Assembly: GCA_016223145.1 (NCBI GenBank)
Contig: JACRPN010000011.1
Location: forward strand, 186,001-250,000
DNA length: 64,000 nt
Direction of reading: 5' to 3'
Source of the DNA: Armatimonadota bacterium
Lineage (GTDB): Bacteria > Armatimonadota > Fimbriimonadia > Fimbriimonadales > Fimbriimonadaceae
A program made the translations under genes and the position numbers. Below, piece after piece: positions 1-64,000 of this stretch; position 1 is the first letter of the stretch, and the number at the start of each line of letters is the position of its first letter. Under the pieces are notes generated by a model that was given only the letters and a program-made list of their open reading frames with translations, was not told where the DNA came from and did not search any database.

Positions 1-1
1 C

Positions 2-514
2 GCGCGGCCAAGCTACAGCTACATCCTCCCGGACCTCGGCTGGGGCCACGAGGGGTATCCGGTGATCAACGTCACGTCCACGACGGTCGAGATGTTCTTC
101 CGCTGGCTCCGCACCACAACCAAGAAGAAGTATCGTCTGCCAACCGAAGCCGAGTGGCAATGGGCCTGTCAAGCCGGCGTCGACGGTGAGTTGAAGTTGA
201 GCAGCGAGGAATTGGACAAATCTGCCTGGCACAAAGGAAACAGCGCAGGCATGACGCACCCCGTGGGAGAGAAGGCCGCGAACAAGCTGGGGCTCTTCGA
301 CATCCTGGGCAATGTGGGCGAGTGGGCGACGGATGCCGACGGCAAGCCCGTGCTCTGCGGCGGCGACTTCCTCCTCGAGGCCGAAAAACAGAACTCCACC
401 CTGCGGCGGCGCTATCAGCCCAACTGGCAAGAGACCGATCCTCAATTACCCAAAAGCCGCTGGTGGCTGGCCGACGCGCCCTTCGCAGGATTTCGCATCG
501 TCTGCGAGAAGTAG
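2..514 (+). CDS. FGE-sulfatase (SUMF1-type) domain protein, C-terminal part
   Basis: The reading frame is open from the first bases of the window, so the true start lies upstream; the GTG at 62 is internal. Visible family motifs are YPVINVT, YRLPTEAEWQWACQAG, GLFDILGNVGEW and the terminal FAGFRIVCE, which define the FGE-sulfatase domain shared by formylglycine-generating enzymes, EgtB and many non-catalytic proteins. The stretch where generating enzymes usually carry a Cys-Arg pair reads NSTLRRRYQ and has no cysteine, so I infer a binding or structural member rather than a true sulfatase-activating enzyme. It ends 6 bp before the ThuA-like gene and probably shares its transcript. Confidence 0.85.
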   Translation, partial: ARPSYSYILPDLGWGHEGYPVINVTSTTVEMFFRWLRTTTKKKYRLPTEAEWQWACQAGVDGELKLSSEELDKSAWHKGNSAGMTHPVGEKAANKLGLFDILGNVGEWATDADGKPVLCGGDFLLEAEKQNSTLRRRYQPNWQETDPQLPKSRWWLADAPFAGFRIVCEK

Positions 515-520
515 CGTTCT

Positions 521-1507
521 ATGGGGCTCATGGCATTGGCAGTTCTGGCCTCCTCGCTTTCGCAGGCGCCGGAAGACCGCCTGATCTTCGAAGGGGAACG
601 AGGGCCCGGCAAAGGCACTCATGTGGTGCTTCTTGCCGGTGATGAGGAATACCGCTCCGAAGAGGGGCTGCCCCAACTCGCCAAGATCCTCTCTCATCGC
701 CACGGCTTCCGCTGCACGGTGCTGTTTTCACTTGGGAAGGACGGCACGATCGATCCGGACCGTCACGACAACCAGCCCGGCCTCGAGGCGCTGAAGACCG
801 CCGACCTCTGCATCCTGCTGCTTCGGTTCCGCGAATGGCCCGAGGATCAGATGAAGCACTTTGCCGACTACTACCTCGCCGGCAAGCCCTTCCTGGCGCT
901 AAGGACCAGCACCCACGCCTTCGACCTGAAATCGGGCCCCTATGCCCGCTACGGCTGGAAGAGCTCGGACTGGCCAGGCGGATTCGGCAAGCAGGTGCTG
1001 GGTGAGAACTGGGTCAGCCATTGGGGCATCCATGGGCAGCAGGCAACGCGAGCCATCGCGGTCAAAGAGCACCCCATGCTAAAGGGCGTTTCGGATATCT
1101 TTGGAACGACAGACGTCTACGAAGCGCATCCGCCCGCGGCCGCCGAAATCCTTATGCGTGGCCAGGTGGTGGCGGGCATGGCGGCGGCCGATCCGGCGGC
1201 ATCTGGCAGAAAGAAGACCGCCTATGGCGTCGAGCAAGACCTGAACGACCCGATGATGCCGATCGTGTGGACGCGCTCAGTCAAAAACGAAACGGGAAAG
1301 ACCAATCGCATCCTGACATGCACCATGGGCGCGGCCACCGACCTCCTGAACGAGGGGTTTCGGCGTCTGGTGGTGAACGGGACCTACTGGTTGACGGGGC
1401 TCCCCGTCCCGTCCAAAGCCAACGTGGAGCTGGTGGGCGAATATCACCCGAGCGCGTTTGGGTTTGGGGGCTACAAGAAGGGCTTGAAGCCGAAGGACTT
1501 ACGGTAA
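521..1507 (+). CDS. ThuA-like domain protein, secreted
   Basis: A 328-residue protein. The N-terminus (MGLMALAVLASSLSQA) looks like a short signal peptide, so export is expected. The body fits the ThuA-like (glutamine-amidotransferase-like) fold: THVVLLAGDEEYRSEEGLPQ near residue 28, the ADLCILLLRF strand near 93, and GKPFLALRTSTHAF near 125. ThuA proteins are linked to sugar utilisation and are common beside Gfo/Idh and GMC oxidoreductases in Armatimonadota and Planctomycetes; their reaction is not well defined. The gene starts 6 bp after the stop of the FGE-domain gene, with no separate promoter visible. No substrate can be assigned from the sequence. Confidence 0.8.
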   Translation: MGLMALAVLASSLSQAPEDRLIFEGERGPGKGTHVVLLAGDEEYRSEEGLPQLAKILSHRHGFRCTVLFSLGKDGTIDPDRHDNQPGLEALKTADLCILLLRFREWPEDQMKHFADYYLAGKPFLALRTSTHAFDLKSGPYARYGWKSSDWPGGFGKQVLGENWVSHWGIHGQQATRAIAVKEHPMLKGVSDIFGTTDVYEAHPPAAAEILMRGQVVAGMAAADPAASGRKKTAYGVEQDLNDPMMPIVWTRSVKNETGKTNRILTCTMGAATDLLNEGFRRLVVNGTYWLTGLPVPSKANVELVGEYHPSAFGFGGYKKGLKPKDLR

Positions 1508-1586
1508 CTCAGGCAAGGCTCTGTCTCCACCCCTCCCGACTTCGTTCCCCTCACTACGCTCGGCGGGATCTGCGACAACCCCCTCC

Positions 1587-1616
1587 TTCCCGACAAGCCG
1601 GGACTCGGAAGCATTT
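1587..1616. repeat. Interspersed repeat, TTCCCGAC...GGAAGCATTT family, copy 1
   Basis: This 30-bp unit starts TTCCCGACAAGC, contains GGGACTCGG and ends GGAAGCATTT. It recurs almost unchanged at 13573-13602 (inside ileS) and 29461-29490, and inverted and diverged at 51474-51499. It lies in the 241-bp gap between the ThuA-like and GMC genes; the rest of that gap is C/T-rich with short repeats of the CGCCCTTCGC type and no gene that I can support. Confidence 0.75.
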
Positions 1617-1748
1617 ACGGACCAAAGCGAGGAAGGGGCTGCCTCGCCTTTCATTCCTCGCTCCTCTCTCCTCGCCCTTCGCCCATCGCCCTTCGCTCTT
1701 CGCAATTCGTCAGTGAATAGATGCCTCAACGCCTCAACGCCATAGTGC

Positions 1749-3368
1749 CTAGTTCGCCCCAAACCTCCCTGCCGACCGCATCGCCGTCGCCAGCACCGTG
1801 AGCACCGGATTGAACCCACCGTTCGTGACGTGAACGGAGGCGTCGCAGACGAGCAGGTTCTCATGCCCGAACACCCGGCCCTGGTGATCGACCACGCCCC
1901 GTTCCGGCGAGGCCGCCATCCGGCACGTCCCCGCCTGGTGCTGTCCGGCGCTCATGCCCAAACCGACAGGCCGCGGATAGACCTCCTTTGCTCCCGCTTC
2001 CTGGAGCCACTGGACGGCTTTATCCCGCATAAAGAGCGCAGTCTTGACAGTCTCCGGGTGCGTGGTCCCGGAGAGCCTTGCCACAGGGACCCCGAGGCTG
2101 TCGAAGGTCTTCGTGGACAGGGTGACCCGGGACTCTGGGCTGGGGATATCCTGTGTCGGTCCGAAGATGTGGAAGGAGCGCAAAAAGTGGCTTCGGATCC
2201 ACTCCTTGTAGGCCAGACCGTACTTTGGAATGTGCGGCGGGGGCGCCTCCCGGGCAAACCAAACCGGAAGTGGGATGAAATCGTCGGCGAGCATGCCGCC
2301 GCCGATCACGCCAGGGTTTCCGTGGCTGAACTCCATCACGGCGACCGTCGCTCCAGGCCCAACCAGGTCTGAGATCAAATCGTCGAAAACCGCGAAAGCT
2401 CCCGGATAGAGGTGGCCCTGTAGATTTCGGCCGACCCAGTCGTGGTTGTTGCCGATACCGTTCGGCTCTTGGGGCGTTCTGGAGTAAAGCAGCAGCCGGG
2501 GGGTCTCGATAGCCCCGCACGCCAGCGCGACGACGTCGGCACGAACCTCTTCAGCCTTCCCCTCGCGCACGACCTCGACCCCCGTCACCTTTCCGCCGCT
2601 GTCGGTGAGCAGCCGTGTGACGCGAGACTCCGTCCAGAGATCGCAGCCATCGTGCATCAGGGCTTTCGGAAGCACGGTGTTATGGGTTCCGTTTTTGGCG
2701 TTCTGCGAGCAGCCAAACCCAACGCAAAACTGGCCTCCCACACAGGCGCCTCTGCCGCCGAACTTGCGCGAGTTGATCAGTAGCGGTACGCGCTGATGGG
2801 CCCAGCCCAGACGGTCTGCTGCCGCTTGCAGGGGGCCCGTCCGGTAGGTCGCAGGTAACGCATCCATCGGGTAATCCCGGCGCTCGGGCATCGTGCGCGA
2901 GGGCGGGCCGCCGCTGACCCCCATCTCCCACTCGATCGCCTCGTAGTAAGGCGCGAGTTCCTCGTAGTCGATCGGCCAGTCGGCGAGCGAACTGCCACCG
3001 GGAATCCCGTAGGAGCTCGCCATGCAGAAGTCGAGCGGGTGGTACCGCCAGGCCTGCGCCCCATAGACCCGCGTTCCTCCGCCGACCCCCATGGCGTTAT
3101 TCTGGTACGCCCCTTCGTGGGGCCGATAGACTCCTTCGGAGCCGTCCGGCGAGACGAACTCGCGCGGGTTGCCGTCGAGCTCGGGGCCCATGTTGTGGCC
3201 ATAGCGGCTGAAGCGATGGTTCCTGAGAACGTCCCGGCCCAGCCACCCCGGAGGATAGTCGTGCCCGCGCTCGATGATGAGCACGCGCTTGCCCTTTTCG
3301 GCAAACTGCCAGGCAGCCACGCCGCCGCCTGCGCCCGCGCCAATGACGATCACGTCGAAGTCGCTCAA
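1749..3368 (-). CDS. GMC family FAD-dependent oxidoreductase
   Basis: 539 residues. The FAD-binding Rossmann motif GAGAGGG sits at about residues 10-16 and the ribose-binding acidic residue in IIERG at about 31-35. The C-terminal GMC signature is complete: GQHQAGTCRMA with the catalytic-type histidine, then VCDASVHVTNGGFNPVLTVLA with the conserved Asn-Pro. Family members oxidise sugars, polyols or alcohols and pass electrons to a small subunit and a cytochrome. The start is TTG at 3368, fixed by homology (SDFDVIVIGAG) and by a 4-bp TTGA overlap with the upstream gluconate-2-dehydrogenase subunit-3 gene, so the two are translationally coupled. There is no obvious signal peptide; export could ride on the partner subunit. 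Confidence 0.93.
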   Translation of the reverse strand: MSDFDVIVIGAGAGGGVAAWQFAEKGKRVLIIERGHDYPPGWLGRDVLRNHRFSRYGHNMGPELDGNPREFVSPDGSEGVYRPHEGAYQNNAMGVGGGTRVYGAQAWRYHPLDFCMASSYGIPGGSSLADWPIDYEELAPYYEAIEWEMGVSGGPPSRTMPERRDYPMDALPATYRTGPLQAAADRLGWAHQRVPLLINSRKFGGRGACVGGQFCVGFGCSQNAKNGTHNTVLPKALMHDGCDLWTESRVTRLLTDSGGKVTGVEVVREGKAEEVRADVVALACGAIETPRLLLYSRTPQEPNGIGNNHDWVGRNLQGHLYPGAFAVFDDLISDLVGPGATVAVMEFSHGNPGVIGGGMLADDFIPLPVWFAREAPPPHIPKYGLAYKEWIRSHFLRSFHIFGPTQDIPSPESRVTLSTKTFDSLGVPVARLSGTTHPETVKTALFMRDKAVQWLQEAGAKEVYPRPVGLGMSAGQHQAGTCRMAASPERGVVDHQGRVFGHENLLVCDASVHVTNGGFNPVLTVLATAMRSAGRFGAN

Positions 3369-3664
3369 GGGTCCGTCACCTTGAACCCTATGTCGGCCCA
3401 GGACCCGGTTTCCGGGTAACCGTAGTACACGTCCCGGACCATTTCGATGAGAAGCTGGGCGAATCGGTGGCTTGGGTCTGCCAAGTCGGATTCTTCGAGC
3501 GCCGGCAGGCCCCGTTGAAAGGCAAGAAGGACTTCGGGAGTCTCAGCCTCGATGAGCTCCACCATCCGCTGCACACAGACTGCTGATCCGGCGCCGGGGG
3601 TCTTGTCTGGGGGGATCACCCAGTCCATCGCCTGAGAGAGTTTGGCAAGTTCGGCTTCGGTCAT
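3365..3664 (-). CDS. Gluconate 2-dehydrogenase subunit 3-like protein
   Basis: 99 residues from ATG at 3664. The start MTEAELAKLSQAMDWVIPPD and the end YYGYPETGSWADIGF match the gluconate 2-dehydrogenase subunit 3 family, whose members pair with GMC flavoproteins. Many homologues carry a long N-terminal Tat leader, absent here; upstream codons stay open to 3823 but run through the palindromic repeats at 3743-3822 and are not protein-like, so I chose the internal ATG. It overlaps the GMC gene by 4 bp and should be its structural or electron-transfer partner. Confidence 0.8.
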   Translation of the reverse strand: MTEAELAKLSQAMDWVIPPDKTPGAGSAVCVQRMVELIEAETPEVLLAFQRGLPALEESDLADPSHRFAQLLIEMVRDVYYGYPETGSWADIGFKVTDP

Positions 3665-3742
3665 GGGTCTGGAGAGTTTCGTAGGGGAGCTTACACCGGA
3701 GGTACCGCCGCTCGCGAGATGCCTCCGCATACACCAGGAATG

Positions 3743-3822
3743 CCTCCGCCTCTTTGAGGTGGAGGCTTCCAGTTGCGAATCGGATGTGAGTCCAAGCCTC
3801 CACCTCGGAAGAGGCGGAGGCA
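3743..3822. repeat. REPIN-like pair of inverted hairpins (GCCTCC family), locus 1
   Basis: Two hairpins (3743-3767 and 3797-3822) each begin GCCTCC and end GGAGGC. The second is the reverse complement of the first with small changes, separated by 29 bp. The same arrangement occurs at 5188-5268, and a triple version at 14384-14535. Two REP-like palindromes in inverted orientation is the structure called REPIN in other bacteria. It fills the 193-bp gap upstream of the gluconate-2-dehydrogenase subunit gene. Confidence 0.75.
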
Positions 3823-3857
3823 TCAGATTCTGGGGAGCTCAGGCCGCGAGGCAATAC

Positions 3858-5087
3858 TCAGGGCCGGGGCTTCTCAAGGTTCATCGACCAAGGACCTCCG
3901 TCGGGAGCGATAGGGATCGAGACCCTTCCAACCCGTGCCCGCCGATAGGCCGCCTCATAGGAGGGCTTGGCAAACCGTTCGGGAACCCACCCTCGAACCA
4001 CCGAAGCCGCGAAGAGCGCCAAGCACAGCAAGCCAAGAGCCTGAACCACGCGCGAGGACTTCATCTCGGCAAGCGTGGCAAAGCCTCCAACAAGGCATAG
4101 CCCCATCAGGAAGAAGTACCGCTCGCCTTGGCCGGGGGTGCCGAGACCATACCAAGTGGCTCCCGAACGAAGCGCAAGCAAGAAGCAGATGATCGCCAGG
4201 ATCGCGAGCCCCCGGATCAGCAGCGGGCCCTTCTTTGCCAAATAGGCAAGGAAGGCGATTGTGATTACTGTCTTGAGGAGCTCGATCGGGTCCAGAGTCA
4301 CCGAGTAGCCGCCCGCTGTTGGATAGGCAGTGACGGCGTCCCACACCTTCTTCGCGATCATGCCGACCAGGGTGGCTGCCTTGTGGTTGCCCGGCGCATC
4401 CAGCCGCTCCCCCGTGAACACGAAGAACAGTTGCAGCGCCGAGCAAGGCGCCAATACCATCAGCGCCCAGCCTCGCTCACGAATCTTGGACAGAGCGAAC
4501 GGCAGCACCAGGATTGCGAAGGGGCCGGAGAGACCAAGAAGAAGCAAGTAGAGGGCGTCCCAAACCCGTGTCTTGAAGCCAGGAGGTCTCGGTGTCAGCA
4601 CCACCACAAGCCCCCAGACCGCCAAGAACCACTGCGCATGCGCGAGGTTCCCCAAGATGCCTACGTAACTTGGATAAACCGCGAGGCCCGTAGCCAGTGC
4701 GAGCCGCGCCCAAGACGAAGGCAGCGCCTCGGCTGCGCGGCGCGAGAGAAGCGCCGCCGCGACGGCGGCATGAATCAGCAATGCCGTCCAGGCGAACACC
4801 CCGGCGGCGGCATCGAGCACCAAAGGCATCGTGCCCAGCGAGACGAGTCCGGGGAGCAGGTTCAGATAGCCGTGATAGGGGGTCCAAAGGCTTGAGACGC
4901 CCTGGTTCCAAGCCATCTCGAAGAGCTTGCCGTCATCGGAGACGAACGGCGCGCCGGTGACGGCCATGGGGTAGCGCGTGACGAGCAGCATCATGAACGC
5001 CGCAAACGCCGCCCACGGCGCCCAGAGTGGGAGGTTTGGCTTCGAATCGCCCGCAAGAGATGGTTCCAAGGCATTGAAGTATCGCAC
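3858..5087 (-). CDS. Multipass membrane protein, GT-C-like, unknown function
   Basis: 409 residues with about nine to eleven hydrophobic segments, for example LWAPWAAFAAFMMLLV near residue 21 and PLVLDAAAGVFAWTALLIHA near 90. An early loop (APFVSDDGKLFEMAWNQG) contains acidic residues between the first membrane segments, as in GT-C glycosyltransferases and related uncharacterised proteins. That resemblance is topological only and I cannot assign a substrate. The start is a GTG without a clear ribosome site, so the N-terminus is uncertain; the next Met codons lie in the first membrane segment. The gene stands alone between two repeat-filled gaps. Confidence 0.7.
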   Translation of the reverse strand: MRYFNALEPSLAGDSKPNLPLWAPWAAFAAFMMLLVTRYPMAVTGAPFVSDDGKLFEMAWNQGVSSLWTPYHGYLNLLPGLVSLGTMPLVLDAAAGVFAWTALLIHAAVAAALLSRRAAEALPSSWARLALATGLAVYPSYVGILGNLAHAQWFLAVWGLVVVLTPRPPGFKTRVWDALYLLLLGLSGPFAILVLPFALSKIRERGWALMVLAPCSALQLFFVFTGERLDAPGNHKAATLVGMIAKKVWDAVTAYPTAGGYSVTLDPIELLKTVITIAFLAYLAKKGPLLIRGLAILAIICFLLALRSGATWYGLGTPGQGERYFFLMGLCLVGGFATLAEMKSSRVVQALGLLCLALFAASVVRGWVPERFAKPSYEAAYRRARVGRVSIPIAPDGGPWSMNLEKPRP

Positions 5088-5775
5088 AGCGGAAGCTTCT
5101 GGCCCTGGAAGGGCTAGGCTCCCAACTTGGCGTCAAACCTCTGCAGCCTGGAGCCACCCGTCGAAGCTGCGTCATTGAGTGTGAAATGCCTCCGACCCTT
5201 CTGGGGTAGAGGCCGATGTTTCTCAAATCCCGGTTCAAAGCCTCCATCCCGATCATCGGGACGGAGGCATCGAATTCTGACGCCCCTCAACACATTGACG
5301 CAGCTTCACCGGGGGATAGGAGGGTCACCCGGAAGAGGGGCCACCCGCTGCTGGGAGGCACTCCCTCTCCCCCTCGTCCCCCTGGCGAGATTGGGGGGTC
5401 ACCCGCCGGTTGGCCGGCCGGCGAATCGGATGAACTCCCTCTCCCCCCTCGTCCCCCTGGCTTACGGTCACTCCGGAGTTGGATGAGTGGGGGAGAGGGC
5501 AGGGTGAGGGGGCTCTCTCCAAACGATGGGTATACCAGCCGGACCCTGGGCGCGAAGGAGGTGAGACACCCCCACCCTGCCCTCCCCCGCGCAAGCCAAT
5601 CCCGCGGAGATCGAACGGCTTTCGGTGCGCAGGGGAGGGAGATTCTCCGCGCAGATCGCCCCAGACCTCCCGGAGTCGGTGTGGGGCCTGCCCCGCGCCT
5701 GACGGGGCACCACCGATCAGCAGGAGATTGAGGGTCACCCGGAAGGAGCGCCACCCGCCGCTCATGCGACCACGA
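5088..5775. other. 688-bp gene-free, repeat-filled gap
   Basis: No supportable gene. The stretch contains the GCCTCC hairpin pair (5188-5268), a 33-bp near-identical direct repeat (5320-5352 and 5730-5762, both beginning AGGGTCACCCGGAAG) and long C-rich runs such as CCCTCTCCCC and CTCGTCCCCCTGG between 5355 and 5465. Several frames are open across it on both strands only because the DNA is GC-rich and repetitive; their translations are rich in P, G, R and S and look artefactual. Confidence 0.7.
5188..5268. repeat. REPIN-like pair of inverted hairpins (GCCTCC family), locus 2
   Basis: The hairpins at 5188-5213 (GCCTCCGACCCTT, closing GGGGTAGAGGC) and 5240-5268 (GCCTCCATCCCG, closing CGGGACGGAGGC) are in inverted orientation with 26 bp between them. 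They match the units at 3743-3822 and 14384-14535 in stem sequence and spacing, with compensating differences that keep the stems paired. Confidence 0.75.
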
Positions 5776-6354
5776 TCAGCAGGCGCCGCCAACCAAGTCC
5801 TGGCTCAATTCGATGTAGAAGAGGCGCCCGTTGCGAAAGAGGTAGTAGTTCCTCCACCGCATCCCCGTCCCCGACCCGTCATCTTTCTCGCCCTTGACCT
5901 TGGGCCACACCTCTTCCCGGCCGTAGATCAGCTCTCGAGCCTGGAACTTCTTGCTCCACATCGTTCGGTACGGCTTGCCGAGGATGCGCTGCACCTCGGT
6001 CTCGGTCATGCCGAGGCGAACCCCGTGGTTGGTCTCCGCTTTAATCTTGCCAGGCTTGTGAGAGTCATTGAACTCCTTCACGCGCTCCTCGATTTCCCAT
6101 TTCTCCAGGCCGGGATAGAGGATGCCCTCGTTCTTCATCATGGCCTTGGTGTCGCCGCTCAGGACGATTCGAAGGTGAGCTCCGTCGCATTCGCCGGTAC
6201 ACAGGAGGTAGAGCTTCTGCCGGGCATCGTATTTGGACGCGCCGTCACGTTCCGCTCCTATCTTCAACCCTCCCAAGGCAGTGTCCAACCGCGAGTCGGC
6301 GGAAGCCACGCCCGCGATGGCTAAGGCGATGTAGAGGACACTGAAACGCCACAT
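5776..6354 (-). CDS. Secreted SmpA/OmlA-like small protein
   Basis: 192 residues with a clear signal peptide (MWRFSVLYIALAIAGVASA, cleavage near ASA-DS). Near residue 112 it carries GVRLGMTETEVQRILGKPYR, the motif of the SmpA/OmlA (BamE-like) fold, where a helix-turn follows a phrase such as LGMT.EEV...LG.P. The remainder (KLYLLCTGECDGAHLRIVLS and RNGRLFYIELSQDL) is beta-rich. Function is unknown; BamE-like domains often mediate envelope protein contacts. A TATACT hexamer lies 7 nt before the ATG, consistent with a leaderless message. No neighbour suggests a pathway. Confidence 0.75.
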   Translation of the reverse strand: MWRFSVLYIALAIAGVASADSRLDTALGGLKIGAERDGASKYDARQKLYLLCTGECDGAHLRIVLSGDTKAMMKNEGILYPGLEKWEIEERVKEFNDSHKPGKIKAETNHGVRLGMTETEVQRILGKPYRTMWSKKFQARELIYGREEVWPKVKGEKDDGSGTGMRWRNYYLFRNGRLFYIELSQDLVGGAC

Positions 6355-6440
6355 ATCATCCAGTATACGGCATCTATTCCCGCCTCACCACCTTCATGTG
6401 TTGAAGCAACAAGGCCGGCAATCCCCCAACCCTCACCCCC

Positions 6441-7670
6441 CTAGCCCACCGGATCGAACTGCGGCACCCTCATCTGCTTGCCGCCCTTCATCGCCGATTC
6501 GTGCGCCACGATCCCCGGCACCGTGATCGCCAGCGACTCGTAGACGTCGATCGCCGGCGGCCTTCCGTGCACCAGCGCGTCCACGAACTCGTGCGTGAGG
6601 AACGTGTGCGAGCCCTCGTGGCCGCTGTCGTGCCGCAGCGGCTCGGGCAGCATGTCGGTCTTCCACCACATCGGCTGCTGGTACTCCTCGAACTCGGGAA
6701 GCGAGCGCTCGAACCCGCCGGCATCCTTTTCCTTCAGGCCGCTGCGCCGCACGATCACCGGCCCCTGGCCGTTCGTCGTCGGCCCAAAGAAGCTCATGTC
6801 GCTGCCGTACCACTGCCCGCGCTCCCCGCCCCGGTGCGCCCCGTACCAGAACACGTTCACCCGGAACGCGTTGCCCTTGTCGGTCTTGAACATCGCGGTC
6901 TCGCACATGTAGGGGTTCTTGTATTGGTTGGGCTTCCAGAGGTCGTATTCCGGCCCCCATCCGAGCGCCATCACGCTGGTCAGCCGCTCGCGCGAGAGCC
7001 CGACCAGGTACGCCGTGCAGTGCGTGGGATAGCGCATCGGCGGGAAGCCGTGCCGCCAGGTGGGCGTGCCGTCGGCGTTCTTCCATAGCGGCTCCATGCC
7101 GGCGTGCTGGTACTCGGCCTCGGTGTAGAAGATGTGCCCGAACTTGCCCGCTTGATAGAACTTGCGCGCGGAGATCACGGACTGGTGGTAGTAGCTCGTC
7201 TCCGCCATCATGTAGCTTAGGCCGGTCTTCTTGACCCAGTGCAGGAGCTCCTCGGCCTCGGCGACGCTGCAGCACGCGGGCACGGCGCTGATCACGTGCT
7301 TTCCCGCCTTCAGGCAGGCGACGGCGTGGCGCACGTGGTCCGGCGCGCCGGTGAACACCGCCACGGCCTCCACGCTCTTGTCCTTGATGAGCAGTTCGAG
7401 GGAATCGTAGGGTTTTCCGCAACGGTAGACGTCCTGAAGCGCCTTTTTGCGCTCGGGCCGGAGGTCGCTGACCGCCTCGACGATGCAGTCGGGATGCTCG
7501 TGCCACTGGAAGCTGGTGCCGAATCCTCCGCCGACCACGCCGATGCGGAGCTTCTTGGGCTGTTTGTCGGTGAAAACGCCTGCAACCCCGGGTACCGCCG
7601 CCAAAGCCGCGGCCGCGCCTCCGGCCTTTAGCAGGTCTCGGCGCGATGCGTGCCGGCTTACCTTTGACAT
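6441..7670 (-). CDS. Gfo/Idh/MocA oxidoreductase with Tat signal (first of pair)
   Basis: 409 residues from ATG at 7670, preceded by a good ribosome site (GGGAGG, 4 nt upstream). The N-terminus SRRDLLKAGGAAAALAAVPG is a twin-arginine signal, so the folded enzyme is exported. A nucleotide-binding motif GVVGGGFGTSF follows at about residue 43. The Lys-Pro motif usual in this family (EKP) is replaced by SAVPACCSV near residue 130, so catalysis may differ or be absent. It is the downstream partner of the gene at 7825-9213 in a same-strand pair with a 154-bp repeat-bearing spacer. The substrate is probably a sugar or inositol derivative, inferred from family only. Confidence 0.85.
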   Translation of the reverse strand: MSKVSRHASRRDLLKAGGAAAALAAVPGVAGVFTDKQPKKLRIGVVGGGFGTSFQWHEHPDCIVEAVSDLRPERKKALQDVYRCGKPYDSLELLIKDKSVEAVAVFTGAPDHVRHAVACLKAGKHVISAVPACCSVAEAEELLHWVKKTGLSYMMAETSYYHQSVISARKFYQAGKFGHIFYTEAEYQHAGMEPLWKNADGTPTWRHGFPPMRYPTHCTAYLVGLSRERLTSVMALGWGPEYDLWKPNQYKNPYMCETAMFKTDKGNAFRVNVFWYGAHRGGERGQWYGSDMSFFGPTTNGQGPVIVRRSGLKEKDAGGFERSLPEFEEYQQPMWWKTDMLPEPLRHDSGHEGSHTFLTHEFVDALVHGRPPAIDVYESLAITVPGIVAHESAMKGGKQMRVPQFDPVG

Positions 7671-7824
7671 ATTGCCTCCCGACGGTTCTACAGCCGTCCA
7701 ACATCTAGAGCGAAGCGCCTTTCGGCCCTCCCGGAACCTCTCTCCCCAACCCCTCTCTCCTCCGGAGCAGGAGAGAGGGGCCGCAGTTCGCCTCTCGCTT
7801 CTCGCTTCGCGCCACCCGTCGCGC

Positions 7825-9213
7825 CTACGCCCCCAGCTTGTACTTCGGCAGTACCCACGGTCTGCGGTACGGCCTGGAGTAGGCCAGCGTGTTCTTGCCC
7901 GCACGGCCCACGATGTCCATCTTGGCCTTGTCCCAGCGCACCGTCTCACCTGCGTAGAGGCTCGCATTCACGAGGTGGCACACCAGCGTGGTCTGCACCA
8001 CCGACATGAGGTCGGCCCTCGGCGTGCCTCGGCTCTTCACGCAGTCCAGGAAATCGCGCCAGTGGTCTCCCACCTTCGGCTTCTCCGGCTTCGGAAGCTC
8101 CTTGCCGCCGCCATCCAGAATCTGCCATCCGCCGCGCCAGCAGCGAACGGTCTGGCCGTTCGCGCCGACGAACTCGGTGCAATGCCCAGGCTTGCCGGGA
8201 TGGTCGCGCAGGACGGACCACGTCATGATGAAATCGGGGTCCTTGAACCGGAGCAGCGCCTCAATGGTGTCCGGAGCGTCGCGGTCGTCGTCGGTGATCG
8301 CCCACTGGCCGCCATAGGCCGAGACTTCGGTCGGCATCACCAGGTCCTGGTCCTGGCTCATCCCGAGCAGGGCGATATCCATCATGTGAACGCCCCAGTC
8401 GGTGGTCAAACCGCCGCCCGTATTCATCACCCAGCGCCAGTTCCAGTGCGTCTTGTTGGTTTGGTACGGCACCATTTTAGCTGGGCCGATCCAGAAATCA
8501 TAGTCGAAGCCAGCCGGAACCGCCGAAGGTTGGACCTTGCCGATCCGCGTCCCATCGGCAATCCAGGCCCGGCAGTGCGTCACCTTGCCCAGCTTGCCGG
8601 AGCGGACGTAATCGATGGCGTTGGTGAACTCGGGGTCGCTGCGCTGCCAGGTGCCCACCTGGACCACGCGCTTGAAGTGCCGCGCAGCGGCGCCCATGCT
8701 GACGGCCTCCTGGATGTTGTGGCTGATCGGCTTTTCCTGATAGATGTCCTTGCCGGCCTCGCAGGCGTGAATGCAGTTCAGGGCGTGCCAATGGTCCGGA
8801 GTGCCCACGATCACGGCGTCGATGTCCTTGCGCTCCAACATCTTGCGATAGTCTTTATAGGTATCCGGCTTTCTTTTGTACTTGTCTTCAACCGTTTTGA
8901 TGTCGCCGGGCATGCGATTGTCGTCCACGTCGCAAACCGCAGCTACCTCGACATCGTCAAAACGCATGAGGTTGCGCATGTTGGCCGCGCCCATGCCGCC
9001 GCAGCCGATCAGACCGAACACGATCTTCTCGTTGGCCGACTTCTGGGGTTTGGGAGCCGTGTCGGTGTGGACGGCCATCAGGTTGAGGGGGCCGTTCGGG
9101 TCGGTTGCCCGCTTGGGGTTCTGGGCCAGGAGCTTGGGGCCTATAGCGATACCAGCGGCAGCCGTTCCGGCTTTGGCGAGGATCTGTCGGCGAGACGGTT
9201 CAGACTTGGGCAT
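7825..9213 (-). CDS. Gfo/Idh/MocA oxidoreductase with Tat signal (second of pair)
   Basis: 462 residues. Tat leader SRRQILAKAGTAAAGIAIGP, linker to about residue 62, then the nucleotide motif FGLIGCGGMGAAN. The sugar-oxidoreductase signature is intact: VGTPDHWHALNCIHACEAGK followed by YQEKPISHNIQEA with the conserved Glu-Lys-Pro near residue 158. C-terminal residues GNTLAYSRPYRRPWVLPKYK-like are typical of exported members in Planctomycetes and Armatimonadota. AGGTGA lies 7 nt before the ATG. It and the gene at 6441-7670 probably act on a related carbohydrate in the periplasm; this cannot be specified from sequence. Confidence 0.9.
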   Translation of the reverse strand: MPKSEPSRRQILAKAGTAAAGIAIGPKLLAQNPKRATDPNGPLNLMAVHTDTAPKPQKSANEKIVFGLIGCGGMGAANMRNLMRFDDVEVAAVCDVDDNRMPGDIKTVEDKYKRKPDTYKDYRKMLERKDIDAVIVGTPDHWHALNCIHACEAGKDIYQEKPISHNIQEAVSMGAAARHFKRVVQVGTWQRSDPEFTNAIDYVRSGKLGKVTHCRAWIADGTRIGKVQPSAVPAGFDYDFWIGPAKMVPYQTNKTHWNWRWVMNTGGGLTTDWGVHMMDIALLGMSQDQDLVMPTEVSAYGGQWAITDDDRDAPDTIEALLRFKDPDFIMTWSVLRDHPGKPGHCTEFVGANGQTVRCWRGGWQILDGGGKELPKPEKPKVGDHWRDFLDCVKSRGTPRADLMSVVQTTLVCHLVNASLYAGETVRWDKAKMDIVGRAGKNTLAYSRPYRRPWVLPKYKLGA

Positions 9214-9378
9214 TTGAGTTCACCTGGAATGGGATTCTGCATGTGCGGTGGATCTTCCTTCACGACCTGTGTGCCTCCAGCATCTCTCTGACCAGAACAG
9301 GCCCGGCTGAGTCCCTCAATTGGCTCGAAACAGAGAATTGACCTGATCAATCGCCGCATTAACGGAGGCCGCTTTCAG

Positions 9379-9464
9379 GCCCGCAGGGCCGACCTGTTGC
9401 AGCGAAGGGCGCCAGCCCTGGTGAACCGGCCGCACAAACCGAAGAGGCCTGTAGGGCCGACCTA
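9379..9464. repeat. Inverted repeat flanking the RAYT gene, left copy
   Basis: About 86 bp beginning GGCCCGCAGGGCCGAC, with AGGGCGCCAGCCCT in the middle and ending CCTGTAGGGCCGACCTA, which includes the transposase stop codon. The reverse complement of 9918-10003 matches it along the whole length with scattered changes. Each copy contains at least two short palindromes of REP type. Confidence 0.8.
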
Positions 9465-9908
9465 ATCCCACACGTAACGGTCGTCGAACTCGATCCCGGC
9501 TATCCGCAAAAGCTCCCGAAACTCCTCCTGAAACGACACCTTCCGGTGATGCTCCTCTTGGCCTTGGATGTACCGGACGCACGCGGCCACCCCATCCTCG
9601 TTCAACGACATAGCCCCATATCCCGCCTGCCAGGCAAAGGATGGCAGACCCTTCGACTTGAGCCACCGGGAGCTCGACGACTTCACCTTTTCGACGACCT
9701 CTGCTATCGTCAACGTGCGCGAGAGTCGAAAGAGGATGTGCACATGATCTTCGACGCCGCCGACCTGAAGCACTGGACAGTTCAGGTTCTTCAGGACCGT
9801 CGCCAGATAGGGATAGAGCTCTTCGCGGATTGCGGGTGCCAACGCAGGATCTCTGGCTTTGGTGGAGAACACCAGGTGCACCAGGATGTTGGAGAGCGAC
9901 TGCGGCAT
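9462..9908 (-). CDS. IS200/IS605-type (REP-associated) tyrosine transposase
   Basis: 148 residues, the usual length for a Y1 transposase. It shows the HUH metal-binding motif in GVEDHVHILFRL (near residue 55) and the catalytic tyrosine helix in ACVRYIQGQEEHHRK (near 116), the RYIQ.QE.HH signature of RAYT and IS200-like enzymes. The protein nicks single-stranded DNA at hairpins. The flanking 86-bp imperfect inverted repeats with palindromes suggest an intact element of the REP/RAYT kind, probably domesticated or low-copy, since no second transposase is present in the window. There is no clear ribosome site before the ATG. Confidence 0.9.
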   Translation of the reverse strand: MPQSLSNILVHLVFSTKARDPALAPAIREELYPYLATVLKNLNCPVLQVGGVEDHVHILFRLSRTLTIAEVVEKVKSSSSRWLKSKGLPSFAWQAGYGAMSLNEDGVAACVRYIQGQEEHHRKVSFQEEFRELLRIAGIEFDDRYVWD

Positions 9909-9917
9909 CTCAGGACT

Positions 9918-10003
9918 AGTTCGCCCTTACAGGGCTCTCCTCCTTTGGGCGGCTTCTCCCCAGGGCTAGCGCCCTTCGCTTCAACAAGTCGGCCCTTCGG
10001 GCC
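9918..10003. repeat. Inverted repeat flanking the RAYT gene, right copy
   Basis: Reverse complement begins GGCCCGAAGGGCCGAC, carries AGGGCGCTAGCCCT and ends GAGCCCTGTAAGGGCGAAC. It lies immediately upstream of the transposase start and mirrors 9379-9464. Palindromes GGCCCGAAGGGCC and AGGGCTAGCGCCCT are the likely enzyme substrates. Confidence 0.8.
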
Positions 10004-10007
10004 TCGC

Positions 10008-10406
10008 CTACCACATTCTCACTCGGAGCAATTCCTCAGATGGTTGGTTTCCGGTCTTTCGTATGAAAGTTAAATAAGAACGCCTCTTATCGACAACGAT
10101 GCTAACCATGTCTGGCGCGATGCACTCGAAGCGGAATTTCAAGGAAAGCTGCTCTCTCGAACTGCCACGGTAGAGGATAAAAGTCGCCTGCCCAACGCTG
10201 ACTTCTTGCCGAGGAATCCTAACTAGGAAGGCATAGTGTCCTTCTTTGGAGTAATCAGTAATAACTGCACCCCATGTTTGGGCTTGAGCCTTAAGCTCCG
10301 CTATCCCAAGAGTCCGGTAACTAATCGACCAGTCGTCTGAGTGCTGAACTTGTGCGACCCCGAACAACATGCAGGCAGTCACTAATAGGCAAAGTCGCTC
10401 TATCAC
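10008..10406 (-). CDS. Candidate RHS immunity protein, secreted
   Basis: 132 residues when started at GTG 10406, which overlaps the RHS stop codon by 4 bp (GTGA) and gives a clean signal peptide (MIERLCLLVTACMLFGVAQV). An ATG at 10442 in the same frame would add 12 residues before this and is less natural. The mature part is beta-rich with no recognisable domain: ISYRTLGIAELKAQAQTWGA, then TFILYRGSSREQLSLKFRFE. The overlap, opposite-of-core base composition and position directly behind an RHS tip argue for an immunity or partner protein acting in the periplasm. No homologue comes to mind. Confidence 0.5.
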   Translation of the reverse strand: MIERLCLLVTACMLFGVAQVQHSDDWSISYRTLGIAELKAQAQTWGAVITDYSKEGHYAFLVRIPRQEVSVGQATFILYRGSSREQLSLKFRFECIAPDMVSIVVDKRRSYLTFIRKTGNQPSEELLRVRMW

Positions 10407-11305
10407 CACTTGGGTCGCCTCTTGGCACAATAGGTGCCGCATTTGGTTGTGTAAATTGGAGTCCAGAATGGATCGTGAGGCGCAGGCCACCCTGTCGGAT
10501 AGAAGTTATGTCGTGTCGGATGCGCGGCATGGTAATCTGGGTCAATGATTCCAACACATTCGGGTTGAACTGGCCTTTCGCCATGCTTGTCAGACCAACT
10601 GCCGTTGGCATCTTGCCTGATAAAGTGATAGTCCGGATATTGGGAGATGTATACCTTTACTTTGTAATAGCCCACAGGGCAGCGACCGTTTGAAGGAAGG
10701 TTAATCAAGGCTCCGTCGCGTTTTGCCATCGCGACAAGGTAGGAACAATTGCTAGTTAGCATGTCGGGATTTGGGGCCGGTCCTTGCCCTGACACGTATG
10801 ATTGCCATCCCGGACGAAAGCTAAAATCCACATCACATGCAGCAGTATAGCAGTTGTGATCACGATCATTGCGGTCATAGATAGGAGGTGCAGCTTGTTT
10901 AAGCATAACCCTAATGCCTAACGAGGACTGATAGCCACTAGTATCAACTGACGTAGTCGGCTGATTCGAGGCATAGCCATAGGCAGGCTCGGCGGGCCAA
11001 AACGGGTCCACGGTCATCCATCGGCCGTTAACCTGCTGCAATTCTCGTGCTCGAACATACGTCCGAGTTGTGGAGTCTCGATAATAGCCAAGCGTGCCGC
11101 CGAACTTGAACGGCGTTACACTAGATCCAGTTGAAGATCTGATTTCGCCAAAGGGCCAATAGATGTAAGTGTCCGTCTTCGTTTGTGTGCTGTCCAGCAA
11201 CGCCACTGTGTTCCCTTGCGGGTCGGGAACGTAGTCCCGCTCGACGCCATTGCGAACCTCGGAGACGACCTCACCGTCGATCACGCAATAATCTGTCACT
11301 GCCAT
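10403..11305 (-). CDS. Short RHS-repeat core protein with variable C-terminal domain (toxin-like tip)
   Basis: 300 residues; full RHS proteins exceed 1000. It opens inside the RHS core: RDYVPDPQGNTVALLDS, TYIYWPFGEIRSSTG, then GGTLGYYRDSTTRTYVRARE and NGRWMTVDPFWPAEPAYGYA, the pattern that ends the RHS shell. From about residue 125 an unrelated domain follows, with six or more cysteines and the segment YPDYHFIRQDANGSWSDKHG, which resembles a DYHFYRQD..G.WSHK.G motif I know from secreted proteins of unknown function. A GAGGGAG ribosome site 4-5 nt before the ATG shows the short form is translated as such, as in displaced orphan tips. Base composition is visibly more AT-rich than the neighbours, supporting transfer. 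No signal peptide. Confidence 0.75.
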   Translation of the reverse strand: MAVTDYCVIDGEVVSEVRNGVERDYVPDPQGNTVALLDSTQTKTDTYIYWPFGEIRSSTGSSVTPFKFGGTLGYYRDSTTRTYVRARELQQVNGRWMTVDPFWPAEPAYGYASNQPTTSVDTSGYQSSLGIRVMLKQAAPPIYDRNDRDHNCYTAACDVDFSFRPGWQSYVSGQGPAPNPDMLTSNCSYLVAMAKRDGALINLPSNGRCPVGYYKVKVYISQYPDYHFIRQDANGSWSDKHGERPVQPECVGIIDPDYHAAHPTRHNFYPTGWPAPHDPFWTPIYTTKCGTYCAKRRPKW

Positions 11306-11475
11306 TTTCGACTCCCTCTGATGCGTCCGATCTCCCGGTCAGTATAGCAGGGGTATGGATCGGTCCACAAGTGGTTTTTGATATCGACCGTGTTCTGTTC
11401 GCACTTGTCCCTTATGCCACATGGTCGAAGGGCGCCCGTCCCCGAATTCCTCCCCAGGTACACTGAACTCCCCCA

Positions 11476-14361
11476 ATGAACCTGCGCGAGACGCTCCATT
11501 TGCCGGACCCCGACTTCACGATCCCGATGAAGGCGGACCTGCCTGCGCGCGAGCCCGAAATGCAGGCCGAATGGGAGCGCATGGACCTCTACGGCCTGAC
11601 CCAAGAGGCCCGCAAAGATGCGCCCGTATTCGTGCTGCACGATGGGCCGCCGTACACCAACAGCCCGATCCACATCGGCACGGCGCTCAACAAGATTCTC
11701 AAGGATTTCGTCGTCAAATCGCGCTGCATGATGGGCTACCGTGCCCCCTATGTGCCCGGCTACGACAACCATGGCCTTCCGATCGAGCAGACCGTCATGA
11801 AGGCGTTTCACGAAAAGGGTGAGAAGCCTGACGTCGTGACCCTGCGCAAGGCATGCCGAGAGCACGCCGCGAAGTACATCGAGATCCAGTCCAGACAGTT
11901 CAAGCGCCTAGGCATCTTTGGCCTTTGGGACCAGCCCTACGCGACCATGGACTTCAAGTATGAGGCCGAAATCATCCGCGTGTTCAAGCGCATGGCCGAG
12001 GCGGGATACGTCTACAAGGGCCTGCGGCCCACCTTGTGGTCGCCCACCTCACGCACGGCCCTGGCAGACACCGAGATCGTCTACAAGGATCACACCAGCA
12101 AGGCGATCTACGTCAAGTTTCCTCTGCGAGACGACGTGAACGGATGGTCTGGAGGCCTAGCGAACGTCTCGACGATCATCTGGACGACGACGCCCTGGAC
12201 GATCCCGGCGAACCTGGCCGTGGCCTTTCATCCGGCAGTGGATTACGCCATCGTCCACGTCGGCGAAGACCGTTTCGTGGTCGCCGAACCCCTCGTCGGG
12301 CGGCTCGCTGAGGACCTCGGCTGGAGCGGCCATTCGGTCGAGCGCGTGGTGCTCGGGGCCTCGTTCGAAGGCTCCAAGTTCAAGCATCCGATCTTCGACC
12401 GCGACTCGGTTGCGGTGCTTGCCGACTATGTCACCACCGAGGATGGCACCGGCGTCGTCCACACGGCCCCGGGGCACGGCCGCGAGGACTTTTTCACGGG
12501 CCAGAAGTATGGGCTGCCGGTGCTTTGCCCGGTTGACGAGGGCGGCATCCTGACCCAAGAGGCCGGGGAGTTCGCGGGAGTCAGCTACAAGGATTGCGAC
12601 GTGGCGGTGGTGGACCGGCTCAACGAAGTTGGTGCGCTGCTCAAGGTCTCCGACTTCACGCACTCCTACCCCCACGCCGAGCGCGACGACCGGCCCGTTA
12701 TCTTCCGCGCCACCGAACAGTGGTTCGTGGGCATCGACACCAACGATCTCCGCGAGCGGATGCTGCAGCAGATCGAAGGCGTCCAGTTCTTCCCGGAAAA
12801 TGGGCGCGCGCGCATCACGGCGATGGTGGCCAATCGCCCGGATTGGTGCATCTCACGCCAGCGCCCCTGGGGTGTTGGCATCCCCGTCGTCTATGGCGCG
12901 GAATCTGGTGTTCCATGCCTTCATCCCGACGTCATCGAGTCCGTGGCGCAGCTCGTGGAACGCGAGGGATCGGACGCCTGGTTCGATAGAGACCCTAGCG
13001 ACTTATTACCTGCGGGCTTCAAGCACCCGCAGACCGGCGAGACGACGTTCCGCAAGGAAACTGACGTCCTCGACGTGTGGTTCGATAGCGGCTGCACCAG
13101 CCTCTGCGTCCTGGAAGGGCATGTCAACCCGAACTGGAAGGAGCGCTGGCCGGCAGATGTCTATCTCGAAGGCTCCGATCAGCATCGCGGCTGGTTCAAT
13201 TCCAGCCTGATCATCGGCACCGCGACGCGCGGCGAAGCGCCCTATAGGACCCTTGTGACCCACGGCTGGGTCACCGACGAAGAGGGCCGCAAGATGAGCA
13301 AGCGGCTTATGAACTCGCTCGATCCCGAGACGGTCTGCGGGCAGTTCGGCGCAGACATCCTTCGCTATTGGGTGGCCAGCGTCAAGTGGGAGCTCGACGT
13401 TCCCTGCAGCGAGAACCTGCTGCAGAAGTTCGGCGACAACTATCGCAGAATCCGCAATACCCTGCGCTTCTTGCTAGGCAACCTTACGGGATGGTCTCCC
13501 TCGCCGGCCCCTCCCTCAGTTTCAGCTGACGCGAAAACCAAGGGAGGGGCTACCGGACCCGAAAACCCCTCCTTCCCGACAGGTCGGGACTCGGAAGCAT
13601 TTTCGGCCGGAGCCAAAAACAAGGAGGGGGAGTTGCTCGAAGTGGATGAGTGGGTGGTCGCTCAGACCGATCTCCTTGTCGCCGACTGCCTCCAAGCCTA
13701 TGAGCGCTTCGATTTCGGCGCGGTGATCTCGGCGATCCACAACTTCTGCGTGAAGGAGCTTTCGTCGTTCTATCTGGACGCTATCAAGGACCGGATGTAC
13801 TGCGACGGCAAGGATTGGGCGACTCGGCGGTCGGGACAAGCGGCCTGCCATCACGTGCTGACGAACCTCTGCAAGCTGCTGGCGCCGCTCTTGCCCCACA
13901 CGGCTGAAGAGGTCTGGGCGCGGATCCCTGGCGCGCTGGGCCCCAGTGTCCACACACAGGTTATCGAAGCTCCGACTTCGGACCGGCTCGAGGAGATCGA
14001 GGCTTGCGAACGCCAGTCGCGAGTGGCGGCTCTTCTCGAAGTTCGAGAAGAGGTATTCGCGGCGTTCGAGCAGGAAAAAGCCAAGGGCGAGATCAAGGAC
14101 AGCCAGGACGCGGTGCTCCGCTTAGGCGTGGATTCACAAACCCTCAAAACGCTCCAGTCCTTCCGCGAGGACCTGCCAAACCTCCTCAAGGTGAGCTGGG
14201 TCGAGATTTCGGAGGGCGAGGGCGCGGCACAATTTGAAAGGAGCCCTTATTTGAAGTGCGAGCGGAGCCGAATTCGCAGGCCCGACGTAGAGGAAGTGAA
14301 CGGCGTGCCCTTGTGCGGACGCTGCCGAAAGGTCCTACAGGAGCTCGCCCACACCGGATGA
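11476..14361 (+). CDS. ileS: Isoleucine--tRNA ligase
   Basis: 961 residues, class I synthetase charging tRNA-Ile. HIGH motif as PIHIGTALNK near residue 64; KMSKR near 606 in EEGRKMSKRLMNS; editing-domain residues in TIIWTTTPWTIPANL near 234; C-terminal zinc site from two Cys pairs (LKCERS and LCGRCRK). Between the catalytic core and the anticodon domain (about residues 675-721) there is a Pro/Ser/Gly/Lys-rich insertion that is the translation of interspersed repeats at 13497-13638. A TACACT hexamer lies 11 nt before the ATG, giving at most a very short leader; I see no T-box. It is followed by repeats and lspA, a common gene order. Confidence 0.97.
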   Translation: MNLRETLHLPDPDFTIPMKADLPAREPEMQAEWERMDLYGLTQEARKDAPVFVLHDGPPYTNSPIHIGTALNKILKDFVVKSRCMMGYRAPYVPGYDNHGLPIEQTVMKAFHEKGEKPDVVTLRKACREHAAKYIEIQSRQFKRLGIFGLWDQPYATMDFKYEAEIIRVFKRMAEAGYVYKGLRPTLWSPTSRTALADTEIVYKDHTSKAIYVKFPLRDDVNGWSGGLANVSTIIWTTTPWTIPANLAVAFHPAVDYAIVHVGEDRFVVAEPLVGRLAEDLGWSGHSVERVVLGASFEGSKFKHPIFDRDSVAVLADYVTTEDGTGVVHTAPGHGREDFFTGQKYGLPVLCPVDEGGILTQEAGEFAGVSYKDCDVAVVDRLNEVGALLKVSDFTHSYPHAERDDRPVIFRATEQWFVGIDTNDLRERMLQQIEGVQFFPENGRARITAMVANRPDWCISRQRPWGVGIPVVYGAESGVPCLHPDVIESVAQLVEREGSDAWFDRDPSDLLPAGFKHPQTGETTFRKETDVLDVWFDSGCTSLCVLEGHVNPNWKERWPADVYLEGSDQHRGWFNSSLIIGTATRGEAPYRTLVTHGWVTDEEGRKMSKRLMNSLDPETVCGQFGADILRYWVASVKWELDVPCSENLLQKFGDNYRRIRNTLRFLLGNLTGWSPSPAPPSVSADAKTKGGATGPENPSFPTGRDSEAFSAGAKNKEGELLEVDEWVVAQTDLLVADCLQAYERFDFGAVISAIHNFCVKELSSFYLDAIKDRMYCDGKDWATRRSGQAACHHVLTNLCKLLAPLLPHTAEEVWARIPGALGPSVHTQVIEAPTSDRLEEIEACERQSRVAALLEVREEVFAAFEQEKAKGEIKDSQDAVLRLGVDSQTLKTLQSFREDLPNLLKVSWVEISEGEGAAQFERSPYLKCERSRIRRPDVEEVNGVPLCGRCRKVLQELAHTG
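13497..13638. repeat. Repeat insertion inside ileS
   Basis: Two palindromic units are nested in the coding frame: one bounded by CCCCTCCCT and AGGGAGGGGCT (about 13506-13552) and one bounded by CCCCTCCTT and AAGGAGGGGG (about 13566-13630) that contains the TTCCCGAC...GGAAGCATTT unit also found at 1587 and 29461. The length keeps the ileS frame open and adds about 45 residues at a domain boundary. Confidence 0.8.
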
Positions 14362-14383
14362 AATCGAGTCGCACGATCTTGTT

Positions 14384-14535
14384 GCCTCCGTCCCGATCTT
14401 CGGGATGGAGGCATTGGCACGAAGTTTCGGGAGGCACACGTTGATGCTTCCGTCCCGATCTTCGGGATGGAGGCTTTGCCTCAGTTCCTTGAGTGGGGCA
14501 AGCCTTCAAGCCTCCACCCCAGAAGGGGCGGAGGC
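14384..14535. repeat. REPIN-like hairpin cluster (GCCTCC family), locus 3
   Basis: Three hairpins: 14384-14412 and 14446-14474 share TCCGTCCCGATCTTCGGG with the stem closing GGAGGC, and 14510-14535 is an inverted relative (GCCTCCACCCC, closing GGGGCGGAGGC). They fill most of the ileS-lspA gap. The nearly identical first two copies suggest a recent duplication. Confidence 0.8.
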
Positions 14536-14559
14536 ATTCGTTCGTGGCGGTGGACGCCT

Positions 14560-15096
14560 ATGAACCGCCGCATCTTTCTCACCGTTTTCACGCTGTCGGT
14601 TATCGTCGACCAGGTGGTCAAGGAGATTGTTCGGCAGACGCTGAACCCGCACCAGTCGGTCGGTCCTTGGCCGGGGGTGTTCGAGATCACCTTGCAGACC
14701 AACGAGGGCATCGCGTTCGGCATGTTCCAGGGCATCGCGATCTTCCTCACGCCGATCGCCATCGCCATCGGCATCGGCTCTTACCTCTACAGCAAGAATC
14801 ACCCGCAAGAGAGCGCCTGGATCCACACCGCAATGGCCCTGCTCGCAGGCGGCGCCCTGGGCAATCTGATCGACCGGGTGTTCCTGGGGCGGGTGACGGA
14901 CATGTTCGCCTTCCGGCTCATTCATTTCCCGGTATTCAACGTCGCCGATTCGTGCATCACGATCGCGGCGGCGATTCTCATCCTCAAGTGGTCGCGGGAG
15001 CTGGTCACGCACCACCCTGAGGAGACGGCTGAGCAAACTTCGGAGAGCGAAGTCGCCGCCAAACCCTCGGAGCCTGTGGCCGGCGAAGCGCAATAG
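14560..15096 (+). CDS. lspA: Lipoprotein signal peptidase (signal peptidase II)
   Basis: 178 residues. The inner-membrane aspartyl protease that cleaves prolipoproteins. Four membrane segments are visible. The two catalytic-Asp motifs are GNLIDRVFLGRVTDMF (near residue 106) and FPVFNVADSCIT (near 125), matching NxxDR and FNxAD. I place the start at ATG 14560 (MNRRIFLTVFTLSVIVDQ) because the frame further upstream is repeat sequence. The C-terminus carries a 30-residue Glu/Ala-rich tail beyond the usual end. The ileS-lspA order is conserved in many bacteria. No strong ribosome site is visible. Confidence 0.93.
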   Translation: MNRRIFLTVFTLSVIVDQVVKEIVRQTLNPHQSVGPWPGVFEITLQTNEGIAFGMFQGIAIFLTPIAIAIGIGSYLYSKNHPQESAWIHTAMALLAGGALGNLIDRVFLGRVTDMFAFRLIHFPVFNVADSCITIAAAILILKWSRELVTHHPEETAEQTSESEVAAKPSEPVAGEAQ

Positions 15097-15279
15097 AGAC
15101 AGGGGCCGTTGTAGCGCAGGTGTCTCGCCTGTGCATCCCAGCCAAATGCATAGGAAAGGAGCGCGCCAAACTCTTGCGCCTGCTTCGAATCCACCACCTA
15201 AACGGCTCAAGGTCGGGACCATCGTCCCGGACCCCTTCACCGACCGAGCTACCATGAAAGCAGATTCGGAGGCAACACA

Positions 15280-15630
15280 ATGGTTCATGCACCCCTGCGC
15301 GGCGTTTTCCTGTTGGGCCGATTGGCGTTCATCGTGGCGGCCGCGGCCGCTGTACCCGTTCTGCTCAAGAAGGGCAAACCGTTCTTCGATAAGGCAGGCG
15401 ATGCTCTGGTCGAGCTAGGCAACAAGCTCAAGGAAGGCGATAAGCCGAAGGCCGAAGAAACCCAGACCAAAGCCAAAGCCGCACCCAAGGCTGCGGCCAA
15501 GGAACCGTCGTCAAGCAAAGCTGCCACCGCGACGGCCCCCAAGAAGGCTCCAGCCACCGCCAAACAGACCAAGCCCAAAGCCGTCGGCGTCAAGCGCGCT
15601 TCGGCACGCAAGAAGCCACCGATTCAATAG
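15280..15630 (+). CDS. Small protein with N-terminal hydrophobic segment and Lys/Ala/Pro-rich histone-like tail
   Basis: 116 residues. A GGAGG ribosome site lies 7 nt before the ATG. Residues 8-30 (GVFLLGRLAFIVAAAAAVPV) are hydrophobic and may anchor the protein; residues 31-55 are amphipathic; from 56 on the sequence is almost entirely Lys, Ala, Pro, Thr and Ser, resembling histone H1-type tails (PKAAAKEPSS, KKAPATAKQTKPK). Tails like this bind nucleic acid or cell-wall polymers. No family is recognised. It is followed by a strong terminator hairpin. Confidence 0.7.
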   Translation: MVHAPLRGVFLLGRLAFIVAAAAAVPVLLKKGKPFFDKAGDALVELGNKLKEGDKPKAEETQTKAKAAPKAAAKEPSSSKAATATAPKKAPATAKQTKPKAVGVKRASARKKPPIQ

Positions 15631-15655
15631 CTTCAGGGAACCCTCCAAAAGCCGA

Positions 15656-15682
15656 CTGGCCCTCGCATGACGCGAGGGCCAG
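15656..15682. terminator. Bidirectional terminator hairpin
   Basis: Perfect 11-bp stem CTGGCCCTCGC / GCGAGGGCCAG with a 5-nt loop, placed between the convergent 116-residue gene and acs. T-rich sequence follows on the plus side (TGTCGTTT), and the minus side has TTTT after the stem. Confidence 0.85.
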
Positions 15683-15702
15683 TGTCGTTTGGGGTGGACC
15701 GA

Positions 15703-17730
15703 TTAGGCTTCGGCGCTTTCGTACTTGTCCTTCAGACCCTGCACGACCGCCGGGTCGGCCAGCGTCGTGGTGTCACCAAGCGCCCGGCCCTCTGCCACGT
15801 CGCGGAGCAGGCGTCGCATGATCTTGCCGCTTCGGGTCTTGGGGAGCTCCGCCGTGATGATCACGTCGTCCGGGCGGGCGATCGGCCCGATCTTCGAGGC
15901 GACGTGCGCCTTCAGCTCGTTGACCAGCTTCTCCGAGGCCTCATAGCCAGAGCGGATGATGACGAACGCCGAGATCGCTTGACCCTTCATGTCGTGCTTC
16001 TTGCCGATGACCGCCGCTTCGGCGACCGCCGGGTGGCTGACCAGCGCGCTCTCCACTTCCATCGTGCCGATGTTGTGGCCGGCAACGAGGAGCACATCGT
16101 CCATGCGGCCCATCAGCCAGAAGTGCCCGTTCTCGTCGAGCCGCGCGCCGTCGCCGGTGAAGTACACGCCGGGGAACCGGTTCCAATACACGTCCATGAA
16201 GCGCTGCGGATCGCCGTAGATCCCGCGCGTCATGCCGGGCCAAGGCCGCGTGAGGACCAGGAAGCCCTGTACCGAACCGGACGCGTTGCCGGCCTTGATT
16301 TTGGCCACGTGCTCATCGCTGATGTTGTGGCCGTCCTCGCTGTAAATGGCGGCGCTGATGCCCGGGAAGGTGCGCGTGGCCGAGCCCGGCTTGCACTTGG
16401 TGATGCCGGGAAGCGGCGCGATCAGGATGTGTCCCGTCTCCGTCTGCCACCAGGTGTCCACCACCGGGCAGTTGCCCTTTCCAATGTGTTCGTGGTACCA
16501 GAGCCAAGCTTCGGGGTTGATCGGTTCTCCGACAGAGCCCAGAAGCCTGAGCGACGAGAGGTCGCACTTCTCCGGGAACTCGTTGCCCCACTTCATAAAT
16601 GCGCGGATCGCCGTCGGCGCCGTGTAGAGGATCGTGATCTTGTGCTTTTCGATGATCCGCCAGAACCGGGCCTTGTCGGGTGTGTCGGGCGAGCCTTCGT
16701 ACATCACCGACGTCACGCCGCTCATCAGGGGCCCGTAAACGATGTAGGTGTGGCCGGTGACCCAGCCGCAGTCGGCGGTGCACCACCACACGTCGGAATC
16801 CTTCCAGTCGAACACCCAGTTTCCGGTGGCGTAGGTGCCCACCAGATAGCCGCCGATGGCGTGGACAATGCCCTTGGGCTTTCCGGTGCTGCCGCTGGTG
16901 TAGAGGATGAACAGCGGGTCCTGCGCGTCCATCGGCTCGCAGGGGCAATCGGCGCTTTGCCTGTTCACCACGTCGTGCCACCAGAAATCGCGGCCCTCGA
17001 CCCAGCCGCCACGGTCGTAATCCGGGGTCGGCACGCCGTTGGTCAAGGTTCCCGGCACGCCGGTCCGCGAATACACGAGTACCTTCTCGATGCTGGGGCA
17101 CCCCGACGCGAGCGCTTCGTCAACCATCTTCTTGAGCTGAACTACGCCGCCGCGCCGCCATCCGCCGTCGGCCGTCATGATAACCTTTGCCTTGGCGTCG
17201 TTGATGCGGTCGAACAGGGACTCTGAGCTGAAGCCGCCGAACACCACACTGTGCACCGCGCCGATGCGCGCGCAGGCGAGCATCGAGATCGCCAATTCCG
17301 GGATCATCGGCATGTACACGCACACGCGGTCGCCCTTGTGAACGCCCAGCTCCTTGAGTGCGTTGGCGACTTTCGCCACTTCGTCGCGAAGCTCGCGGAA
17401 GGTGTACTTCTTCACGTCGCCGGGCTCGCCCTCAAAGAGGATCGCCGTCTTATTGGCAAGGGGCCCGTCGGCGTGGCGGTCGAGCGAGTTGTAGGCAGCG
17501 TTGATCTTGCCGCCGAGAAACCACTGGGCATAGGGGAGCTTCCAGTCGAGCACCTTGGTCCACGGTTCGAACCAGTGGAGCTTCTTGGCCCAGTCTTCCC
17601 AGAAGCCTTCGAAGTCGCTGTCGGCTTTGTCGTAGATGTCGAGGTCGGTGATGTTGGCGTTCTGAGCAAAGGACGCGTTGGGCTCAAACACGCTTTGTTC
17701 GTCTAAAAAGGTGGATAGGGTTTCAGACAT
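15703..17730 (-). CDS. acs: Acetyl-CoA synthetase (AMP-forming)
   Basis: 675 residues, close to the usual 650. Adenylates acetate and transfers it to CoA. AMP-binding P-loop YTSGSTGKPKG near residue 275, the WWQTETGH motif near 425, YFTGDGARLDENGH near 508, and the C-terminal acetylatable lysine motif PKTRSGKIMRRLLR near 635, so activity could be controlled by lysine acetylation. A GGAG ribosome site precedes the ATG by about 7 nt. It is monocistronic and ends at the bidirectional terminator. Confidence 0.97.
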   Translation of the reverse strand: MSETLSTFLDEQSVFEPNASFAQNANITDLDIYDKADSDFEGFWEDWAKKLHWFEPWTKVLDWKLPYAQWFLGGKINAAYNSLDRHADGPLANKTAILFEGEPGDVKKYTFRELRDEVAKVANALKELGVHKGDRVCVYMPMIPELAISMLACARIGAVHSVVFGGFSSESLFDRINDAKAKVIMTADGGWRRGGVVQLKKMVDEALASGCPSIEKVLVYSRTGVPGTLTNGVPTPDYDRGGWVEGRDFWWHDVVNRQSADCPCEPMDAQDPLFILYTSGSTGKPKGIVHAIGGYLVGTYATGNWVFDWKDSDVWWCTADCGWVTGHTYIVYGPLMSGVTSVMYEGSPDTPDKARFWRIIEKHKITILYTAPTAIRAFMKWGNEFPEKCDLSSLRLLGSVGEPINPEAWLWYHEHIGKGNCPVVDTWWQTETGHILIAPLPGITKCKPGSATRTFPGISAAIYSEDGHNISDEHVAKIKAGNASGSVQGFLVLTRPWPGMTRGIYGDPQRFMDVYWNRFPGVYFTGDGARLDENGHFWLMGRMDDVLLVAGHNIGTMEVESALVSHPAVAEAAVIGKKHDMKGQAISAFVIIRSGYEASEKLVNELKAHVASKIGPIARPDDVIITAELPKTRSGKIMRRLLRDVAEGRALGDTTTLADPAVVQGLKDKYESAEA

Positions 17731-17832
17731 AGTGAATCTCCAAGATTGGATTCAAATTCATCATGACATAAGGCCCTCAGACTCCAAATCCCCCCTGGTA
17801 AGCCCCCAACCGGGCATAATCAAGGCACGGCC

Positions 17833-18339
17833 ATGGTCCTGAGGGTGCCTTTTGAGCAGTTCGCGAGTACGGTTTTGCGCCGCGCAACCGGAAAAGAGGT
17901 GTTCGTCTGCCAGGAGATGGGCGTCACCCTTGCCACCGCAGCGAATCCAGACAAAAACTTCCTGATTGCCTCAAGCACGGTCTTGCCGCCCTACGAGGCC
18001 CGAAAGGCGCTCGATTCCGCTGGTTTGGATGTGTACGACGGGCAGTGGTCGCTCGAGTCGGACGGCGTCTCGGGGCTTCAGTTGAAGATGCACGTGGCCG
18101 CTGTCGCCTATCGCAGTGCCAACACGATGCCGGGTCTCTGGGTGGACGCCTTTCCGGAGGAAATGGGGCAGAACGAAGCCCTGAAGGCGATGTATGACGA
18201 GCTCCTGGAGAACGGGGAGATCGATGGCATCTCCTTTGAGGAGTTTCTACGGCTCGGCGAGGCCAACGTGGTGGTGATCGCCTTGAGCCAGTTGACGGAA
18301 TACGCGTCCGAGAAGCTGAGACGATCGGACTGCCGTTGA
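17833..18339 (+). CDS. Conserved-looking hypothetical protein, cytoplasmic
   Basis: 168 residues, no signal peptide or membrane segment. Mixed alpha/beta composition with phrases such as KEVFVCQEMGVTLATAANPD, PPYEARKALDSAGLDVYDGQ and ENGEIDGISFEEFLRLGEA. Codon use matches the core genes and the frame is clean, so I regard it as real. I do not recognise the family. A CATAAT hexamer lies 14 nt before the ATG. It converges with comEA, leaving only 6 bp between the stops. Confidence 0.65.
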   Translation: MVLRVPFEQFASTVLRRATGKEVFVCQEMGVTLATAANPDKNFLIASSTVLPPYEARKALDSAGLDVYDGQWSLESDGVSGLQLKMHVAAVAYRSANTMPGLWVDAFPEEMGQNEALKAMYDELLENGEIDGISFEEFLRLGEANVVVIALSQLTEYASEKLRRSDCR

Positions 18340-18345
18340 GGCGGT

Positions 18346-19029
18346 CTACAGCTTCAAAAACTTGCGCATAGCCTCAAGCTTCTTTGGCCCAATCCCCTTC
18401 ACCGCCAGCAGCTCCTCGATGGACGAGAACCCGCCATGCGCTTTGCGATACTCCAAGATCTTCTCGGCGGTGGCGGGCCCGACCCCAGGCAATCGGTCGA
18501 GGGTCGCCGCGTCGGCCGTGTTCAAGCTGATCGAGCCGGGCGCGGGTGTGCCGGAACTCGACGAGCGCCCCGTTCGTGGCTTGCTCGAATACGAGCTGGA
18601 CTCCGAAGTGTAGCTGGGAGAGGAAGATGTCGCCTTTTCGGTCGACGTCTGCGGGGCCGAATTGGCTTCTGGGACCACCAACTGCGTCCCGTCCTCGAGC
18701 TTGGCCGCCAGGTTTAGGTCCTCTGTGCGCGCTCCCGGCAAGGCGCCGCCGGCACGCTCGATCGCGTCGGCCACGCGGCTTCCCTGGGGAAGGTGGACCA
18801 CTTGCGGCGACTTCACCGCCCCCTTCACATCCACCACGACCTCGGCGGGGACGCTAAGGGAAGGGACTTGAGCCTGGCTGATGGCGCCAGGGACGAGCGG
18901 CCCATTCGAGAGGGTGATCTCGGCCGGCCGCCTGGCATACTGCGTGCCCACGAAGCCGCACACAAAAAGGAAACCCGCCAAAAGCAGGGTATAGCCAAGC
19001 CGCTCTTTGGGTGTCAGCTGCGCGAGCAT
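18346..19029 (-). CDS. comEA: ComEA-like DNA-binding competence protein
   Basis: 227 residues. One N-terminal membrane anchor (LGYTLLLAGFLFVCGFVG), an SLBB domain around residues 62-120 (VVVDVKGAVKSPQVVHLPQG, DAIERAGGALPGA), a Ser/Thr-rich linker, and a C-terminal pair of helix-hairpin-helix motifs (LNTADAATLDRLPGVGPATA and FSSIEELLAVKGIGPKKLEA). This is the ComEA layout: a periplasmic receptor that binds incoming double-stranded DNA during transformation. No comEC is next to it here. GAAGG before the ATG may serve as ribosome site. Confidence 0.92.
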   Translation of the reverse strand: MLAQLTPKERLGYTLLLAGFLFVCGFVGTQYARRPAEITLSNGPLVPGAISQAQVPSLSVPAEVVVDVKGAVKSPQVVHLPQGSRVADAIERAGGALPGARTEDLNLAAKLEDGTQLVVPEANSAPQTSTEKATSSSPSYTSESSSYSSKPRTGRSSSSGTPAPGSISLNTADAATLDRLPGVGPATAEKILEYRKAHGGFSSIEELLAVKGIGPKKLEAMRKFLKL

Positions 19030-19156
19030 ATGACCCTTCTATCTTGGATAGGGATAGCCAAAGTTCCTGCAAGGGCCTTTCGCATTGCCTCATATCAGAG
19101 CGCCCTCAACAAATAGCTGCGGGACAGAATTCCGCTCTTGGAAGGAGCTCCGAATA

Positions 19157-20455
19157 ATGCATAATCCAAGTATGGTAGACGCAACTCTACCAATCGTCAC
19201 CGGGGATCGAAAGCTCCGCTATCTGTTTCTGGACCTCAACGCTTACTTCGCGTCGGTCGAGCAGCAGGAGCGGCCGGAACTGCGCGGCAAGCCCATCGCC
19301 GTCGTGCCGCTGGTCGCCGACACGACCTTCGTCATCGCCGCAAGCTACGAAGCCAAGCGACATGGCGTGAAGACCGTCATGCGGGTGGACGAGGCCAAGC
19401 GGCTCTGCCCTGAGCTGATCCTCGTGGAGGGAAGGCCGCCGGTCTACGTCCACTACCACGACCGGACCCTGGAGGTCGTGGACACCCTCCTTCCGGTCGA
19501 AAAGATCTGGAGCATCGATGAGATGTCCATCCGCCTGCTGGGCAAGGAGCGCGAGCGCGAGGCGGCCGTCGCTTTGGCCATGGAGCTGAAGCGTAGGATC
19601 ACGACGCAAGTCGGGGAATGCCTAAAGTGCTCGATCGGCATCGCCCCAAACACGTTTCTCGCCAAGACGGCCACCGAGATGCAGAAGCCGGACGGCCTCG
19701 TGGTGCTTGAGGCATCGGACCTCCCTCAGGCGCTCTACAGGCTCAAGATCACCGACTTCGCCGGGATCAACTATAGGATGCAGGCGCGCATCAATGCGGC
19801 CGGCATTTACACGGTCCAGCAGATGTGCGAAGCCGACCCCAAGAAGCTGCGCCGTGCGTTTGGGTCGGTGACCGGCGAGCGGTGGTGGCACCTGCTGCGT
19901 GGTTTCGAGCTCAAAAGCGAAGAGTCGGCGCGCAAGAGCCTGAGCCACTCGCACGTGATGGGGCCACAGTATCGGACCGAGGAAGGGGTCAAGCAGCTCC
20001 TTCTCCGGCTCATCCACAAAGCCTCGGCGCGATTGCGTGCGAACAACTTGGCGGCTCGGGCCATGGAGGTCCACGTGAGCGGGAAGAAAGACTGGAGCGT
20101 TGGGATTCGGGTGGATGCGACCAATGACGCGGTCACCTTCACCGAGCGCTTTCTCGAGGCCTGGCCCGGGCGGACCTTCGAGTCGCCCCTGAAGGCGGCT
20201 GTGGTGTTCCACGACCTTCAGCCGGTGGAGACGCTCACGCCAAGCCTTTTTGGCAACGCCCAGGAACGGATGAAGCTCTCGGGCGCGATCGACCTCATCA
20301 ACCAGAAGTACGGCAAGAACTCGGTCTTTTTGGCCGGCATGGAGAACGCGCGAAACGCCGCCCCCGAGCGCATCGCATTCAACAAGACCTGGCTCTTTGA
20401 GGAGGGCAAGGATGACAACGCCTGGATGCCGGAGACTAGGACGCCTAGGGAGTAG
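19157..20455 (+). CDS. Y-family DNA polymerase (DinB/Pol IV-like)
   Basis: 432 residues from ATG 19157, preceded by GGAAGGAG. Palm motifs: FLDLNAYFASVEQQ near residue 25 with the metal-binding Asp, and WSIDEMSIRLLG near 118 with the catalytic Asp-Glu pair, both intact, so it should be an active translesion polymerase. Helix-hairpin-helix DNA contact near LKITDFAGINYRMQARINAA. The C-terminal SLFGNAQERMKLSGAIDLIN matches a tail seen in a Pol IV subgroup. No beta-clamp motif is obvious. In-frame codons upstream to 19085 are not needed. I cannot show SOS control; no LexA box known to me is present. Confidence 0.9.
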   Translation: MHNPSMVDATLPIVTGDRKLRYLFLDLNAYFASVEQQERPELRGKPIAVVPLVADTTFVIAASYEAKRHGVKTVMRVDEAKRLCPELILVEGRPPVYVHYHDRTLEVVDTLLPVEKIWSIDEMSIRLLGKEREREAAVALAMELKRRITTQVGECLKCSIGIAPNTFLAKTATEMQKPDGLVVLEASDLPQALYRLKITDFAGINYRMQARINAAGIYTVQQMCEADPKKLRRAFGSVTGERWWHLLRGFELKSEESARKSLSHSHVMGPQYRTEEGVKQLLLRLIHKASARLRANNLAARAMEVHVSGKKDWSVGIRVDATNDAVTFTERFLEAWPGRTFESPLKAAVVFHDLQPVETLTPSLFGNAQERMKLSGAIDLINQKYGKNSVFLAGMENARNAAPERIAFNKTWLFEEGKDDNAWMPETRTPRE

Positions 20456-20901
20456 GGTGAGAGCGGGAGTATCGTAGAACGGGAGAAACGGTGAGTCGGT
20501 GAATGGGTGAGTCAGTGGACGGAGCGCATGCATCCATGCCTGGCCCCTTGGGAGTGAGACGGTGAGTGGGTGAGGCGGTGAACACCCTCGCCCCTCGTGG
20601 GAGAGGGTCCGTGAGCGAAGTGAACGGGGGTGAGGGGCCAGCACGCCACCGTGAGCCCTTAAGCACCTGGCGGTGGCGCTTACCGGGAAGGCTCTGGGTC
20701 CACCTCGCCCCTTGGGGAGAGGCGGTGAGCGAAGCGAACCGGGTGAGGGGGGCGGGTCGTGCAGGAGAGGCGGAGAAACGGTGAATCGAGTTGCAGGACG
20801 GAGGGCGGACTTCAGCCCGCCTTGAGCACACTGCATCCCTTCCCTGGTCCATTGGAAGGAGCTCTTGTCGGGAGCTGATAGGGGGGGAATGGACCCGCTG
20901 A
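20456..20901. other. 446-bp repeat-rich gap
   Basis: No gene supported. It holds short degenerate repeats of the type GGTGAGTGGGTGAGGCGGTGA, and two diverged copies of a CACCTCGCCCC...GAACCGGGTGAGG unit (about 20574-20640 and 20700-20755) that also occurs near 29044-29093 and 51462-51536. Confidence 0.65.
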
Positions 20902-21396
20902 CTATTGTGGTGGCGCCTGACGAGAAAACCAAGAGGTCTCAATGTCCCGGGCAAAAAGCAGCTCCGAGAGCTGCCCCACGTGCCCCTGCAGGTGCCGGAT
21001 GTTCAGAATCTGATGGTCGAGCTTCGGGAAGTTCTTGTACCAGGGGATGCCGCAGTCATCGGTGTCCAGGTTCAGCCCGTCTATGGTGGCGTCGACCATC
21101 GCGGCCACATGATCGATGTACTCCAGCAGTTCGGCTTTGGTGTTGGGCTCCAGCGGCACGGCATCCTCAGCCCAAAGCTCCGGAGCCTTCTCCCGATGCT
21201 TGTGCCAGGGCGTGAAGGCCTCGAGGTTTTGGCCCATGTAGAGGTGGCTGTAGAAAACGGCGTGATAGGCGATCTTCCAGAACTCCCTGGGGTATTTGCC
21301 GGCGGTCCAAAGGTCGTCGGGACACACCTCCACACATTCGCGCAGCATGCGGAATGCGCCGTGATACTGGCTCTTCAACGCGGCTCGAACGTCCAT
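20902..21396 (-). CDS. DinB superfamily protein
   Basis: 164 residues. Four-helix-bundle DinB/YfiT-type protein. Candidate metal-binding histidines fall in WKIAYHAVFYSHLYM near residue 42 and in LNIRHLQGHVGQLSELLFAR near 134, the spacing expected for the His triad. Members include thiol-dependent transferases; this one has no neighbour that tells its substrate. TAGACT lies 6 nt before the ATG, so the message is probably leaderless. It is not the polymerase of the same name. Confidence 0.85.
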   Translation of the reverse strand: MDVRAALKSQYHGAFRMLRECVEVCPDDLWTAGKYPREFWKIAYHAVFYSHLYMGQNLEAFTPWHKHREKAPELWAEDAVPLEPNTKAELLEYIDHVAAMVDATIDGLNLDTDDCGIPWYKNFPKLDHQILNIRHLQGHVGQLSELLFARDIETSWFSRQAPPQ

Positions 21397-21419
21397 GGGA
21401 CGAGTCTACACACATACCG

Positions 21420-22388
21420 TCAAGAGCAGCCGAAGTCCTTCGCCGTCATCTTGCGCTCGAACTCCTCCGGCGTCTCGCCCCACACTCGAACCGGCTCCGA
21501 CGAGCCGTCGCCCTTGAGCACGAGCGCTTCCGTCCAGCCCGTTCGATAGCTCCACTTGATGAGCCATACCGGAGCCGTGATCTCGGCGAGGGGTTTTCCC
21601 GATAGCGCGGTGTTCCAGAGGATGGGCCGCCTTTTCATCTCGGTGCGGTCGAAGCGGGCGTAGTCGGGGAGATACCCCAGAACCCACCGTTCCGGCCCTT
21701 GCCAAGCCCGTTGTGCCATGGGCCACACGCTCTCGACATCGGGTTTTACCAAACGCAACATCTCGTCGAAGCTGGTGGCCTTGGGCAGGCGGTCGCGTTC
21801 CGCCATGTAGGTTGCGAGCCCCTCCACGAGATCGTAACTGAAGCCGCGCCTGACCGTCCCGCGATGCCAGGCAACTTGGCTTTCCAGGCCCGGGTACGGA
21901 TGGTCCGGGATGAGCAGGATGCAGAGAGCCAGAGGAACACCGACGAGGTGTACGACGAAGCTACGCCCCAGAATCGGCAGGTAGGGATGGCGGCTGCCGC
22001 GCTTGCTGAGAACGCTCTGCCAGAACAGCGCCTCGACGAACGCCGACCCGAGCCCGAAGGTCGCGAGCATCAGAATGGCCTGTCCAAGCGGATCGGGGTT
22101 GACAGTACTTCCCACTGTCCCAAGAAACTCGTAGCCGACGATGCCGGAGACGCATCCGCCGAAGATCCCCGTTGCCACGTTCGCAAAGACCGACGCCAGA
22201 GCCGACTTCTTCCAAGTGCATCGAAGCCACCGGCCCATCGCTATCGCCTCAAAGATCAACGTGGCCGCGACATACGCGAGCCAGTAGGGCCAGGAGAAGA
22301 AGGACAGCGCCAGGCTCATCGCCCCGTTGGCGAGAGCTGAAGCGGAAATGCCCCCGACGAGGATTGCGAAGAGCGCCTTGCGAGACAT
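21420..22388 (-). CDS. Membrane protein of unknown function with soluble C-terminal half
   Basis: 322 residues from ATG 22388 (a GTG at 22421 would add 11). Hydrophobic segments occupy roughly residues 4-160 (ALFAILVGGISASALANGAM, YWLAYVAATLIFEAIAMG, AILMLATFGLGSAFVEALFW, SFVVHLVGVPLALCILLIP). Residues 165-322 are soluble, with SYDLVEGLATYMAERDRLPK and RVWGETPEEFERKMTAKDFG. I recognise no domain. It is followed on the same strand, 23 bp away, by the DinB-fold gene. Confidence 0.65.
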   Translation of the reverse strand: MSRKALFAILVGGISASALANGAMSLALSFFSWPYWLAYVAATLIFEAIAMGRWLRCTWKKSALASVFANVATGIFGGCVSGIVGYEFLGTVGSTVNPDPLGQAILMLATFGLGSAFVEALFWQSVLSKRGSRHPYLPILGRSFVVHLVGVPLALCILLIPDHPYPGLESQVAWHRGTVRRGFSYDLVEGLATYMAERDRLPKATSFDEMLRLVKPDVESVWPMAQRAWQGPERWVLGYLPDYARFDRTEMKRRPILWNTALSGKPLAEITAPVWLIKWSYRTGWTEALVLKGDGSSEPVRVWGETPEEFERKMTAKDFGCS

Positions 22389-22440
22389 GAGCGTAAGCTC
22401 CGAGGCGATGCTACCCGTCACAGCGGCCTATGACGAAGCT

Positions 22441-22917
22441 TTATGGCCGTGGACGACGCTTCTGCATGTAGTTCCTGAAGTCTTCCAGCCTCTCGATGGA
22501 CTCACGGTCTTTAAGCCTATTCGCGGCGCGCTTACTCGCGATGATGTCATCCAGGCTGCACACGAAGAACCCCTCCGACTCGACTCGCTTCCGCCACGCA
22601 TCCTCGAACGTCTCGATGCCATCGGGAGCAAACACGAGGTCAATGTCGAACGGGCCATCCTTTAGCTCGACGAAGTCCTTCCCACGCACGATCTCTGCCT
22701 CACGTTCGGGTGATAGCTCGAAGTTGAGTTCGCGAAGTGCTGCAATCATCCTTCGACCGTTCTCATCGCTTTTCTCTGGAAAGATATCCACGTCTTGCGT
22801 GGTGTCCGGAAAGCCCAGAATGATCGCACCCGCTTTGCCGATGAATAGGTAGCGAACACCGTGCTTGGCGAATGCCGCGCGCAGTTCTTCGGCCTGCCGG
22901 TACTCAAACGCGCCCAA
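22441..22917 (-). CDS. Nucleotidyltransferase-fold protein (toxin-like)
   Basis: 158 residues. A polymerase-beta-type nucleotidyltransferase fold: RYLFIGKAGAIILGFPDTTQ contains the Gly-x-Ala helix and DVDIFPEKS the paired metal-binding Asp residues (near 43-45), with a third acidic strand FDIDLVFAPDG. The shape resembles the DUF6036/AbiEii-like class, which is often half of two-gene toxin-antitoxin-type modules. The upstream gene at 22904-23116 overlaps it by 14 bp, so the pair is coupled. Whether it acts on tRNA, nucleotides or protein cannot be told. Confidence 0.75.
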   Translation of the reverse strand: MGAFEYRQAEELRAAFAKHGVRYLFIGKAGAIILGFPDTTQDVDIFPEKSDENGRRMIAALRELNFELSPEREAEIVRGKDFVELKDGPFDIDLVFAPDGIETFEDAWRKRVESEGFFVCSLDDIIASKRAANRLKDRESIERLEDFRNYMQKRRPRP

Positions 22918-23116
22918 AACCCAGCCACCTCGGGAGGTTCTTTTCGCACCACTGGCGATACTCCTCCATAGATTCGAACGACCGATAGGGTGCGTCGTCC
23001 AAGACGGGCCGATAGGTCTTGATGAACCCGTACTTGATTCGAAGGCTGAGCGGGCGTTTGGCCATCGCTTCGCATTCCCTGAAAAACGCCTCTCTCTCTA
23101 GTTTGTCGGCAGCCAC
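22904..23116 (-). CDS. Small partner protein of the nucleotidyltransferase
   Basis: 70 residues from GTG 23116. A TACAAT hexamer lies exactly 6 nt before the start codon. Residues 45-66 (YRSFESMEEYRQWCEKNLPR) match a short conserved C-terminal block I associate with small proteins encoded beside nucleotidyltransferases in many bacteria. By order, overlap and size it is the antitoxin or cognate partner. Confidence 0.6.
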   Translation of the reverse strand: MAADKLEREAFFRECEAMAKRPLSLRIKYGFIKTYRPVLDDAPYRSFESMEEYRQWCEKNLPRWLGFGRV

Positions 23117-23203
23117 AAGTTCATTGTACTTTCAGTGACTCGATCCGCCTCCTTCAAGGCATTGAAGTCCACTCAAACAAGGCGCTTTGCAATGCAGGGC
23201 CAT

Positions 23204-24379
23204 TCAACTCTGTCCAGTCAAGTTCTGAATGCGCGTCTTCGCCTGATCGGCCATAGCGCTCATCGGATAGCGCGCCAAAAACTGTCGATACACCTCTGCC
23301 GCGCGCTGGCGGTCTCCGAACGCGTGCTCCACCATGATCGCCGACCGAAACATCGCGGATTCTCGGTCGCCCTCGGCGATCGCGGGATCGCGCAGGGCAG
23401 CCTCATATAAGTTGAGCGCCAACCGCTTGTCGCCGGCTTGCTCGCACTGCATCGCGGTCCTCAGCAGGTAAGGAATGGGGATCTTCCCGGGATCGATGGC
23501 GAGCATCAGCAGGGTCGAGCCGACGACGAGCGGGTCCTGTTCCTGAGCAATTCTGGGAAGCAGGCGATTGAAGTAGTCCAGAGACTCCCTCGATGGACCG
23601 CCGTGGCTCCTGAACCCGCGTTGGACCCAATGAAGCGCAAGGAGGGTGTTGTCTTGATCGTTCTTCGCGATCGCGGAGAACTCGTAGGGTGCCAGCACGC
23701 TCAGGTCCTTGGTGTCTGAGAGCATCGCTTTCGCATCGCTGGCCTCGGTCGAGTCGCGCTTCATTCGCAGGATCATGGCGATCAGAAATCCACCTGCGGC
23801 GCCTCCCAGGTGCGCAAAATGCCCGACGCCATCGGCAGCCCCCAAGAACGCGAAGAGCGCGTCGATCCCCAAAAAGTAGAGACCCACCACCCACAGAGAC
23901 CAGTCCGTCGTTCCCCAAACGAAGAAGCGATAGAAGATCGTAATCTTGGCGTGGGGGAACATGTAGAGCCCCGCGCCCATCACTCCCATAATCGCGCCAG
24001 AAGCTCCGATAGAGGGGATGTTCGGGTTAGAACTGCCCAAGAGGCCATGGTGCAGGACGTCCCCCGCCACGCCGGAGGCCAGGTACATCGGCAGGAAGAA
24101 CCACGCCTTCATCCGGCCCTCGACCGAGAAGCCGAAGATGTACAGGAACCACATGTTGCCCAGAAGGTGGAAAAGGCCCCCATGCAGGAACATGCTGGTG
24201 AAGATGTGGAGGGGTCCGAAGTTCGAACCTTTGAGCCCCCACTGGTCGACGACTTCGGGCCGGACATCCAGGCCGTCGCTGGTGGTAAACGCATAGACCA
24301 CGACATTCGCCAGGATCAGGAGAATCGTAACCACCGGAAACGACTCCGGGGGGTTTTTCGCCCTGATTGGCAGAAACAT
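23204..24379 (-). CDS. Rhomboid-family intramembrane serine protease with C-terminal helical repeats
   Basis: 391 residues. The rhomboid core has the His/Asn pair in MFLHGGLFHLLGNMWFL near residue 63, the catalytic serine in PSIGASGAIMGVMGAGLY near 126, and the histidine in VGHFAHLGGAAGGFLIAM near 185. After about residue 215 the protein is soluble and helical, in TPR-like pairs (ALNLYEAALRDPAIAEGDRE, AAEVYRQFLARYPMSAMADQ), which may recruit substrates. The promoter is unusually clear: TTGACA, 18 bp, TAAGAT, then 6 nt to the ATG. Confidence 0.92.
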   Translation of the reverse strand: MFLPIRAKNPPESFPVVTILLILANVVVYAFTTSDGLDVRPEVVDQWGLKGSNFGPLHIFTSMFLHGGLFHLLGNMWFLYIFGFSVEGRMKAWFFLPMYLASGVAGDVLHHGLLGSSNPNIPSIGASGAIMGVMGAGLYMFPHAKITIFYRFFVWGTTDWSLWVVGLYFLGIDALFAFLGAADGVGHFAHLGGAAGGFLIAMILRMKRDSTEASDAKAMLSDTKDLSVLAPYEFSAIAKNDQDNTLLALHWVQRGFRSHGGPSRESLDYFNRLLPRIAQEQDPLVVGSTLLMLAIDPGKIPIPYLLRTAMQCEQAGDKRLALNLYEAALRDPAIAEGDRESAMFRSAIMVEHAFGDRQRAAEVYRQFLARYPMSAMADQAKTRIQNLTGQS

Positions 24380-24385
24380 GGACCA

Positions 24386-24415
24386 ATCTTAGGGAGCTGT
24401 CGGCCAACGTGTCAA
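24386..24415 (-). promoter_or_regulatory. Promoter of the rhomboid gene, leaderless
   Basis: Reading on the minus strand: TTGACA (24415-24410), 18-bp spacer, TAAGAT (24391-24386), then 6 nt to the ATG at 24379. Transcription would begin at or within a base or two of the start codon. It overlaps the last codons of the S9 peptidase gene. Confidence 0.7.
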
Positions 24416-26712
24416 GACGACCCCGCTCTTTCCCGCCATCGTTTGTGAAGCTTGGCCATCAGGCCCGAATCACCGGTCTTCACCCGGTTGGGCGGCGCCA
24501 GCAAGGCAGACTGAGAGTCTGCCCCACGGCTCATCGGTCCCTCCGCCCCTCGGACCTGGGACCTCAGACCTCGGACCTCTTTCCCTGCCTTAGGCTCATA
24601 CGGCAGCACCAGGTGCTCGATGAAGTACTCCAGCATCCGATCCTGGTTCACGCCGCTGTGCCCGGCGTCGACGCCAACCTGGGCATCGTAGGCGCGCCTC
24701 GCCTGGTTTAGGGCCTGAATGAGCTGGAAGGTGTTGTTCGGGTGGACGTTGTTGTCGGCCGTGCCGTAATAGAGCAGAAGGTAGCCGGTCAGGTTTGCCG
24801 CATACTTCATCGCCGAACCCTCGTCGTAGCCCGCCTTGTTCTCGCTCTCCCAGGGCAAACCCATGTAGCGCTCGGTGTAGATCGAATCGTAGTGGTACCA
24901 AGCCGTCACACTGGAACTCGCCACAGACGCCTGGAACACCTTCGGATACCTGAGGATCGCCATGCAAGAGGAGTAGCCGCCATAGCTCGTGCCGGTGATG
25001 CCGACGCGGTTGCCGTCCACATAAGGCCGCTTCGCCAGTTCAATCACTCCCGCCGCCTGATCATCAATCTCGACAATCCCCAGCTTGCCGTACACGGCGT
25101 CCTTGAACGCCTTGCCCCGGCCGCTCGTGCCGCGCCCATCGAAGCTGGCGACCAGGAAGCCGAACTCGGTCCATGCCGATGGTGTGGCAAACGTCTCGGC
25201 CCCGCCACCCGATTCCGGCCCGCCATAGACCGTCACGATCATCGGATACTTCTTCTTGGGGTCGAAGTCGGACGGCTTGTAGAGCGAGCCGTAGCAGTCC
25301 GTCACGCCGTCCATCGCCTTGTATTTGAAGGTCTCGCCGGGCTTTAGGCCCAACGCGTCGAACTTGGTGAGGTCGCTCTCCGCCAAGACCGTAAGCACCT
25401 TGCCGCTTGCATCGCAGACGCGCGTCGCGGGGGCCATTTCGCGGGTCTCGATGATGTCCACGAAGCTCTTGCCGTCCGGCGCGATGTCCACGGAGTGGTG
25501 GAACTTCGGATCGGTCAGCCGAACGTCACCCTTGCCGTCTAACCCGATGCGGTGGAGCTGAAACCGGTAAGGCGTGTCGCCGTCGCGAGCCATGTACCAG
25601 ATCACGCCGGCCTTCTCGTCCACGCGCACGATGCGTTGCACCTCGAAGCCCACGTTCTTGGTGATCGCCTTGAGCGACGCGCCGGACATGTCGCCCATGT
25701 AGATGTTGTCCCAGCCGCTGCGCTCGCTGACGAGGATGAAGCGCTGGGGCTTGCCTTCCTGGGGCGCCAGGTATTGCAGGCGCGGCGAGTTGTCGGTCCA
25801 GCTCTGGGGCTGCTCCTCGCGCAGGATCACCCTGCACTTGCCTGTCTTCGGGTCCGCGGCGCAGATCTCCATCTTGTTCTGCTTGCGGTTGGTGCGGTTG
25901 AAGAGCAGTTCCTTGCCGTCCTCCGACCAGCGCACGCTGTAAACGTAGTGCGCGATGTCCTGGCCATCGGGCCCGAACGTGCAATCCACAGGGACCGACT
26001 TCTTGCTCGCCAGGTCGTAAACGAAAAGCTGCACTTCGGGGTTGGGCGCGCCGGCCTTGGGATACGCTTCGACGTCCAGCGAGTCCTGAACCTTGCCGAC
26101 CTCCATCGTCAGATAGAAATCCGGCACCTTCGATTCGTCAAAGCGATAGTAGGCAAGCATGGACGAATCCTTGCTGAACCACATCGCGTTTCTCACGCCG
26201 AGCTCTTCGCCATAGACCCAACTGGCGATGCCGTTCTTGATGCGCTTCTCCACGCTGCCGTCGGTGGTCACCTGAATCTCGTCGCCCCCCCCGCTGGGCT
26301 TCAGCCAGACGTTTCGGTCCTTGTAGTTCGCCGTCCACTTGCCATCGGGCGAGCGCTCGGTCGAGAACTGCCGCCCTCGAGCCGGCTGCTGGGGCGCCGC
26401 TTTGGGCTTGGCGGGTTCGGGGTCCGCACCGCCCGAAATCTCCGTCGCCTTCTTTGCGGCGAGGTCGTAGCGATACTGCTTTCCCTTCCAGGTGTAGACG
26501 AAAGACTTACCTTCGTCCTCCCATCGCACCTGGACGGCGCCCCGGACAACGGAGCCGGTGATCTCCCGGCGCATCTTTTCATAGCGGTCGAAACGTGGCA
26601 TGGTGGGAAGTCTGTTTTGAGCCTGTGAACCCGCCGCAGCAAGGACAAGCAGAACGAGAAGCGCCCACCGCATGCGGGGGCACTTGGACAAGACGTTGGG
26701 GAGTGGGTTCAT
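24412..26712 (-). CDS. Prolyl oligopeptidase family peptidase (DPP IV-like, S9)
   Basis: 766 residues, secreted (RWALLVLLVLAAAGSQA signal). N-terminal beta-propeller (DPP IV N domain, including YGEELGVRNAMWFSKDSSML), then an alpha/beta hydrolase. Catalytic triad: Ser in GITGTSYGGYSS, Asp in YYGTADNNVHPNN, His in VDAGHSGVNQ. The protein should remove N-terminal dipeptides from peptides outside the cytoplasm. The last 40 residues after LVLPYEPKAGKE are translated repeat sequence (RGLRSQVRGAEG, SRGADSQSAL) and do not belong to the fold. Start ATG 26712 overlaps the DUF554 stop by 4 bp (ATGA), so the two form an operon. The frame stays open far upstream but that part is antisense-like to DUF554. 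Confidence 0.93.
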   Translation of the reverse strand: MNPLPNVLSKCPRMRWALLVLLVLAAAGSQAQNRLPTMPRFDRYEKMRREITGSVVRGAVQVRWEDEGKSFVYTWKGKQYRYDLAAKKATEISGGADPEPAKPKAAPQQPARGRQFSTERSPDGKWTANYKDRNVWLKPSGGGDEIQVTTDGSVEKRIKNGIASWVYGEELGVRNAMWFSKDSSMLAYYRFDESKVPDFYLTMEVGKVQDSLDVEAYPKAGAPNPEVQLFVYDLASKKSVPVDCTFGPDGQDIAHYVYSVRWSEDGKELLFNRTNRKQNKMEICAADPKTGKCRVILREEQPQSWTDNSPRLQYLAPQEGKPQRFILVSERSGWDNIYMGDMSGASLKAITKNVGFEVQRIVRVDEKAGVIWYMARDGDTPYRFQLHRIGLDGKGDVRLTDPKFHHSVDIAPDGKSFVDIIETREMAPATRVCDASGKVLTVLAESDLTKFDALGLKPGETFKYKAMDGVTDCYGSLYKPSDFDPKKKYPMIVTVYGGPESGGGAETFATPSAWTEFGFLVASFDGRGTSGRGKAFKDAVYGKLGIVEIDDQAAGVIELAKRPYVDGNRVGITGTSYGGYSSCMAILRYPKVFQASVASSSVTAWYHYDSIYTERYMGLPWESENKAGYDEGSAMKYAANLTGYLLLYYGTADNNVHPNNTFQLIQALNQARRAYDAQVGVDAGHSGVNQDRMLEYFIEHLVLPYEPKAGKEVRGLRSQVRGAEGPMSRGADSQSALLAPPNRVKTGDSGLMAKLHKRWRERAGSS
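24505..24523. repeat. GGCAGACT palindrome, copy 1 (in S9 peptidase 3' end)
   Basis: 19-bp palindrome GGCAGACTGAGAGTCTGCC, identical to 29188-29206 and 36860-36878. Here it is translated as ADSQSA near the C-terminus of the S9 peptidase. Confidence 0.85.
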
Positions 26713-27458
26713 GGCGCTTCCCGCGAGGATACGCCGCCCCGGTTCCTTTGTGCAATCTTTCGGGCGAGAGAAACAAACAGCGGAGCCAGGAAGAGCGCGG
26801 GAATGAAGTTCGCCACGGGATACGCTTTGATCTCCAGGAGCCGCAGCCCGATCGCCGCCAGCATGATGCCTCCGGTCCCGGTGGCCTCGTCGATCATCTC
26901 TTTGTCGTCGGCGAAACGCTTCAGCGGCGAGGCCGCCAGCGTGATCGCGCCCTGGACCACAAACACGACCCCCGCCGTGACGAGCACGCCGGGCCCCATC
27001 GTGGCGGCGTAGAAGATCGCCACAAAGCCGTCCATCGTGCTCTTGATCGCCAGGAGTTCCAGGTCGTCTTCGATAGCGTCCTTGATGCAGCCGAGCAGCG
27101 TCATGGGGCCGACGCAGAAGATGATGCTGGTGCTCACGATCGCCTCCGCGAAGGTGGAGGAGCCCTGCGCGCCGAAGGTCTGCTTGGCCCATCCGGCAAA
27201 CGCCTCGAGCCCGCTCTGGAACCCAAGCGCCATGCCGAGGCACCCCCCGGCAAAGAGGGCCGCCGCGATGATGAGGATGCTGCGCGCCTGGAGAAACAGC
27301 TTGAGCCCGAGGCCGACGGTCACGAGCCCCAGCGCGGCCTGGGCGAGGTCCTTGTAGGCGACCGGCACGCTGGCGCCCGCGGCTAGACCGATCAGCGCGC
27401 CGACGAGCACCGTGCCCGTGTTGAGCCACGTCCCCCTGCCAACGACCATCCTGGGCAT
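26709..27458 (-). CDS. DUF554 family membrane protein (YdfK-like)
   Basis: 249 residues from ATG 27458, chosen because CATACT lies 7 nt upstream and because the protein then begins just before GRGTWLNTGTVLVGALIG, the usual DUF554 start. About seven membrane segments; the family phrase SIIFCVGPMTLLGCIKDAIE is present near residue 115. Transport or channel role is not established for the family. It is the first gene of a two-gene operon with the S9 peptidase, overlapping by ATGA, an odd pairing with no stated rationale; peptide or amino-acid uptake is a guess. Confidence 0.88.
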   Translation of the reverse strand: MPRMVVGRGTWLNTGTVLVGALIGLAAGASVPVAYKDLAQAALGLVTVGLGLKLFLQARSILIIAAALFAGGCLGMALGFQSGLEAFAGWAKQTFGAQGSSTFAEAIVSTSIIFCVGPMTLLGCIKDAIEDDLELLAIKSTMDGFVAIFYAATMGPGVLVTAGVVFVVQGAITLAASPLKRFADDKEMIDEATGTGGIMLAAIGLRLLEIKAYPVANFIPALFLAPLFVSLARKIAQRNRGGVSSREAP

Positions 27459-27583
27459 GAGGGTTAGTATGAACGAGGAACCAAGCCTTGAACGATGAGC
27501 CAGGGGGACAAGGCGCACGGCTATCGGTTGTGGGCCTTGTGCATCACAAATCTCCCGTTTCGAATCAGGCGTATCATTGAGCT

Positions 27584-28168
27584 ATGTTGCAGGTCCTTGC
27601 CCTTGTCATACCCCTGATATTGCTTGCGGACGAAGCGGATATTCAGTTGAAGAACCGCAGGGCCACTGAAGTCTTCTCCATGATCCTTCGGCTTGTCCCT
27701 GACGGAGTCAGAATGTCTGTTAACGACCTAACTGGAGTCATTCATGTTCAGGGCTCTACCGAAGAGGTCGAACAGGTTCGGAAGCTTGCACGATCGATGG
27801 ACATCAAGGCAATGGAGGTCTTTCTGAAATTCGCACTTGAAGTCAAGTCAATCCACGTGGCATACGATGGAACGGTCACCATCCGAAACAATGTTGCCTT
27901 TCGGTTCTCCGATTCCGCGTCGAACGTAAACGTTGCCTACCAGCCGCAGGTCCTACCTGAGCGGATCAAGTCGATTGTCACAGTTGAAATTGACGGGGCC
28001 CTTTTCAGAGACGATAAGGTTGGTAAGGTCGGCGAGCGACTGGAATTCAAGGCAGTTGATATGAAACCTGTCAATGAGAAGGCCCGGCAGCGGCTAGACT
28101 CCCGCGAGATCAGATGGTGGCCACTAATCAACGTCACACCCAGCCTGAAGGAATCCAAGCGATTGTGA
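27584..28168 (+). CDS. Secreted secretin-N (NolW)-like protein
   Basis: 194 residues. Signal peptide MLQVLALVIPLILLADEA. Residues 20-75 follow the pattern of the short domain found in type II/III secretin N-termini: EVFSMILRLVPDGVRMSVND, LTGVIHVQGSTEEVEQVRKL, ARSMD, where a beta strand, VxGS and a helix ending in LDxx recur. The rest (FALEVKSIHVAYDGTVTIRN) is beta-rich and not recognised. TATCAT lies 6 nt before the ATG. Base composition is a little more AT-rich than around it. Alone it cannot form a secretin pore; it may be a diverged pilotin- or GspD-related piece. Confidence 0.6.
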   Translation: MLQVLALVIPLILLADEADIQLKNRRATEVFSMILRLVPDGVRMSVNDLTGVIHVQGSTEEVEQVRKLARSMDIKAMEVFLKFALEVKSIHVAYDGTVTIRNNVAFRFSDSASNVNVAYQPQVLPERIKSIVTVEIDGALFRDDKVGKVGERLEFKAVDMKPVNEKARQRLDSREIRWWPLINVTPSLKESKRL

Positions 28169-28221
28169 CTGCCGACAGTGGAAGGGGCTTCGAGCGTGTT
28201 CTCACGTGCTCCGTTCAGTGC

Positions 28222-29409
28222 CTAGTTCAGCTTCCGAAACGCGCCGCGCGGGAGGAACGTCGCCGCCCAACGCAGATAGCTCTTCCAACGGCCCGGCGCC
28301 AGCTTGATCGAGCGCGCAAACGCCGCACGCCCCCCGGCCGGGTCGCCGTTCAGCGTCTTGACCGTGCCCAGACACGCCTCGTTGTGCGCCTTCGCCGCCA
28401 CGAGTTCGGCGCTTGGATACCCCCTCGCCTCCAGCAGCGGGTACCGCGTTCGGATCCACTCGCGCAGCATCTCGTCATCCTTCCAGATGCGCTCCAGCTT
28501 GTGGCTGGCGTTCGCGCCATGCACCCGGTAGAAGGTCAGCGGCTCGTCCACATAGCCCACCTGCCACTGTTCGGCCACGCGCAGCCACATCTCCCAATCC
28601 CCCGAGCCGAAATAGGCCTCATTGAAGCCTCCCAGCTTCTCGAAGCATTCGCGCCGCACCAGGGCCGCGCTGGCGATGATCTTGTTCGCATAGAGCAGCG
28701 CCAACAGCACGTCGCCGGTCTGCGTTCTCGGAAACGAAAACCCGAGCGGCGACCCCTCCATGCGCTCGCCCTTTCCGTCGATGAACCAACCGTCGGTATG
28801 CACGAGCCCGACCTCGGGGTGCGCTTCAAAGAGAGCTAGTTGCCGCTCCAGCTTCTCCGGCGCCCAAAGGTCGTCGTCGTTAAGGACCGCGATGTACTCG
28901 CCGGTTGCTTCTTTGAGACCCCGGTTGAGCGTGCCATAGGTGCCCAGGTTGGTCTCGTTGAAGATGAGCTTGATGGGCGAGGGGCGAGGGGCGAAGGGCG
29001 ATGTTCCGCGATGGGCGATGGGTGATGGGCGATCTTCAGCATCACCTCGCCCCGACGGGGAGAGGTCGGTGAGCGATAGCGAACCGGGTGAGGGGTCGCC
29101 TGCCGCGGGGTCGCGATGCGCGATGGGCGATGGGCGATCGGGAGAATTCCCTTGTCCCTCCGTCCCTTCGTCGCTGTGTCCCAATCCGGCAGACTGAGAG
29201 TCTGCCCCACGTGGTACTAGCCCCTCCACACCTCCACCCTTCCATCCCTTCACCCTCTCCTTCAGCCACTCTCGCGTGCCGTCGGACGAGCCGTCGTCGA
29301 GAATGATGATCTCGAAGTCCTGGAAGGTCTGCGCGAGCACGCCCTCCAAACACGCCGGCAGATAGGCGAGATGGTTGTAACAGGTCAGCAGGACAGAGAC
29401 CTTGGGCAT
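28222..29409 (-). CDS. Family 2 glycosyltransferase carrying an in-frame repeat insertion
   Basis: 395 residues. GT-A fold: VSVLLTCYNHLAYLPACLEG at the N-terminus, FEIIILDDGSSDGTREWL near 32-49, then after the insertion YIAVLNDDDLWAPEKLE with the DxD metal-binding motif and SGDWEMWLRVAEQ with the catalytic-type acidic residues. Residues 56-145 (PRGADSQSAGLG, DRPSPIAHR twice, PSGRGDAED) are translated repeats between a helix and the next strand. The core on either side is normal, so the enzyme may still fold with a large loop. It would transfer a sugar to a cell-surface glycan. CATAAT lies 8 nt before the ATG. Confidence 0.88.
   Translation of the reverse strand: MPKVSVLLTCYNHLAYLPACLEGVLAQTFQDFEIIILDDGSSDGTREWLKERVKGWKGGGVEGLVPRGADSQSAGLGHSDEGTEGQGNSPDRPSPIAHRDPAAGDPSPGSLSLTDLSPSGRGDAEDRPSPIAHRGTSPFAPRPSPIKLIFNETNLGTYGTLNRGLKEATGEYIAVLNDDDLWAPEKLERQLALFEAHPEVGLVHTDGWFIDGKGERMEGSPLGFSFPRTQTGDVLLALLYANKIIASAALVRRECFEKLGGFNEAYFGSGDWEMWLRVAEQWQVGYVDEPLTFYRVHGANASHKLERIWKDDEMLREWIRTRYPLLEARGYPSAELVAAKAHNEACLGTVKTLNGDPAGGRAAFARSIKLAPGRWKSYLRWAATFLPRGAFRKLN
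28975..29244. repeat. Composite repeat insertion inside the glycosyltransferase
   Basis: 270 bp containing, in order on the plus strand, tandem GCGATGGGCGATGGGTGAT-type units (28980-29032), a CACCTCGCCCC...GAACCGGGTGAGG unit (29044-29093), more GCGATGGGCGAT units (29112-29140) and the 19-bp GGCAGACT palindrome (29188-29206). Its length is a multiple of three and it has no stop in the coding frame. Confidence 0.8.
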
Positions 29410-29460
29410 GTATGGGGATTATGAAGGAGCGCCGCGTTGTCTCCCTCCCCAACCCCTCCC

Positions 29461-29640
29461 TTCCCGACAAGCCGGGACTCGGAAGCATTTTCGCTTCGCA
29501 AAAACAAGGGAGGGGCTCCCGCTAATCCCTTCATCTCTTCATCACCCTATCCCCCTTATCCCCCTTTCCCCGTGTCCCCCTGTCACCGTGTCCCCCTGTC
29601 CCCGTGTCCCCGTGTCCCCCTGTCCCTCTGTCCCTTCCCG
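29461..29640. repeat. Interspersed repeat copy 3 plus CCCCGTGT/CCCCCTGT minisatellite
   Basis: 29461-29490 is a copy of the TTCCCGAC...GGAAGCATTT unit, embedded in a longer palindrome whose arms are CCCCTCCCTT and AAGGGAGGGG. From about 29555 to 29635 follow some ten imperfect copies of an 8-9 bp unit (CCCCCTGT, CCCCGTGT). It forms the intergenic region before the M24 peptidase; upstream frames are open but only encode this repeat. Confidence 0.8.
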
Positions 29641-29659
29641 CCCCAGGTACATTCCCCTC

Positions 29660-30865
29660 ATGCCTGGACTCATCTCGGAGAAGCTTGACCAAGCCGCCGC
29701 CCTCATCGCCCAGTCGGACCTCGATGTCTGGCTCACCTTCGTCCGCGAGACCTTTGGCGGCAGCGACCCTGTGCTCCCGTTCCTGATCCAGGGCGGCCTC
29801 ACCTGGCAGTCGGCGCTCCTGGTTTCCCAGTCCGGCAAGAAGGTCGCCATCGTCGGCAATTACGACGCCGATGCCATCGTCGCTTCGGGCAATTGGGACG
29901 AGGTTGTGCCCTATGTCCAGGGCCTCCGCGACACGCTGATCGCCAAGCTGGAAGAGCTGGTGCCGGCAGGAGGTAAGCCCAGAATCGGCGTCAACTTCTG
30001 CTCCGACGACGTGAAGGCCGATGGCCTTTCGCACGGCATGTTTCTGCTCCTTGAGAGCTACCTAAAAGGCACACGCTTCGAGGGATGTCTCGTCAGCGCA
30101 TCGAACCTGGTAACCACGCTGCGCGGAGTCAAAACCTCCACCGAAATCGAGCGCATGAAGGGAGCTATCAAGGAGACCGAATTGCTCTTCGACTGGGTGG
30201 ACAAGCACGCCCGGCTCGACATGTCGGAGCGCGACCTCTACGATGGGATCCAATCGCTCATCGAGAGCCTTGGCCTCGGCTACGCCTGGGACAAGGTGGG
30301 CGATCCGATCGTCAATTTCGGACCCGATTCCATGGGCGGCCACGGCATCCCCAGCGACACGATTTTCCTTGCGCCTGGCCAGATCCTGCACATCGATCTC
30401 GGCGTCACCAAGAACGGCTACAGCTCAGATATCCAGAGCTGCTGGTATGTGCCGCATCCAGGGGAGACCGAGCCGCCCGCGGACGCCCAACGGGCGTTCG
30501 ACGCCGTGATCGGCGCGATCTCTGCCGGGGCGGCCGTGCTAAAGCCGGGGGTTCAGGGTTGGGAGGTCGACGCGGCGGCGCGATCCTATCTGGTGGCGCA
30601 GGGCTTTCCGGAGTACTTGCACGCGCTGGGGCACCAGGTTGGGCGCGTCGCGCACGATGGCGGAGCGATCTTGGGGCCCAAGTGGGAGCGCTATGGCCGA
30701 ACGCCGACGATCCCGATCAAAGAGGGCGAGGTCTATACGCTGGAGCTAGGGGTGTTCGTCGAAGGGCGCGGATACCTGGGAATCGAGGAGATGGCCCAAG
30801 TTACGGCAACGGGCGTGGAATGGCTCACCAGCCGCCAGATGGACTTGCCTGTGCTGAAGCTATAG
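29660..30865 (+). CDS. M24 family metallopeptidase (Xaa-Pro aminopeptidase-like)
   Basis: 401 residues. N-terminal creatinase-like domain (residues 1-165), then the pita-bread domain. Metal ligands are visible: Asp in ILHIDLGV and SSDIQSCW, His in ALGHQVGRVAH, Glu in YTLELGVF and GIEEMAQ. Members cleave Xaa-Pro bonds; no signal peptide, so cytoplasmic peptide recycling is likely. Start ATG 29660 has TACATT 6 nt upstream; the open frame to 29402 is only minisatellite. It converges with the DUF1501 gene through a hairpin. Confidence 0.92.
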   Translation: MPGLISEKLDQAAALIAQSDLDVWLTFVRETFGGSDPVLPFLIQGGLTWQSALLVSQSGKKVAIVGNYDADAIVASGNWDEVVPYVQGLRDTLIAKLEELVPAGGKPRIGVNFCSDDVKADGLSHGMFLLLESYLKGTRFEGCLVSASNLVTTLRGVKTSTEIERMKGAIKETELLFDWVDKHARLDMSERDLYDGIQSLIESLGLGYAWDKVGDPIVNFGPDSMGGHGIPSDTIFLAPGQILHIDLGVTKNGYSSDIQSCWYVPHPGETEPPADAQRAFDAVIGAISAGAAVLKPGVQGWEVDAAARSYLVAQGFPEYLHALGHQVGRVAHDGGAILGPKWERYGRTPTIPIKEGEVYTLELGVFVEGRGYLGIEEMAQVTATGVEWLTSRQMDLPVLKL

Positions 30866-30876
30866 TAGATATGCAC

Positions 30877-30910
30877 AGGTCTTATAAGTCTTTTAGGACG
30901 TATGAGACCT
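30877..30910. terminator. Intergenic hairpin between M24 peptidase and DUF1501 gene
   Basis: Arms AGGTCTTATAAGTC (30877-30890) and GACGTATGAGACCT (30897-30910) pair over 14 positions with one mismatch and one G-T, loop TTTTAG. It lies between convergent stops, so it may terminate both genes. It is AT-rich compared with its setting and could also be a repeat of the GTCTTATAAGTC type common in some genomes. Confidence 0.5.
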
Positions 30911-30930
30911 GCAAGGCAGTCGGAACCAGC

Positions 30931-32382
30931 TCACACCAAGAGACCCTTCACAACCTCGCCATACACGTCCGTCAGGCGGAAGTTCCTGCCCTGGAACTTG
31001 TAGGTCAGCTTGGTGTGGTCCATGCCCATAAGGTGCAGGATCGTCGCATTCAGGTCGTGGATATGGACAGGGTTCTCAACGATCTGATAGCCCAATTCAT
31101 CCGTCTTGCCATAGGTGATGCCCGGCTTGATGCCGCCGCCTGCGAGCCAGCAGGAAAAGGCATGGGGATGGTGGTCGCGGCCGGGATAGGGTGAGCCGCC
31201 GCGCCCCTCGTTCATAGGGGTCCGACCGAACTCCCCGATCCACACGACCAGCGTCTCGTCGAGCAGCCCCCGCTGCTTCAGGTCCTTCACCAGCGCTGCA
31301 GCGCCCTGGTCAGTCTGGCGGCAAAGCTCGGGAAGGCCGTGCTTCAGGTCGTTGCCTTCCCCGTTGCCGTGATGGTCCCACCCGCGGTGATAAAGCTGCA
31401 CAAAACGCACGCCGCGCTCCACGAGCCGCCGCGCGAGCAGGCAGTTGTTGCCGAAGCTTGTCTTGCCCTGCTCTGTACCGTAGAGTTCATGGGTCTCCTT
31501 GGTTTCCTTGGACACATCCATGAGGTCCGGAACGCTCGACTGCATCCGGTAAGCCAGTTCATACTGGGCGATGCGCGTCTCGATCTCGGGGTCTAGGGTC
31601 TGCTTGAGCTTGATCTCGTTGAGGTCCCTGAGAGCGTCGAGCATGTCGCGCCGCATCGGGCGCGTGACGTCTTCGGGGTCCTTCACAAAGAGCACCGGCT
31701 CGCCTTTCGACCGGAACTCGATTCCTTGGTAAGCCGTGGGGATGAACCCACTGCTCCAGCACGCCTTGCCGCCGTCCGGGTTGTTCTCGCCAGAAATCAG
31801 CACCACGAACCCAGGCAGGTCGGCGTTTTCGGTGCCCAACCCGTAGGTCAGCCAGGAGCCAAGGCTCGGCCGGCCGGGTAACTGGAAGCCCGTATTGATG
31901 AAGAGTTGGGCAGGAGCATGGTTGAATTGATCCGTCTTCACCGACCTCACGATCGCGATGTCGTCGGCAACGGTTTTGAGGTGGGGCAGCAGATTGGAGA
32001 TCTCGACGCCGCTCTGACCCGCTTGCGTGAAGGAATGGGGCGACCCGAGCAGCTTCGGGACCCCTTTGATGAAGGCAAAGCGATCGCCCTTCATAAACTC
32101 CTCGGGGCAGGCCTCGCCATTGTGTTTCTGGAGGAACGGTTTGGGGTCGAGGAGGTCGATCTGGCTCGGGGCTCCCGCCATGAAGAGGAAGATCACGCTC
32201 TTGGCCTTCGGCGCGAAGTGCGGCTTCTTGGGCGCTAGGGGGTCCTTGCGGTTCCCCTGAAAGGTCGCCGCCAAACCCTGCTGGGCCAGCATCGAGGAGA
32301 GCGCCAGCCCGCCCACTCCGTAGCCGACCTCCTTGAAGAAGGTGCGCCGCGTCAGTTGGTTCAATCGGTCGTTTCGGTTCAT
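30931..32382 (-). CDS. DUF1501 family protein, Tat-exported
   Basis: 483 residues. Twin-arginine signal [20 protein letters not shown]. The DUF1501 (sulfatase-like fold) motifs are present: [80 protein letters not shown]. It sits 2 bp behind the PSD1 cytochrome gene; this pair is a hallmark of Planctomycetes and Armatimonadota, where it is associated with polysaccharide handling, though the reaction is not established. Start ATG 32382. Confidence 0.95.
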
Positions 32383-32384
32383 GG

Positions 32385-35300
32385 CTATCCCTTGGTAATC
32401 GTCTCGTCGAGGTTCAGGAGCACGCTGCAAACCATTTGCCAGGCGGCTTGATCTGGGGTTTTGGACCCACTTTTGGCCGACGGGCCAGCCTTGGCCTTCA
32501 GGCGCGAAAGGAGCTTGGCCAGCCGCTTGAGCTCGGGCTCGCTGGGCCTGCGGCCCGTGCACAGCCGAAAGGCATAGCTGAGCCGCTTAGCGGGGTCCTT
32601 TCCGGCCTCTCGTTCGCTCCTCGCCGCCAGGGCGGATGCCGCCTCCAAATAGACCGGGTCGTTGAGCAAAGTCAGGGCTTGCAGCGGCGTGTTGGTGCGG
32701 ACTCGGCGCACGGTGCACGACTCCCGGCTTGTGGAATCGAACGTCATGAACGATGGATACGGTGAGGTGCGCTTGAGGAACGTATACAAACCGCGTCTAT
32801 ACCTGTCGTCCTTCTGGCTCGTCATCCACTGCTGGCCGTTGTAGGGCGTGTTCCAAACCCCGTCCGGCTGGATCGGGTATACGCTCGGCCCGCCTAGCTT
32901 GCGTGAAAGCAGTCCGCTGGCCGCGAGCGCGTTGTCACGGACCAGTTCCGCATCCAAACGGAAACGCGGCCCGCGTGAGATCAGCGCGTTACCCGGGTCC
33001 TTGGCGAGGGCTTGCCGCGTCGCATCGGAGGATTGGCGATAGGCGGCCGAGGTGGCCATAAGCCTCATCATCGCCTTCATATCCCAGTTGCGAGCCATGA
33101 ACTCCGAGGCCAGCCAATCCAGAAGCTCGGGATGCGAAGGCGGTGACGCCTGGGTGCCAAAATTCTCCGCGGTCTCGACGATGCCGCGCCCGAAGAGACC
33201 CATCCACATCCGGTTCATCTGAACGCGCGCCGTCAGAGGATTCTGCTTGCTGACGATCCACTGAGCCAGGCCGAGGCGGTTCGCCGGGGAACCCGAAGTG
33301 GGCTTGTTCCAAGCCGCAGGGATCGCCGGAAACACCTGGTCCCCCCTGTTGGTGAACTCGCCCCGGTTCCTAAGGTGCGCCGAAAGCGGGCCAGGGCGGT
33401 CCCTCATGATCAGTGCCGTGGGAATCTGGCTCTGCACCTCGGCAAGGCGCTTTTCTGAAGCTGCCTTGTCCTGACGAGCCTGGGACAACAGGGGAGTTGC
33501 CGCCCGAAACGCAGCGTCAAGCCGCCTCTGCTCTACGGCCGTTCGGTTCTCCTTGCGAGCGAGATCTCGCAGTTCTGTCGAAGCAAAACGAACAAGGGGC
33601 GCCTCGATCGACGTCGCTGAAAGGCGAAACGCGCCCAGCGTGTGCTGGCCGAACCGCGATTCGCATTCGATGACGACCTCAAGCGAATCGGAGGATAGCA
33701 CCAATGGCCTGGCGAACTCCAAGACGGCCTCATGGGGCTTGCCCATCTGTGGGGAGATGGCCCAGCCGGAATCAGGATCGTCGTCGATCAGGCCTTGAGC
33801 GCTGAAACTCTCCTGGTCGAAGTCACACTTGGCAGCCGCCAACTTGATGGGTTTGCCGCCCGCCAAAACGGCCACCTTTCCCACAACGAAGTTGCCGTTG
33901 CTCGATCGCCCCGGACCCTTGTTCGGCAGCGCATCGTTGGCCAGCGCCTCGATGCGTATCCCGGTTATCGAGTTGGTGCTCGGACGCTCTAGCCGAACCC
34001 GGTACGTGACTTTCGCGGGGATCGGCCCCGAAGCCAACAGAGCGTTGTCCGAAGCCAGAGCCAAGCTCACGCCGTTAGTGGCTTCGAAAGCTGTGGGAAA
34101 CAAGGCCAGCCAAGGGATTCCAGATGCCACGGCGGCGGTCCACCTCCCTTGCTCGGCGGTGAGTTCGGGCGACTGCGCCGTGAGCTTCGCCTCTAGGTCG
34201 GCCAGCCGGGCCTTGAGGCGGTCCCTTTCGGCGGCTTGCTCAGGGGTCGGCGCCTCGATTTCAGGCTCATAATATTTCATCTCCGAGACCTTCGGGTCGC
34301 CTTTCGGCACATAGTCGGTCCCATTGAAATAGGCCAGGAGCTCATAGAACTCGCGCTGCTTGAAAGGGTCGTACTTGTGGTCGTGGCACCTGGCGCAGCC
34401 AAAGGTCACGCCCATAAACACCACACCGGTGGTGCTCACTCGGTCGACCAGCGCCTCAAAGAGCCCCTCTTCGGGGTCGACGCCACCCTCCTGGTTGAAC
34501 ATCGTGTTGCGATGAAATCCGGTCGCAATGAGGTCGTCGAGCGTGGGTTTGGGGAGCAAGTCGCCGGCAAGCTGCTTGACCACAAACTGGTCATAGGGCA
34601 GGTTGCGGTTGAAGGCGTCGATAACCCAGTCGCGGTACTTGAAGGCGACCCGGTTGTTGTCCTTTTCGAACCCGTTCGAGTCCGCATACCGGGCCAAATC
34701 TAGCCACTCGATCGCCTGCTTTTCGCCATAGTGCGGGCTCTTCAGCAACCGGTCGACCACTCGCTCGTAGGCGTCGGGCCGCTTGTCGGCAAGGAACGCG
34801 TCGATCTCCTGGGGTGTGGGCGGCAGGCCGGTCAGGTCCAGGCTCACCCGGCGAATTAGGGCCTCCTTTGAGGCTTCGTGGCTGGGTTTGAGACCCGCCG
34901 TCTCCAGTCGCTTCAGCACGAACGCGTCGATCGGGTTGCGCGTCCACCCCTGCAGCTTCACCTTCGGCGGCGCCAGTCTGCGGACGGGCGCAAAGGCCCA
35001 ATGCTGCTTGGAAGAAGCCCCCTTGGAGGCGCCCTGCTGAACCCAAGCCCGGATCGTCGCAATCTGGCTCTCGGAAAGGGCCGGCATGCCCATCGGCATC
35101 TGGGGCATCCCGCCCTCGCCGAGAAGGCGCTTCAGGAGAAGCGAACCGCCCGGCTTGCCCGGCGCGATGGCCTTTCCGCTGGCGCCGCCCTTCATCAGGG
35201 ATTCGAAAGTGCTTAGGTCGAGCCCGGCCGATGCGCCAGAACCTGCGTGACACCCGGAGCAGTGCGCCTTCAGGATCGGCTCAACATCGGAAAACGTAAC

Positions 35301-35393
35301 CTGCTTCTGGGTTTGGGACGAGGCGCCGGCCCATCCCATCCCCACGGGCAGCAGCGCCCCAAACGCATATCCGCAGACCAGCCAGGCTTTCAC
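32385..35393 (-). CDS. PSD1/DUF1549-DUF1553 protein with cytochrome c-type domain
   Basis: 1002 residues from GTG 35393, which is 7 nt behind CATAAT and gives a signal peptide ([20 protein letters not shown]). Order: haem-binding CSGCH (residues 45-49) in a planctomycete cytochrome c domain, DUF1549 ([20 protein letters not shown]), a second CARCH motif with HDHKYDPF, a beta-sandwich region, and DUF1553 ([40 protein letters not shown]). It should be a periplasmic c-type protein working with its DUF1501 neighbour. No stop or frameshift. Confidence 0.95.
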
Positions 35394-35498
35394 AAGCCCT
35401 ATTATGCTTCCGGTTTGTCCGGGGCCAGCCCTTTCTTCAGCCCAAGACCCCGCAAGATTGTTGTGGGGCGCCAGCCCCGCCAATCCGATATTGCGCAT

Positions 35499-36758
35499 GT
35501 GTCCGCCATCTCGCAGAGCGTAGTTGAGAACTCCAAGCAGGCCTATTCCGCCGCTTATGTGGCGCGTCAGCCCATCATCGACGCCGCCGGCCAGGTCAGC
35601 GCCTATGAGCTTCTCTATCGGTCCGGGAGGGTGGGTAGCGCCGGCGAAGTGGGGCTAGCGGAGTCTTCGACGATGATCGTGGACACGATCGGCGCGTTCG
35701 GCCTAAACAGCCTGGTGGGGACCAAGCCCGCGTTCATCAACATCTCGGAGGAGCTCCTGCTTTCCGGAGTCATCGACATGCTTCCCGTCGATCGCGTCGT
35801 GCTCGAAATCCTCGAGACGGTCGATGCGAGCCCCGAGGTGCTCGAAGCGGTTAAGTCGCTCAAAAGGCAAGGATATCGCCTGGCCATCGATGACTACACG
35901 GGCCAGCCGCAGCTGGGGCCCTTCCTGCCTCTGGTCAGCGTCGTCAAGTTTGAGGTCAAGGACGCCGATCCCAAGTTCTACGCCCCAATTGTCCGCCAGC
36001 TCAAGTCAAAGGGCAAAGCGCTGCTTGCCGAGAAGGTTGAGACCTACGAAGAGTTCCAGAGGTGGAAAAAGCTCGGCTTTGAACTGTTCCAGGGCTACTT
36101 CTATGCCAAACCGGAAGTGGTCGAGGGTCGGGGCGCTGTTTGTCGGCACGAAGTCCTGATCGCGCTTATCTCAAGGCTCTCCGATCCCGCAGTTAGTCTC
36201 GAAGAGATCGACAGGATCATTTCTGGAGACCCGGGCCTGAGCTTCAGGCTGCTCAAAATGCTCCGGTCGGCCGCGATGGGTCTGGACTCTCGTCTGCACT
36301 CGCTGCGGGAGGCCGTAAGCTTCATTGGGATTCGGAAGACCGGCGCCCTGGCCACGATTTTGTCGATGTCCTCCATCCCGAAGAAGTCGCCGGAACTGCT
36401 GCAGACGGTGTTGATCCGGGCGAACTTCTGCGAGCTGCTCGCAAGGGACCTGAAGCTGTTTGCTCCAGACGCCTATTTCACGCTCGGGCTGTTCTCGCTG
36501 CTCGACGCTATGCTCGACATGCCAATTTCCGAAATCGTCAGCCAGTTGCCGCTCTCGGAGGACGTCATCGAGGCATTGGTCAATCCGGTCGCCGAGTCCG
36601 ATCTCGCCAGAGTTTTGCGCTTTGTCAAAGGGTGGGAGCGGGGTAGCCCGACGGCGCTTGAAGGCAGTGGGATCATGGAGAGCTCTCCGCAATTCCACTA
36701 TGTGGAAGCGCTCCGAAGGGCGCAGGAACTGATGTCGAGCTGTGAGACCTCGCATTAG
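35499..36758 (+). CDS. EAL and HDOD domain signalling protein (YuxH-like)
   Basis: 419 residues from GTG 35499, 6 nt after GATATT. N-terminal EAL-like domain: YVARQPIIDAAGQVSAYELL, PAFINISEELL, VVLEILETV, LAIDDYTGQPQLG, LLAEKVETYEEFQ. The first motif reads ELL rather than EAL but several acidic positions remain, as in the YuxH class that usually does not hydrolyse c-di-GMP. HDOD domain from about 205 (VCRHEVLIALISRLSDPAVS, DPGLSFRLLKMLRSA). Such proteins link signalling with motility or cell cycle. It is divergent from the PSD1 gene. Confidence 0.9.
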   Translation: MSAISQSVVENSKQAYSAAYVARQPIIDAAGQVSAYELLYRSGRVGSAGEVGLAESSTMIVDTIGAFGLNSLVGTKPAFINISEELLLSGVIDMLPVDRVVLEILETVDASPEVLEAVKSLKRQGYRLAIDDYTGQPQLGPFLPLVSVVKFEVKDADPKFYAPIVRQLKSKGKALLAEKVETYEEFQRWKKLGFELFQGYFYAKPEVVEGRGAVCRHEVLIALISRLSDPAVSLEEIDRIISGDPGLSFRLLKMLRSAAMGLDSRLHSLREAVSFIGIRKTGALATILSMSSIPKKSPELLQTVLIRANFCELLARDLKLFAPDAYFTLGLFSLLDAMLDMPISEIVSQLPLSEDVIEALVNPVAESDLARVLRFVKGWERGSPTALEGSGIMESSPQFHYVEALRRAQELMSSCETSH

Positions 36759-36859
36759 GCGCCTCAGTCTTTACGGACCTCTGCGGCTTGGCGGCTCTGC
36801 GAGGAATTCCCGGTCGCAAGGGTCCCGGCAGGGATGCGTGCGCTCCGGCCCTTTGCGCC

Positions 36860-36878
36860 GGCAGACTGAGAGTCTGCC
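36860..36878. repeat. GGCAGACT palindrome, copy 3
   Basis: GGCAGACTGAGAGTCTGCC, identical to 24505-24523 and 29188-29206, here in the 192-bp gap between the EAL-HDOD gene and argB. The rest of the gap has no gene. Confidence 0.85.
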
Positions 36879-36950
36879 CTACGGGTTTGTTCTTTGTCAG
36901 TAAGTCTTCAGTGCCTCCGTCCGTTGTTCCTGTGTCCCTATGTCCCTCCC

Positions 36951-37805
36951 CTACGCGATCATCGTCCCGATGCCCGCGTCGGTGAACACTTCCACCAGGA
37001 GCGAGTGGGGTCTGCGGCCGTCGATGATATGCGCGCTGTGCACGCCGCCCGCCAGCGCGTCCAAGCAAGATTGGAGCTTCGGGATCATGCCCTCTCCCGC
37101 GGCCCCCGAGGCGATCATCTCCTTGGCCTCATCCGACGAGATCCTGGAGAGCAGCGACTCCTTGTTGGGGTACTCCTTGAGCACCCCTTCCACGTCGGTC
37201 ATCACAATCAGCTTCTCCGCTTTGAGAGCGGCTGCCAACGCGCCCGCCGCAAGGTCCGCGTTCACGTTGTAGGTTCCGCCTTCTTGACCCGGCGCGACCG
37301 AGCAGACGATAGGGATGTATCCGGACGCTGTCAGGGTCTCCAGGATCTCCGGGTTCACCCCGCTGACTTCGCCAACAAAGCCGATGTCCTTTCCACCTGG
37401 CGTGAGCTTCCGCGCCGTGAACAAGCCGCCGTCCTTGCCTGAGAGCCCCGCCGCCTTGCCGCCTGCGGCCTGGACCCCTGCAACGAGCCCCTTGTTCAGC
37501 GCCCCGAGCGCCATTTCGACGAGCTCCATCGTCTCGGCGTCGGTCACCCTGAGGCCGTCCACGCGTTTGGTTTCCAGACCTACTTTTGCCGCCAATCTGT
37601 CGATTTCAGGGCCACCGCCGTGCAGCAATACCGGCCGGATATTGACTGCCTGCATGAGCACGAGGTCCTTCATCACCTCGGCCTTTCGTTCGGGGTCGGT
37701 CATGGCGTTGCCGCCGTATTTCACCACCACCGTCTTCCCGGCGAACCGCTGGATATAGGGCAGCGCCTGGATGAGGGTTTCGGCCCGGGTTTGATAGATG
37801 CTCAC
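36951..37805 (-). CDS. argB: Acetylglutamate kinase
   Basis: 284 residues. Phosphorylates N-acetylglutamate in arginine synthesis. Phosphate-loop lysine in VVVKYGGNAM near residue 29, substrate loop VLLHGGGPEIDRL near 60, and YNVNADLAAGALAAALKAEK and VMTDVEGVL in the ATP-binding half. The start is GTG 37805, overlapping the argJ stop by 4 bp (GTGA). It is last in argC-argJ-argB. An N-terminal helix suitable for the arginine-sensitive hexamer is present ([20 protein letters not shown]), so feedback inhibition is likely. Confidence 0.96.
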   Translation of the reverse strand: MSIYQTRAETLIQALPYIQRFAGKTVVVKYGGNAMTDPERKAEVMKDLVLMQAVNIRPVLLHGGGPEIDRLAAKVGLETKRVDGLRVTDAETMELVEMALGALNKGLVAGVQAAGGKAAGLSGKDGGLFTARKLTPGGKDIGFVGEVSGVNPEILETLTASGYIPIVCSVAPGQEGGTYNVNADLAAGALAAALKAEKLIVMTDVEGVLKEYPNKESLLSRISSDEAKEMIASGAAGEGMIPKLQSCLDALAGGVHSAHIIDGRRPHSLLVEVFTDAGIGTMIA

Positions 37806-39001
37806 GTCGTGTACTCCGCGTTGATCTTCACGTAGTCGTAGCTGAAATCGCAGGTCCAGAACCGCGTGACGGCGGGGTTTCGGTGGCCGAGATCGATCTC
37901 GATCAGCACCTCTTCGGCCTTCATGGCGTTGCTTACGTCGTCGAGGTCCACGGGTACAGCCATTCCCTTCGCGAAGACCAGGCGCCCCGCGATGCTGACT
38001 TTGATCTTGTTGGGGTCGAACTTGGCGCCCGATTTGCCGAGCGCCATCAGGATGCGGCCCCAGTTCGGGTCGTTGCCGAAAAGCGCCGTCTTCACCAGCG
38101 GCGACTCCGCGACGGCCCGTGCCGCCTTGTCCATTTCGTCGTAGTCGCCAAAGACCATGACCTCGACGAGCTTGGTGGCCCCTTCGCCGTCGCGGGCGAC
38201 TTTCTTGGCAAGCGGCACCATCACTTCGGCCAAGGCGGGCACCAGGTCCTCCTGCGTCGCCGTGACCCCGCTCGCACCGTTAGCCAACAAGTACACAAGG
38301 TCGTTCGTGCTCGTGTCGCTGTCCACGCTTACCCGGTTGAACGACATCTCGTTGATGCCGGAAAGCATGTTCTGGAGGAGTTCGGGACGAACGACAGCGT
38401 CACAGGTGATGAACGCGAGCATCGTCGCCATGTTGGGCGCGATCATGCCGCTGCCTTTGGCTATCCCGCCGATTCGGTAGGTCCCGTTCTTGCCTTTCAC
38501 CTCGACGGCTTTGGACTTGTGGACCAAGTCGGTGGTCATGATGGCCCGGGCGGCTTGGAGGTTCGCCTCCTCGGAATGCATCGCTCGCCGGGCAGCTTCA
38601 GCGATTCCGTCTCGCGCCCGGTTGATGGGCAGAGGGCGGCCGATGACTCCAGTGCTCGCCGTCAGGACCAGGTCCTCCGAGATTCCGAGTTCACGCGCCA
38701 CAATGCGCGCCATCTCGCCGTCGGCGCGGTTGCCCTCTTGGCCGTTGCAGGCGTTGGCGTTGCCCGCGTTGGCGACGATGGCCTGCGCCTTCTGGCGCTT
38801 GATCTTCTCTCGTCCGTTCTGAACGCACCAAGCCGAAACGGTGTTCGTCGTGAACACCCCGGCGGCGGCCGCCGGCACGTCGCTGACAATCACCGCGATG
38901 TCGTCGCGTTCCACCTTTCGTATGCTTGCGTAGGCCGATCCGGCCCGGAAGCCTTGCGGCGCACAGACGCCGCCCTCGATGGCGAGGACTTCTATGGCCA
39001 T
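37802..39001 (-). CDS. argJ: Bifunctional ornithine acetyltransferase / N-acetylglutamate synthase
   Basis: 399 residues, normal length. Recycles the acetyl group from N-acetylornithine to glutamate. The self-cleavage site with the nucleophilic Thr lies in [13 protein letters not shown] near residue 188; KGSGMIAPN precedes it. [19 protein letters not shown] is the usual C-subunit motif. Its ATG overlaps the distal end of argC when argC is read through its internal stop, and its stop overlaps argB by 4 bp. Confidence 0.96.
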
Positions 39002-40041
39002 AGTCCGGGGTTCTCCAGGGCGTGGGTTTCGGGAAGGCCCAGCATCAGGTTCATGTTTTGGATGGCCTGGCCCGCCGCTCCCTTCACCAGGTTGTCAATC
39101 GCGCTCGTGATCACAGCGCGATTTGTCCTTGCGTCCCAGACCACGCCGATGTGGCAATGGTTGGACCCCAGCGTGGCCTTTGTTGAGGGCTGCTAGCCGA
39201 GCTGGAGCAGGTGAACGAAAGGCTCCTTCAGATAGGCCACTTCGAGAACGCGGTGGAGTTCATGGGCCGACGTTGGGCCGGCGGGGGTCGCGTAGCAGGT
39301 CGCCAGAATCCCTCGGTTCATGGGGATGAGGTGCGGGGTGAAGCTGAGCTTCAGCGGCGCGCCGGCGGCAACCGAGAGCTCTTGCTCGATCTCCGGCGTA
39401 TGGCGGTGGGTCCCAACCCCATAGGCCTTCACGTTCTCGTTGATCTCAGTGAAGAGGTAGTCCACGGCAATCCGCGACCGCCCAGCGCCCGAGACGCCGG
39501 ATTTGGCGTCGACAACGATGCCATTCGGATCGATTGCGCCGGCGCGAAGCAGGGGAGCCAGCGCAAGGATGGACGCAGTCACATAGCAGCCCGGATTGGC
39601 CACGAGCCGCGCCTCGGCGATGCGCCTGCGGTAATGCTCGGGCAGGCCATACACGGCCTCCGACAAGAGCTTGGGCGCCTTGTGTTCCAACTTGTACCAT
39701 TCCGGGTAAGCGCTCGCATCTTGAAGCCTGAAGTCCGCCGAGAGATCAATGACCTTCTTGCCCGCCTCGAGGAGCGCGGGCGCTTGGGCCATCGCCTCTC
39801 CATTGCCCTGAGCCAGGAAGAGAAGGTCGCATCGCGCGATGGCTTCCGCTGGGTCGTAGGCCGAGTAGGCCAGAGAATGGCCATGGGTTCCCGGATAGAC
39901 GCTGGACACCCGCTGGCCCGCATACGTGTCCGAAGCCAGATAGGCCAGCTCGACCTGGTTCGAGGGAGCGAGCAGGCGAATGAGCTCCGCCCCGGCATAG
40001 CCCGAGGCGCCGATAATGCCGATGCGGGCCCGCTGCGCCAT
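38992..40041 (-). pseudogene. argC: N-acetyl-gamma-glutamyl-phosphate reductase with in-frame amber stop
   Basis: Read straight through, the frame encodes 349 residues, the normal ArgC length. It has the nucleotide motif RIGIIGASGYAGAELIRLL and the catalytic cysteine in VANPGCYVTASI. After EPFVHLLQLG a TAG (39195-39193) interrupts the frame; the same frame then continues [40 protein letters not shown] and [16 protein letters not shown], which is the family C-terminus, and stops at 38994 overlapping the argJ start. The stop sits where family members have Glu or Gln plus Leu-Pro. The truncated 282-residue product would lack the substrate-domain end. Either a real nonsense change, an assembly error, or read-through. 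CATAAT lies 11 nt before the ATG. Confidence 0.9.
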
Positions 40042-40087
40042 AGGAAGGGTCTATTATGCCTGAAGCCATGCTAACATTCCCTGCAGC

Positions 40088-42394
40088 TTGGCCATTCTCT
40101 TCACCCTGACCGTGTTTCTGAGCGCCGCGCTGCTGTTTCTCGTGCAGCCCATGACCGCCAAGATGATCCTGCCCTCGTTCGGCGGATCGCCCAGCGTCTG
40201 GAACGCCAGCATGGTCTTTTTCCAGTTGGCCCTGCTGGCAGGATACGGATATGCGCACCTTTCAACGCGAAGACTTGGCCTGAAGCGTCAACCGATCCTG
40301 CACCTTCCGCTGATTGCACTGCCTCTGCTCCTGCTCCCGATGATGGTGCCGAAGGACTACAACCCCACGCACAGCAGCCTGCCAACGGCCCTCGCGCTGC
40401 TGGTGCTGCTCGGAACCGTGGTAGGTCTGCCGTTCTTGATGGTCTCGACCAGCGCTCCGATCCTTCAACGGTGGTTCGGCGCGACGTCGCACCGCCAGGC
40501 GCACGATCCCTATTTCCTGTATGCCGCGAGCAACCTTGGGAGCCTGCTCGGGCTGCTGGCCTACCCGTTCTGGATCGAGCCCCATCTTCCGCTTCAAAGC
40601 CAGGCACAGCTTTGGTCTTGGGGCTACGCGGGGCTCGTCGTTCTGGTGGGCTGCTGCGCCTTCGTCACCGTGAGGGAACAGAAGGCCCTCGCCGCTGGGG
40701 CGCCCGGGGAATCGCAACCTGAAACGGTCCAATCGACGCGGAAGGAACCCGATGCCGAAGCACTCGAAGCGCCCATCAACTGGAAGCGGCGGGGAACGTG
40801 GATCTTGCTGGCCGCCATCCCCTCCAGCCTGCTCCTCGGCGTCACCAACTTCCTCACCACCAACATCTCGCCGATACCGCTCTTGTGGGTGGTGCCGCTC
40901 TCGCTGTACCTGCTCACGTTTGTCGCGGCGTTTGGGCGTCTCCGCCCGATCAAAACCGAGACCATCGGCCGCATCGCCGCCATTGCCATTACGCCGCTTG
41001 CCATCACCATCGTGCTCCAGTCGAACAAGCCGATGGAGGTGCTGGCCGCAATTCACCTGATTGTGTTTGCGCTTTGTGCCCTCTACTGCCACTTTCGGCT
41101 CGCCGACGACCGTCCCTCGGTTCACCACCTCACCGAGTTCTATCTGTGGCTCAGCGTAGGCGGCGTCATCGGCGGCGCGTTTAACGCGCTCCTCGCCCCG
41201 TGGGCGTTCGACACGCTCTCCGAGTACCCTCTTGCGTTCGTTGGGGTTCTGCTGCTAAGGCCCTTGGGGCAGGTGAAGCGCCCCTCGCCCAAGCTCGACC
41301 TGGCGTTTCCCGTTCTCATCGGCATCGCCACATACCTTTGCTCCGCCTACACCCAAGAGATTCGCGCGGCCATCGGCCCTTCGATCAAAGCAGTGCTGAA
41401 CCTCTTCGGCGCCGGATTGGTCGGCAACCCCAACCTAGAAGTGGCCATCCGGCTGGGAATCCCCGTTTTGCTGGCGTTTGTCGCCATCGACCACGCAAGG
41501 CGCTACGCGCTCTCCCTGGGTGCGTTTCTGTTGGTCTCGTTTTGGCTGCACACAGGAATCTATGGCGACATGATGCTCACGCGCCGGAGCTTTTTCGGGG
41601 TCTATCGGGTCGTGGACTTCGCCGCCGCCAAGAAGCACGAGTTCCTGCACGGAAACACCTTGCACGGCTCCCAGTTCTATGGCGGGCCCGAACGCCTTGA
41701 GCCCCAGACCTATTACAGCCGTACAGGCCCCGTCGGAGACGTGCTGCACGAGCTTGAAGTGCTCAAACGCGATCGGGAGATCGGCCTGGTGGGACTCGGA
41801 GTGGGCACGCTGAGCGCCTACGGAAAATCTGGAAACAGGCTGACCTTCTTCGAAATCGACCCCCTGGTCATTCAGATAGCCTCCGATCCCAAGTACTTCA
41901 CCTACCTGAGCGACGCCAAGGAGCGTGGCGCAACGATCGAGATGGTGCTCGGCGACGCCCGCCTCTCGCTGCAGAACCAACCCGATGGGAAGTTTGACGT
42001 TCTCGTGCTCGATGCCTTCAGTTCCGACGCAATCCCGGTCCACCTTTTGACCCTGCAAGCCTTCAACCTCTACTTCAAGAAGCTCACGCCCAACGGGCTC
42101 CTCGCGGTTCACATCTCGAACCGATACCTCGACCTTACCGGCCCGCTGGCGAAAGCGATGCGCGATCTGAAACTGCTCGGGCTGCAATGGATGCAGACCA
42201 AGGACGAGATCCCCAACGGGCACCCGGGGGCTTCCCCATCGAACTGGGTCGTGATTGGCCGCTCGAAAGAGGATTTGAAGCCGTTCGACCAGCTCGACAA
42301 GGGCTGGGTCGAGCTCTCGACGGAGGTCACGGGCCACGCCTGGACCGACGATTTCTCCGATCTCGTGAGCGCCTTCGTCAAGAGCTCTGGTTGA
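40088..42394 (+). CDS. Fused MFS-like membrane domain and spermidine synthase-like domain
   Basis: 768 residues from TTG 40088 (no in-frame ATG nearby). The N-terminal 500 residues have about 11-12 membrane segments (LFTLTVFLSAALLFLVQPMT, LLGTVVGLPFLMVSTSAPIL). The C-terminal part has an SpeE-like methyltransferase fold: EIGLVGLGVGTLSAYGKSGN, FFEIDPLVIQIA, and FDVLVLDAFSSDAIPVHLLT. This fusion is widespread and poorly understood; amine synthesis is not proven. It is divergent from argC with a 46-bp spacer, so promoters overlap. Confidence 0.9.
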   Translation: MAILFTLTVFLSAALLFLVQPMTAKMILPSFGGSPSVWNASMVFFQLALLAGYGYAHLSTRRLGLKRQPILHLPLIALPLLLLPMMVPKDYNPTHSSLPTALALLVLLGTVVGLPFLMVSTSAPILQRWFGATSHRQAHDPYFLYAASNLGSLLGLLAYPFWIEPHLPLQSQAQLWSWGYAGLVVLVGCCAFVTVREQKALAAGAPGESQPETVQSTRKEPDAEALEAPINWKRRGTWILLAAIPSSLLLGVTNFLTTNISPIPLLWVVPLSLYLLTFVAAFGRLRPIKTETIGRIAAIAITPLAITIVLQSNKPMEVLAAIHLIVFALCALYCHFRLADDRPSVHHLTEFYLWLSVGGVIGGAFNALLAPWAFDTLSEYPLAFVGVLLLRPLGQVKRPSPKLDLAFPVLIGIATYLCSAYTQEIRAAIGPSIKAVLNLFGAGLVGNPNLEVAIRLGIPVLLAFVAIDHARRYALSLGAFLLVSFWLHTGIYGDMMLTRRSFFGVYRVVDFAAAKKHEFLHGNTLHGSQFYGGPERLEPQTYYSRTGPVGDVLHELEVLKRDREIGLVGLGVGTLSAYGKSGNRLTFFEIDPLVIQIASDPKYFTYLSDAKERGATIEMVLGDARLSLQNQPDGKFDVLVLDAFSSDAIPVHLLTLQAFNLYFKKLTPNGLLAVHISNRYLDLTGPLAKAMRDLKLLGLQWMQTKDEIPNGHPGASPSNWVVIGRSKEDLKPFDQLDKGWVELSTEVTGHAWTDDFSDLVSAFVKSSG

Positions 42395-42400
42395 ACCAGC

Positions 42401-42769
42401 CTAACTCATGGACTCGAAACCGTGGCACTGGCATGTTCCGGCCGCGCCGTTGCACCGCATCGACGTGTGCACGGATTTTGCGTGTCCGCACTTGCAGAGA
42501 GGGTCAACCATCCGGTGGCCGCCGTCTTCGCCCCGATGCACGAACTCTGCCGCCGACACGACCATGATCTTCAATTCCTTCATGGGGACGTCGGTTTTCT
42601 CGCCCGCAGGCGCATCGGCAAAGACCCAGTCCACTTCCTGGACGACGTAGCGGGTTTCCGACCCGCTGTGCAATTCGAGAACGTCACCTTCACGAGGGAC
42701 AGGTAATTCCCACTCGTATTCTCGGAGGATGGCTTCCCCCGAGTGGCTGTCGACAAATGTAAGGATCAA
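42401..42769 (-). CDS. Small protein with C-terminal cysteine cluster
   Basis: 122 residues from TTG 42769. The start is set by a perfect AAGGAGGTG 4 nt upstream, the best ribosome site in the core part of the window. The N-terminal part is beta-rich (ILTFVDSHSGEAILREYEWE, PREGDVLELHSGSETRYVVQ). The end, CKCGHAKSVHTSMRCNGAAG followed by CQCHGF, has five Cys and several His and may bind zinc. No family recognised. It converges with the MFS-SpeE gene, 6 bp between stops. Confidence 0.65.
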   Translation of the reverse strand: MILTFVDSHSGEAILREYEWELPVPREGDVLELHSGSETRYVVQEVDWVFADAPAGEKTDVPMKELKIMVVSAAEFVHRGEDGGHRMVDPLCKCGHAKSVHTSMRCNGAAGTCQCHGFESMS

Positions 42770-42928
42770 TTTCCACCTCCTTTGGTGGTGGCTTGGCGGT
42801 AAGTCTGAAAGCACTCGCGACTTTCCGCACCAGGTTACTGCATCCAGGGCACGTAAAGCTCATGGGGCGGGACCCTTGTCGGCAAGATTGGCTGACGCGG
42901 GCTGGCTGTTGGCCTCAAGCAGACTTCA

Positions 42929-44569
42929 TCATCGATCCGATTCCTGCAGTAGCCCTTCTGACACAGGCGCTGCCGAAGCCGGCTGAACCGCCAACCGCGC
43001 GCCCACGTCGACAAATACCTGCGGCGCCTCAAACGAAGAGTAATAGGAGCGGTCCGGCAGCCTCTCCAACGCCAGTCCAAAGAGCCCGGACAGCACCAGC
43101 CGGAACGAATTTACCGGGGTGATCTCCGGATACAATTGTCTTCTCACTCTCTGCGGCACCCTGTAGGCCGAGAGGATCCCAAACGCCTCATCAGGCTCCA
43201 CCTGACGAACGTCCGTGTGGTGGAAGTTAAGCCTGGACCCATGATCGCCCTGGATCAAGATGACCGGCGTAGTGCTCGACCCGGCGAGGATTGAATCCAC
43301 CGCTTCGAGAATGCGCTGGTTGACATAAGCCGCCTGCGCCGCATAGCCCTGGTGATAGTCCTCAGCCGACCCGCCTTCATTCAGGAAGTCGTTCGAATCC
43401 ACCAGCCCCGGGGGCCCGATGAGACGGGTGCGACCCTGTTCATCGAGCACGAACGAAGGGTGCGGGGCCAGGATGTGGGCCACGACGAACCTCGGCGATG
43501 CTGTTTTGGCTCCCGATTCGCGCAGAACCGACAGTGCCGCGCGCAGATCGTGTGCTCTCTTCTCGACGCCATGAAGCATTACTTGCCGCCCGGCAGGAAG
43601 CGGCGTCCATGAGCGCAGGCCCTGCCAGAACAGGTCTACGCCGCTGGTGGATTCGAGCGCTTGGCGAGCGGTGGCGAACCGGATTGAGGGCGCTCCAGAC
43701 GTGATGGCCACGAATTGATAGCCGAAGCCCTTCAGAATCCGGGACACCTCGTTGTCGTCGATGCGCTGGTCCGCTTTCAGCCGTGCCGCCGAGGCGCTAG
43801 GCGCAGGTTCGAGGAGGTCCTGCAAGTACGCCATGTTCAGGCTTGAGCACACGGACAGGTCTGTCTGCGAGTAGTTCGATCTCGCGCGCTCGGCCACGTA
43901 GAAACCTCGCAGCTTGAGCGCCTCAATAAACGGCTCATTGGAGTAATCGAGGTACTTCTGAAGCGTGTCGGACTTTCCGTATCCGTCCAGCACAATGTAG
44001 AAGATGTCGGGGCGTTCTGAGGGAACCGCCCCATAGGATCGCACCGCTGTTGTGCCTGCATCTACCCGGCCAGACGAGCGCAGGGAACCCGCAATCGTCC
44101 AGATGGGCCCAAATATCAGCACGACGGCCACCACATTCAGGAACGCCATTCCGCTCCGTTCGCCGCGCCGCCCCAGCAACGCCAGAATGGCAAGCCCCAG
44201 GACGATCGGAACATAGAAGCATGCGAACGCCCCGACGTCGTTTTGCCATTCCCCGAACGCAATCTGCGCACGCCAGAAGTCGAACCCGGCTCGATAGTGA
44301 AAGAACCCGAGCGCGAGTACCGAGGTGCAGGAGGCTGCCCGAACCACGCTCTTCGAAGCCGCCGCCAACAGCCCCCAAAGCAGCACTGCGGCCCCGGCCG
44401 TCAGCGCGACCGCCTTGGCGACTTCATAGAACGGCAGGAGCGCGACATTCTGAGAATAGAGCGCCAAGGGTGGATAGGCCGCGAACAAGAAGGGGTGGGC
44501 CGCGAAACGAACGCGGCCCTCGGTCTTTTGGAGGTCCCTTTGAGGTGGCGACTGATCGCCGAGCACCAT
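42929..44569 (-). CDS. Sulfatase-superfamily membrane protein
   Basis: 546 residues. About four membrane segments in the first 170 residues (AVALTAGAAVLLWGLLAAAS, FACFYVPIVLGLAILALLG). The soluble part belongs to the alkaline phosphatase/sulfatase superfamily: PDIFYIVLDGYGKSDTLQKY with the first metal Asp, a SQTDLSVCSSLNMAYLQD segment at the nucleophile position, RFVVAHILAPHPSFVL, and PVILIQGDHGSRLNFHH with the GDHG metal site. Phosphoglycerol- or phosphoethanolamine-type transfer to surface glycans is the likely class of reaction. The exact start is uncertain. Confidence 0.85.
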   Translation of the reverse strand: MVLGDQSPPQRDLQKTEGRVRFAAHPFLFAAYPPLALYSQNVALLPFYEVAKAVALTAGAAVLLWGLLAAASKSVVRAASCTSVLALGFFHYRAGFDFWRAQIAFGEWQNDVGAFACFYVPIVLGLAILALLGRRGERSGMAFLNVVAVVLIFGPIWTIAGSLRSSGRVDAGTTAVRSYGAVPSERPDIFYIVLDGYGKSDTLQKYLDYSNEPFIEALKLRGFYVAERARSNYSQTDLSVCSSLNMAYLQDLLEPAPSASAARLKADQRIDDNEVSRILKGFGYQFVAITSGAPSIRFATARQALESTSGVDLFWQGLRSWTPLPAGRQVMLHGVEKRAHDLRAALSVLRESGAKTASPRFVVAHILAPHPSFVLDEQGRTRLIGPPGLVDSNDFLNEGGSAEDYHQGYAAQAAYVNQRILEAVDSILAGSSTTPVILIQGDHGSRLNFHHTDVRQVEPDEAFGILSAYRVPQRVRRQLYPEITPVNSFRLVLSGLFGLALERLPDRSYYSSFEAPQVFVDVGARLAVQPASAAPVSEGLLQESDR

Positions 44570-44698
44570 CGCTATGCCCGGACGGCCTCTAGATGCGTTT
44601 CCGTTGAGCCCGCAAGCGCTGGACTGGAGAAACGGGGAGTCAAGTACTGCCCAGAACGTTCGAAGGTACTGGAAGGCCGGCCCCCAGGAGCGCCGTTC

Positions 44699-45760
44699 TT
44701 ACCCTTCGGCATCAGCCAGCTTTCGGGCCTGTTCTTCCTGGTTTAGGGCATCGAGCATCTCCTGGATCCCGCCATCCATGAAATCGTTCACGTTGAAGAC
44801 GTCCTTCCCGATGCGATGGTCCGTGATCCGGCTTTGCGGGAAATTATAGGTGCGAATCTTCTCCGAGCGGTCTCCCGATCCGATCTGCCCCTTGCGCAGC
44901 GCCCCACGCTCCTTGTCCAGCCGGTCCTGCTCCAACTGATAGAGTTTCGCCCTTAGCACCTGCATCGCTTTAAACTTGTTTTGAAGCTGGCTGCGCTCGT
45001 CTTGGCAGGTGACCACAGTGCCCGTCGGCCTGTGGATGATGCGAATGGCGGTTTCGTTCTTCTGAACGTGCTGGCCGCCCGCTGATGAGGCCCGAAACGT
45101 GGAAACCTCAAGGTCTTCGTCACGAACCTCAATGTCCACGTCTTCTGCTTCTGGCAAGACCGCCACCGTTACCGTGGACGTGTGGGTTCGGCCGCCGCTC
45201 TCGGTCACGGGGACGCGCTGCACCCGGTGCACGCCGCTCTCGTGCTTGAGTTGGCTGTAAGCGCCCTTGGCGTCCAGCGAAAACACGACCCGATCCAGAC
45301 CCTTGAGGGGTGACTCTTCAAGGTCGATGACCTCGTATTTCCACTTCCGGCGCTCCGCGTACCGCACGTACACGCGGTATAGCTCGGAGGCAAAGAGCGA
45401 GGCCTCTTCGCCGCCTGCCGCCGGCCGGATCTCGATGATGACGGCCTTGTCGTCGTTGGGATCCTTGGGGACCAGGAGCAGCTTCAGCTTGTGCTCCAGT
45501 TCGGCGACGAGGGCTTTCGCGGGCTCCAGCTCCTCGGCAGCCATGTCCTTCATCTCCGGGTCGGACAACAGCTCCTCCACTTGCGCCAGATCTTCGCGAG
45601 CCTTTCGGTAGTCCCGGATGGCCGCGACGATCGGCTCCAGCCCGCTTCGCTCCTTGCCGAGCCGCTGCACCTCATCGTGGCGCGTCACGACATCGGGGTC
45701 CATCAACTGGGCCTCGATCGCCTCGTACCGCTTCTCAATCCCTTCAAGCTTTTCCAACAT
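44699..45760 (-). CDS. prfA: Peptide chain release factor 1
   Basis: 353 residues. Terminates translation at UAA and UAG. GGQ motif in SSAGGQHVQKNETAIR near residue 228. Stop-recognition loop region HRVQRVPVTESGG present (PxT-type motif as PVTES), consistent with class RF1 rather than RF2. C-terminal RTYNFPQSRITDHRIGKDVF is standard. RF1 reads UAG, so the amber codon in argC on the same chromosome would terminate. Start ATG 45760 fits the family; CATAAT lies 13 nt upstream. Confidence 0.96.
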   Translation of the reverse strand: MLEKLEGIEKRYEAIEAQLMDPDVVTRHDEVQRLGKERSGLEPIVAAIRDYRKAREDLAQVEELLSDPEMKDMAAEELEPAKALVAELEHKLKLLLVPKDPNDDKAVIIEIRPAAGGEEASLFASELYRVYVRYAERRKWKYEVIDLEESPLKGLDRVVFSLDAKGAYSQLKHESGVHRVQRVPVTESGGRTHTSTVTVAVLPEAEDVDIEVRDEDLEVSTFRASSAGGQHVQKNETAIRIIHRPTGTVVTCQDERSQLQNKFKAMQVLRAKLYQLEQDRLDKERGALRKGQIGSGDRSEKIRTYNFPQSRITDHRIGKDVFNVNDFMDGGIQEMLDALNQEEQARKLADAEG

Positions 45761-46012
45761 AGGGTTCGGACCGATTATGCGCTGTGGATAAGTGGGATGG
45801 GGTCCCCAGCTGGACACGGGTACGCTCCAACCGGCTCGCAGTCGACCCGCCTGTTCCGTCAAGAGCCTGCAGCACACCTGCCGCAGCGCCGGCGCGTTGA
45901 ACCGGGAGCCAAAAGTACTGTGGACCTGGCGTAATTGCCAGGGTTCTCTTGGAAATCTTAGTGCTTCGAACGAATACAATAAGGACTCAATCTCATTGAG
46001 GAGGGATTGTGC

Positions 46013-46978
46013 ATGCGTAAGGCGTTTACTTTAATCGAACTTCTGGTGGTGATCGCGATCATTGCGATTCTCGCCGCGATCCTGTTCCCCGTCTTCGCTC
46101 AGGCGAAGACGGCCGCCAAGAAAACCGTTGCGATCTCGAATTGCAAGCAGATCAGCCTCGGCGTGATCATGTACGGCGCGGACTACGACGACATGTATCC
46201 CCGGAACGATGACTGCGTCGCCGGCAGTTCGCTGAACAACGACCTGAACGGCAACCCGTTCAACGCCGTCGGCGTCGGCTGCACGAGCACCGCGTTCTAC
46301 TACCGCGTGAACCACTTTTCCTGGCAGAAGTGGATCATGCCGTATGTCAAGAACGTTCAGCTCTTCGAGCACCCGCTCCGCGCGAAGGACAGCAACCAAT
46401 GGACCACCAACGGCCAGATCGTGGGCTCTTTCGCCCTCAATCTCGGCTTCACCGGCGCCCTGGACACCTACAACAGATCCGCAACATTCCCGCGCCAAAA
46501 CCGCAGGAGCTGGCTCGGTGGCAGCATGACGGCGATCCCGCGCTCGGCGGAAGCCGCGATCCTGCTGGAGATGCCCGGAACCACGATCGCGCCCGTGCCC
46601 CCGATGGGCGTGGACCCGATTCCGCTCGGCCCGGACCTGACGGTCTACCCGATGGGCGTCCGCGAGTGGTGGCGCTACAAGCTGATGAAGGGCACGCAGG
46701 CGGACTGCATCGCGCGCACGTCCGGCCTTGAGCCCGACATCTCGAAGGTCGCCGCAGGCGGCGTCACCGTCGGCACCGCCGATGGCAGCGCGCGGTTCAT
46801 GACCGCCGGCAAGTTCCTTTCGCGAACCCCTACCAAGCTGGAAGTTCTCGGCGTTGCCGACAGCGGCCCGACCTCGGGCTACACGTTCGGCAACGACTGC
46901 ACGAACCCCTCCGGCAACGTGGGCATCGTCGGCATCAACACCAACATCCCTTATCCCATGTGGGGCTTTGGAGACTAA
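46013..46978 (+). CDS. Type II secretion/type IV pilin-like major pseudopilin
   Basis: 321 residues. Short leader MRKA then [20 protein letters not shown] with the conserved Glu at mature position 5, the prepilin peptidase site. [20 protein letters not shown] and [15 protein letters not shown] follow, the DUF1559-like pattern typical of Armatimonadota and Planctomycetes, which often have tens of such genes. The rest is a globular domain ending in [29 protein letters not shown] ribosome site lies 7 nt before ATG 46013, and TACAAT about 28 nt before that could be the -10. Likely a surface or secretion pseudopilin, co-transcribed with the small lipoprotein behind it. Confidence 0.92.
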
Positions 46979-46979
46979 G

Positions 46980-47186
46980 GTGAAGCGGACCTTCGGAATC
47001 AGCGCTTTGGTGGTGGCCGTGCTCCTGTGCGGATGTGGCGTCGGCGTGTCTGAGCAAGACACGGCGAACATGCGCAAGGAGTTTTCGGAGGAGAACTACG
47101 AAGCGAACATGAAGAAGCTGGGCAAAGAGAAAGAGCTTGAGGCTGAGAAGCAGCGCCAGGCTCAATCTCAGCAGGACGGCCAGTAA
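46980..47186 (+). CDS. Small lipoprotein
   Basis: 68 residues from GTG 46980, 1 bp after the pseudopilin stop. A signal and lipobox are clear (ISALVVAVLLCGCGVG). The mature part is a short charged helix (ANMRKEFSEENYEANMKKLG, EKELEAEKQRQAQSQQ). Coupled with the pseudopilin and closed by a strong terminator; this small partner gene behind a pseudopilin is a pattern I associate with Armatimonadota. Confidence 0.75.
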   Translation: MKRTFGISALVVAVLLCGCGVGVSEQDTANMRKEFSEENYEANMKKLGKEKELEAEKQRQAQSQQDGQ

Positions 47187-47216
47187 GCTCAGTCAGTACG
47201 AAAGGCACTTAATCGG

Positions 47217-47250
47217 AAGACCCCGTGGCAGGAACCGGCCATGGGGTCTT
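47217..47250 (+). terminator. Rho-independent terminator of the pseudopilin operon
   Basis: 13-bp stem AAGACCCCGTGGC / GCCATGGGGTCTT with an 8-nt loop, followed by TGTTTT, 30 bp behind the lipoprotein stop. Confidence 0.9.
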
Positions 47251-47307
47251 TGTTTTCGTCGGACGTTCTTGACGAAAAGGTGCAAGACGAGGGGTAAATT
47301 GCGCTCC

Positions 47308-50300
47308 ATGCGTCGCATCGCCTTATTCGCCCTCGTGGGTTGCTCCTTGCTGGTTTTCGGCCAAGAGTCGGGCAAATCGGAAACCAAAACCGAAGCCGCC
47401 AAACCACAAGCGCCCAAGACCGTTCTGCTTCAGAACGCCCGCGTGGTGGTATCGCCCGGAAAGGTGCTGGAGCGCGCCAGCATCCTTCTGAAAGATGGGA
47501 AGATCGCGCAGGTTGGGGTGGACATTTCCGCTCCTTCGGGCGCAGAAGTCATTGAATGTAGCGGCCTGACGGCGTATCCGGGCCTGATCCACCCGTTCCT
47601 GCGAATCGGGCTCGACGGTGCGGCAGCGGCTCCCGCAGGCGGAGGCCGTGGCCCCGGCGGCGGGGGTGGAGGCGGCGGTATCGGCCAGGGGCGGCAGCAG
47701 ACCGCTGCCGAGCAGGCCGATGCTCAGGCGAAGCGCGACGCCGATCCCTTCGGTCTTGAGACCAACCTGCTGACCAAGACCCGAACCGGCGACGCGAAGC
47801 AGAAAGAGGTTGGGGCTTTCAGTTCGCTGGCGAAGAGCGGATACGGTCTGGCGCAAGTGAGCGGCGGCGGCGGATTGCTCGGCCCCACTTCCGCGGTGTT
47901 CAGCTTGGCGACGGACGAAATGAGCCCTGCGTCGGTCCTTGCGAGTCCCGGCAGCGTGCCCGTTTCATTTTCTGCACGGGGCTTCAACTCCTATCCAAGC
48001 TCGACGATGGGAGGCATCGCCGTGGTTCGGCAAGCCTTCATGGACGCCCAGCGGTTCGCCCGGCTCACGAAAGCGGGCAAGAAGCCCAAGGACGACCCGG
48101 CGCTTGCCAACCTCGCTCCTGCGGCAACCGCCCAGGCCCACGCGATCTTCGATGAGCTCAACGAGGTCTCATTCTTCCAGGCGCGCAAGGTCGCCAAAGA
48201 ACTGGGACTGAAGCCGGTCTACGGCTTCCGCTCCAACGCCGGGAACGTGCTCGACTTTGTGAAGGGCGGCGATTCTGCTGTGCTGCTCAAGGGAATCGTG
48301 CCCGCGAAGCCCTCGATCCCCGAAAACCCCGCCAACGCCTCGATCGGCGCGATTCGAAGCTACTTCAACGAGCTTCAGGCCGGGGCCGAGCTTCAAAAGG
48401 CGGGCGTGGAGTTTTGCTATGCGCCGTCGAGCACATCTGACCCGCTCGACGGGATTCGCCAATATGTGCGCTCGGGCCTGAGCCGGGAATCCGCCCTCGC
48501 CTCAATGACCACGCGGCCCGCCAAGCTTCTCGGCCTTGCCGACAAAGCCGGCACGATCGAGGCTGGAAAGCTTGGCGACGTTCTGCTGACCCAGGGGGAT
48601 CTGTTCGATTCGAGCAGCCAGGTGATGGCGGTGTTCGTCGACGGCCAGCGCATCGACATCAAGATGCCCGAGCGCAAGAAGCCTGAGGAAATGAAAGCCG
48701 ACGCCCCGATGGCGCTCATGACTCCGAAGTATCAGCCCTTCCCGGCACCGGCAGAGACCCAGCCCGCCTTTCGGCTCTATCGCAATGCGACAGTCTGGAC
48801 AATGGGCCCCCAGGGCACGCTGAAGAATGCCGACGTCCTGATCCAGGGCGGCAAGATCGTCGCGGTGGGGAAGGGTCTCAAGGCGCCCGCAGGCTGTGAA
48901 ACCCTCGACGCCACAGGCAAGCACCTATCGCCGGGTATTTGGGACTGCCACAGCCACACCGGCATCAGTGGAGGCGTGAACGAAGGCACCAACATGATCA
49001 CCGTCGAGTGCCGGATCGGCGACGTCATCGACCATACGGCGGCAGGCATCTACCGGCAGCTTTCCGGCGGCACCGTCGGCGCCCAGCAACTCCACGGCTC
49101 CGCCAACTCGATCGGCGGTCAGTCCAGCCCGGTCAAGTGGCAATGGGGCCTTTACCCCACCGATTTTCCGATCGCGGGCGCGCCGCAGGGCGTGAAGTTC
49201 GCGCTCGGCCAGAACCCAATCCGAGAAGACGCGACGGGCGGAGGAGGATTCGGGGGCCAGCAGCCTCCGGCCGGCGGCACGCTGCTCACCTTCCGGCCGC
49301 GAACACGCATGGGCGTCGAGGAATCCATTCGACGCGCGCTCCAACTCGGCAAGGAGTACAACCAGATGTGGCTTGACTTCGAAGCCGGGAGGCTTGCCGA
49401 GGAGCCCAGAAGGGACCTCCAGCTTGAGGGGCTTGGCGAGATCGCAGGGGGCAAGCGGTTGATCCATAGCCACGGCTATCGCGCCGACGAGCTCCTGATG
49501 CTCGTGCGCGTGACCCGGGACTACGGTGCCCGCATCGCAACCCTGCAGCACGTGCTGGAGGGCTATAAACTGGCTGATGAGATGGCCGGGCAGAACATTG
49601 GCGGCTCGACCTTTGCGGACTGGTGGGGCTACAAGCTGGAAGCCTACGACGCGATCCCCTATAACGCGGCTTTGATGGCCGAGCGAGGCGTGAGCGTCAG
49701 TGTCAACTCGGACAGCGACAACCACGCCCGAAGGCTCAATCAGGAGGCCGCCAAGTCCATGCGCTATGGCGACGTGTCGGCCGAGAAGGCCCTGAGCTTC
49801 GTAACGATAGAGCCCGCCAAGCAGATGGGCATCGCCGACCACACCGGCTCGCTCGAAGCGGGCAAGGACGCCGACATGGTGGTGTGGTCCAACGAGCCCA
49901 CCAGCGTGATGGCGATTGCCCTGGAGACCTACGTGGATGGCGTCAAACGCTTCGATCGCGCCAACGATGCCAAGCAGCGCCAGGACCGCCTGGTGGAGCT
50001 GCAAGAGGCGCGCAAGGTACTGAGCTCTGGGACTTCGACGTCGGGAGACAACCCGTTCCTGACCTCCGGAGCCGGGCTGCAAAGCGCCGACGCCGGGCCA
50101 AACGCGGGCAACGGCAACGGCGCGAAAGAGAACCCGACCACCGCGAAGTTTGGCATTGGTCCGATCACCGCCGAGCCTGGCACGATGCGCTACGCGCGCA
50201 AGGCTCTGCTCATTTCTGGCGCCACGATCCACCCGATGGATGGAGATCCGTTCGTGGGAGATGTGATGGTGAGCTCGAACGGCAAGATCATTGCGGTTGG

Positions 50301-51456
50301 CAAGGTGCATGAAGCAGGAGGCCGATTGGTCCGCGTCAACGGCAGGGGCAAGCACGTCTATCCGGGACTCATCGACCCGACGACCGGTATCGGTCTGAAC
50401 GAGATTGGCCAAGTGCCGACGAGCGACGACTCTTCCGAGCGGGGCAATTTCCATCCAGACTATCGCGTCGAGCGCGTGATCAACCCCGAGTGGGAGACGA
50501 TGGGCGTTGCGCGGCAGCAGGGCGTGCTGACCGTGCTCGTCAAGCCCAGTGGGGCGGGATTTGCGGGCCAGGCGGCTCTCATCAACACGGAGGGCTACAC
50601 CTGGGAGGACCTGACCATTCAGGGAGGGGTCGCGATGGCCTATTCCTCGGGTGGCGGCGGATTCAACTTCGGAGACCGCGACTGCTGTGAGGACCAGGAA
50701 GAGCACGACGACCTGATGGCCGGCCAGGGCCGCAGAGGTGGCGGGGGTGGCGGCAACCTCGGCACTTCGCTCGAAACGGTGACCGGCCAGTTGAAAGCGG
50801 CGCGCGACTATGCCAAGTCCCGCGTGGAGGCGACGGCGGACAAGCCGGTGGCCCGAGACGAAAAGCAGGAGGCGATGCTGCTGGTGGCGGACGGCAAGAT
50901 GCCGATGCTCATCCAGGCCAACGCTGTGGCGGATATCCAAGCTGCCGTTGCGTGGGCTGAGAAGGAGAAGGTGCGGATCGTTCTCTACGGCTGCAGCGAG
51001 GCGGGCTCCATTGCAGGTTGGCTTGCCCAGAAACAGGTCCCGATCATCCTCAACGCCGTCTATTCCATGCCGGCAGCCGACCAGCCGGTGGACTATTTCT
51101 ACAGCCTGCCGGCGCTCCTCTCAAAGGCGGGTGTGAAGTTCTGTCTGACCACCGATAACGACAAGGACGTTCGCCAGATCCGCGACCAAGCGGGATGGGC
51201 CGCGGCCTATGGGATGAACCCCGAGGATGCGGCTCGGCTGATCACCAAGAACGCCGCCGAGGTGCTTGGGATCGGTGATCGGCTTGGCTCGATCAAGCCC
51301 GGTATGGACGGCACGCTGATCCTGACGGATGGCCCGATCCACGAGACCAAGACCCACGTGCTGAGGGCCTGGGTCGAGGGTCGGGAGGTGGACCTGTCCA
51401 ACAAGCAGACCCGGCTCTACGACAAGTATCGCGGTAGGCCGAAGGGCGGGAAGTGA
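47308..51456 (+). CDS. Secreted triple amidohydrolase-like protein
   Basis: 1382 residues. Signal peptide MRRIALFALVGCSLLVFGQ. Three successive amidohydrolase-type units, each opening with LLxxARVxxxxGK and YPGLIxP-like phrases: (1) about 37-455, LQNARVVVSPGKVLERASIL, ending RPAKLLGLADKAGTIEAGKL; (2) about 485-905, RNATVWTMGPQGTLKNADVL, DCHSHTGISGG (the only HxH metal motif, near 546), GKRLIHSHGYRADELLMLVR, and VNSDSDNHARRLNQEAAKSM; (3) about 965-1382, SGATIHPMDGDPFVGDVMVS, ending ITKNAAEVLGIGDRLGSIKP. Units 1 and 3 read PGLIHPF and PGLIDPT and lack the HxH pair, so only the middle is likely active. Gly-rich loops near 115, 640 and 1135. TAAATT lies 7 nt before the ATG. Confidence 0.88.
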   Translation: MRRIALFALVGCSLLVFGQESGKSETKTEAAKPQAPKTVLLQNARVVVSPGKVLERASILLKDGKIAQVGVDISAPSGAEVIECSGLTAYPGLIHPFLRIGLDGAAAAPAGGGRGPGGGGGGGGIGQGRQQTAAEQADAQAKRDADPFGLETNLLTKTRTGDAKQKEVGAFSSLAKSGYGLAQVSGGGGLLGPTSAVFSLATDEMSPASVLASPGSVPVSFSARGFNSYPSSTMGGIAVVRQAFMDAQRFARLTKAGKKPKDDPALANLAPAATAQAHAIFDELNEVSFFQARKVAKELGLKPVYGFRSNAGNVLDFVKGGDSAVLLKGIVPAKPSIPENPANASIGAIRSYFNELQAGAELQKAGVEFCYAPSSTSDPLDGIRQYVRSGLSRESALASMTTRPAKLLGLADKAGTIEAGKLGDVLLTQGDLFDSSSQVMAVFVDGQRIDIKMPERKKPEEMKADAPMALMTPKYQPFPAPAETQPAFRLYRNATVWTMGPQGTLKNADVLIQGGKIVAVGKGLKAPAGCETLDATGKHLSPGIWDCHSHTGISGGVNEGTNMITVECRIGDVIDHTAAGIYRQLSGGTVGAQQLHGSANSIGGQSSPVKWQWGLYPTDFPIAGAPQGVKFALGQNPIREDATGGGGFGGQQPPAGGTLLTFRPRTRMGVEESIRRALQLGKEYNQMWLDFEAGRLAEEPRRDLQLEGLGEIAGGKRLIHSHGYRADELLMLVRVTRDYGARIATLQHVLEGYKLADEMAGQNIGGSTFADWWGYKLEAYDAIPYNAALMAERGVSVSVNSDSDNHARRLNQEAAKSMRYGDVSAEKALSFVTIEPAKQMGIADHTGSLEAGKDADMVVWSNEPTSVMAIALETYVDGVKRFDRANDAKQRQDRLVELQEARKVLSSGTSTSGDNPFLTSGAGLQSADAGPNAGNGNGAKENPTTAKFGIGPITAEPGTMRYARKALLISGATIHPMDGDPFVGDVMVSSNGKIIAVGKVHEAGGRLVRVNGRGKHVYPGLIDPTTGIGLNEIGQVPTSDDSSERGNFHPDYRVERVINPEWETMGVARQQGVLTVLVKPSGAGFAGQAALINTEGYTWEDLTIQGGVAMAYSSGGGGFNFGDRDCCEDQEEHDDLMAGQGRRGGGGGGNLGTSLETVTGQLKAARDYAKSRVEATADKPVARDEKQEAMLLVADGKMPMLIQANAVADIQAAVAWAEKEKVRIVLYGCSEAGSIAGWLAQKQVPIILNAVYSMPAADQPVDYFYSLPALLSKAGVKFCLTTDNDKDVRQIRDQAGWAAAYGMNPEDAARLITKNAAEVLGIGDRLGSIKPGMDGTLILTDGPIHETKTHVLRAWVEGREVDLSNKQTRLYDKYRGRPKGGK

Positions 51457-51461
51457 TCCTC

Positions 51462-51536
51462 ACCTCGCCCCTTGCTTCCGAGTCCCGACGTTTCGGGAAG
51501 GGGGAGGTCGGTGAGTCTACGAACCGGGTGAGGTGG
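51462..51536. repeat. Composite repeat (CACCTCGCCCC...GAACCGGGTGAGG with inverted TTCCCGAC unit)
   Basis: A CACCTCGCCCC arm and a GAACCGGGTGAGGTGG arm enclose GCTTCCGAGTCCCGAC at 51474-51489, the inverted form of the TTCCCGAC...GGAAGC unit. Related arms occur at about 20700-20755 and 29044-29093. Confidence 0.65.
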
Positions 51537-51580
51537 CTGTGGTGGGCCACCTCAACTCCAATCGAGAGGTCGTGAGGGAG

Positions 51581-52522
51581 ATGGAACAGGTCATCCTCGG
51601 GCGCACGGGGCTCAAGGTCAGCCGCATGGGTCTCGGCTGCGGCGGACACTCCCGCTTGGGGCTTTCCTTCGGCAAGAGCGACCGGGAGGCTTCCGAGATC
51701 GTCCGCCAGGCCATCGACCTGGGGGTGAACTGGATCGACACGGCGGAATCCTACGGCACCGAAAGGGCGGTGGGACTCGGGATCAGGGGAATCCCCAGAG
51801 AACAGGTCTACATCTCGACCAAGGCAGGCGTCCATTGGGAGGACCACTACTCGAGCCGGGCGGAGCTTCGGACGCGCGTCGAGGCCTGCCTGGACCGGCT
51901 GGACACGGAGTACATCGACCTCTTCAACCTGCATGGCGTCATCCTCGCCGATTACGCCTACGGCCGCGACGAACTTGTTCCTGAGCTCCAGAAGCTTCAG
52001 CAAGAGGGCAAGATTCGGTTCATCGGCATCACCGAGCAGTTCCTGAACGACACCAATCATCAGATGCTGCAGGTTGCGCTGAAGGACGACATTTGGGACG
52101 TCGTGATGGTGGGGTTCAGCCTGCTGAACCCCTCAGCCCGGCATTCGGTCTTTTCGATCACCCAGGCGAAAAACATCGGCACGCAGTGCATGTTCGCGGT
52201 GCGGACTGCCCTCAGCCGGCCGGCTGTGCTACGCGATTTGATGCAGCGGCTGGTCGCCGAGGGCACGGTTCCCCCTGGGTCCTTCCATCCCGATTCGCCG
52301 CTCGACTTCCTTTCAGAGCTCGGTGTGGCCCATAGCCTTCAGGAGGCGGCCTACCGCTACTGTTTGCACGAACCGGGAGTCGATGTGGTGCTCTCGGGCA
52401 CCAGCAACCCCGAGCACTTGAGGGCCAACGCCAAAGCGCTCTCAGGGCCGCCCTTGCCTTCGGGGGCTCTGGAACGGCTCGATGCGATGTTCGCCAAAGT
52501 CGATAGCATTTCGGGGAACTGA
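51581..52522 (+). CDS. Aldo/keto reductase
   Basis: 313 residues. TIM-barrel reductase: ILGRTGLKVSRMGLGCGGHS, the catalytic Asp and Tyr in WIDTAESYGTER, Lys in VYISTKAGVHWED, and the HGV strand in IDLFNLHGVILADYAYG near residue 116 where most members have His. Cofactor loop residues appear late (VDVVLSGTSNPEHLRANAKA). The family reduces sugar aldehydes with NADPH. Start ATG 51581 is preferred over GTGs at 51533 and 51572. Confidence 0.9.
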   Translation: MEQVILGRTGLKVSRMGLGCGGHSRLGLSFGKSDREASEIVRQAIDLGVNWIDTAESYGTERAVGLGIRGIPREQVYISTKAGVHWEDHYSSRAELRTRVEACLDRLDTEYIDLFNLHGVILADYAYGRDELVPELQKLQQEGKIRFIGITEQFLNDTNHQMLQVALKDDIWDVVMVGFSLLNPSARHSVFSITQAKNIGTQCMFAVRTALSRPAVLRDLMQRLVAEGTVPPGSFHPDSPLDFLSELGVAHSLQEAAYRYCLHEPGVDVVLSGTSNPEHLRANAKALSGPPLPSGALERLDAMFAKVDSISGN

Positions 52523-52530
52523 GGCCAAAG

Positions 52531-52866
52531 TCAGCGCTTGCGCGCGATCAGTTCATATGCGGTCTTCAGGATCTGCTCGACCTCGTCCCAATGCACCGGC
52601 ACATCCAGATACACCCCGATCCAGCCTCTGGGCCCAACGTAGGGCGGCCGGAAGAAGCGTTCCGGCTCGCTCGCAACAAGCATCTCCTGAACCCCCTCCG
52701 GCGCGGCGCAAACGAACGCGACGCGGTCGCTGTGATGGTGGTCCCAGAGCATCGCAAAAGAGCGCTTTTTGACGAACCAAGTTGGCTCGCCATGGCTCAT
52801 TCGCTCCTCGACGAAGGGCAGCGAACGGCAGATTTCGCGGAGCTTGGGTGGCGGAACTCGTTCCAT
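52531..52866 (-). CDS. MmcQ/YjbR family protein
   Basis: 111 residues. CyaY-like fold: LREICRSLPFVEERMSHGEP, TWFVKKRSFAMLWDHHHSDR, VAFVCAAPEGVQEMLVASEP, then GPRGWIGVYLDVPVHWDEVE and a helix. Members may bind DNA, but the role is unproved. The frame upstream of ATG 52866 runs through ECRMPNAV-type repeat codons, so I do not extend it. It marks the last clearly core-like gene before the island. Confidence 0.85.
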   Translation of the reverse strand: MERVPPPKLREICRSLPFVEERMSHGEPTWFVKKRSFAMLWDHHHSDRVAFVCAAPEGVQEMLVASEPERFFRPPYVGPRGWIGVYLDVPVHWDEVEQILKTAYELIARKR

Positions 52867-53323
52867 GATGGCTGGGTGAAACGGGCAAGGCCTGGTGGAT
52901 GCGGATTCCTGGTCCGGTACCGCATTCGGCATCCGACATTCGACATCAAAGGGAACCAAGAGTGGCTGCCCGTCTTGGATGCAATTCGAACTTCTGTTAG
53001 CTCGTGAGGTACGCAAACCCACATATAGTCGCTGAGCAGGAAATGACCCGCGGCCCCGAGCTCCGCAGTTTCGCCGATGGTTGACCAGGAGGCTCACGGA
53101 ATCAAAAGGGGATGCCCTTGTGGGTACCTATTGGGACCTTAGGGCACCAGGTGAGGCCTGGATAAGGGTCTACTAGATACATTTAGCACCAGACGGTGAT
53201 TCGCGCTAGTGAGCCTCGAGGAGTCGCGCGCTCGGCTCAGGCCAGGTAACTTTGGGCCAAATCTGAACGGGACATCGTAGCCGATTCAGTAAACTGACCC
53301 GAATTCGAAGAGGTACGACGCGG
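52867..53323. other. 457-bp intergenic region at the left edge of the island
   Basis: No gene supported. A short CATTCGGCATCCGACATTCG repeat lies at 52922-52941. Composition becomes more AT-rich rightward. GAAGAGGT before the ATG at 53324 is a plausible ribosome site. I see no tRNA and no attachment-site duplication. Confidence 0.5.
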
Positions 53324-54790
53324 ATGCCCGAGATAGACCCCACAACATTCGAGAACCTCTTTTCCAGGTGCCTCTTTTGCGACGAGGTTCGGGAAGAGCC
53401 GTATCAGGACGGCGTCCGGGAATGTCCAAACCCTAAGTGTCCGTCGGCCGAACTCATTCCACCGGCAGAACGCCCGTATTACGTCAGCCTTGTGCCCGAC
53501 TTTTCCGGAAGCAACGTGGCGAAGACCGCCCGCCAAGAGCAGTTTGAAGTCGAAAACGGTCCCGCACCACGGCTCAATGGGAATAGACCGTCCTTCGAAC
53601 ACATGCCTCCAACTGATGGCAAGTACGGCGTGGCCGACCTCTTCTCGTTGGAGAAGGTGCTGTCGCCTGAACGCACACTAAGTCGAGGCGAGCATTTCGG
53701 GTGGGCATTCCAGTACCCCTATAAGCAAGATCTACTATCTATGAAGTACGGGCTTCGATGCGGCAATAGCGACCTGATAACAGGAGAGGACTTGTACGGT
53801 TTTCAAGCCGACGTCCTAGATCTTAGCGGCTATGCCTATTCTCTCAGCCTGAAGGACCTTAGATCATGGGCAATAATCAACGTCGCTCTGGAACGCGGAT
53901 TCAAGCATCTAGCGCTTTGGACGGCTGGCAACGCAGGCTATAGTCTGGCAAGGCTTGCTTACGTGGTGAACCGCCGCCTTCCAGAGAGTGAGCGAATTCA
54001 AGTGTACTGCATTGTGGAAGCTGGATTAGAGAAGTCCATCCGGTTAGAGTTGAGAAGATGGCAAGCAGAGGTTGTTAAGGACGTTAGGATCAATTCTAGT
54101 AGTGCACCAATACTGTCAAACAAGGATGTTTGGACTCTGATCGAGAAGAACACTGGGAAGGCTATACCTGAGAGAGAGCGGTGGCATGTCACTGACGGGT
54201 GGGACGGTGTCGGCATTATGATGTACTACCTATTAGCTCTGCAAGTACTCAAGCGCGAGTCCGCGACATCTGACACATACGATGCCGTCATCGTTCCAGT
54301 TGGAAGCGGTGACTTGTTTGCGGGCTTCTTGCTTGCGCTTCGCGACGCTTACACTGAGAAAGCCCCAAAACTGATCGCGGCTGTCCCTCCTGCGGGCGAG
54401 AACATTTTTACGACCTTGAGGGCGCGAAGAAGGTCTGGTGGTTCAACGGCTGCCGGAAAGCTCCAAGGAACCTACTCGCCTCTGGCAAAGGCGCTCCTTC
54501 ACCTAAAGGACCGGAATCGCTTCCAAGTGGAGGAGGTGGACGACATCAACCATAGGAAGGGCGCGCAGCTCGTATTGAATCGTAAGCCATATCCCTTATT
54601 GCCGGCCGAGCCGTCAGCCTTGCTTGCATTTGGGGCACTCTGTCAATTCGGTGATTCCCTGCAACGCTCGAGAAGCCGGTTTAATTCCTGGTCATTGGAC
54701 TCTCGAGTCTTGGTAGTCAGTTCCGGGTGCGGTGTTACGCCATTGGGTGAACAGAAGTGGCTCGAAGCTTGTTGGAATGATACGATCTGA
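53324..54790 (+). CDS. PLP-dependent threonine synthase/cysteine synthase-like enzyme with zinc ribbon
   Basis: 488 residues. N-terminal zinc ribbon: Cys16 and Cys19 (CLFC) and Cys34 and Cys39 (CPNPKC). Fold type II PLP enzyme: candidate Schiff-base Lys177 in LSLKDLRSWAII, substrate or phosphate loop WTAGNAGYSLARLA (200-213), glycine loop VIVPVGSGDLFAGF (321-334), and an EPSALLAFGA helix and SSGCGV at the end, as in threonine synthase and cysteine synthase. The middle (residues 40-165) is longer than usual. Substrate unknown; in a peptide pathway it could make a beta-substituted alanine. It stands alone on its strand ahead of the divergent region, with lower GC than the core. Confidence 0.75.
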   Translation: MPEIDPTTFENLFSRCLFCDEVREEPYQDGVRECPNPKCPSAELIPPAERPYYVSLVPDFSGSNVAKTARQEQFEVENGPAPRLNGNRPSFEHMPPTDGKYGVADLFSLEKVLSPERTLSRGEHFGWAFQYPYKQDLLSMKYGLRCGNSDLITGEDLYGFQADVLDLSGYAYSLSLKDLRSWAIINVALERGFKHLALWTAGNAGYSLARLAYVVNRRLPESERIQVYCIVEAGLEKSIRLELRRWQAEVVKDVRINSSSAPILSNKDVWTLIEKNTGKAIPERERWHVTDGWDGVGIMMYYLLALQVLKRESATSDTYDAVIVPVGSGDLFAGFLLALRDAYTEKAPKLIAAVPPAGENIFTTLRARRRSGGSTAAGKLQGTYSPLAKALLHLKDRNRFQVEEVDDINHRKGAQLVLNRKPYPLLPAEPSALLAFGALCQFGDSLQRSRSRFNSWSLDSRVLVVSSGCGVTPLGEQKWLEACWNDTI

Positions 54791-54807
54791 AGATGAACGC
54801 CTATCGG

Positions 54808-55725
54808 TTATATGTTGTGGATCCCATAAAGCCGCTCCCCTTTTGCCGAGAGTTCGTCCAAGAAAGCCATTATGTCTACTAGAGAGGTCTCTGGAAGCTT
54901 CAATCTGATGTACGGTGAATCTTGAAGCTCTTCGTCGGAAAACTCCACGATGTTCATGAGCTCCGCCCCTGCCAGGCAAAAGCCAGTTGTGTTTGGGGGA
55001 TGCGTTCGATTGAATACGACAACGCTGGGGACGCAATAGGCCGAATCCGCTACATACACTTGAAGTGCTCCTTGCGCCGAATGTTCCTGGATACGAAGGG
55101 CTGCCTTCCGCGGGATGAGCGGATCTCCGGCGGGATTGCCAAAGGTCGCACCAATAGCGAGGTTGAACACGGATTCCAACCACGCCTGTGCAGCCTTGTT
55201 GCTGGGCACGGCAACCATTAGATTCCAAGTTAGTGGATGATTCGAAGCGCCCTGCTCGAAGAGGCCAAGTCGCTTCATCAAGACTGGCGTGAGCGGATTT
55301 GAGCGAACCGACCTTGGTGAGGTCTCACCGGCTCGAAGAGTTATCAGGGCGTCCACGCTCCGTTCCGCTAAGGCGGCGAGCCGCCTCTTCAATCCCTCCT
55401 TTCGACCCCGCAACTTTGGTCGACGACCATCAATGGCAATATCAACTTCCTGCTCCCAGACGATTCGGTCAGGCTCCGCAATGCCCTCTAGCTTCTGGCT
55501 GAGGAGTGCTCTCAAAGCGACTTGAAGGCTTGAGTCACAAGGGCGCTGACCGCTGAAAACGAGGGAAAGGTAAGCGGCGGCGCTTCGCGCCGATCTGAAC
55601 CCATGCCGTTTGCCGACTGCTGGCTCCCATTGAAACAACGCTGTCCCAAGTTCCGCAAGGCTACGATATGCCGGTACGCCGCTTGGCTTTGGCTTGCGAA
55701 GGAACACCCATGAGAGATCGTTCAT
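54808..55725 (-). CDS. Unknown protein with possible N-terminal HTH, candidate regulator
   Basis: 305 residues, no signal or membrane segment. Residues 42-78 (RSARSAAAYLSLVFSGQRPC, DSSLQVALRALLSQKLE) look like an XRE-type helix-turn-helix with the phrase LSxxFSGxRP. The remainder (NLMVAVPSNKAAQAWLESVF, GALQVYVADSAYCVPSVVVF) is alpha/beta and unknown. TTTACT lies 6 nt before the ATG. It is divergent from the operon at 56174, sharing a region with inverted and direct repeats; hence a regulator is likely, but this is inference. Confidence 0.55.
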   Translation of the reverse strand: MNDLSWVFLRKPKPSGVPAYRSLAELGTALFQWEPAVGKRHGFRSARSAAAYLSLVFSGQRPCDSSLQVALRALLSQKLEGIAEPDRIVWEQEVDIAIDGRRPKLRGRKEGLKRRLAALAERSVDALITLRAGETSPRSVRSNPLTPVLMKRLGLFEQGASNHPLTWNLMVAVPSNKAAQAWLESVFNLAIGATFGNPAGDPLIPRKAALRIQEHSAQGALQVYVADSAYCVPSVVVFNRTHPPNTTGFCLAGAELMNIVEFSDEELQDSPYIRLKLPETSLVDIMAFLDELSAKGERLYGIHNI

Positions 55726-55979
55726 GATATCAGTAAATACGATTGCACATGCTGAAGTGAATCAGATCAACGCTCCGGTGTGTCAGATCCAGCTCTAATG
55801 ACTTGCATCTGCAATCATATAGAACGATAGCACGATCTTCATGAACTTGTTGAAAGTCCCTGAACATTCTTCCAGTTCTTGGGTTAGAATACATTAGGGA
55901 TAGCTTTGCCATGAACGGTAAAGGCCGGAGCGAAGTGAAGTCGCAACCGGCCCTTGGGTCATCTTCCGAGCGATGCAGC

Positions 55980-56059
55980 CCGGGATCGTCCAAGTTCAAT
56001 TCTACCTGAACGGCATGAGCTGTCAAGTACAAAACTGACAGTCGCCGGGATCGTCCAAG
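55980..56059. promoter_or_regulatory. Candidate operator region between divergent genes
   Basis: In the 448-bp gap between 55725 and 56174: a 15-bp direct repeat CCGGGATCGTCCAAG at 55980-55994 and 56045-56059, and between them an inverted repeat CTGTCA (56020-56025) / TGACAG (56036-56041) with a 10-bp AT-rich centre. The layout fits a binding site for a dimeric regulator. The rest of the gap is moderately AT-rich and holds no gene that I can support. Confidence 0.5.
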
Positions 56060-56173
56060 CCCTCGCCGAGTGTCACGACATAGCTGCCAGGAGGTGTGCC
56101 TCTGTGATGGGATGACGACCGATTCGGGGCAACCCTCCTCCTGACCTTCCCCATCTGGGTAGGAGGATTCGGA

Positions 56174-56392
56174 ATGAGGCTGAATCTCGCGGCAAGAGCC
56201 GCACGAGATGTGTGGGTGGAGAACCATGATCCTGCCACCTCCATCAAGATTCTCGATTCGGTGAAGCTGCCGGACCGATCTCAAGGTGAAAGGACGGCCC
56301 AGCCGTTTCTGTCGATTGTCGACGTGTATGCTTGGGCGCAAGTCGGACCCACCGGCCAGGTGCAAGAGGATGTGGGAGCTAGCGGGCCATGA
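56174..56392 (+). CDS. 72-residue protein leading the ligase/dipeptidase operon
   Basis: 72 residues, first gene of the operon. AGGAGG lies 8 nt before the ATG, one of the best ribosome sites here. Its stop overlaps the next start by 4 bp (ATGA). The sequence MRLNLAARAARDVWVENHDP is followed by an acidic, hydrophobic middle (KILDSVKLPDRSQGERTAQP, FLSIVDVYAWAQVG) and a small-residue tail ending QEDVGASGP. No signal, no Cys. Options: precursor peptide acted on by the downstream ligase and peptidases, a small acidic subunit, or a regulator. Not recognised. Confidence 0.55.
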   Translation: MRLNLAARAARDVWVENHDPATSIKILDSVKLPDRSQGERTAQPFLSIVDVYAWAQVGPTGQVQEDVGASGP

Positions 56393-57330
56393 AGTGCCTC
56401 TCAAGATCCGTGGCCCTAGCTCTCCCGTTCGAACCAAGTGACCGAGAAAGGACCGCTCAGCAGATTGGCTTGGCGCGACTGGGTCGAAGTGCTGTGGAAG
56501 TTCGGATCGGCGTAGGTGTATGCGACCGAATCCCCGCGCGCGTTTGCGCCTACGCCGAGGCCGTCGCAGCGGTGGTACCCGATCTCAAGACGCTGGTGGG
56601 GACGACACGACCATCGTATTACGTATTCGGCTCTTCTCCGAAATCCGCTGTCTTCGACACCGTATCTACCTTCCTCAGCCTTGCTGCTCTATCCGCTGCA
56701 CTGCGACGTTGCGGCATTGCTGACCCAATTGTGATCGAACTTGCCAAGCCCCAGAGGGAAGTTCCCGACTCTGTTTGCCCTGCGCTTCCATTGGAACTTG
56801 CGCAGTGGCACCAGGCGCGCGCCCGAGAACATGAGGATGCGGCGAGGAGCGACCTCGACTACTCACATGAACACGCTGCTCCGTCAATGTTCGGTGATCT
56901 CGCAGATTGTGAATGTCCGGGGCTAACTGTTACTGTTGGCGGTGCAACGGAGGGCCGTTTCTGGGCGCACAGGATGGCCATCAGGAACACCGTACGGAAA
57001 GCTGGTGGCAACCTCGTTCCCGCCGTGGGCCTCATCATCCGTGCCCTTCGAATCCCGTGGTACCAGCCAACATCTCGAGAACCGGGAATCGAAGCGGTCG
57101 CAGACCCGGAATTCGCAGTTCGCCAGCTTGCCGAGGCTGCAAATCCAAACAGCATGGGGAATCTTGGTTTGAAACGCGAGGCAAATCTCCTGCCCCGGGC
57201 CCTGAAGCACGATGGCATGGCGCACTTGCTCCCGGGTGTGAGGACTTCTGAAGCCGCTTTGGAGATGTTACGAGATCTGCGGATCACCTTGGGCCCGAGA
57301 CTCGCATCGGCCGTTGGAGAACTTTCATGA
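56389..57330 (+). CDS. Unknown 313-residue protein of the island operon
   Basis: 313 residues, overlapping its neighbours by 4 bp on each side (ATGA at 56389 and at 57327). No signal peptide. Residues 60-117 (VPDLKTLVGTTRPSYYVFGS, TVSTFLSLAALSAALRRCGI) suggest an alpha/beta start. The layout of residues 184-250 (GGATEGRFWAHRMAIRNTVR, then LVPAVGLIIRALRIPW, then GIEAVADPEFAVRQLAEAAN) weakly recalls Tyr/Trp-type class I synthetases, where a binding helix precedes a KMSKS region and a D-x-P phrase. HIGH and KMSKS are not evident, so this is only a hypothesis for structure prediction. Coupled genes show that it acts with the ligase and peptidases. Confidence 0.6.
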   Translation: MKCLSRSVALALPFEPSDRERTAQQIGLARLGRSAVEVRIGVGVCDRIPARVCAYAEAVAAVVPDLKTLVGTTRPSYYVFGSSPKSAVFDTVSTFLSLAALSAALRRCGIADPIVIELAKPQREVPDSVCPALPLELAQWHQARAREHEDAARSDLDYSHEHAAPSMFGDLADCECPGLTVTVGGATEGRFWAHRMAIRNTVRKAGGNLVPAVGLIIRALRIPWYQPTSREPGIEAVADPEFAVRQLAEAANPNSMGNLGLKREANLLPRALKHDGMAHLLPGVRTSEAALEMLRDLRITLGPRLASAVGELS

Positions 57331-58307
57331 ATAGAGCTTTGGTCGTTAGGGGTTCGCTTACGGACGAAAACAGGTACGGCGTCGCATCGGGAGCACGCGT
57401 TGCTGATGCACTCCGGCGGCAGGGTTGGCGCATCACAGTGGCACACGCGGGAGAGCGGCGACGAATCATTAGCCTATTAGGGAGCAGTCCCCCCGATGTT
57501 GTCGTGCCGATCGGTTTCGGCCCTCCGTGCGAGGATGGCCACATCTTTGCCGTGTCCCGCATGTTCGGAGTTCCGTGCGCTGGTCCAACACCAGGCGCTG
57601 GGAGCATCATGCAAGACAAGGCGGCTCTTGGGTTGGTCGTGAAGGGCTTGTTTTCTCAAGCGTCGCTTGTGAGGGCACCGACGAGCGTGGCCCTAAACAA
57701 GACGCTTCCGATCGACGAGATGGAGCGCTCGGTCGACTCCCTCCGAACTCCGCTCGTAGTTAAGCCTGCGTTTGGCGGGTCCAGCGAGGGCCTTGTCGTG
57801 GCTGACACGCACGCAATTGCGATAAGGGCTGCGACAGCACAACTTCCAAAGGAAGGGAAGGTTCTGGTCCAAGAGCTTGAGGATTCTGAGTCGGAGATCA
57901 GCTGCACGGTTCTCGATGATCTCGAAGGCCCGCTGTTTCTACCGATCGTCGAACTGGTACGAGGGAGCGCCAAGGTAATGGGGATCGAGGAAAAGTTTGG
58001 CTCAACCGCAACTGGCCGACACGTCGTCCCGGCACGCCTGACTCCCGAGTTGCATGATCGTGTGCGGCATGCAGTACTTCGCCTTCACGACGCTATCGGC
58101 GCAGTTGGGCTGACCCGTACCGACATCATCATCACCAAGCGCGGTGAGGTCGTGATCCTTGAGATCAACGGAATACCAGGGCTCTTGGAGACATCGATTG
58201 CATGTGATGCTTCTCTGGCTGCCGGCATTTCATTTGACGAACTCTGTGTTCGCTATGCCAGCACAGCCTTTCTTGACCGTCCTGAGCCGCGAGTTTGGGG
58301 GATCTGA
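57327..58307 (+). CDS. D-alanine--D-alanine ligase-family ATP-grasp enzyme
   Basis: 326 residues, close to Ddl length. ATP-grasp signatures: MQDKAALGLVVK (Lys98), VVKPAFGGSSEGLVVAD (Lys146 and the Gly-Ser-Ser loop), VLVQELEDSESEISC (Glu pair), RTDIIITKRGEVVILEINGI with the metal-binding Glu and Asn near 279-281, and PGLLETSIACDASLAAGISF, the Ddl C-terminal motif. The usual threonine and Pro in that motif are altered, so the second substrate may not be D-Ala. Housekeeping Ddl normally sits in a mur cluster, not here. It would ligate a D-amino or hydroxy acid, or act on a peptide. Overlaps both neighbours. Confidence 0.88.
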   Translation: MNRALVVRGSLTDENRYGVASGARVADALRRQGWRITVAHAGERRRIISLLGSSPPDVVVPIGFGPPCEDGHIFAVSRMFGVPCAGPTPGAGSIMQDKAALGLVVKGLFSQASLVRAPTSVALNKTLPIDEMERSVDSLRTPLVVKPAFGGSSEGLVVADTHAIAIRAATAQLPKEGKVLVQELEDSESEISCTVLDDLEGPLFLPIVELVRGSAKVMGIEEKFGSTATGRHVVPARLTPELHDRVRHAVLRLHDAIGAVGLTRTDIIITKRGEVVILEINGIPGLLETSIACDASLAAGISFDELCVRYASTAFLDRPEPRVWGI

Positions 58308-59038
58308 TGAGGCCGTTGCAGCCCATCCCGGAGATCGACGACACTGCCATGAATGATGTCGTGATCGACGAGCAAGGAGAGCGCCTGGTCCCAGTTGTTG
58401 ACTGTCAACGTATCTGGACGCTTCCCGCCTATCACCTTCAGGGATACTCCTCCGCGCCTCCTGAGGTCATGTTGCGAGAAGGGGCGCGAAACGCTCTGGC
58501 CGGAGCTACGAAGAAGCTCCCTGATGGGATCGGCTTCCTGGTGTGGGACGGCCTTCGCAATCTAGCAACTCAGCAGGAGATTGCACTGAGATTCGAAGGG
58601 TCAGAAGTCATGTTGTCCATACCACATGGCGAGCGAGCCAGCGTGCTGAACCAATACGTGTCACCTGTTCCAGTTTCGGAAGACGAGTTCTTCTTGAGTC
58701 CACCACCACACACGACAGGTGGAGCGGTGGACCTAACGCTCTGTGATGAAAAGGGAGTGCCGCTGGATATGGGTGCGGACTTCGATGAGTTTGGGACAGT
58801 CTCATGGCTGTGTCACTACGAAGACGTGGACAACGTCTCAGACGAAAACGGCCGATACAGGCAAAGTATGCGGCGACTGCTGTACTGGACAATGGTTGAA
58901 GCCGGATTTGCGCCATATCCGTGGGAGTATTGGCACTATGAATTTGGAACGCAGCGTGCAGCAGCATTTCACGGAAAAGGAGTTGCAGATTATGGTCCGG
59001 CTGTCGCATTCCAACGCTTTTCGGGTGCACTTCGATGA
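58307..59038 (+). CDS. D-Ala-D-Ala dipeptidase (VanX/DdpX family)
   Basis: 243 residues. Zinc dipeptidase of the M15D type: His135 and Asp142 in PPPHTTGGAVDLTL, catalytic Glu207 and zinc ligand His210 in WEYWHYEFG. LDMGADFDEFG near residue 153 is the VanX phrase that follows the zinc site. The enzyme hydrolyses D-Ala-D-Ala and relatives, in the cytoplasm as there is no signal. Its start overlaps the ligase stop (TGATG). Next to a Ddl-like ligase this is a VanA-VanX type combination without VanH. Confidence 0.93.
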   Translation: MRPLQPIPEIDDTAMNDVVIDEQGERLVPVVDCQRIWTLPAYHLQGYSSAPPEVMLREGARNALAGATKKLPDGIGFLVWDGLRNLATQQEIALRFEGSEVMLSIPHGERASVLNQYVSPVPVSEDEFFLSPPPHTTGGAVDLTLCDEKGVPLDMGADFDEFGTVSWLCHYEDVDNVSDENGRYRQSMRRLLYWTMVEAGFAPYPWEYWHYEFGTQRAAAFHGKGVADYGPAVAFQRFSGALR

Positions 59039-59928
59039 GGCTCTCTCCGCAAGATCGTGTCGCGGTCGTGGCGCCAGCATCCCAGTTGCGGGGAGCTGAT
59101 CACGATCTCCTCGAACAGGCTGTTTCGTTGCTCAAAAGCTGGGACTTGATCGTCGACGTTCGAGTTGAGGCCTCGAATCATATGTATCTTGCAGGCCCCG
59201 ATGCAATGCGCGCAAAACACCTTCACAATGCTCTAGTTGATGTGGATACAAAGGCGATCTTCTGTACGAGGGGTGGCTATGGCAGTTCGAGGCTCCTCCG
59301 GCATCTGGACTCAACCCTTCACCCCACACCCAAGATCCTGGTCGGCTTCAGCGATATTACTGCGTTGCACTTGGCGGTCGCCACTTTGTGGCCCCACATC
59401 GACCTGATACACGGGCCAAACGTCGCGACAAAACAACTCCTCGACGATAGTTCTGACGCAAAACGCAACAGACAAGCATTGCATTACGCACTATTCGCCG
59501 AACCTTACGAGATCGAGGAGAAAGTGGAGTTCCTTCGTGGTGGGGACGCTTCCGGCCCCTTGGTCGGGGGATGTCTTTCGCTCCTATCATCACTAATGGG
59601 TACTGAGTTCTCAGTGAAAACTGCCGAATCGATCCTCTTCGTCGAAGACGTGGGTGAACTGCCTTTCAGAATTGACCGTATGCTGACTCAACTCAGAAAT
59701 TCAGGTGTCATGGACGGCATGAAAGGGATGGTGTTTGGAGAAATGAGAAAGTGCGCCGATCCTTACAACGACGTGCGCGATGTCATTCTCGATGCCCTGT
59801 CAGGGACATCATTTCCGATTGGTTTTGGGCTGAGAAGTGGGCACGGCTACACCAACATCGCTCTGCGACTGGGATGCAGAGCCCGGCTAGATAGCCGCAT
59901 GCATGCGTTTGTCTTGAACGGAGATTGA
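59035..59928 (+). CDS. S66 peptidase, LD-carboxypeptidase/MccF family
   Basis: 297 residues. Ser-Glu-His triad of the S66 family: Ser106 in LVGFSDITALHLA, Glu204 in ILFVEDVGELPFRID, His270 in GLRSGHGYTN. Family members remove D-Ala from the tetrapeptide (LdcA) or cleave toxic acyl-sulfamoyl peptides in self-immunity (MccF). GGCLSLLSSLMGTEF and a loop around residues 125-165 would decide which. No signal peptide, so a cytoplasmic recycling or immunity role. Its ATG overlaps the dipeptidase stop by 4 bp; last gene of the operon. Confidence 0.93.
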   Translation: MRLSPQDRVAVVAPASQLRGADHDLLEQAVSLLKSWDLIVDVRVEASNHMYLAGPDAMRAKHLHNALVDVDTKAIFCTRGGYGSSRLLRHLDSTLHPTPKILVGFSDITALHLAVATLWPHIDLIHGPNVATKQLLDDSSDAKRNRQALHYALFAEPYEIEEKVEFLRGGDASGPLVGGCLSLLSSLMGTEFSVKTAESILFVEDVGELPFRIDRMLTQLRNSGVMDGMKGMVFGEMRKCADPYNDVRDVILDALSGTSFPIGFGLRSGHGYTNIALRLGCRARLDSRMHAFVLNGD

Positions 59929-60083
59929 CAATTCCTTGGAAGGCAGCCTTGGCAATCCTGTATACGTTCCGCAATAGGGCGTTGCGCTTGCGCTACGTCT
60001 CTTGCCTGCCCGTAGCTTTGACCTAACCTCTGAGTCGAATGGCCGGTCTCGTGCCGGCTCTTCGCACCTCGGAGGTGAAAGAC

Positions 60084-60683
60084 ATGCCCCTGTTCGACTG
60101 GCCTATACGGCCAGAGCTCGTCTCTCCCAAAGTCATGGCCGACCCCAAGCCACCAGGTGGTCCCGACCCACCTCGACGTAGAATGCCCTTCCAGATCGAG
60201 CCGGGCTACTGCGAGGACGGCAAAGTTTGGCTGTATGGAAATGCTCGACTCCTGCAGGGCCAGCTAGCCTTCGTCGCAGGTGCTGCGGGTCCCAACCATC
60301 ACTCGGCAGCGCAGTTGGACGCAATCGAAGCCGAAGCCGAGCGCTACGTCCTGGGTGGCAAGATCCTTGTCTGTGGCGTTCAAAGCCTTGCTCACCAGCG
60401 GGCGGCAGTTGTTCCACTCAGGTGGGGATCACCCAGGATCCTCGTTCTATCGGGCGGGTTCAAGTACCACTTCGGCAGAAATCTTGATCAAGAACCCTTC
60501 AGGGCTGCGAGGCTCTGGCGCTACAGGTGGGATCCTCAGACGGATCTCGCGATCTCTCGGCGGGCACCAGACAAGCTACCCACCTATGCGACATGCAACC
60601 CCGCAGTCGACAGGATGATCTCCCTGATCGTGGGGCACCAGTGGCCTGGACTCCTTTTTGAACCGCCGATGAGCCGGGTCTGA
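60084..60683 (+). CDS. DprA/SLOG-like nucleotide-binding protein
   Basis: 199 residues from ATG 60084, with GGAGGTG 6 nt upstream. The body follows the DprA/Smf Rossmann order: LAFVAGAAGPNHHSAAQLDA (VGsR-like strand and helix, near 61), GGKILVCGVQSLAHQRAAVV (SGgA.GiD..AH-like, near 91), SPRILVLSGGFKYHF (aVL..G, near 116), and CNPAVDRMISLIVG near the end. The final WH domain of true DprA is missing, as in SLOG proteins of nucleotide-signalling defence systems. The N-terminal 45 residues are Pro-rich. A defence role is suggested by the convergent ATPase, not shown. Confidence 0.6.
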   Translation: MPLFDWPIRPELVSPKVMADPKPPGGPDPPRRRMPFQIEPGYCEDGKVWLYGNARLLQGQLAFVAGAAGPNHHSAAQLDAIEAEAERYVLGGKILVCGVQSLAHQRAAVVPLRWGSPRILVLSGGFKYHFGRNLDQEPFRAARLWRYRWDPQTDLAISRRAPDKLPTYATCNPAVDRMISLIVGHQWPGLLFEPPMSRV

Positions 60684-60694
60684 AGCTCACACCA

Positions 60695-60714
60695 AGCCCT
60701 TCGCAAGAAGGGCT
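60695..60714. terminator. Hairpin between SLOG-like gene and TrlF-like gene
   Basis: Perfect 8-bp stem AGCCCTTC / GAAGGGCT with a GCAA tetraloop between the convergent stops; a short pyrimidine run (CTCTC) follows. Confidence 0.7.
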
Positions 60715-60730
60715 CTCTCATTGAATGCCG

Positions 60731-63698
60731 CTATGAAAGAACAACGCGAAGGCGCCTTGCCCTCGCTTTGAATGCCTCTTCGCCTCCCTCGAGGATTTCG
60801 CATACCTTCCTTCGCACGTATTCGCCCTCAAGTCCGCCGGCCTCGTAGCGAATCTCGGGCAGTTGCCCTGGACCATGCTCTCCGGCAGTTGCGACGATTA
60901 CCTGGTCGGCATCGGTGTTCACGACCAAGTTAGCGTTGTGAGTCACGATGATGATCTGTCTGCGTTTCCTTGAATCCCTGAATCGCTGTACGAGCTCATC
61001 GTAAACAGACTGGGGATCCAGATTCTCCTCTGGTTGGTCGATGATCAGGGGCCGGATGTCATCCTTGTCAATGGCCAGATATAGAAGTAGGAGCACTATT
61101 CCACGCGTCCCCGGGGACAAGCGCTCGATATCCACTCCGCCGTACTGGAGACCATAGGTGACCTTGATGTGGTCCGTTCCCAGCAACCACTCCCAAATCC
61201 GAGCGCCCCATTCCTGTGCGGTGAAAGAGTCAAGCCGATGCGCACGAATATCCTCTCGGTACTTTTCGATGAACGAATCCACGGCCTTGTCAGCCGCATT
61301 TGGTTCGCCCGATGCCCATGCGGCCAGCAATTCTTGCTCGGCAGCGGCTCTCAGCGTTCCCCTCCCCTTGAAAGGCCCGTCTTTGCGCAAGTCGAGCAAG
61401 CTCTCCCCACGCTCCACCCACCGATCGAGGTCCACGACGCGTCGAACGACAAACCTGAGCTTCCCCAAGGCGCCTCTCTCAGCTTCGAGGGCGTCGGTCA
61501 ACGGTGCATACAGCATTGAGAGCTCCGCCTGTAACTCGACGAACGTTTCGAATACTTGCCGGTAGACCTCTCGCCGTCCAAGACTGATCTTCTTGGTTTC
61601 CTCGTCCGCCTTCAGGGCAGTAGAAAGCTGTGACTTCAGACCTTCCATCTGCTTTTGTGCTTGCTGGATCTTGAGTGTCAGAGCAGTGAACCGCTTCGCA
61701 TTCTGCTGGTCAACGCCGATTAGCTTGGCCAAGCGGTCACTTTCAGCCTGCAACTGACATATCGTGAGACTATGCAAGTTCGCTTCATCCGGGAACATCG
61801 GCTCTGTCAGCTTGTCCTCTGGTTGCGGTTGAATAGCGCTGCCGAAAATGGCTGCAGAGCTCTTGGTCGCTGCTTCGAGCTTCCCGTTCACCATTTTGTC
61901 CGCTTCTTGTCCGATCTTCGGGGTGAATTTCTGCCATTCCTCGTCTTTGAGCCCAGCGTCTCGGCGTTGCTGCTTGAGATCGTCCAGGAATGCAACCGCA
62001 GTTCTAGTGCTAAATTGGTTAAGGTCACCTTGAAGCGACTTTAGCGCTCTCACCTTCTTCTGCTCGACTTCCCATGCCGCCTTGCGCGCTACAAGCGCAT
62101 GCTGAAGAGCTTCGTGGCGCCCAACCCGAGCTTCCTGATCCTTTGAGACCAAACGTCCTTTATCTTTCGAGTCTTGACCAATTGCCTTTTCGAGTTCTTC
62201 AATCTTCTTTGTAAGTTCGGGGATGGAAAACTTCAGTCTCCACTGCTCAAGTAACTGGTCTGTAAGGCGACTCAGTTCCGACTCATGACGCGTGCGCTGT
62301 TCGTTTATCCCAGAACAGCGCACAGCAAAGAGCTCCTCAAAGTCGTCCGCTCCCTCTCTGTCCGGCTCAGGATGGGAGACGAAGATCACCCTCTTTATCT
62401 CATCCAGCAGACGATCGGAAACGCCTTCAGACGAACAGGTCGTCCACGAACTGCTGAGAGAGGTATTGCACACGTCCGTCTTCGTACCCTTCGTCCGCCT
62501 CGAAGCTGGAGAGACTCCCACTGGTCTCCTCCTGGCTCTCCCACTTGACGGTAACGGCGGACTTGGTGAGGAAGCTCTTGGCGCGACGAATGAAGGAACG
62601 TTCATTTACGTGAGCACTCATGGAGTACGATCCAACAGCCATGAAGTCGGCTAGCGCGGTCTTTCCAGACCCACGTGCTCCGATGATCGCAACCAATCCA
62701 GGGTTGAGCGGAAGCTCATTGGGGATCATCCACGGGACATTGGTTACGCGAAGACTAGTGATTGTCTGTCCGACCAGACCGCCTCGTGGAGGTACGGAAC
62801 CGATGAAGGCGCGTTCTTCGGGTTCAATGCAGGCCTGTCTCAAGGACTCGAAAGTTACGTCGCCCTTGATCCAACACAATCTGCCCTCGTCGGGAACCCC
62901 CAACTTGTCCACGGAATGCGCGTCGCAACCATGTATACAAGGCTTCAGAGAGCGGTACCTCTTGATCACCTGATCGGCGGACAGCACTCCCTTTCCTGAC
63001 CAGAAGAGGGCATCCTTGGGGTTACCCGAGAAAATCAGCTGCGACGCTGACTCAATGTTTATTCTCAGCGCCTCAAAGGCATGATCCGGCGTCGCCACGC
63101 CTGAGGTCCCGTCATTCGTTGACACAGCGGCACCGATGAGCAGGTTCTGCTGAGCCCAACTGCTCTTCTTCAGCTCATCTTCAAGTGCTGGCAGCGAGAG
63201 CTTGAACTGATTGACGCCAACGAAGAGCGCTTTGGCTTCGTCTGCAACAGAGGAATCGACAGATTTGCCTAACTTGACGAGCTCAGAGCGAGAACAGGCG
63301 TAATCATCGCCTTTGTAGCGAAACTTAAGGCGACCAAGAAATCGCTTGATCTCGGCAACGTGGTTTGGGTCATCAGGGGAGAACAGGAGATGAACGTTCA
63401 CGCCCTTTCCCTTGACTGTCCCGATATCGAGCCTGGCCTCAACATTGGGGAAGAGCATGTCAACCTCAGGCAGCTTGCCCTCCTGTTTCTTCTTGACAAG
63501 CTCTTCATAAAGCTCGATCGACAGGTAATCGGTCACGCCCAAGGCGCGAATTGGGGGATCGCAAGACGCGATCGCTTTGCAGTAGTCATCCAGACTCGTT
63601 GCGCCAAACTGGTCATTGAGAATCGTCCCTGGCGCGTGCACATGCGGTTCCCATCTGTGCCACAGCGACCCCGCAGGATTCATCGTACGGGTCGTCAT
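60731..63698 (-). pseudogene. PHP-SMC-like ATPase (TrlF type), split by a +1 frameshift
   Basis: Two frames together give about 987 residues. The first part (63698 to the TGA at 62427, 423 residues) has a PHP domain (SLWHRWEPHVHAPGTILNDQ, with His-x-His) and Walker A (AIIGARGSGKTALADF), ending VQYLSQQFVDDLFV. The next frame, displaced by +1, continues SSEGVSDRLLDEIKRVIF, long coiled coils (about 62350-61500) and the C-terminal ATPase half: LSPGTRGIVLLLLYLAI signature, PLIIDQPEENLDPQSVYDEL (Walker B) and IIIVTHNANLVVNTDADQ (His loop). One extra base near 62434-62445 explains it. Its start overlaps an upstream frame by ATGA. Known members are linked with defence; as read it is either broken, mis-sequenced or frameshifted. 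Confidence 0.85.
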
Positions 63699-63847
63699 GC
63701 CGGCTCCGGCGAAGCCTGCTTCGACAGGTCCACAATCGACTTGAACGCAACATCCAACCAACATTGGGGAGCCATTGGGGCGATATGCTCGCGAAAGTTC
63801 CCGAGCGCCGAGTCGTTCACTTGACTGAAGGGCGAGGAGTCACGCAT
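63695..63847 (-). CDS. C-terminal part of an upstream gene, overlapping the TrlF-like start
   Basis: From ATG 63847 there are 50 residues (MRDSSPFSQVNDSALGNFRE, then HIAPMAPQCWLDVAFKSIVD). The frame is open and protein-like further upstream to about 63982 (TLVVSADTFESGQPTIGRGG, VANCTASQILVELNL) where a TGA occurs, without a good start codon. The stop overlaps the ATPase start by 4 bp, so translation is coupled. I think it is the end of a partner protein whose upstream part is in another frame or lies beyond the window. Function unknown. Confidence 0.4.
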   Translation of the reverse strand: MRDSSPFSQVNDSALGNFREHIAPMAPQCWLDVAFKSIVDLSKQASPEPA

Positions 63848-64000
63848 CAGGTTCAACTCTACCAAAATCTGGCTTGCCGTGCAATTGGCAACCCCGCCTC
63901 GACCTATTGTAGGCTGGCCGGATTCGAATGTGTCGGCGCTGACAACGAGAGTCTGTCCATGGTCTGCTACCAGGGCACCGCGTCACGCCTCGTCTTACCG

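Follow-up and report, generated by a model that had tools for sequence, protein, structure and literature searches.

A probable toxin-immunity cartridge detached from an apparently split RHS gene system in Armatimonadota

In the excerpted literature, an RHS toxin is encoded as one large protein whose tip is swapped by DNA recombination, the two-part cocoon of the ABC toxins being the known exception. The window analyzed here, a whole stretch of 64 kb (G000:C11:186001-250000) from a genome of 3.87 Mb in 23 contigs, contains a gene that encodes only the end of such a protein, immediately followed by a second small gene. This raises the question of what an RHS tip of 300 residues is doing apart from a large RHS protein. 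As argued below, the two genes are probably a detached toxin-immunity cartridge belonging to a split RHS polymorphic toxin system.

The tip gene (P0002, positions 10403-11305, minus strand) is an ORF of 300 residues, the length given in the original prediction, and the ribosome site claimed for it is present as the Shine-Dalgarno-like string AGGGAG (11312-11317, minus strand), 6 nt 5' of the ATG. Residues 1-126 (10928-11305, minus strand) form the RHS half, made up of a conserved stand-alone start and the Rhs_assc_core, and residues 127-300 (10403-10927, minus strand) form the variable C-terminal domain, a putative papain-like cysteine hydrolase. The tip stop codon and the start of the partner gene (GTG, 10406) overlap as GTGA, as had been predicted, and the partner ORF runs to position 10008, encoding a candidate immunity protein of 132 residues (10008-10406, minus strand) with a hydrophobic N-terminal leader. 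The two genes together account exactly for the span 10008-11305. The tip, its domain boundary, its invariant residues, the coupling of the genes and the export leader of the partner are all evident at the level of sequence. Directly 3' of the module lies an IS200-like Y1 transposase (9462-9908, minus strand; PF01797, E 5.5e-22), which is taken as mobility context and not as a working part.

The original prediction also proposed that the module is of low GC and was acquired. The module has a GC content of 51.2% against 61.0% for the window, and none of 1255 segments of the same length, slid in steps of 50 over the whole 64-kb window, is as low. Synteny was compared in 6 of the 11 relatives with an IleRS match: the IleRS-LspA order is kept in 6/6, and the tip is absent from the ~1.5 kb upstream region in 6/6. 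The missing tip at this conserved locus fits an insertion, so that GC and synteny both support acquisition. The same genome yielded no further copy of either the variable domain or the partner, and the variable domain alone returns one match, itself. Other low-GC patches (52-55%) occur in the window at positions 52851-54901, 58351-58901 and 60951-62201.

In the RHS half, the Rhs_assc_core model TIGR03696 matches residues 49-124 (E 2.3e-9, 37.6 bits, cut-off 32.5), and a Pfam scan of the tip reports no match. An RHS-associated core scoring above its cut-off and adjoining a variable C-terminus is the arrangement expected of an RHS polymorphic toxin. The tip half ends in DTSG and contains D100 and D121, with a spacing of 21; in Tse15, a T6SS Rhs protein, the two aspartates of the autoprotease have a spacing of 22, according to the excerpted text of PMC11461821. 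A D-x(-x)-G motif occurs at the matching site in 55 of the 56 tips counted, as DPxG in 39 of those. The window tip has no apparent signal peptide. A profile of the first 125 tip residues (A5) matches 189 of 291 phylum genomes at E <= 1e-8. In 16 tip arrays the mean identity is 52-89% for the N-terminal halves and 15-27% for the C-terminal halves; a conserved N-terminal half joined to a divergent C-terminal half is the signature of polymorphic toxins. The description "orphan RHS tip" thus stands at the sequence level, but "orphan" undersells a large family often encoded with separate shell and tip genes.

The C-terminal domain was predicted to be new and Cys-rich. The segment YPDYHFIRQDANGSW and the cysteines are present, and neither Pfam nor NCBIfam models score above cut-off on the domain. 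The same searches on the domain family return no model over cut-off, so that sequence places it neither with the Tae amidases nor with Tox-PL. Pfam contains models of the Tox-PL1 class, and none of them reaches E <= 1 for any of the 19 members. Toxin and immunity family models from Pfam, NCBIfam and PADLOC report no match with the tip, the domain or the partner, and PDB sequence and profile searches with the domain give 0 matches. Hints of DUF7689 (E 0.1-0.12, in 2/6 and 1/19 members) are at chance level and were dropped.

Searching 291 phylum genomes with the domain gives some match at E <= 1 in 73, and convincing relatives (E 1e-7 to 1e-11, all <= 2e-7) in 6 genomes besides its own; the domain profile matches 7/291 at E <= 0.001, its own genome included. 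A scan of genome_contigs with the single sequence matched a pattern at 31 stretches, none of them coding for a relative. Scanning public genomes with the profile yields 19 loci out of 34 pattern matches, in Acidobacteria, Pseudoxanthomonas, Bacteroidota, Alphaproteobacteria, Firmicutes and others, and 5 of 10 pattern matches on viral contigs carry the domain. A tblastn search of homologues against plasmid and phage records adds a Rhizobium plasmid, a Streptomyces plasmid and one phage record. Across several phyla, the domain recurs on RHS tips, on one PAAR protein, on viral contigs and on non-RHS proteins. Residues N25, C26, C61, D99, H101, R104, D106, W111, K114, Y159 and C163 are invariant in 19/19 aligned members, to which P39, G40 and P130 are also common. 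Cys152 of the tip (domain C26; 10850-10852, minus strand) belongs to the invariant N-C pair and is the proposed nucleophile, and His227 (domain H101; 10625-10627, minus strand), within YPDYHF, is the proposed catalytic histidine.

Several of these loci show arrangements of their own. A PAAR protein (L086:899-1966; PF05488, E 2.6e-18) carries the variable domain at its C-terminus. On the viral contig IMGVR_UViG_3300001918_000026, a stand-alone RHS tip of 290 residues (L113:5557-6429) bears the same toxin domain, has a lipoprotein-like partner and sits at the contig end, behind tail-fibre-like genes. An Acidobacteria MAG (L081:1969-2418) encodes an apparently circularly permuted domain, the DYHWYRQD...C..C half preceding the NNCYSYACD half, behind an RHS frame broken just before it; an error of assembly may account for this. 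The non-RHS toxin domains at L087-L090, L092, L094, L095 and L098 are preceded, within the same protein, by a domain with an SGRPNPxWxL-like motif, which is also found as a separate gene behind the toxin domain, sometimes with a leader, at L088, L089, L097, L098 and L099. It is a candidate dedicated inhibitor; Pfam analysis of two of the fused proteins (L087 and L098) reports no match at E <= 0.01.

Structure prediction of the window domain gives a model of pLDDT 71.5, with 42 of 174 residues at or above 90; the homologue L094 is modelled at pLDDT 94.2 and pTM 0.88. Foldseek returns nothing at E <= 0.001 with the two models (best E 0.22 and 0.86), and its lists also contain trypsins and viral main proteases. 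VIA-align places Tae3 at the top for the window model (Z 4.2, rmsd 4.2, 88 aligned) and an NlpC/P60 endopeptidase at the top for the homologue (Z 5.0, rmsd 3.9, 101 aligned), both weak matches, as are all Z values here (<= 5.0), which the tool warns are common. For the homologue, the NlpC/P60 entry is followed by YopQ, a phage endolysin, MepS, Tse1 and Josephins, and the 50 matches listed are mostly NlpC/P60, Tae1, MepS and Josephin. Most of the VIA-align entries are, as we take them, papain-like; a lectin and a putative isomerase among those of the window model were not counted. Tae enzymes use their Cys-His site for catalysis, and export is a feature of the Tai immunity proteins. Since the structural matches are consistent and the cysteine (C26) and histidine (H101) are invariant in 19/19 members, a papain-like cysteine hydrolase is the best reading of the domain, short of proof, with the catalytic role of the two residues putative. 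The domain is read as a cysteine hydrolase that would act in the envelope and be restrained by its partner.

The partner was predicted to bear a signal peptide, and its N-terminus is indeed hydrophobic (maximum 13-residue Kyte-Doolittle mean 2.62). With this leader and the GTGA overlap, its designation as a coupled candidate immunity gene holds at the sequence level. An immunity gene directly downstream, as in RHS polymorphic toxins, is indicated by gene order, not by function, and export of the partner would be in keeping with a toxin that works in the envelope. In 12 of the 27 loci examined, the domain forms the end of an RHS or RHS-core-like protein. An ORF follows the domain in 11 of these 12, with a hydrophobic leader above threshold in 9; the partners of L083 and L085 lie below the threshold and have leaders that resemble signal peptides by eye, and the twelfth locus (L082) ends 92 bases past the domain. 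Outside RHS proteins, an ORF comes after the domain in 11 of 15 loci, with 5 of the ORFs above the hydrophobicity threshold, and is missing from 4. The occurrence of the domain in ordinary secreted proteins without partners, which had been named as evidence against the prediction, is thus seen in part: the domain does occur outside RHS proteins, and these 4/15 loci have no following ORF.

The same gene order holds for short tips in general. Of 55 usable short tips, 53 have behind them an ORF of 60 or more residues (control, 765/1100 random positions) and 41 an ORF with a hydrophobic N-terminus (control, 93/1100). A following ORF alone is weak evidence because 765/1100 random positions have one, whereas only 93/1100 have one with a hydrophobic leader. 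The partners are strongly divergent. A leave-one-out HMM test (alignment A2) recovers those of L083, L100, L101 and L027 weakly (E 2e-4 to 0.05); those of L084 and L085 are outscored by a shuffled decoy and those of L025 and L028 rank far down. The window partner is not recovered with the others in this test and has no detectable homology to them; elsewhere in the 291 genomes its best match has E 0.00995, which is treated as no match.

Is the window gene related to a complete RHS gene of its own genome? On the same contig, near C11:267 kb, an RHS frame of 1255 residues ends in LVWDGEDYVQERS and a stop codon, directly followed by a tip frame of 318 residues. A second shell frame, of 1096 residues, lies on C16, and the other tips form an array of four on C6 and a single gene on C13. 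No shell end or remnant is found upstream of the window tip, which is a detached tip. The longest exact stretch of DNA that it shares is 20 bp with the C13 tip, 9-11 bp with those on C6 and <= 10 bp with the two that are coupled to a shell, which leaves little for homologous exchange. In the C6 array (L146, G000:C6:198000-208500), an immunity-gene frame continues into a short shell remnant ending in WDGEDYLGEA and a stop, as if the cartridge bore a recombination arm at its end.

A shell frame that stops just before a tip is not confined to this genome. Upstream of many tips, the RHS frame stops as VWDGxDYLxE right at the tip start, and in 122 of 291 genomes a profile of this shell end (A6) has a match at E <= 1e-8. 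The 30 loci that score best, taken from as many genomes, comprise 28 that are split with a tip behind, 1 continuous and 1 stopping likewise at a contig edge; these 30 junction loci and the 20 array loci are among the top-scoring matches of profiles derived mainly from short tips or split shells, a sampling bias. The RHS frame is 574-1316 residues long in 16 of the 28 split loci and only 100-430 in the other 12, which may therefore be remnants and not working shells. Three split shells have 22 (L219), 21 (L151) and 13 (L220) Pfam RHS_repeat stretches. Production of a single protein by programmed frameshifting or stop read-through was rejected: across the 28 split loci, all three possible offsets between shell frame and tip frame occur (in 17, 9 and 2 loci), and recoding does not account for such variation.

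At 14 of 29 junctions the stop codon of the shell shares bases with the start codon of the tip, as TAATG or TGATG, and a stricter Shine-Dalgarno-like string stands at -20 to -5 in 19/29 junctions versus 66/1188 control ATGs. These strings are mostly inside the codons for YLGE, YLQE or YLQGR, the start signal of the tip often being written in the last codons of the shell. Of 56 short tips in the 20 array loci, 45 have an ATG at the homologous point (within 4 codons), 7 have GTG or TTG and 4 have no start; by comparison, 0/5 long frames have an ATG there. A Shine-Dalgarno-like four- or five-mer at -20 to -5 precedes 33/45 ATG tips versus 200/1348 random ATGs. The strict string is found at 21/29 tips with a shell end upstream versus 10/33 without, the window tip being among the latter 10 and the C13 tip not; the 33 of 62 tips scored as without a shell end are an upper bound because some carry eroded ones.

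Continuous RHS proteins run on in frame through the same sequence (WDGSDYLQSRTPSEVTTFSTVDAQIL...), and continuous genes with this site occur in G079, G082, G089, G135, G136 and G139, which include both same-genus genomes. In nine fully listed genomes, 28 of 117 tip matches lie in frames longer than 450 residues (hand count). The shell/tip split can be followed in the gene sequences of this genome and of many relatives. No account of a shell/tip split of RHS genes, or of Armatimonadota tips, was found in the open-access literature, including the available portions of PMC12419801 and PMC11461821.

Several known systems come close, as excerpts of the cited papers describe them. In the orphan rhs-CT/rhsI and cdiA-CT/cdiI pairs, too, a detached toxin piece with a short conserved remnant is followed by its immunity gene, sometimes in arrays (PMC3150448, PMC3967940). 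Signals for translation initiation are usually missing from orphan rhs-CTs (PMC3967940) and are missing from most orphan cdiA-CTs (PMC3150448). This classical feature is not what is observed here, the window tip having an ATG with AGGGAG and 45/56 tips an ATG. The short tips differ further in keeping their start codon at one homologous position, and even a copy directly behind a shell is a separate ORF. Tse15 likewise combines an RHS cage, aspartyl self-cleavage before the toxin and a variable toxin with immunity, features that are predicted here from sequence; its three pieces are, however, cut after translation (PMC11461821), whereas the break here is in the DNA, ~125 residues before the expected toxin cleavage site. 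Tse15 is also a T6SS effector, and no T6SS sheath gene was found here in 85 genomes of the family. In the ABC toxins, TcB and TcC are separate subunits that together make an RHS cocoon, a known two-part case in which the second subunit bears a hypervariable C-terminus and the division lies elsewhere than at the shell/tip split (PMC11435725). TcC, of ~107 kDa, is a large second RHS half forming the upper chamber (PMC11435725), in contrast to the tip, whose RHS part is limited to ~125 residues ahead of the toxin and which has a candidate immunity gene behind it. With regard to the domain itself, the Tae amidases (Tae1/Tse1, Tae3) and their Tai proteins also pair a small amidase domain with a dedicated immunity protein (PMC6099711), a putative parallel here. 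Tae entries are top or near-top structural matches, though weak (Z 4-5); the domain has no sequence match to them and an RHS context, whereas Tae is a free T6SS effector. Tox-PL1 is papain-like, with residues NC, H and D, and is found with RHS repeats (PMC3482391), but no Pfam model of its class recognizes the present family.

If the cartridge reading is correct, the tip, with its RHS-associated core and the aspartate pair that self-cleavage is expected to use, would complete an RHS shell by docking and so reach other cells. Self-cleavage near D121TSG would then release the putative cysteine hydrolase, which may cleave peptidoglycan or an envelope protein in the target envelope, and the exported partner would shield the envelope of the producer and its kin from sibling attack by neutralizing the domain. 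Delivery by a T6SS is unlikely in this bacterial family because the sheath gene VipB is found in 0/85 of its genomes. Phage-type sheath genes are present in 13/85, including both same-genus genomes and not the genome studied here. A bolder version, in which the shell and the tip, the latter with autoprotease and toxin, are separate proteins throughout Armatimonadota and free-standing tips at scattered genome sites, the window tip among them, are translated by themselves and dock in trans on a shared shell, is put forward only tentatively and is on balance doubtful; the rarer Shine-Dalgarno-like sites at shell-less tips (10/33 vs 21/29) count against free translation. If true, a single cell could load many toxins onto the same type of shell simultaneously, with no need to rearrange its DNA.

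The same scarcity of Shine-Dalgarno-like sites at detached tips favours another account, in which the tip is kept as a silent spare and is neither expressed nor delivered until homologous recombination has placed it behind a full shell, as with the Salmonella orphan rhs-CTs. Such recombination is reported for Salmonella in the excerpted source (PMC3967940), array tips often have shell remnants just upstream that resemble recombination arms, and in G079 a long RHS gene is followed by tips without an ATG at the start position. The window tip, however, has its own start and Shine-Dalgarno-like site, no upstream shell remnant and an exact match of <= 10 bp to the shell-coupled tips of its genome, and the ATG is kept at one position in 45/56 short tips. 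A silent recombination cassette is a real possibility, yet not the reading we favour.

It is also conceivable that only the partner is under selection, as an archived immunity guarding against relatives, with the tip carried along. This has been suggested for orphan cdiI genes in the part of PMC3150448 available, and the two genes overlap, with possible translational coupling of the partner to the tip; the explanation is unlikely, as the tip has lost neither its open frame nor the two aspartates nor any invariant toxin residue. Quite improbable, finally, is a non-toxic envelope enzyme, an ordinary secreted cysteine hydrolase that came to stand on RHS proteins by chance, with the partner as chaperone or regulator. 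The domain of L099, which has an apparent signal peptide and ChW repeats, that of L096, with a hydrophobic leader, and the 4/15 non-RHS loci without a following ORF would suit it, whereas the RHS and PAAR fusions and the ORF found after 11/12 RHS-type loci, 9 with a hydrophobic leader, argue against it.

The toxin-immunity cartridge thus remains the preferred reading, and its domain would represent an unnamed toxin family spread over several phyla and viral contigs. For the phylum, a gene split at a fixed point in many of its members would separate the delivery cage from the payload. Such a split would explain why detached tips keep their start codons, would make the loading of cages in trans testable and would offer a natural two-part RHS system for structural work.
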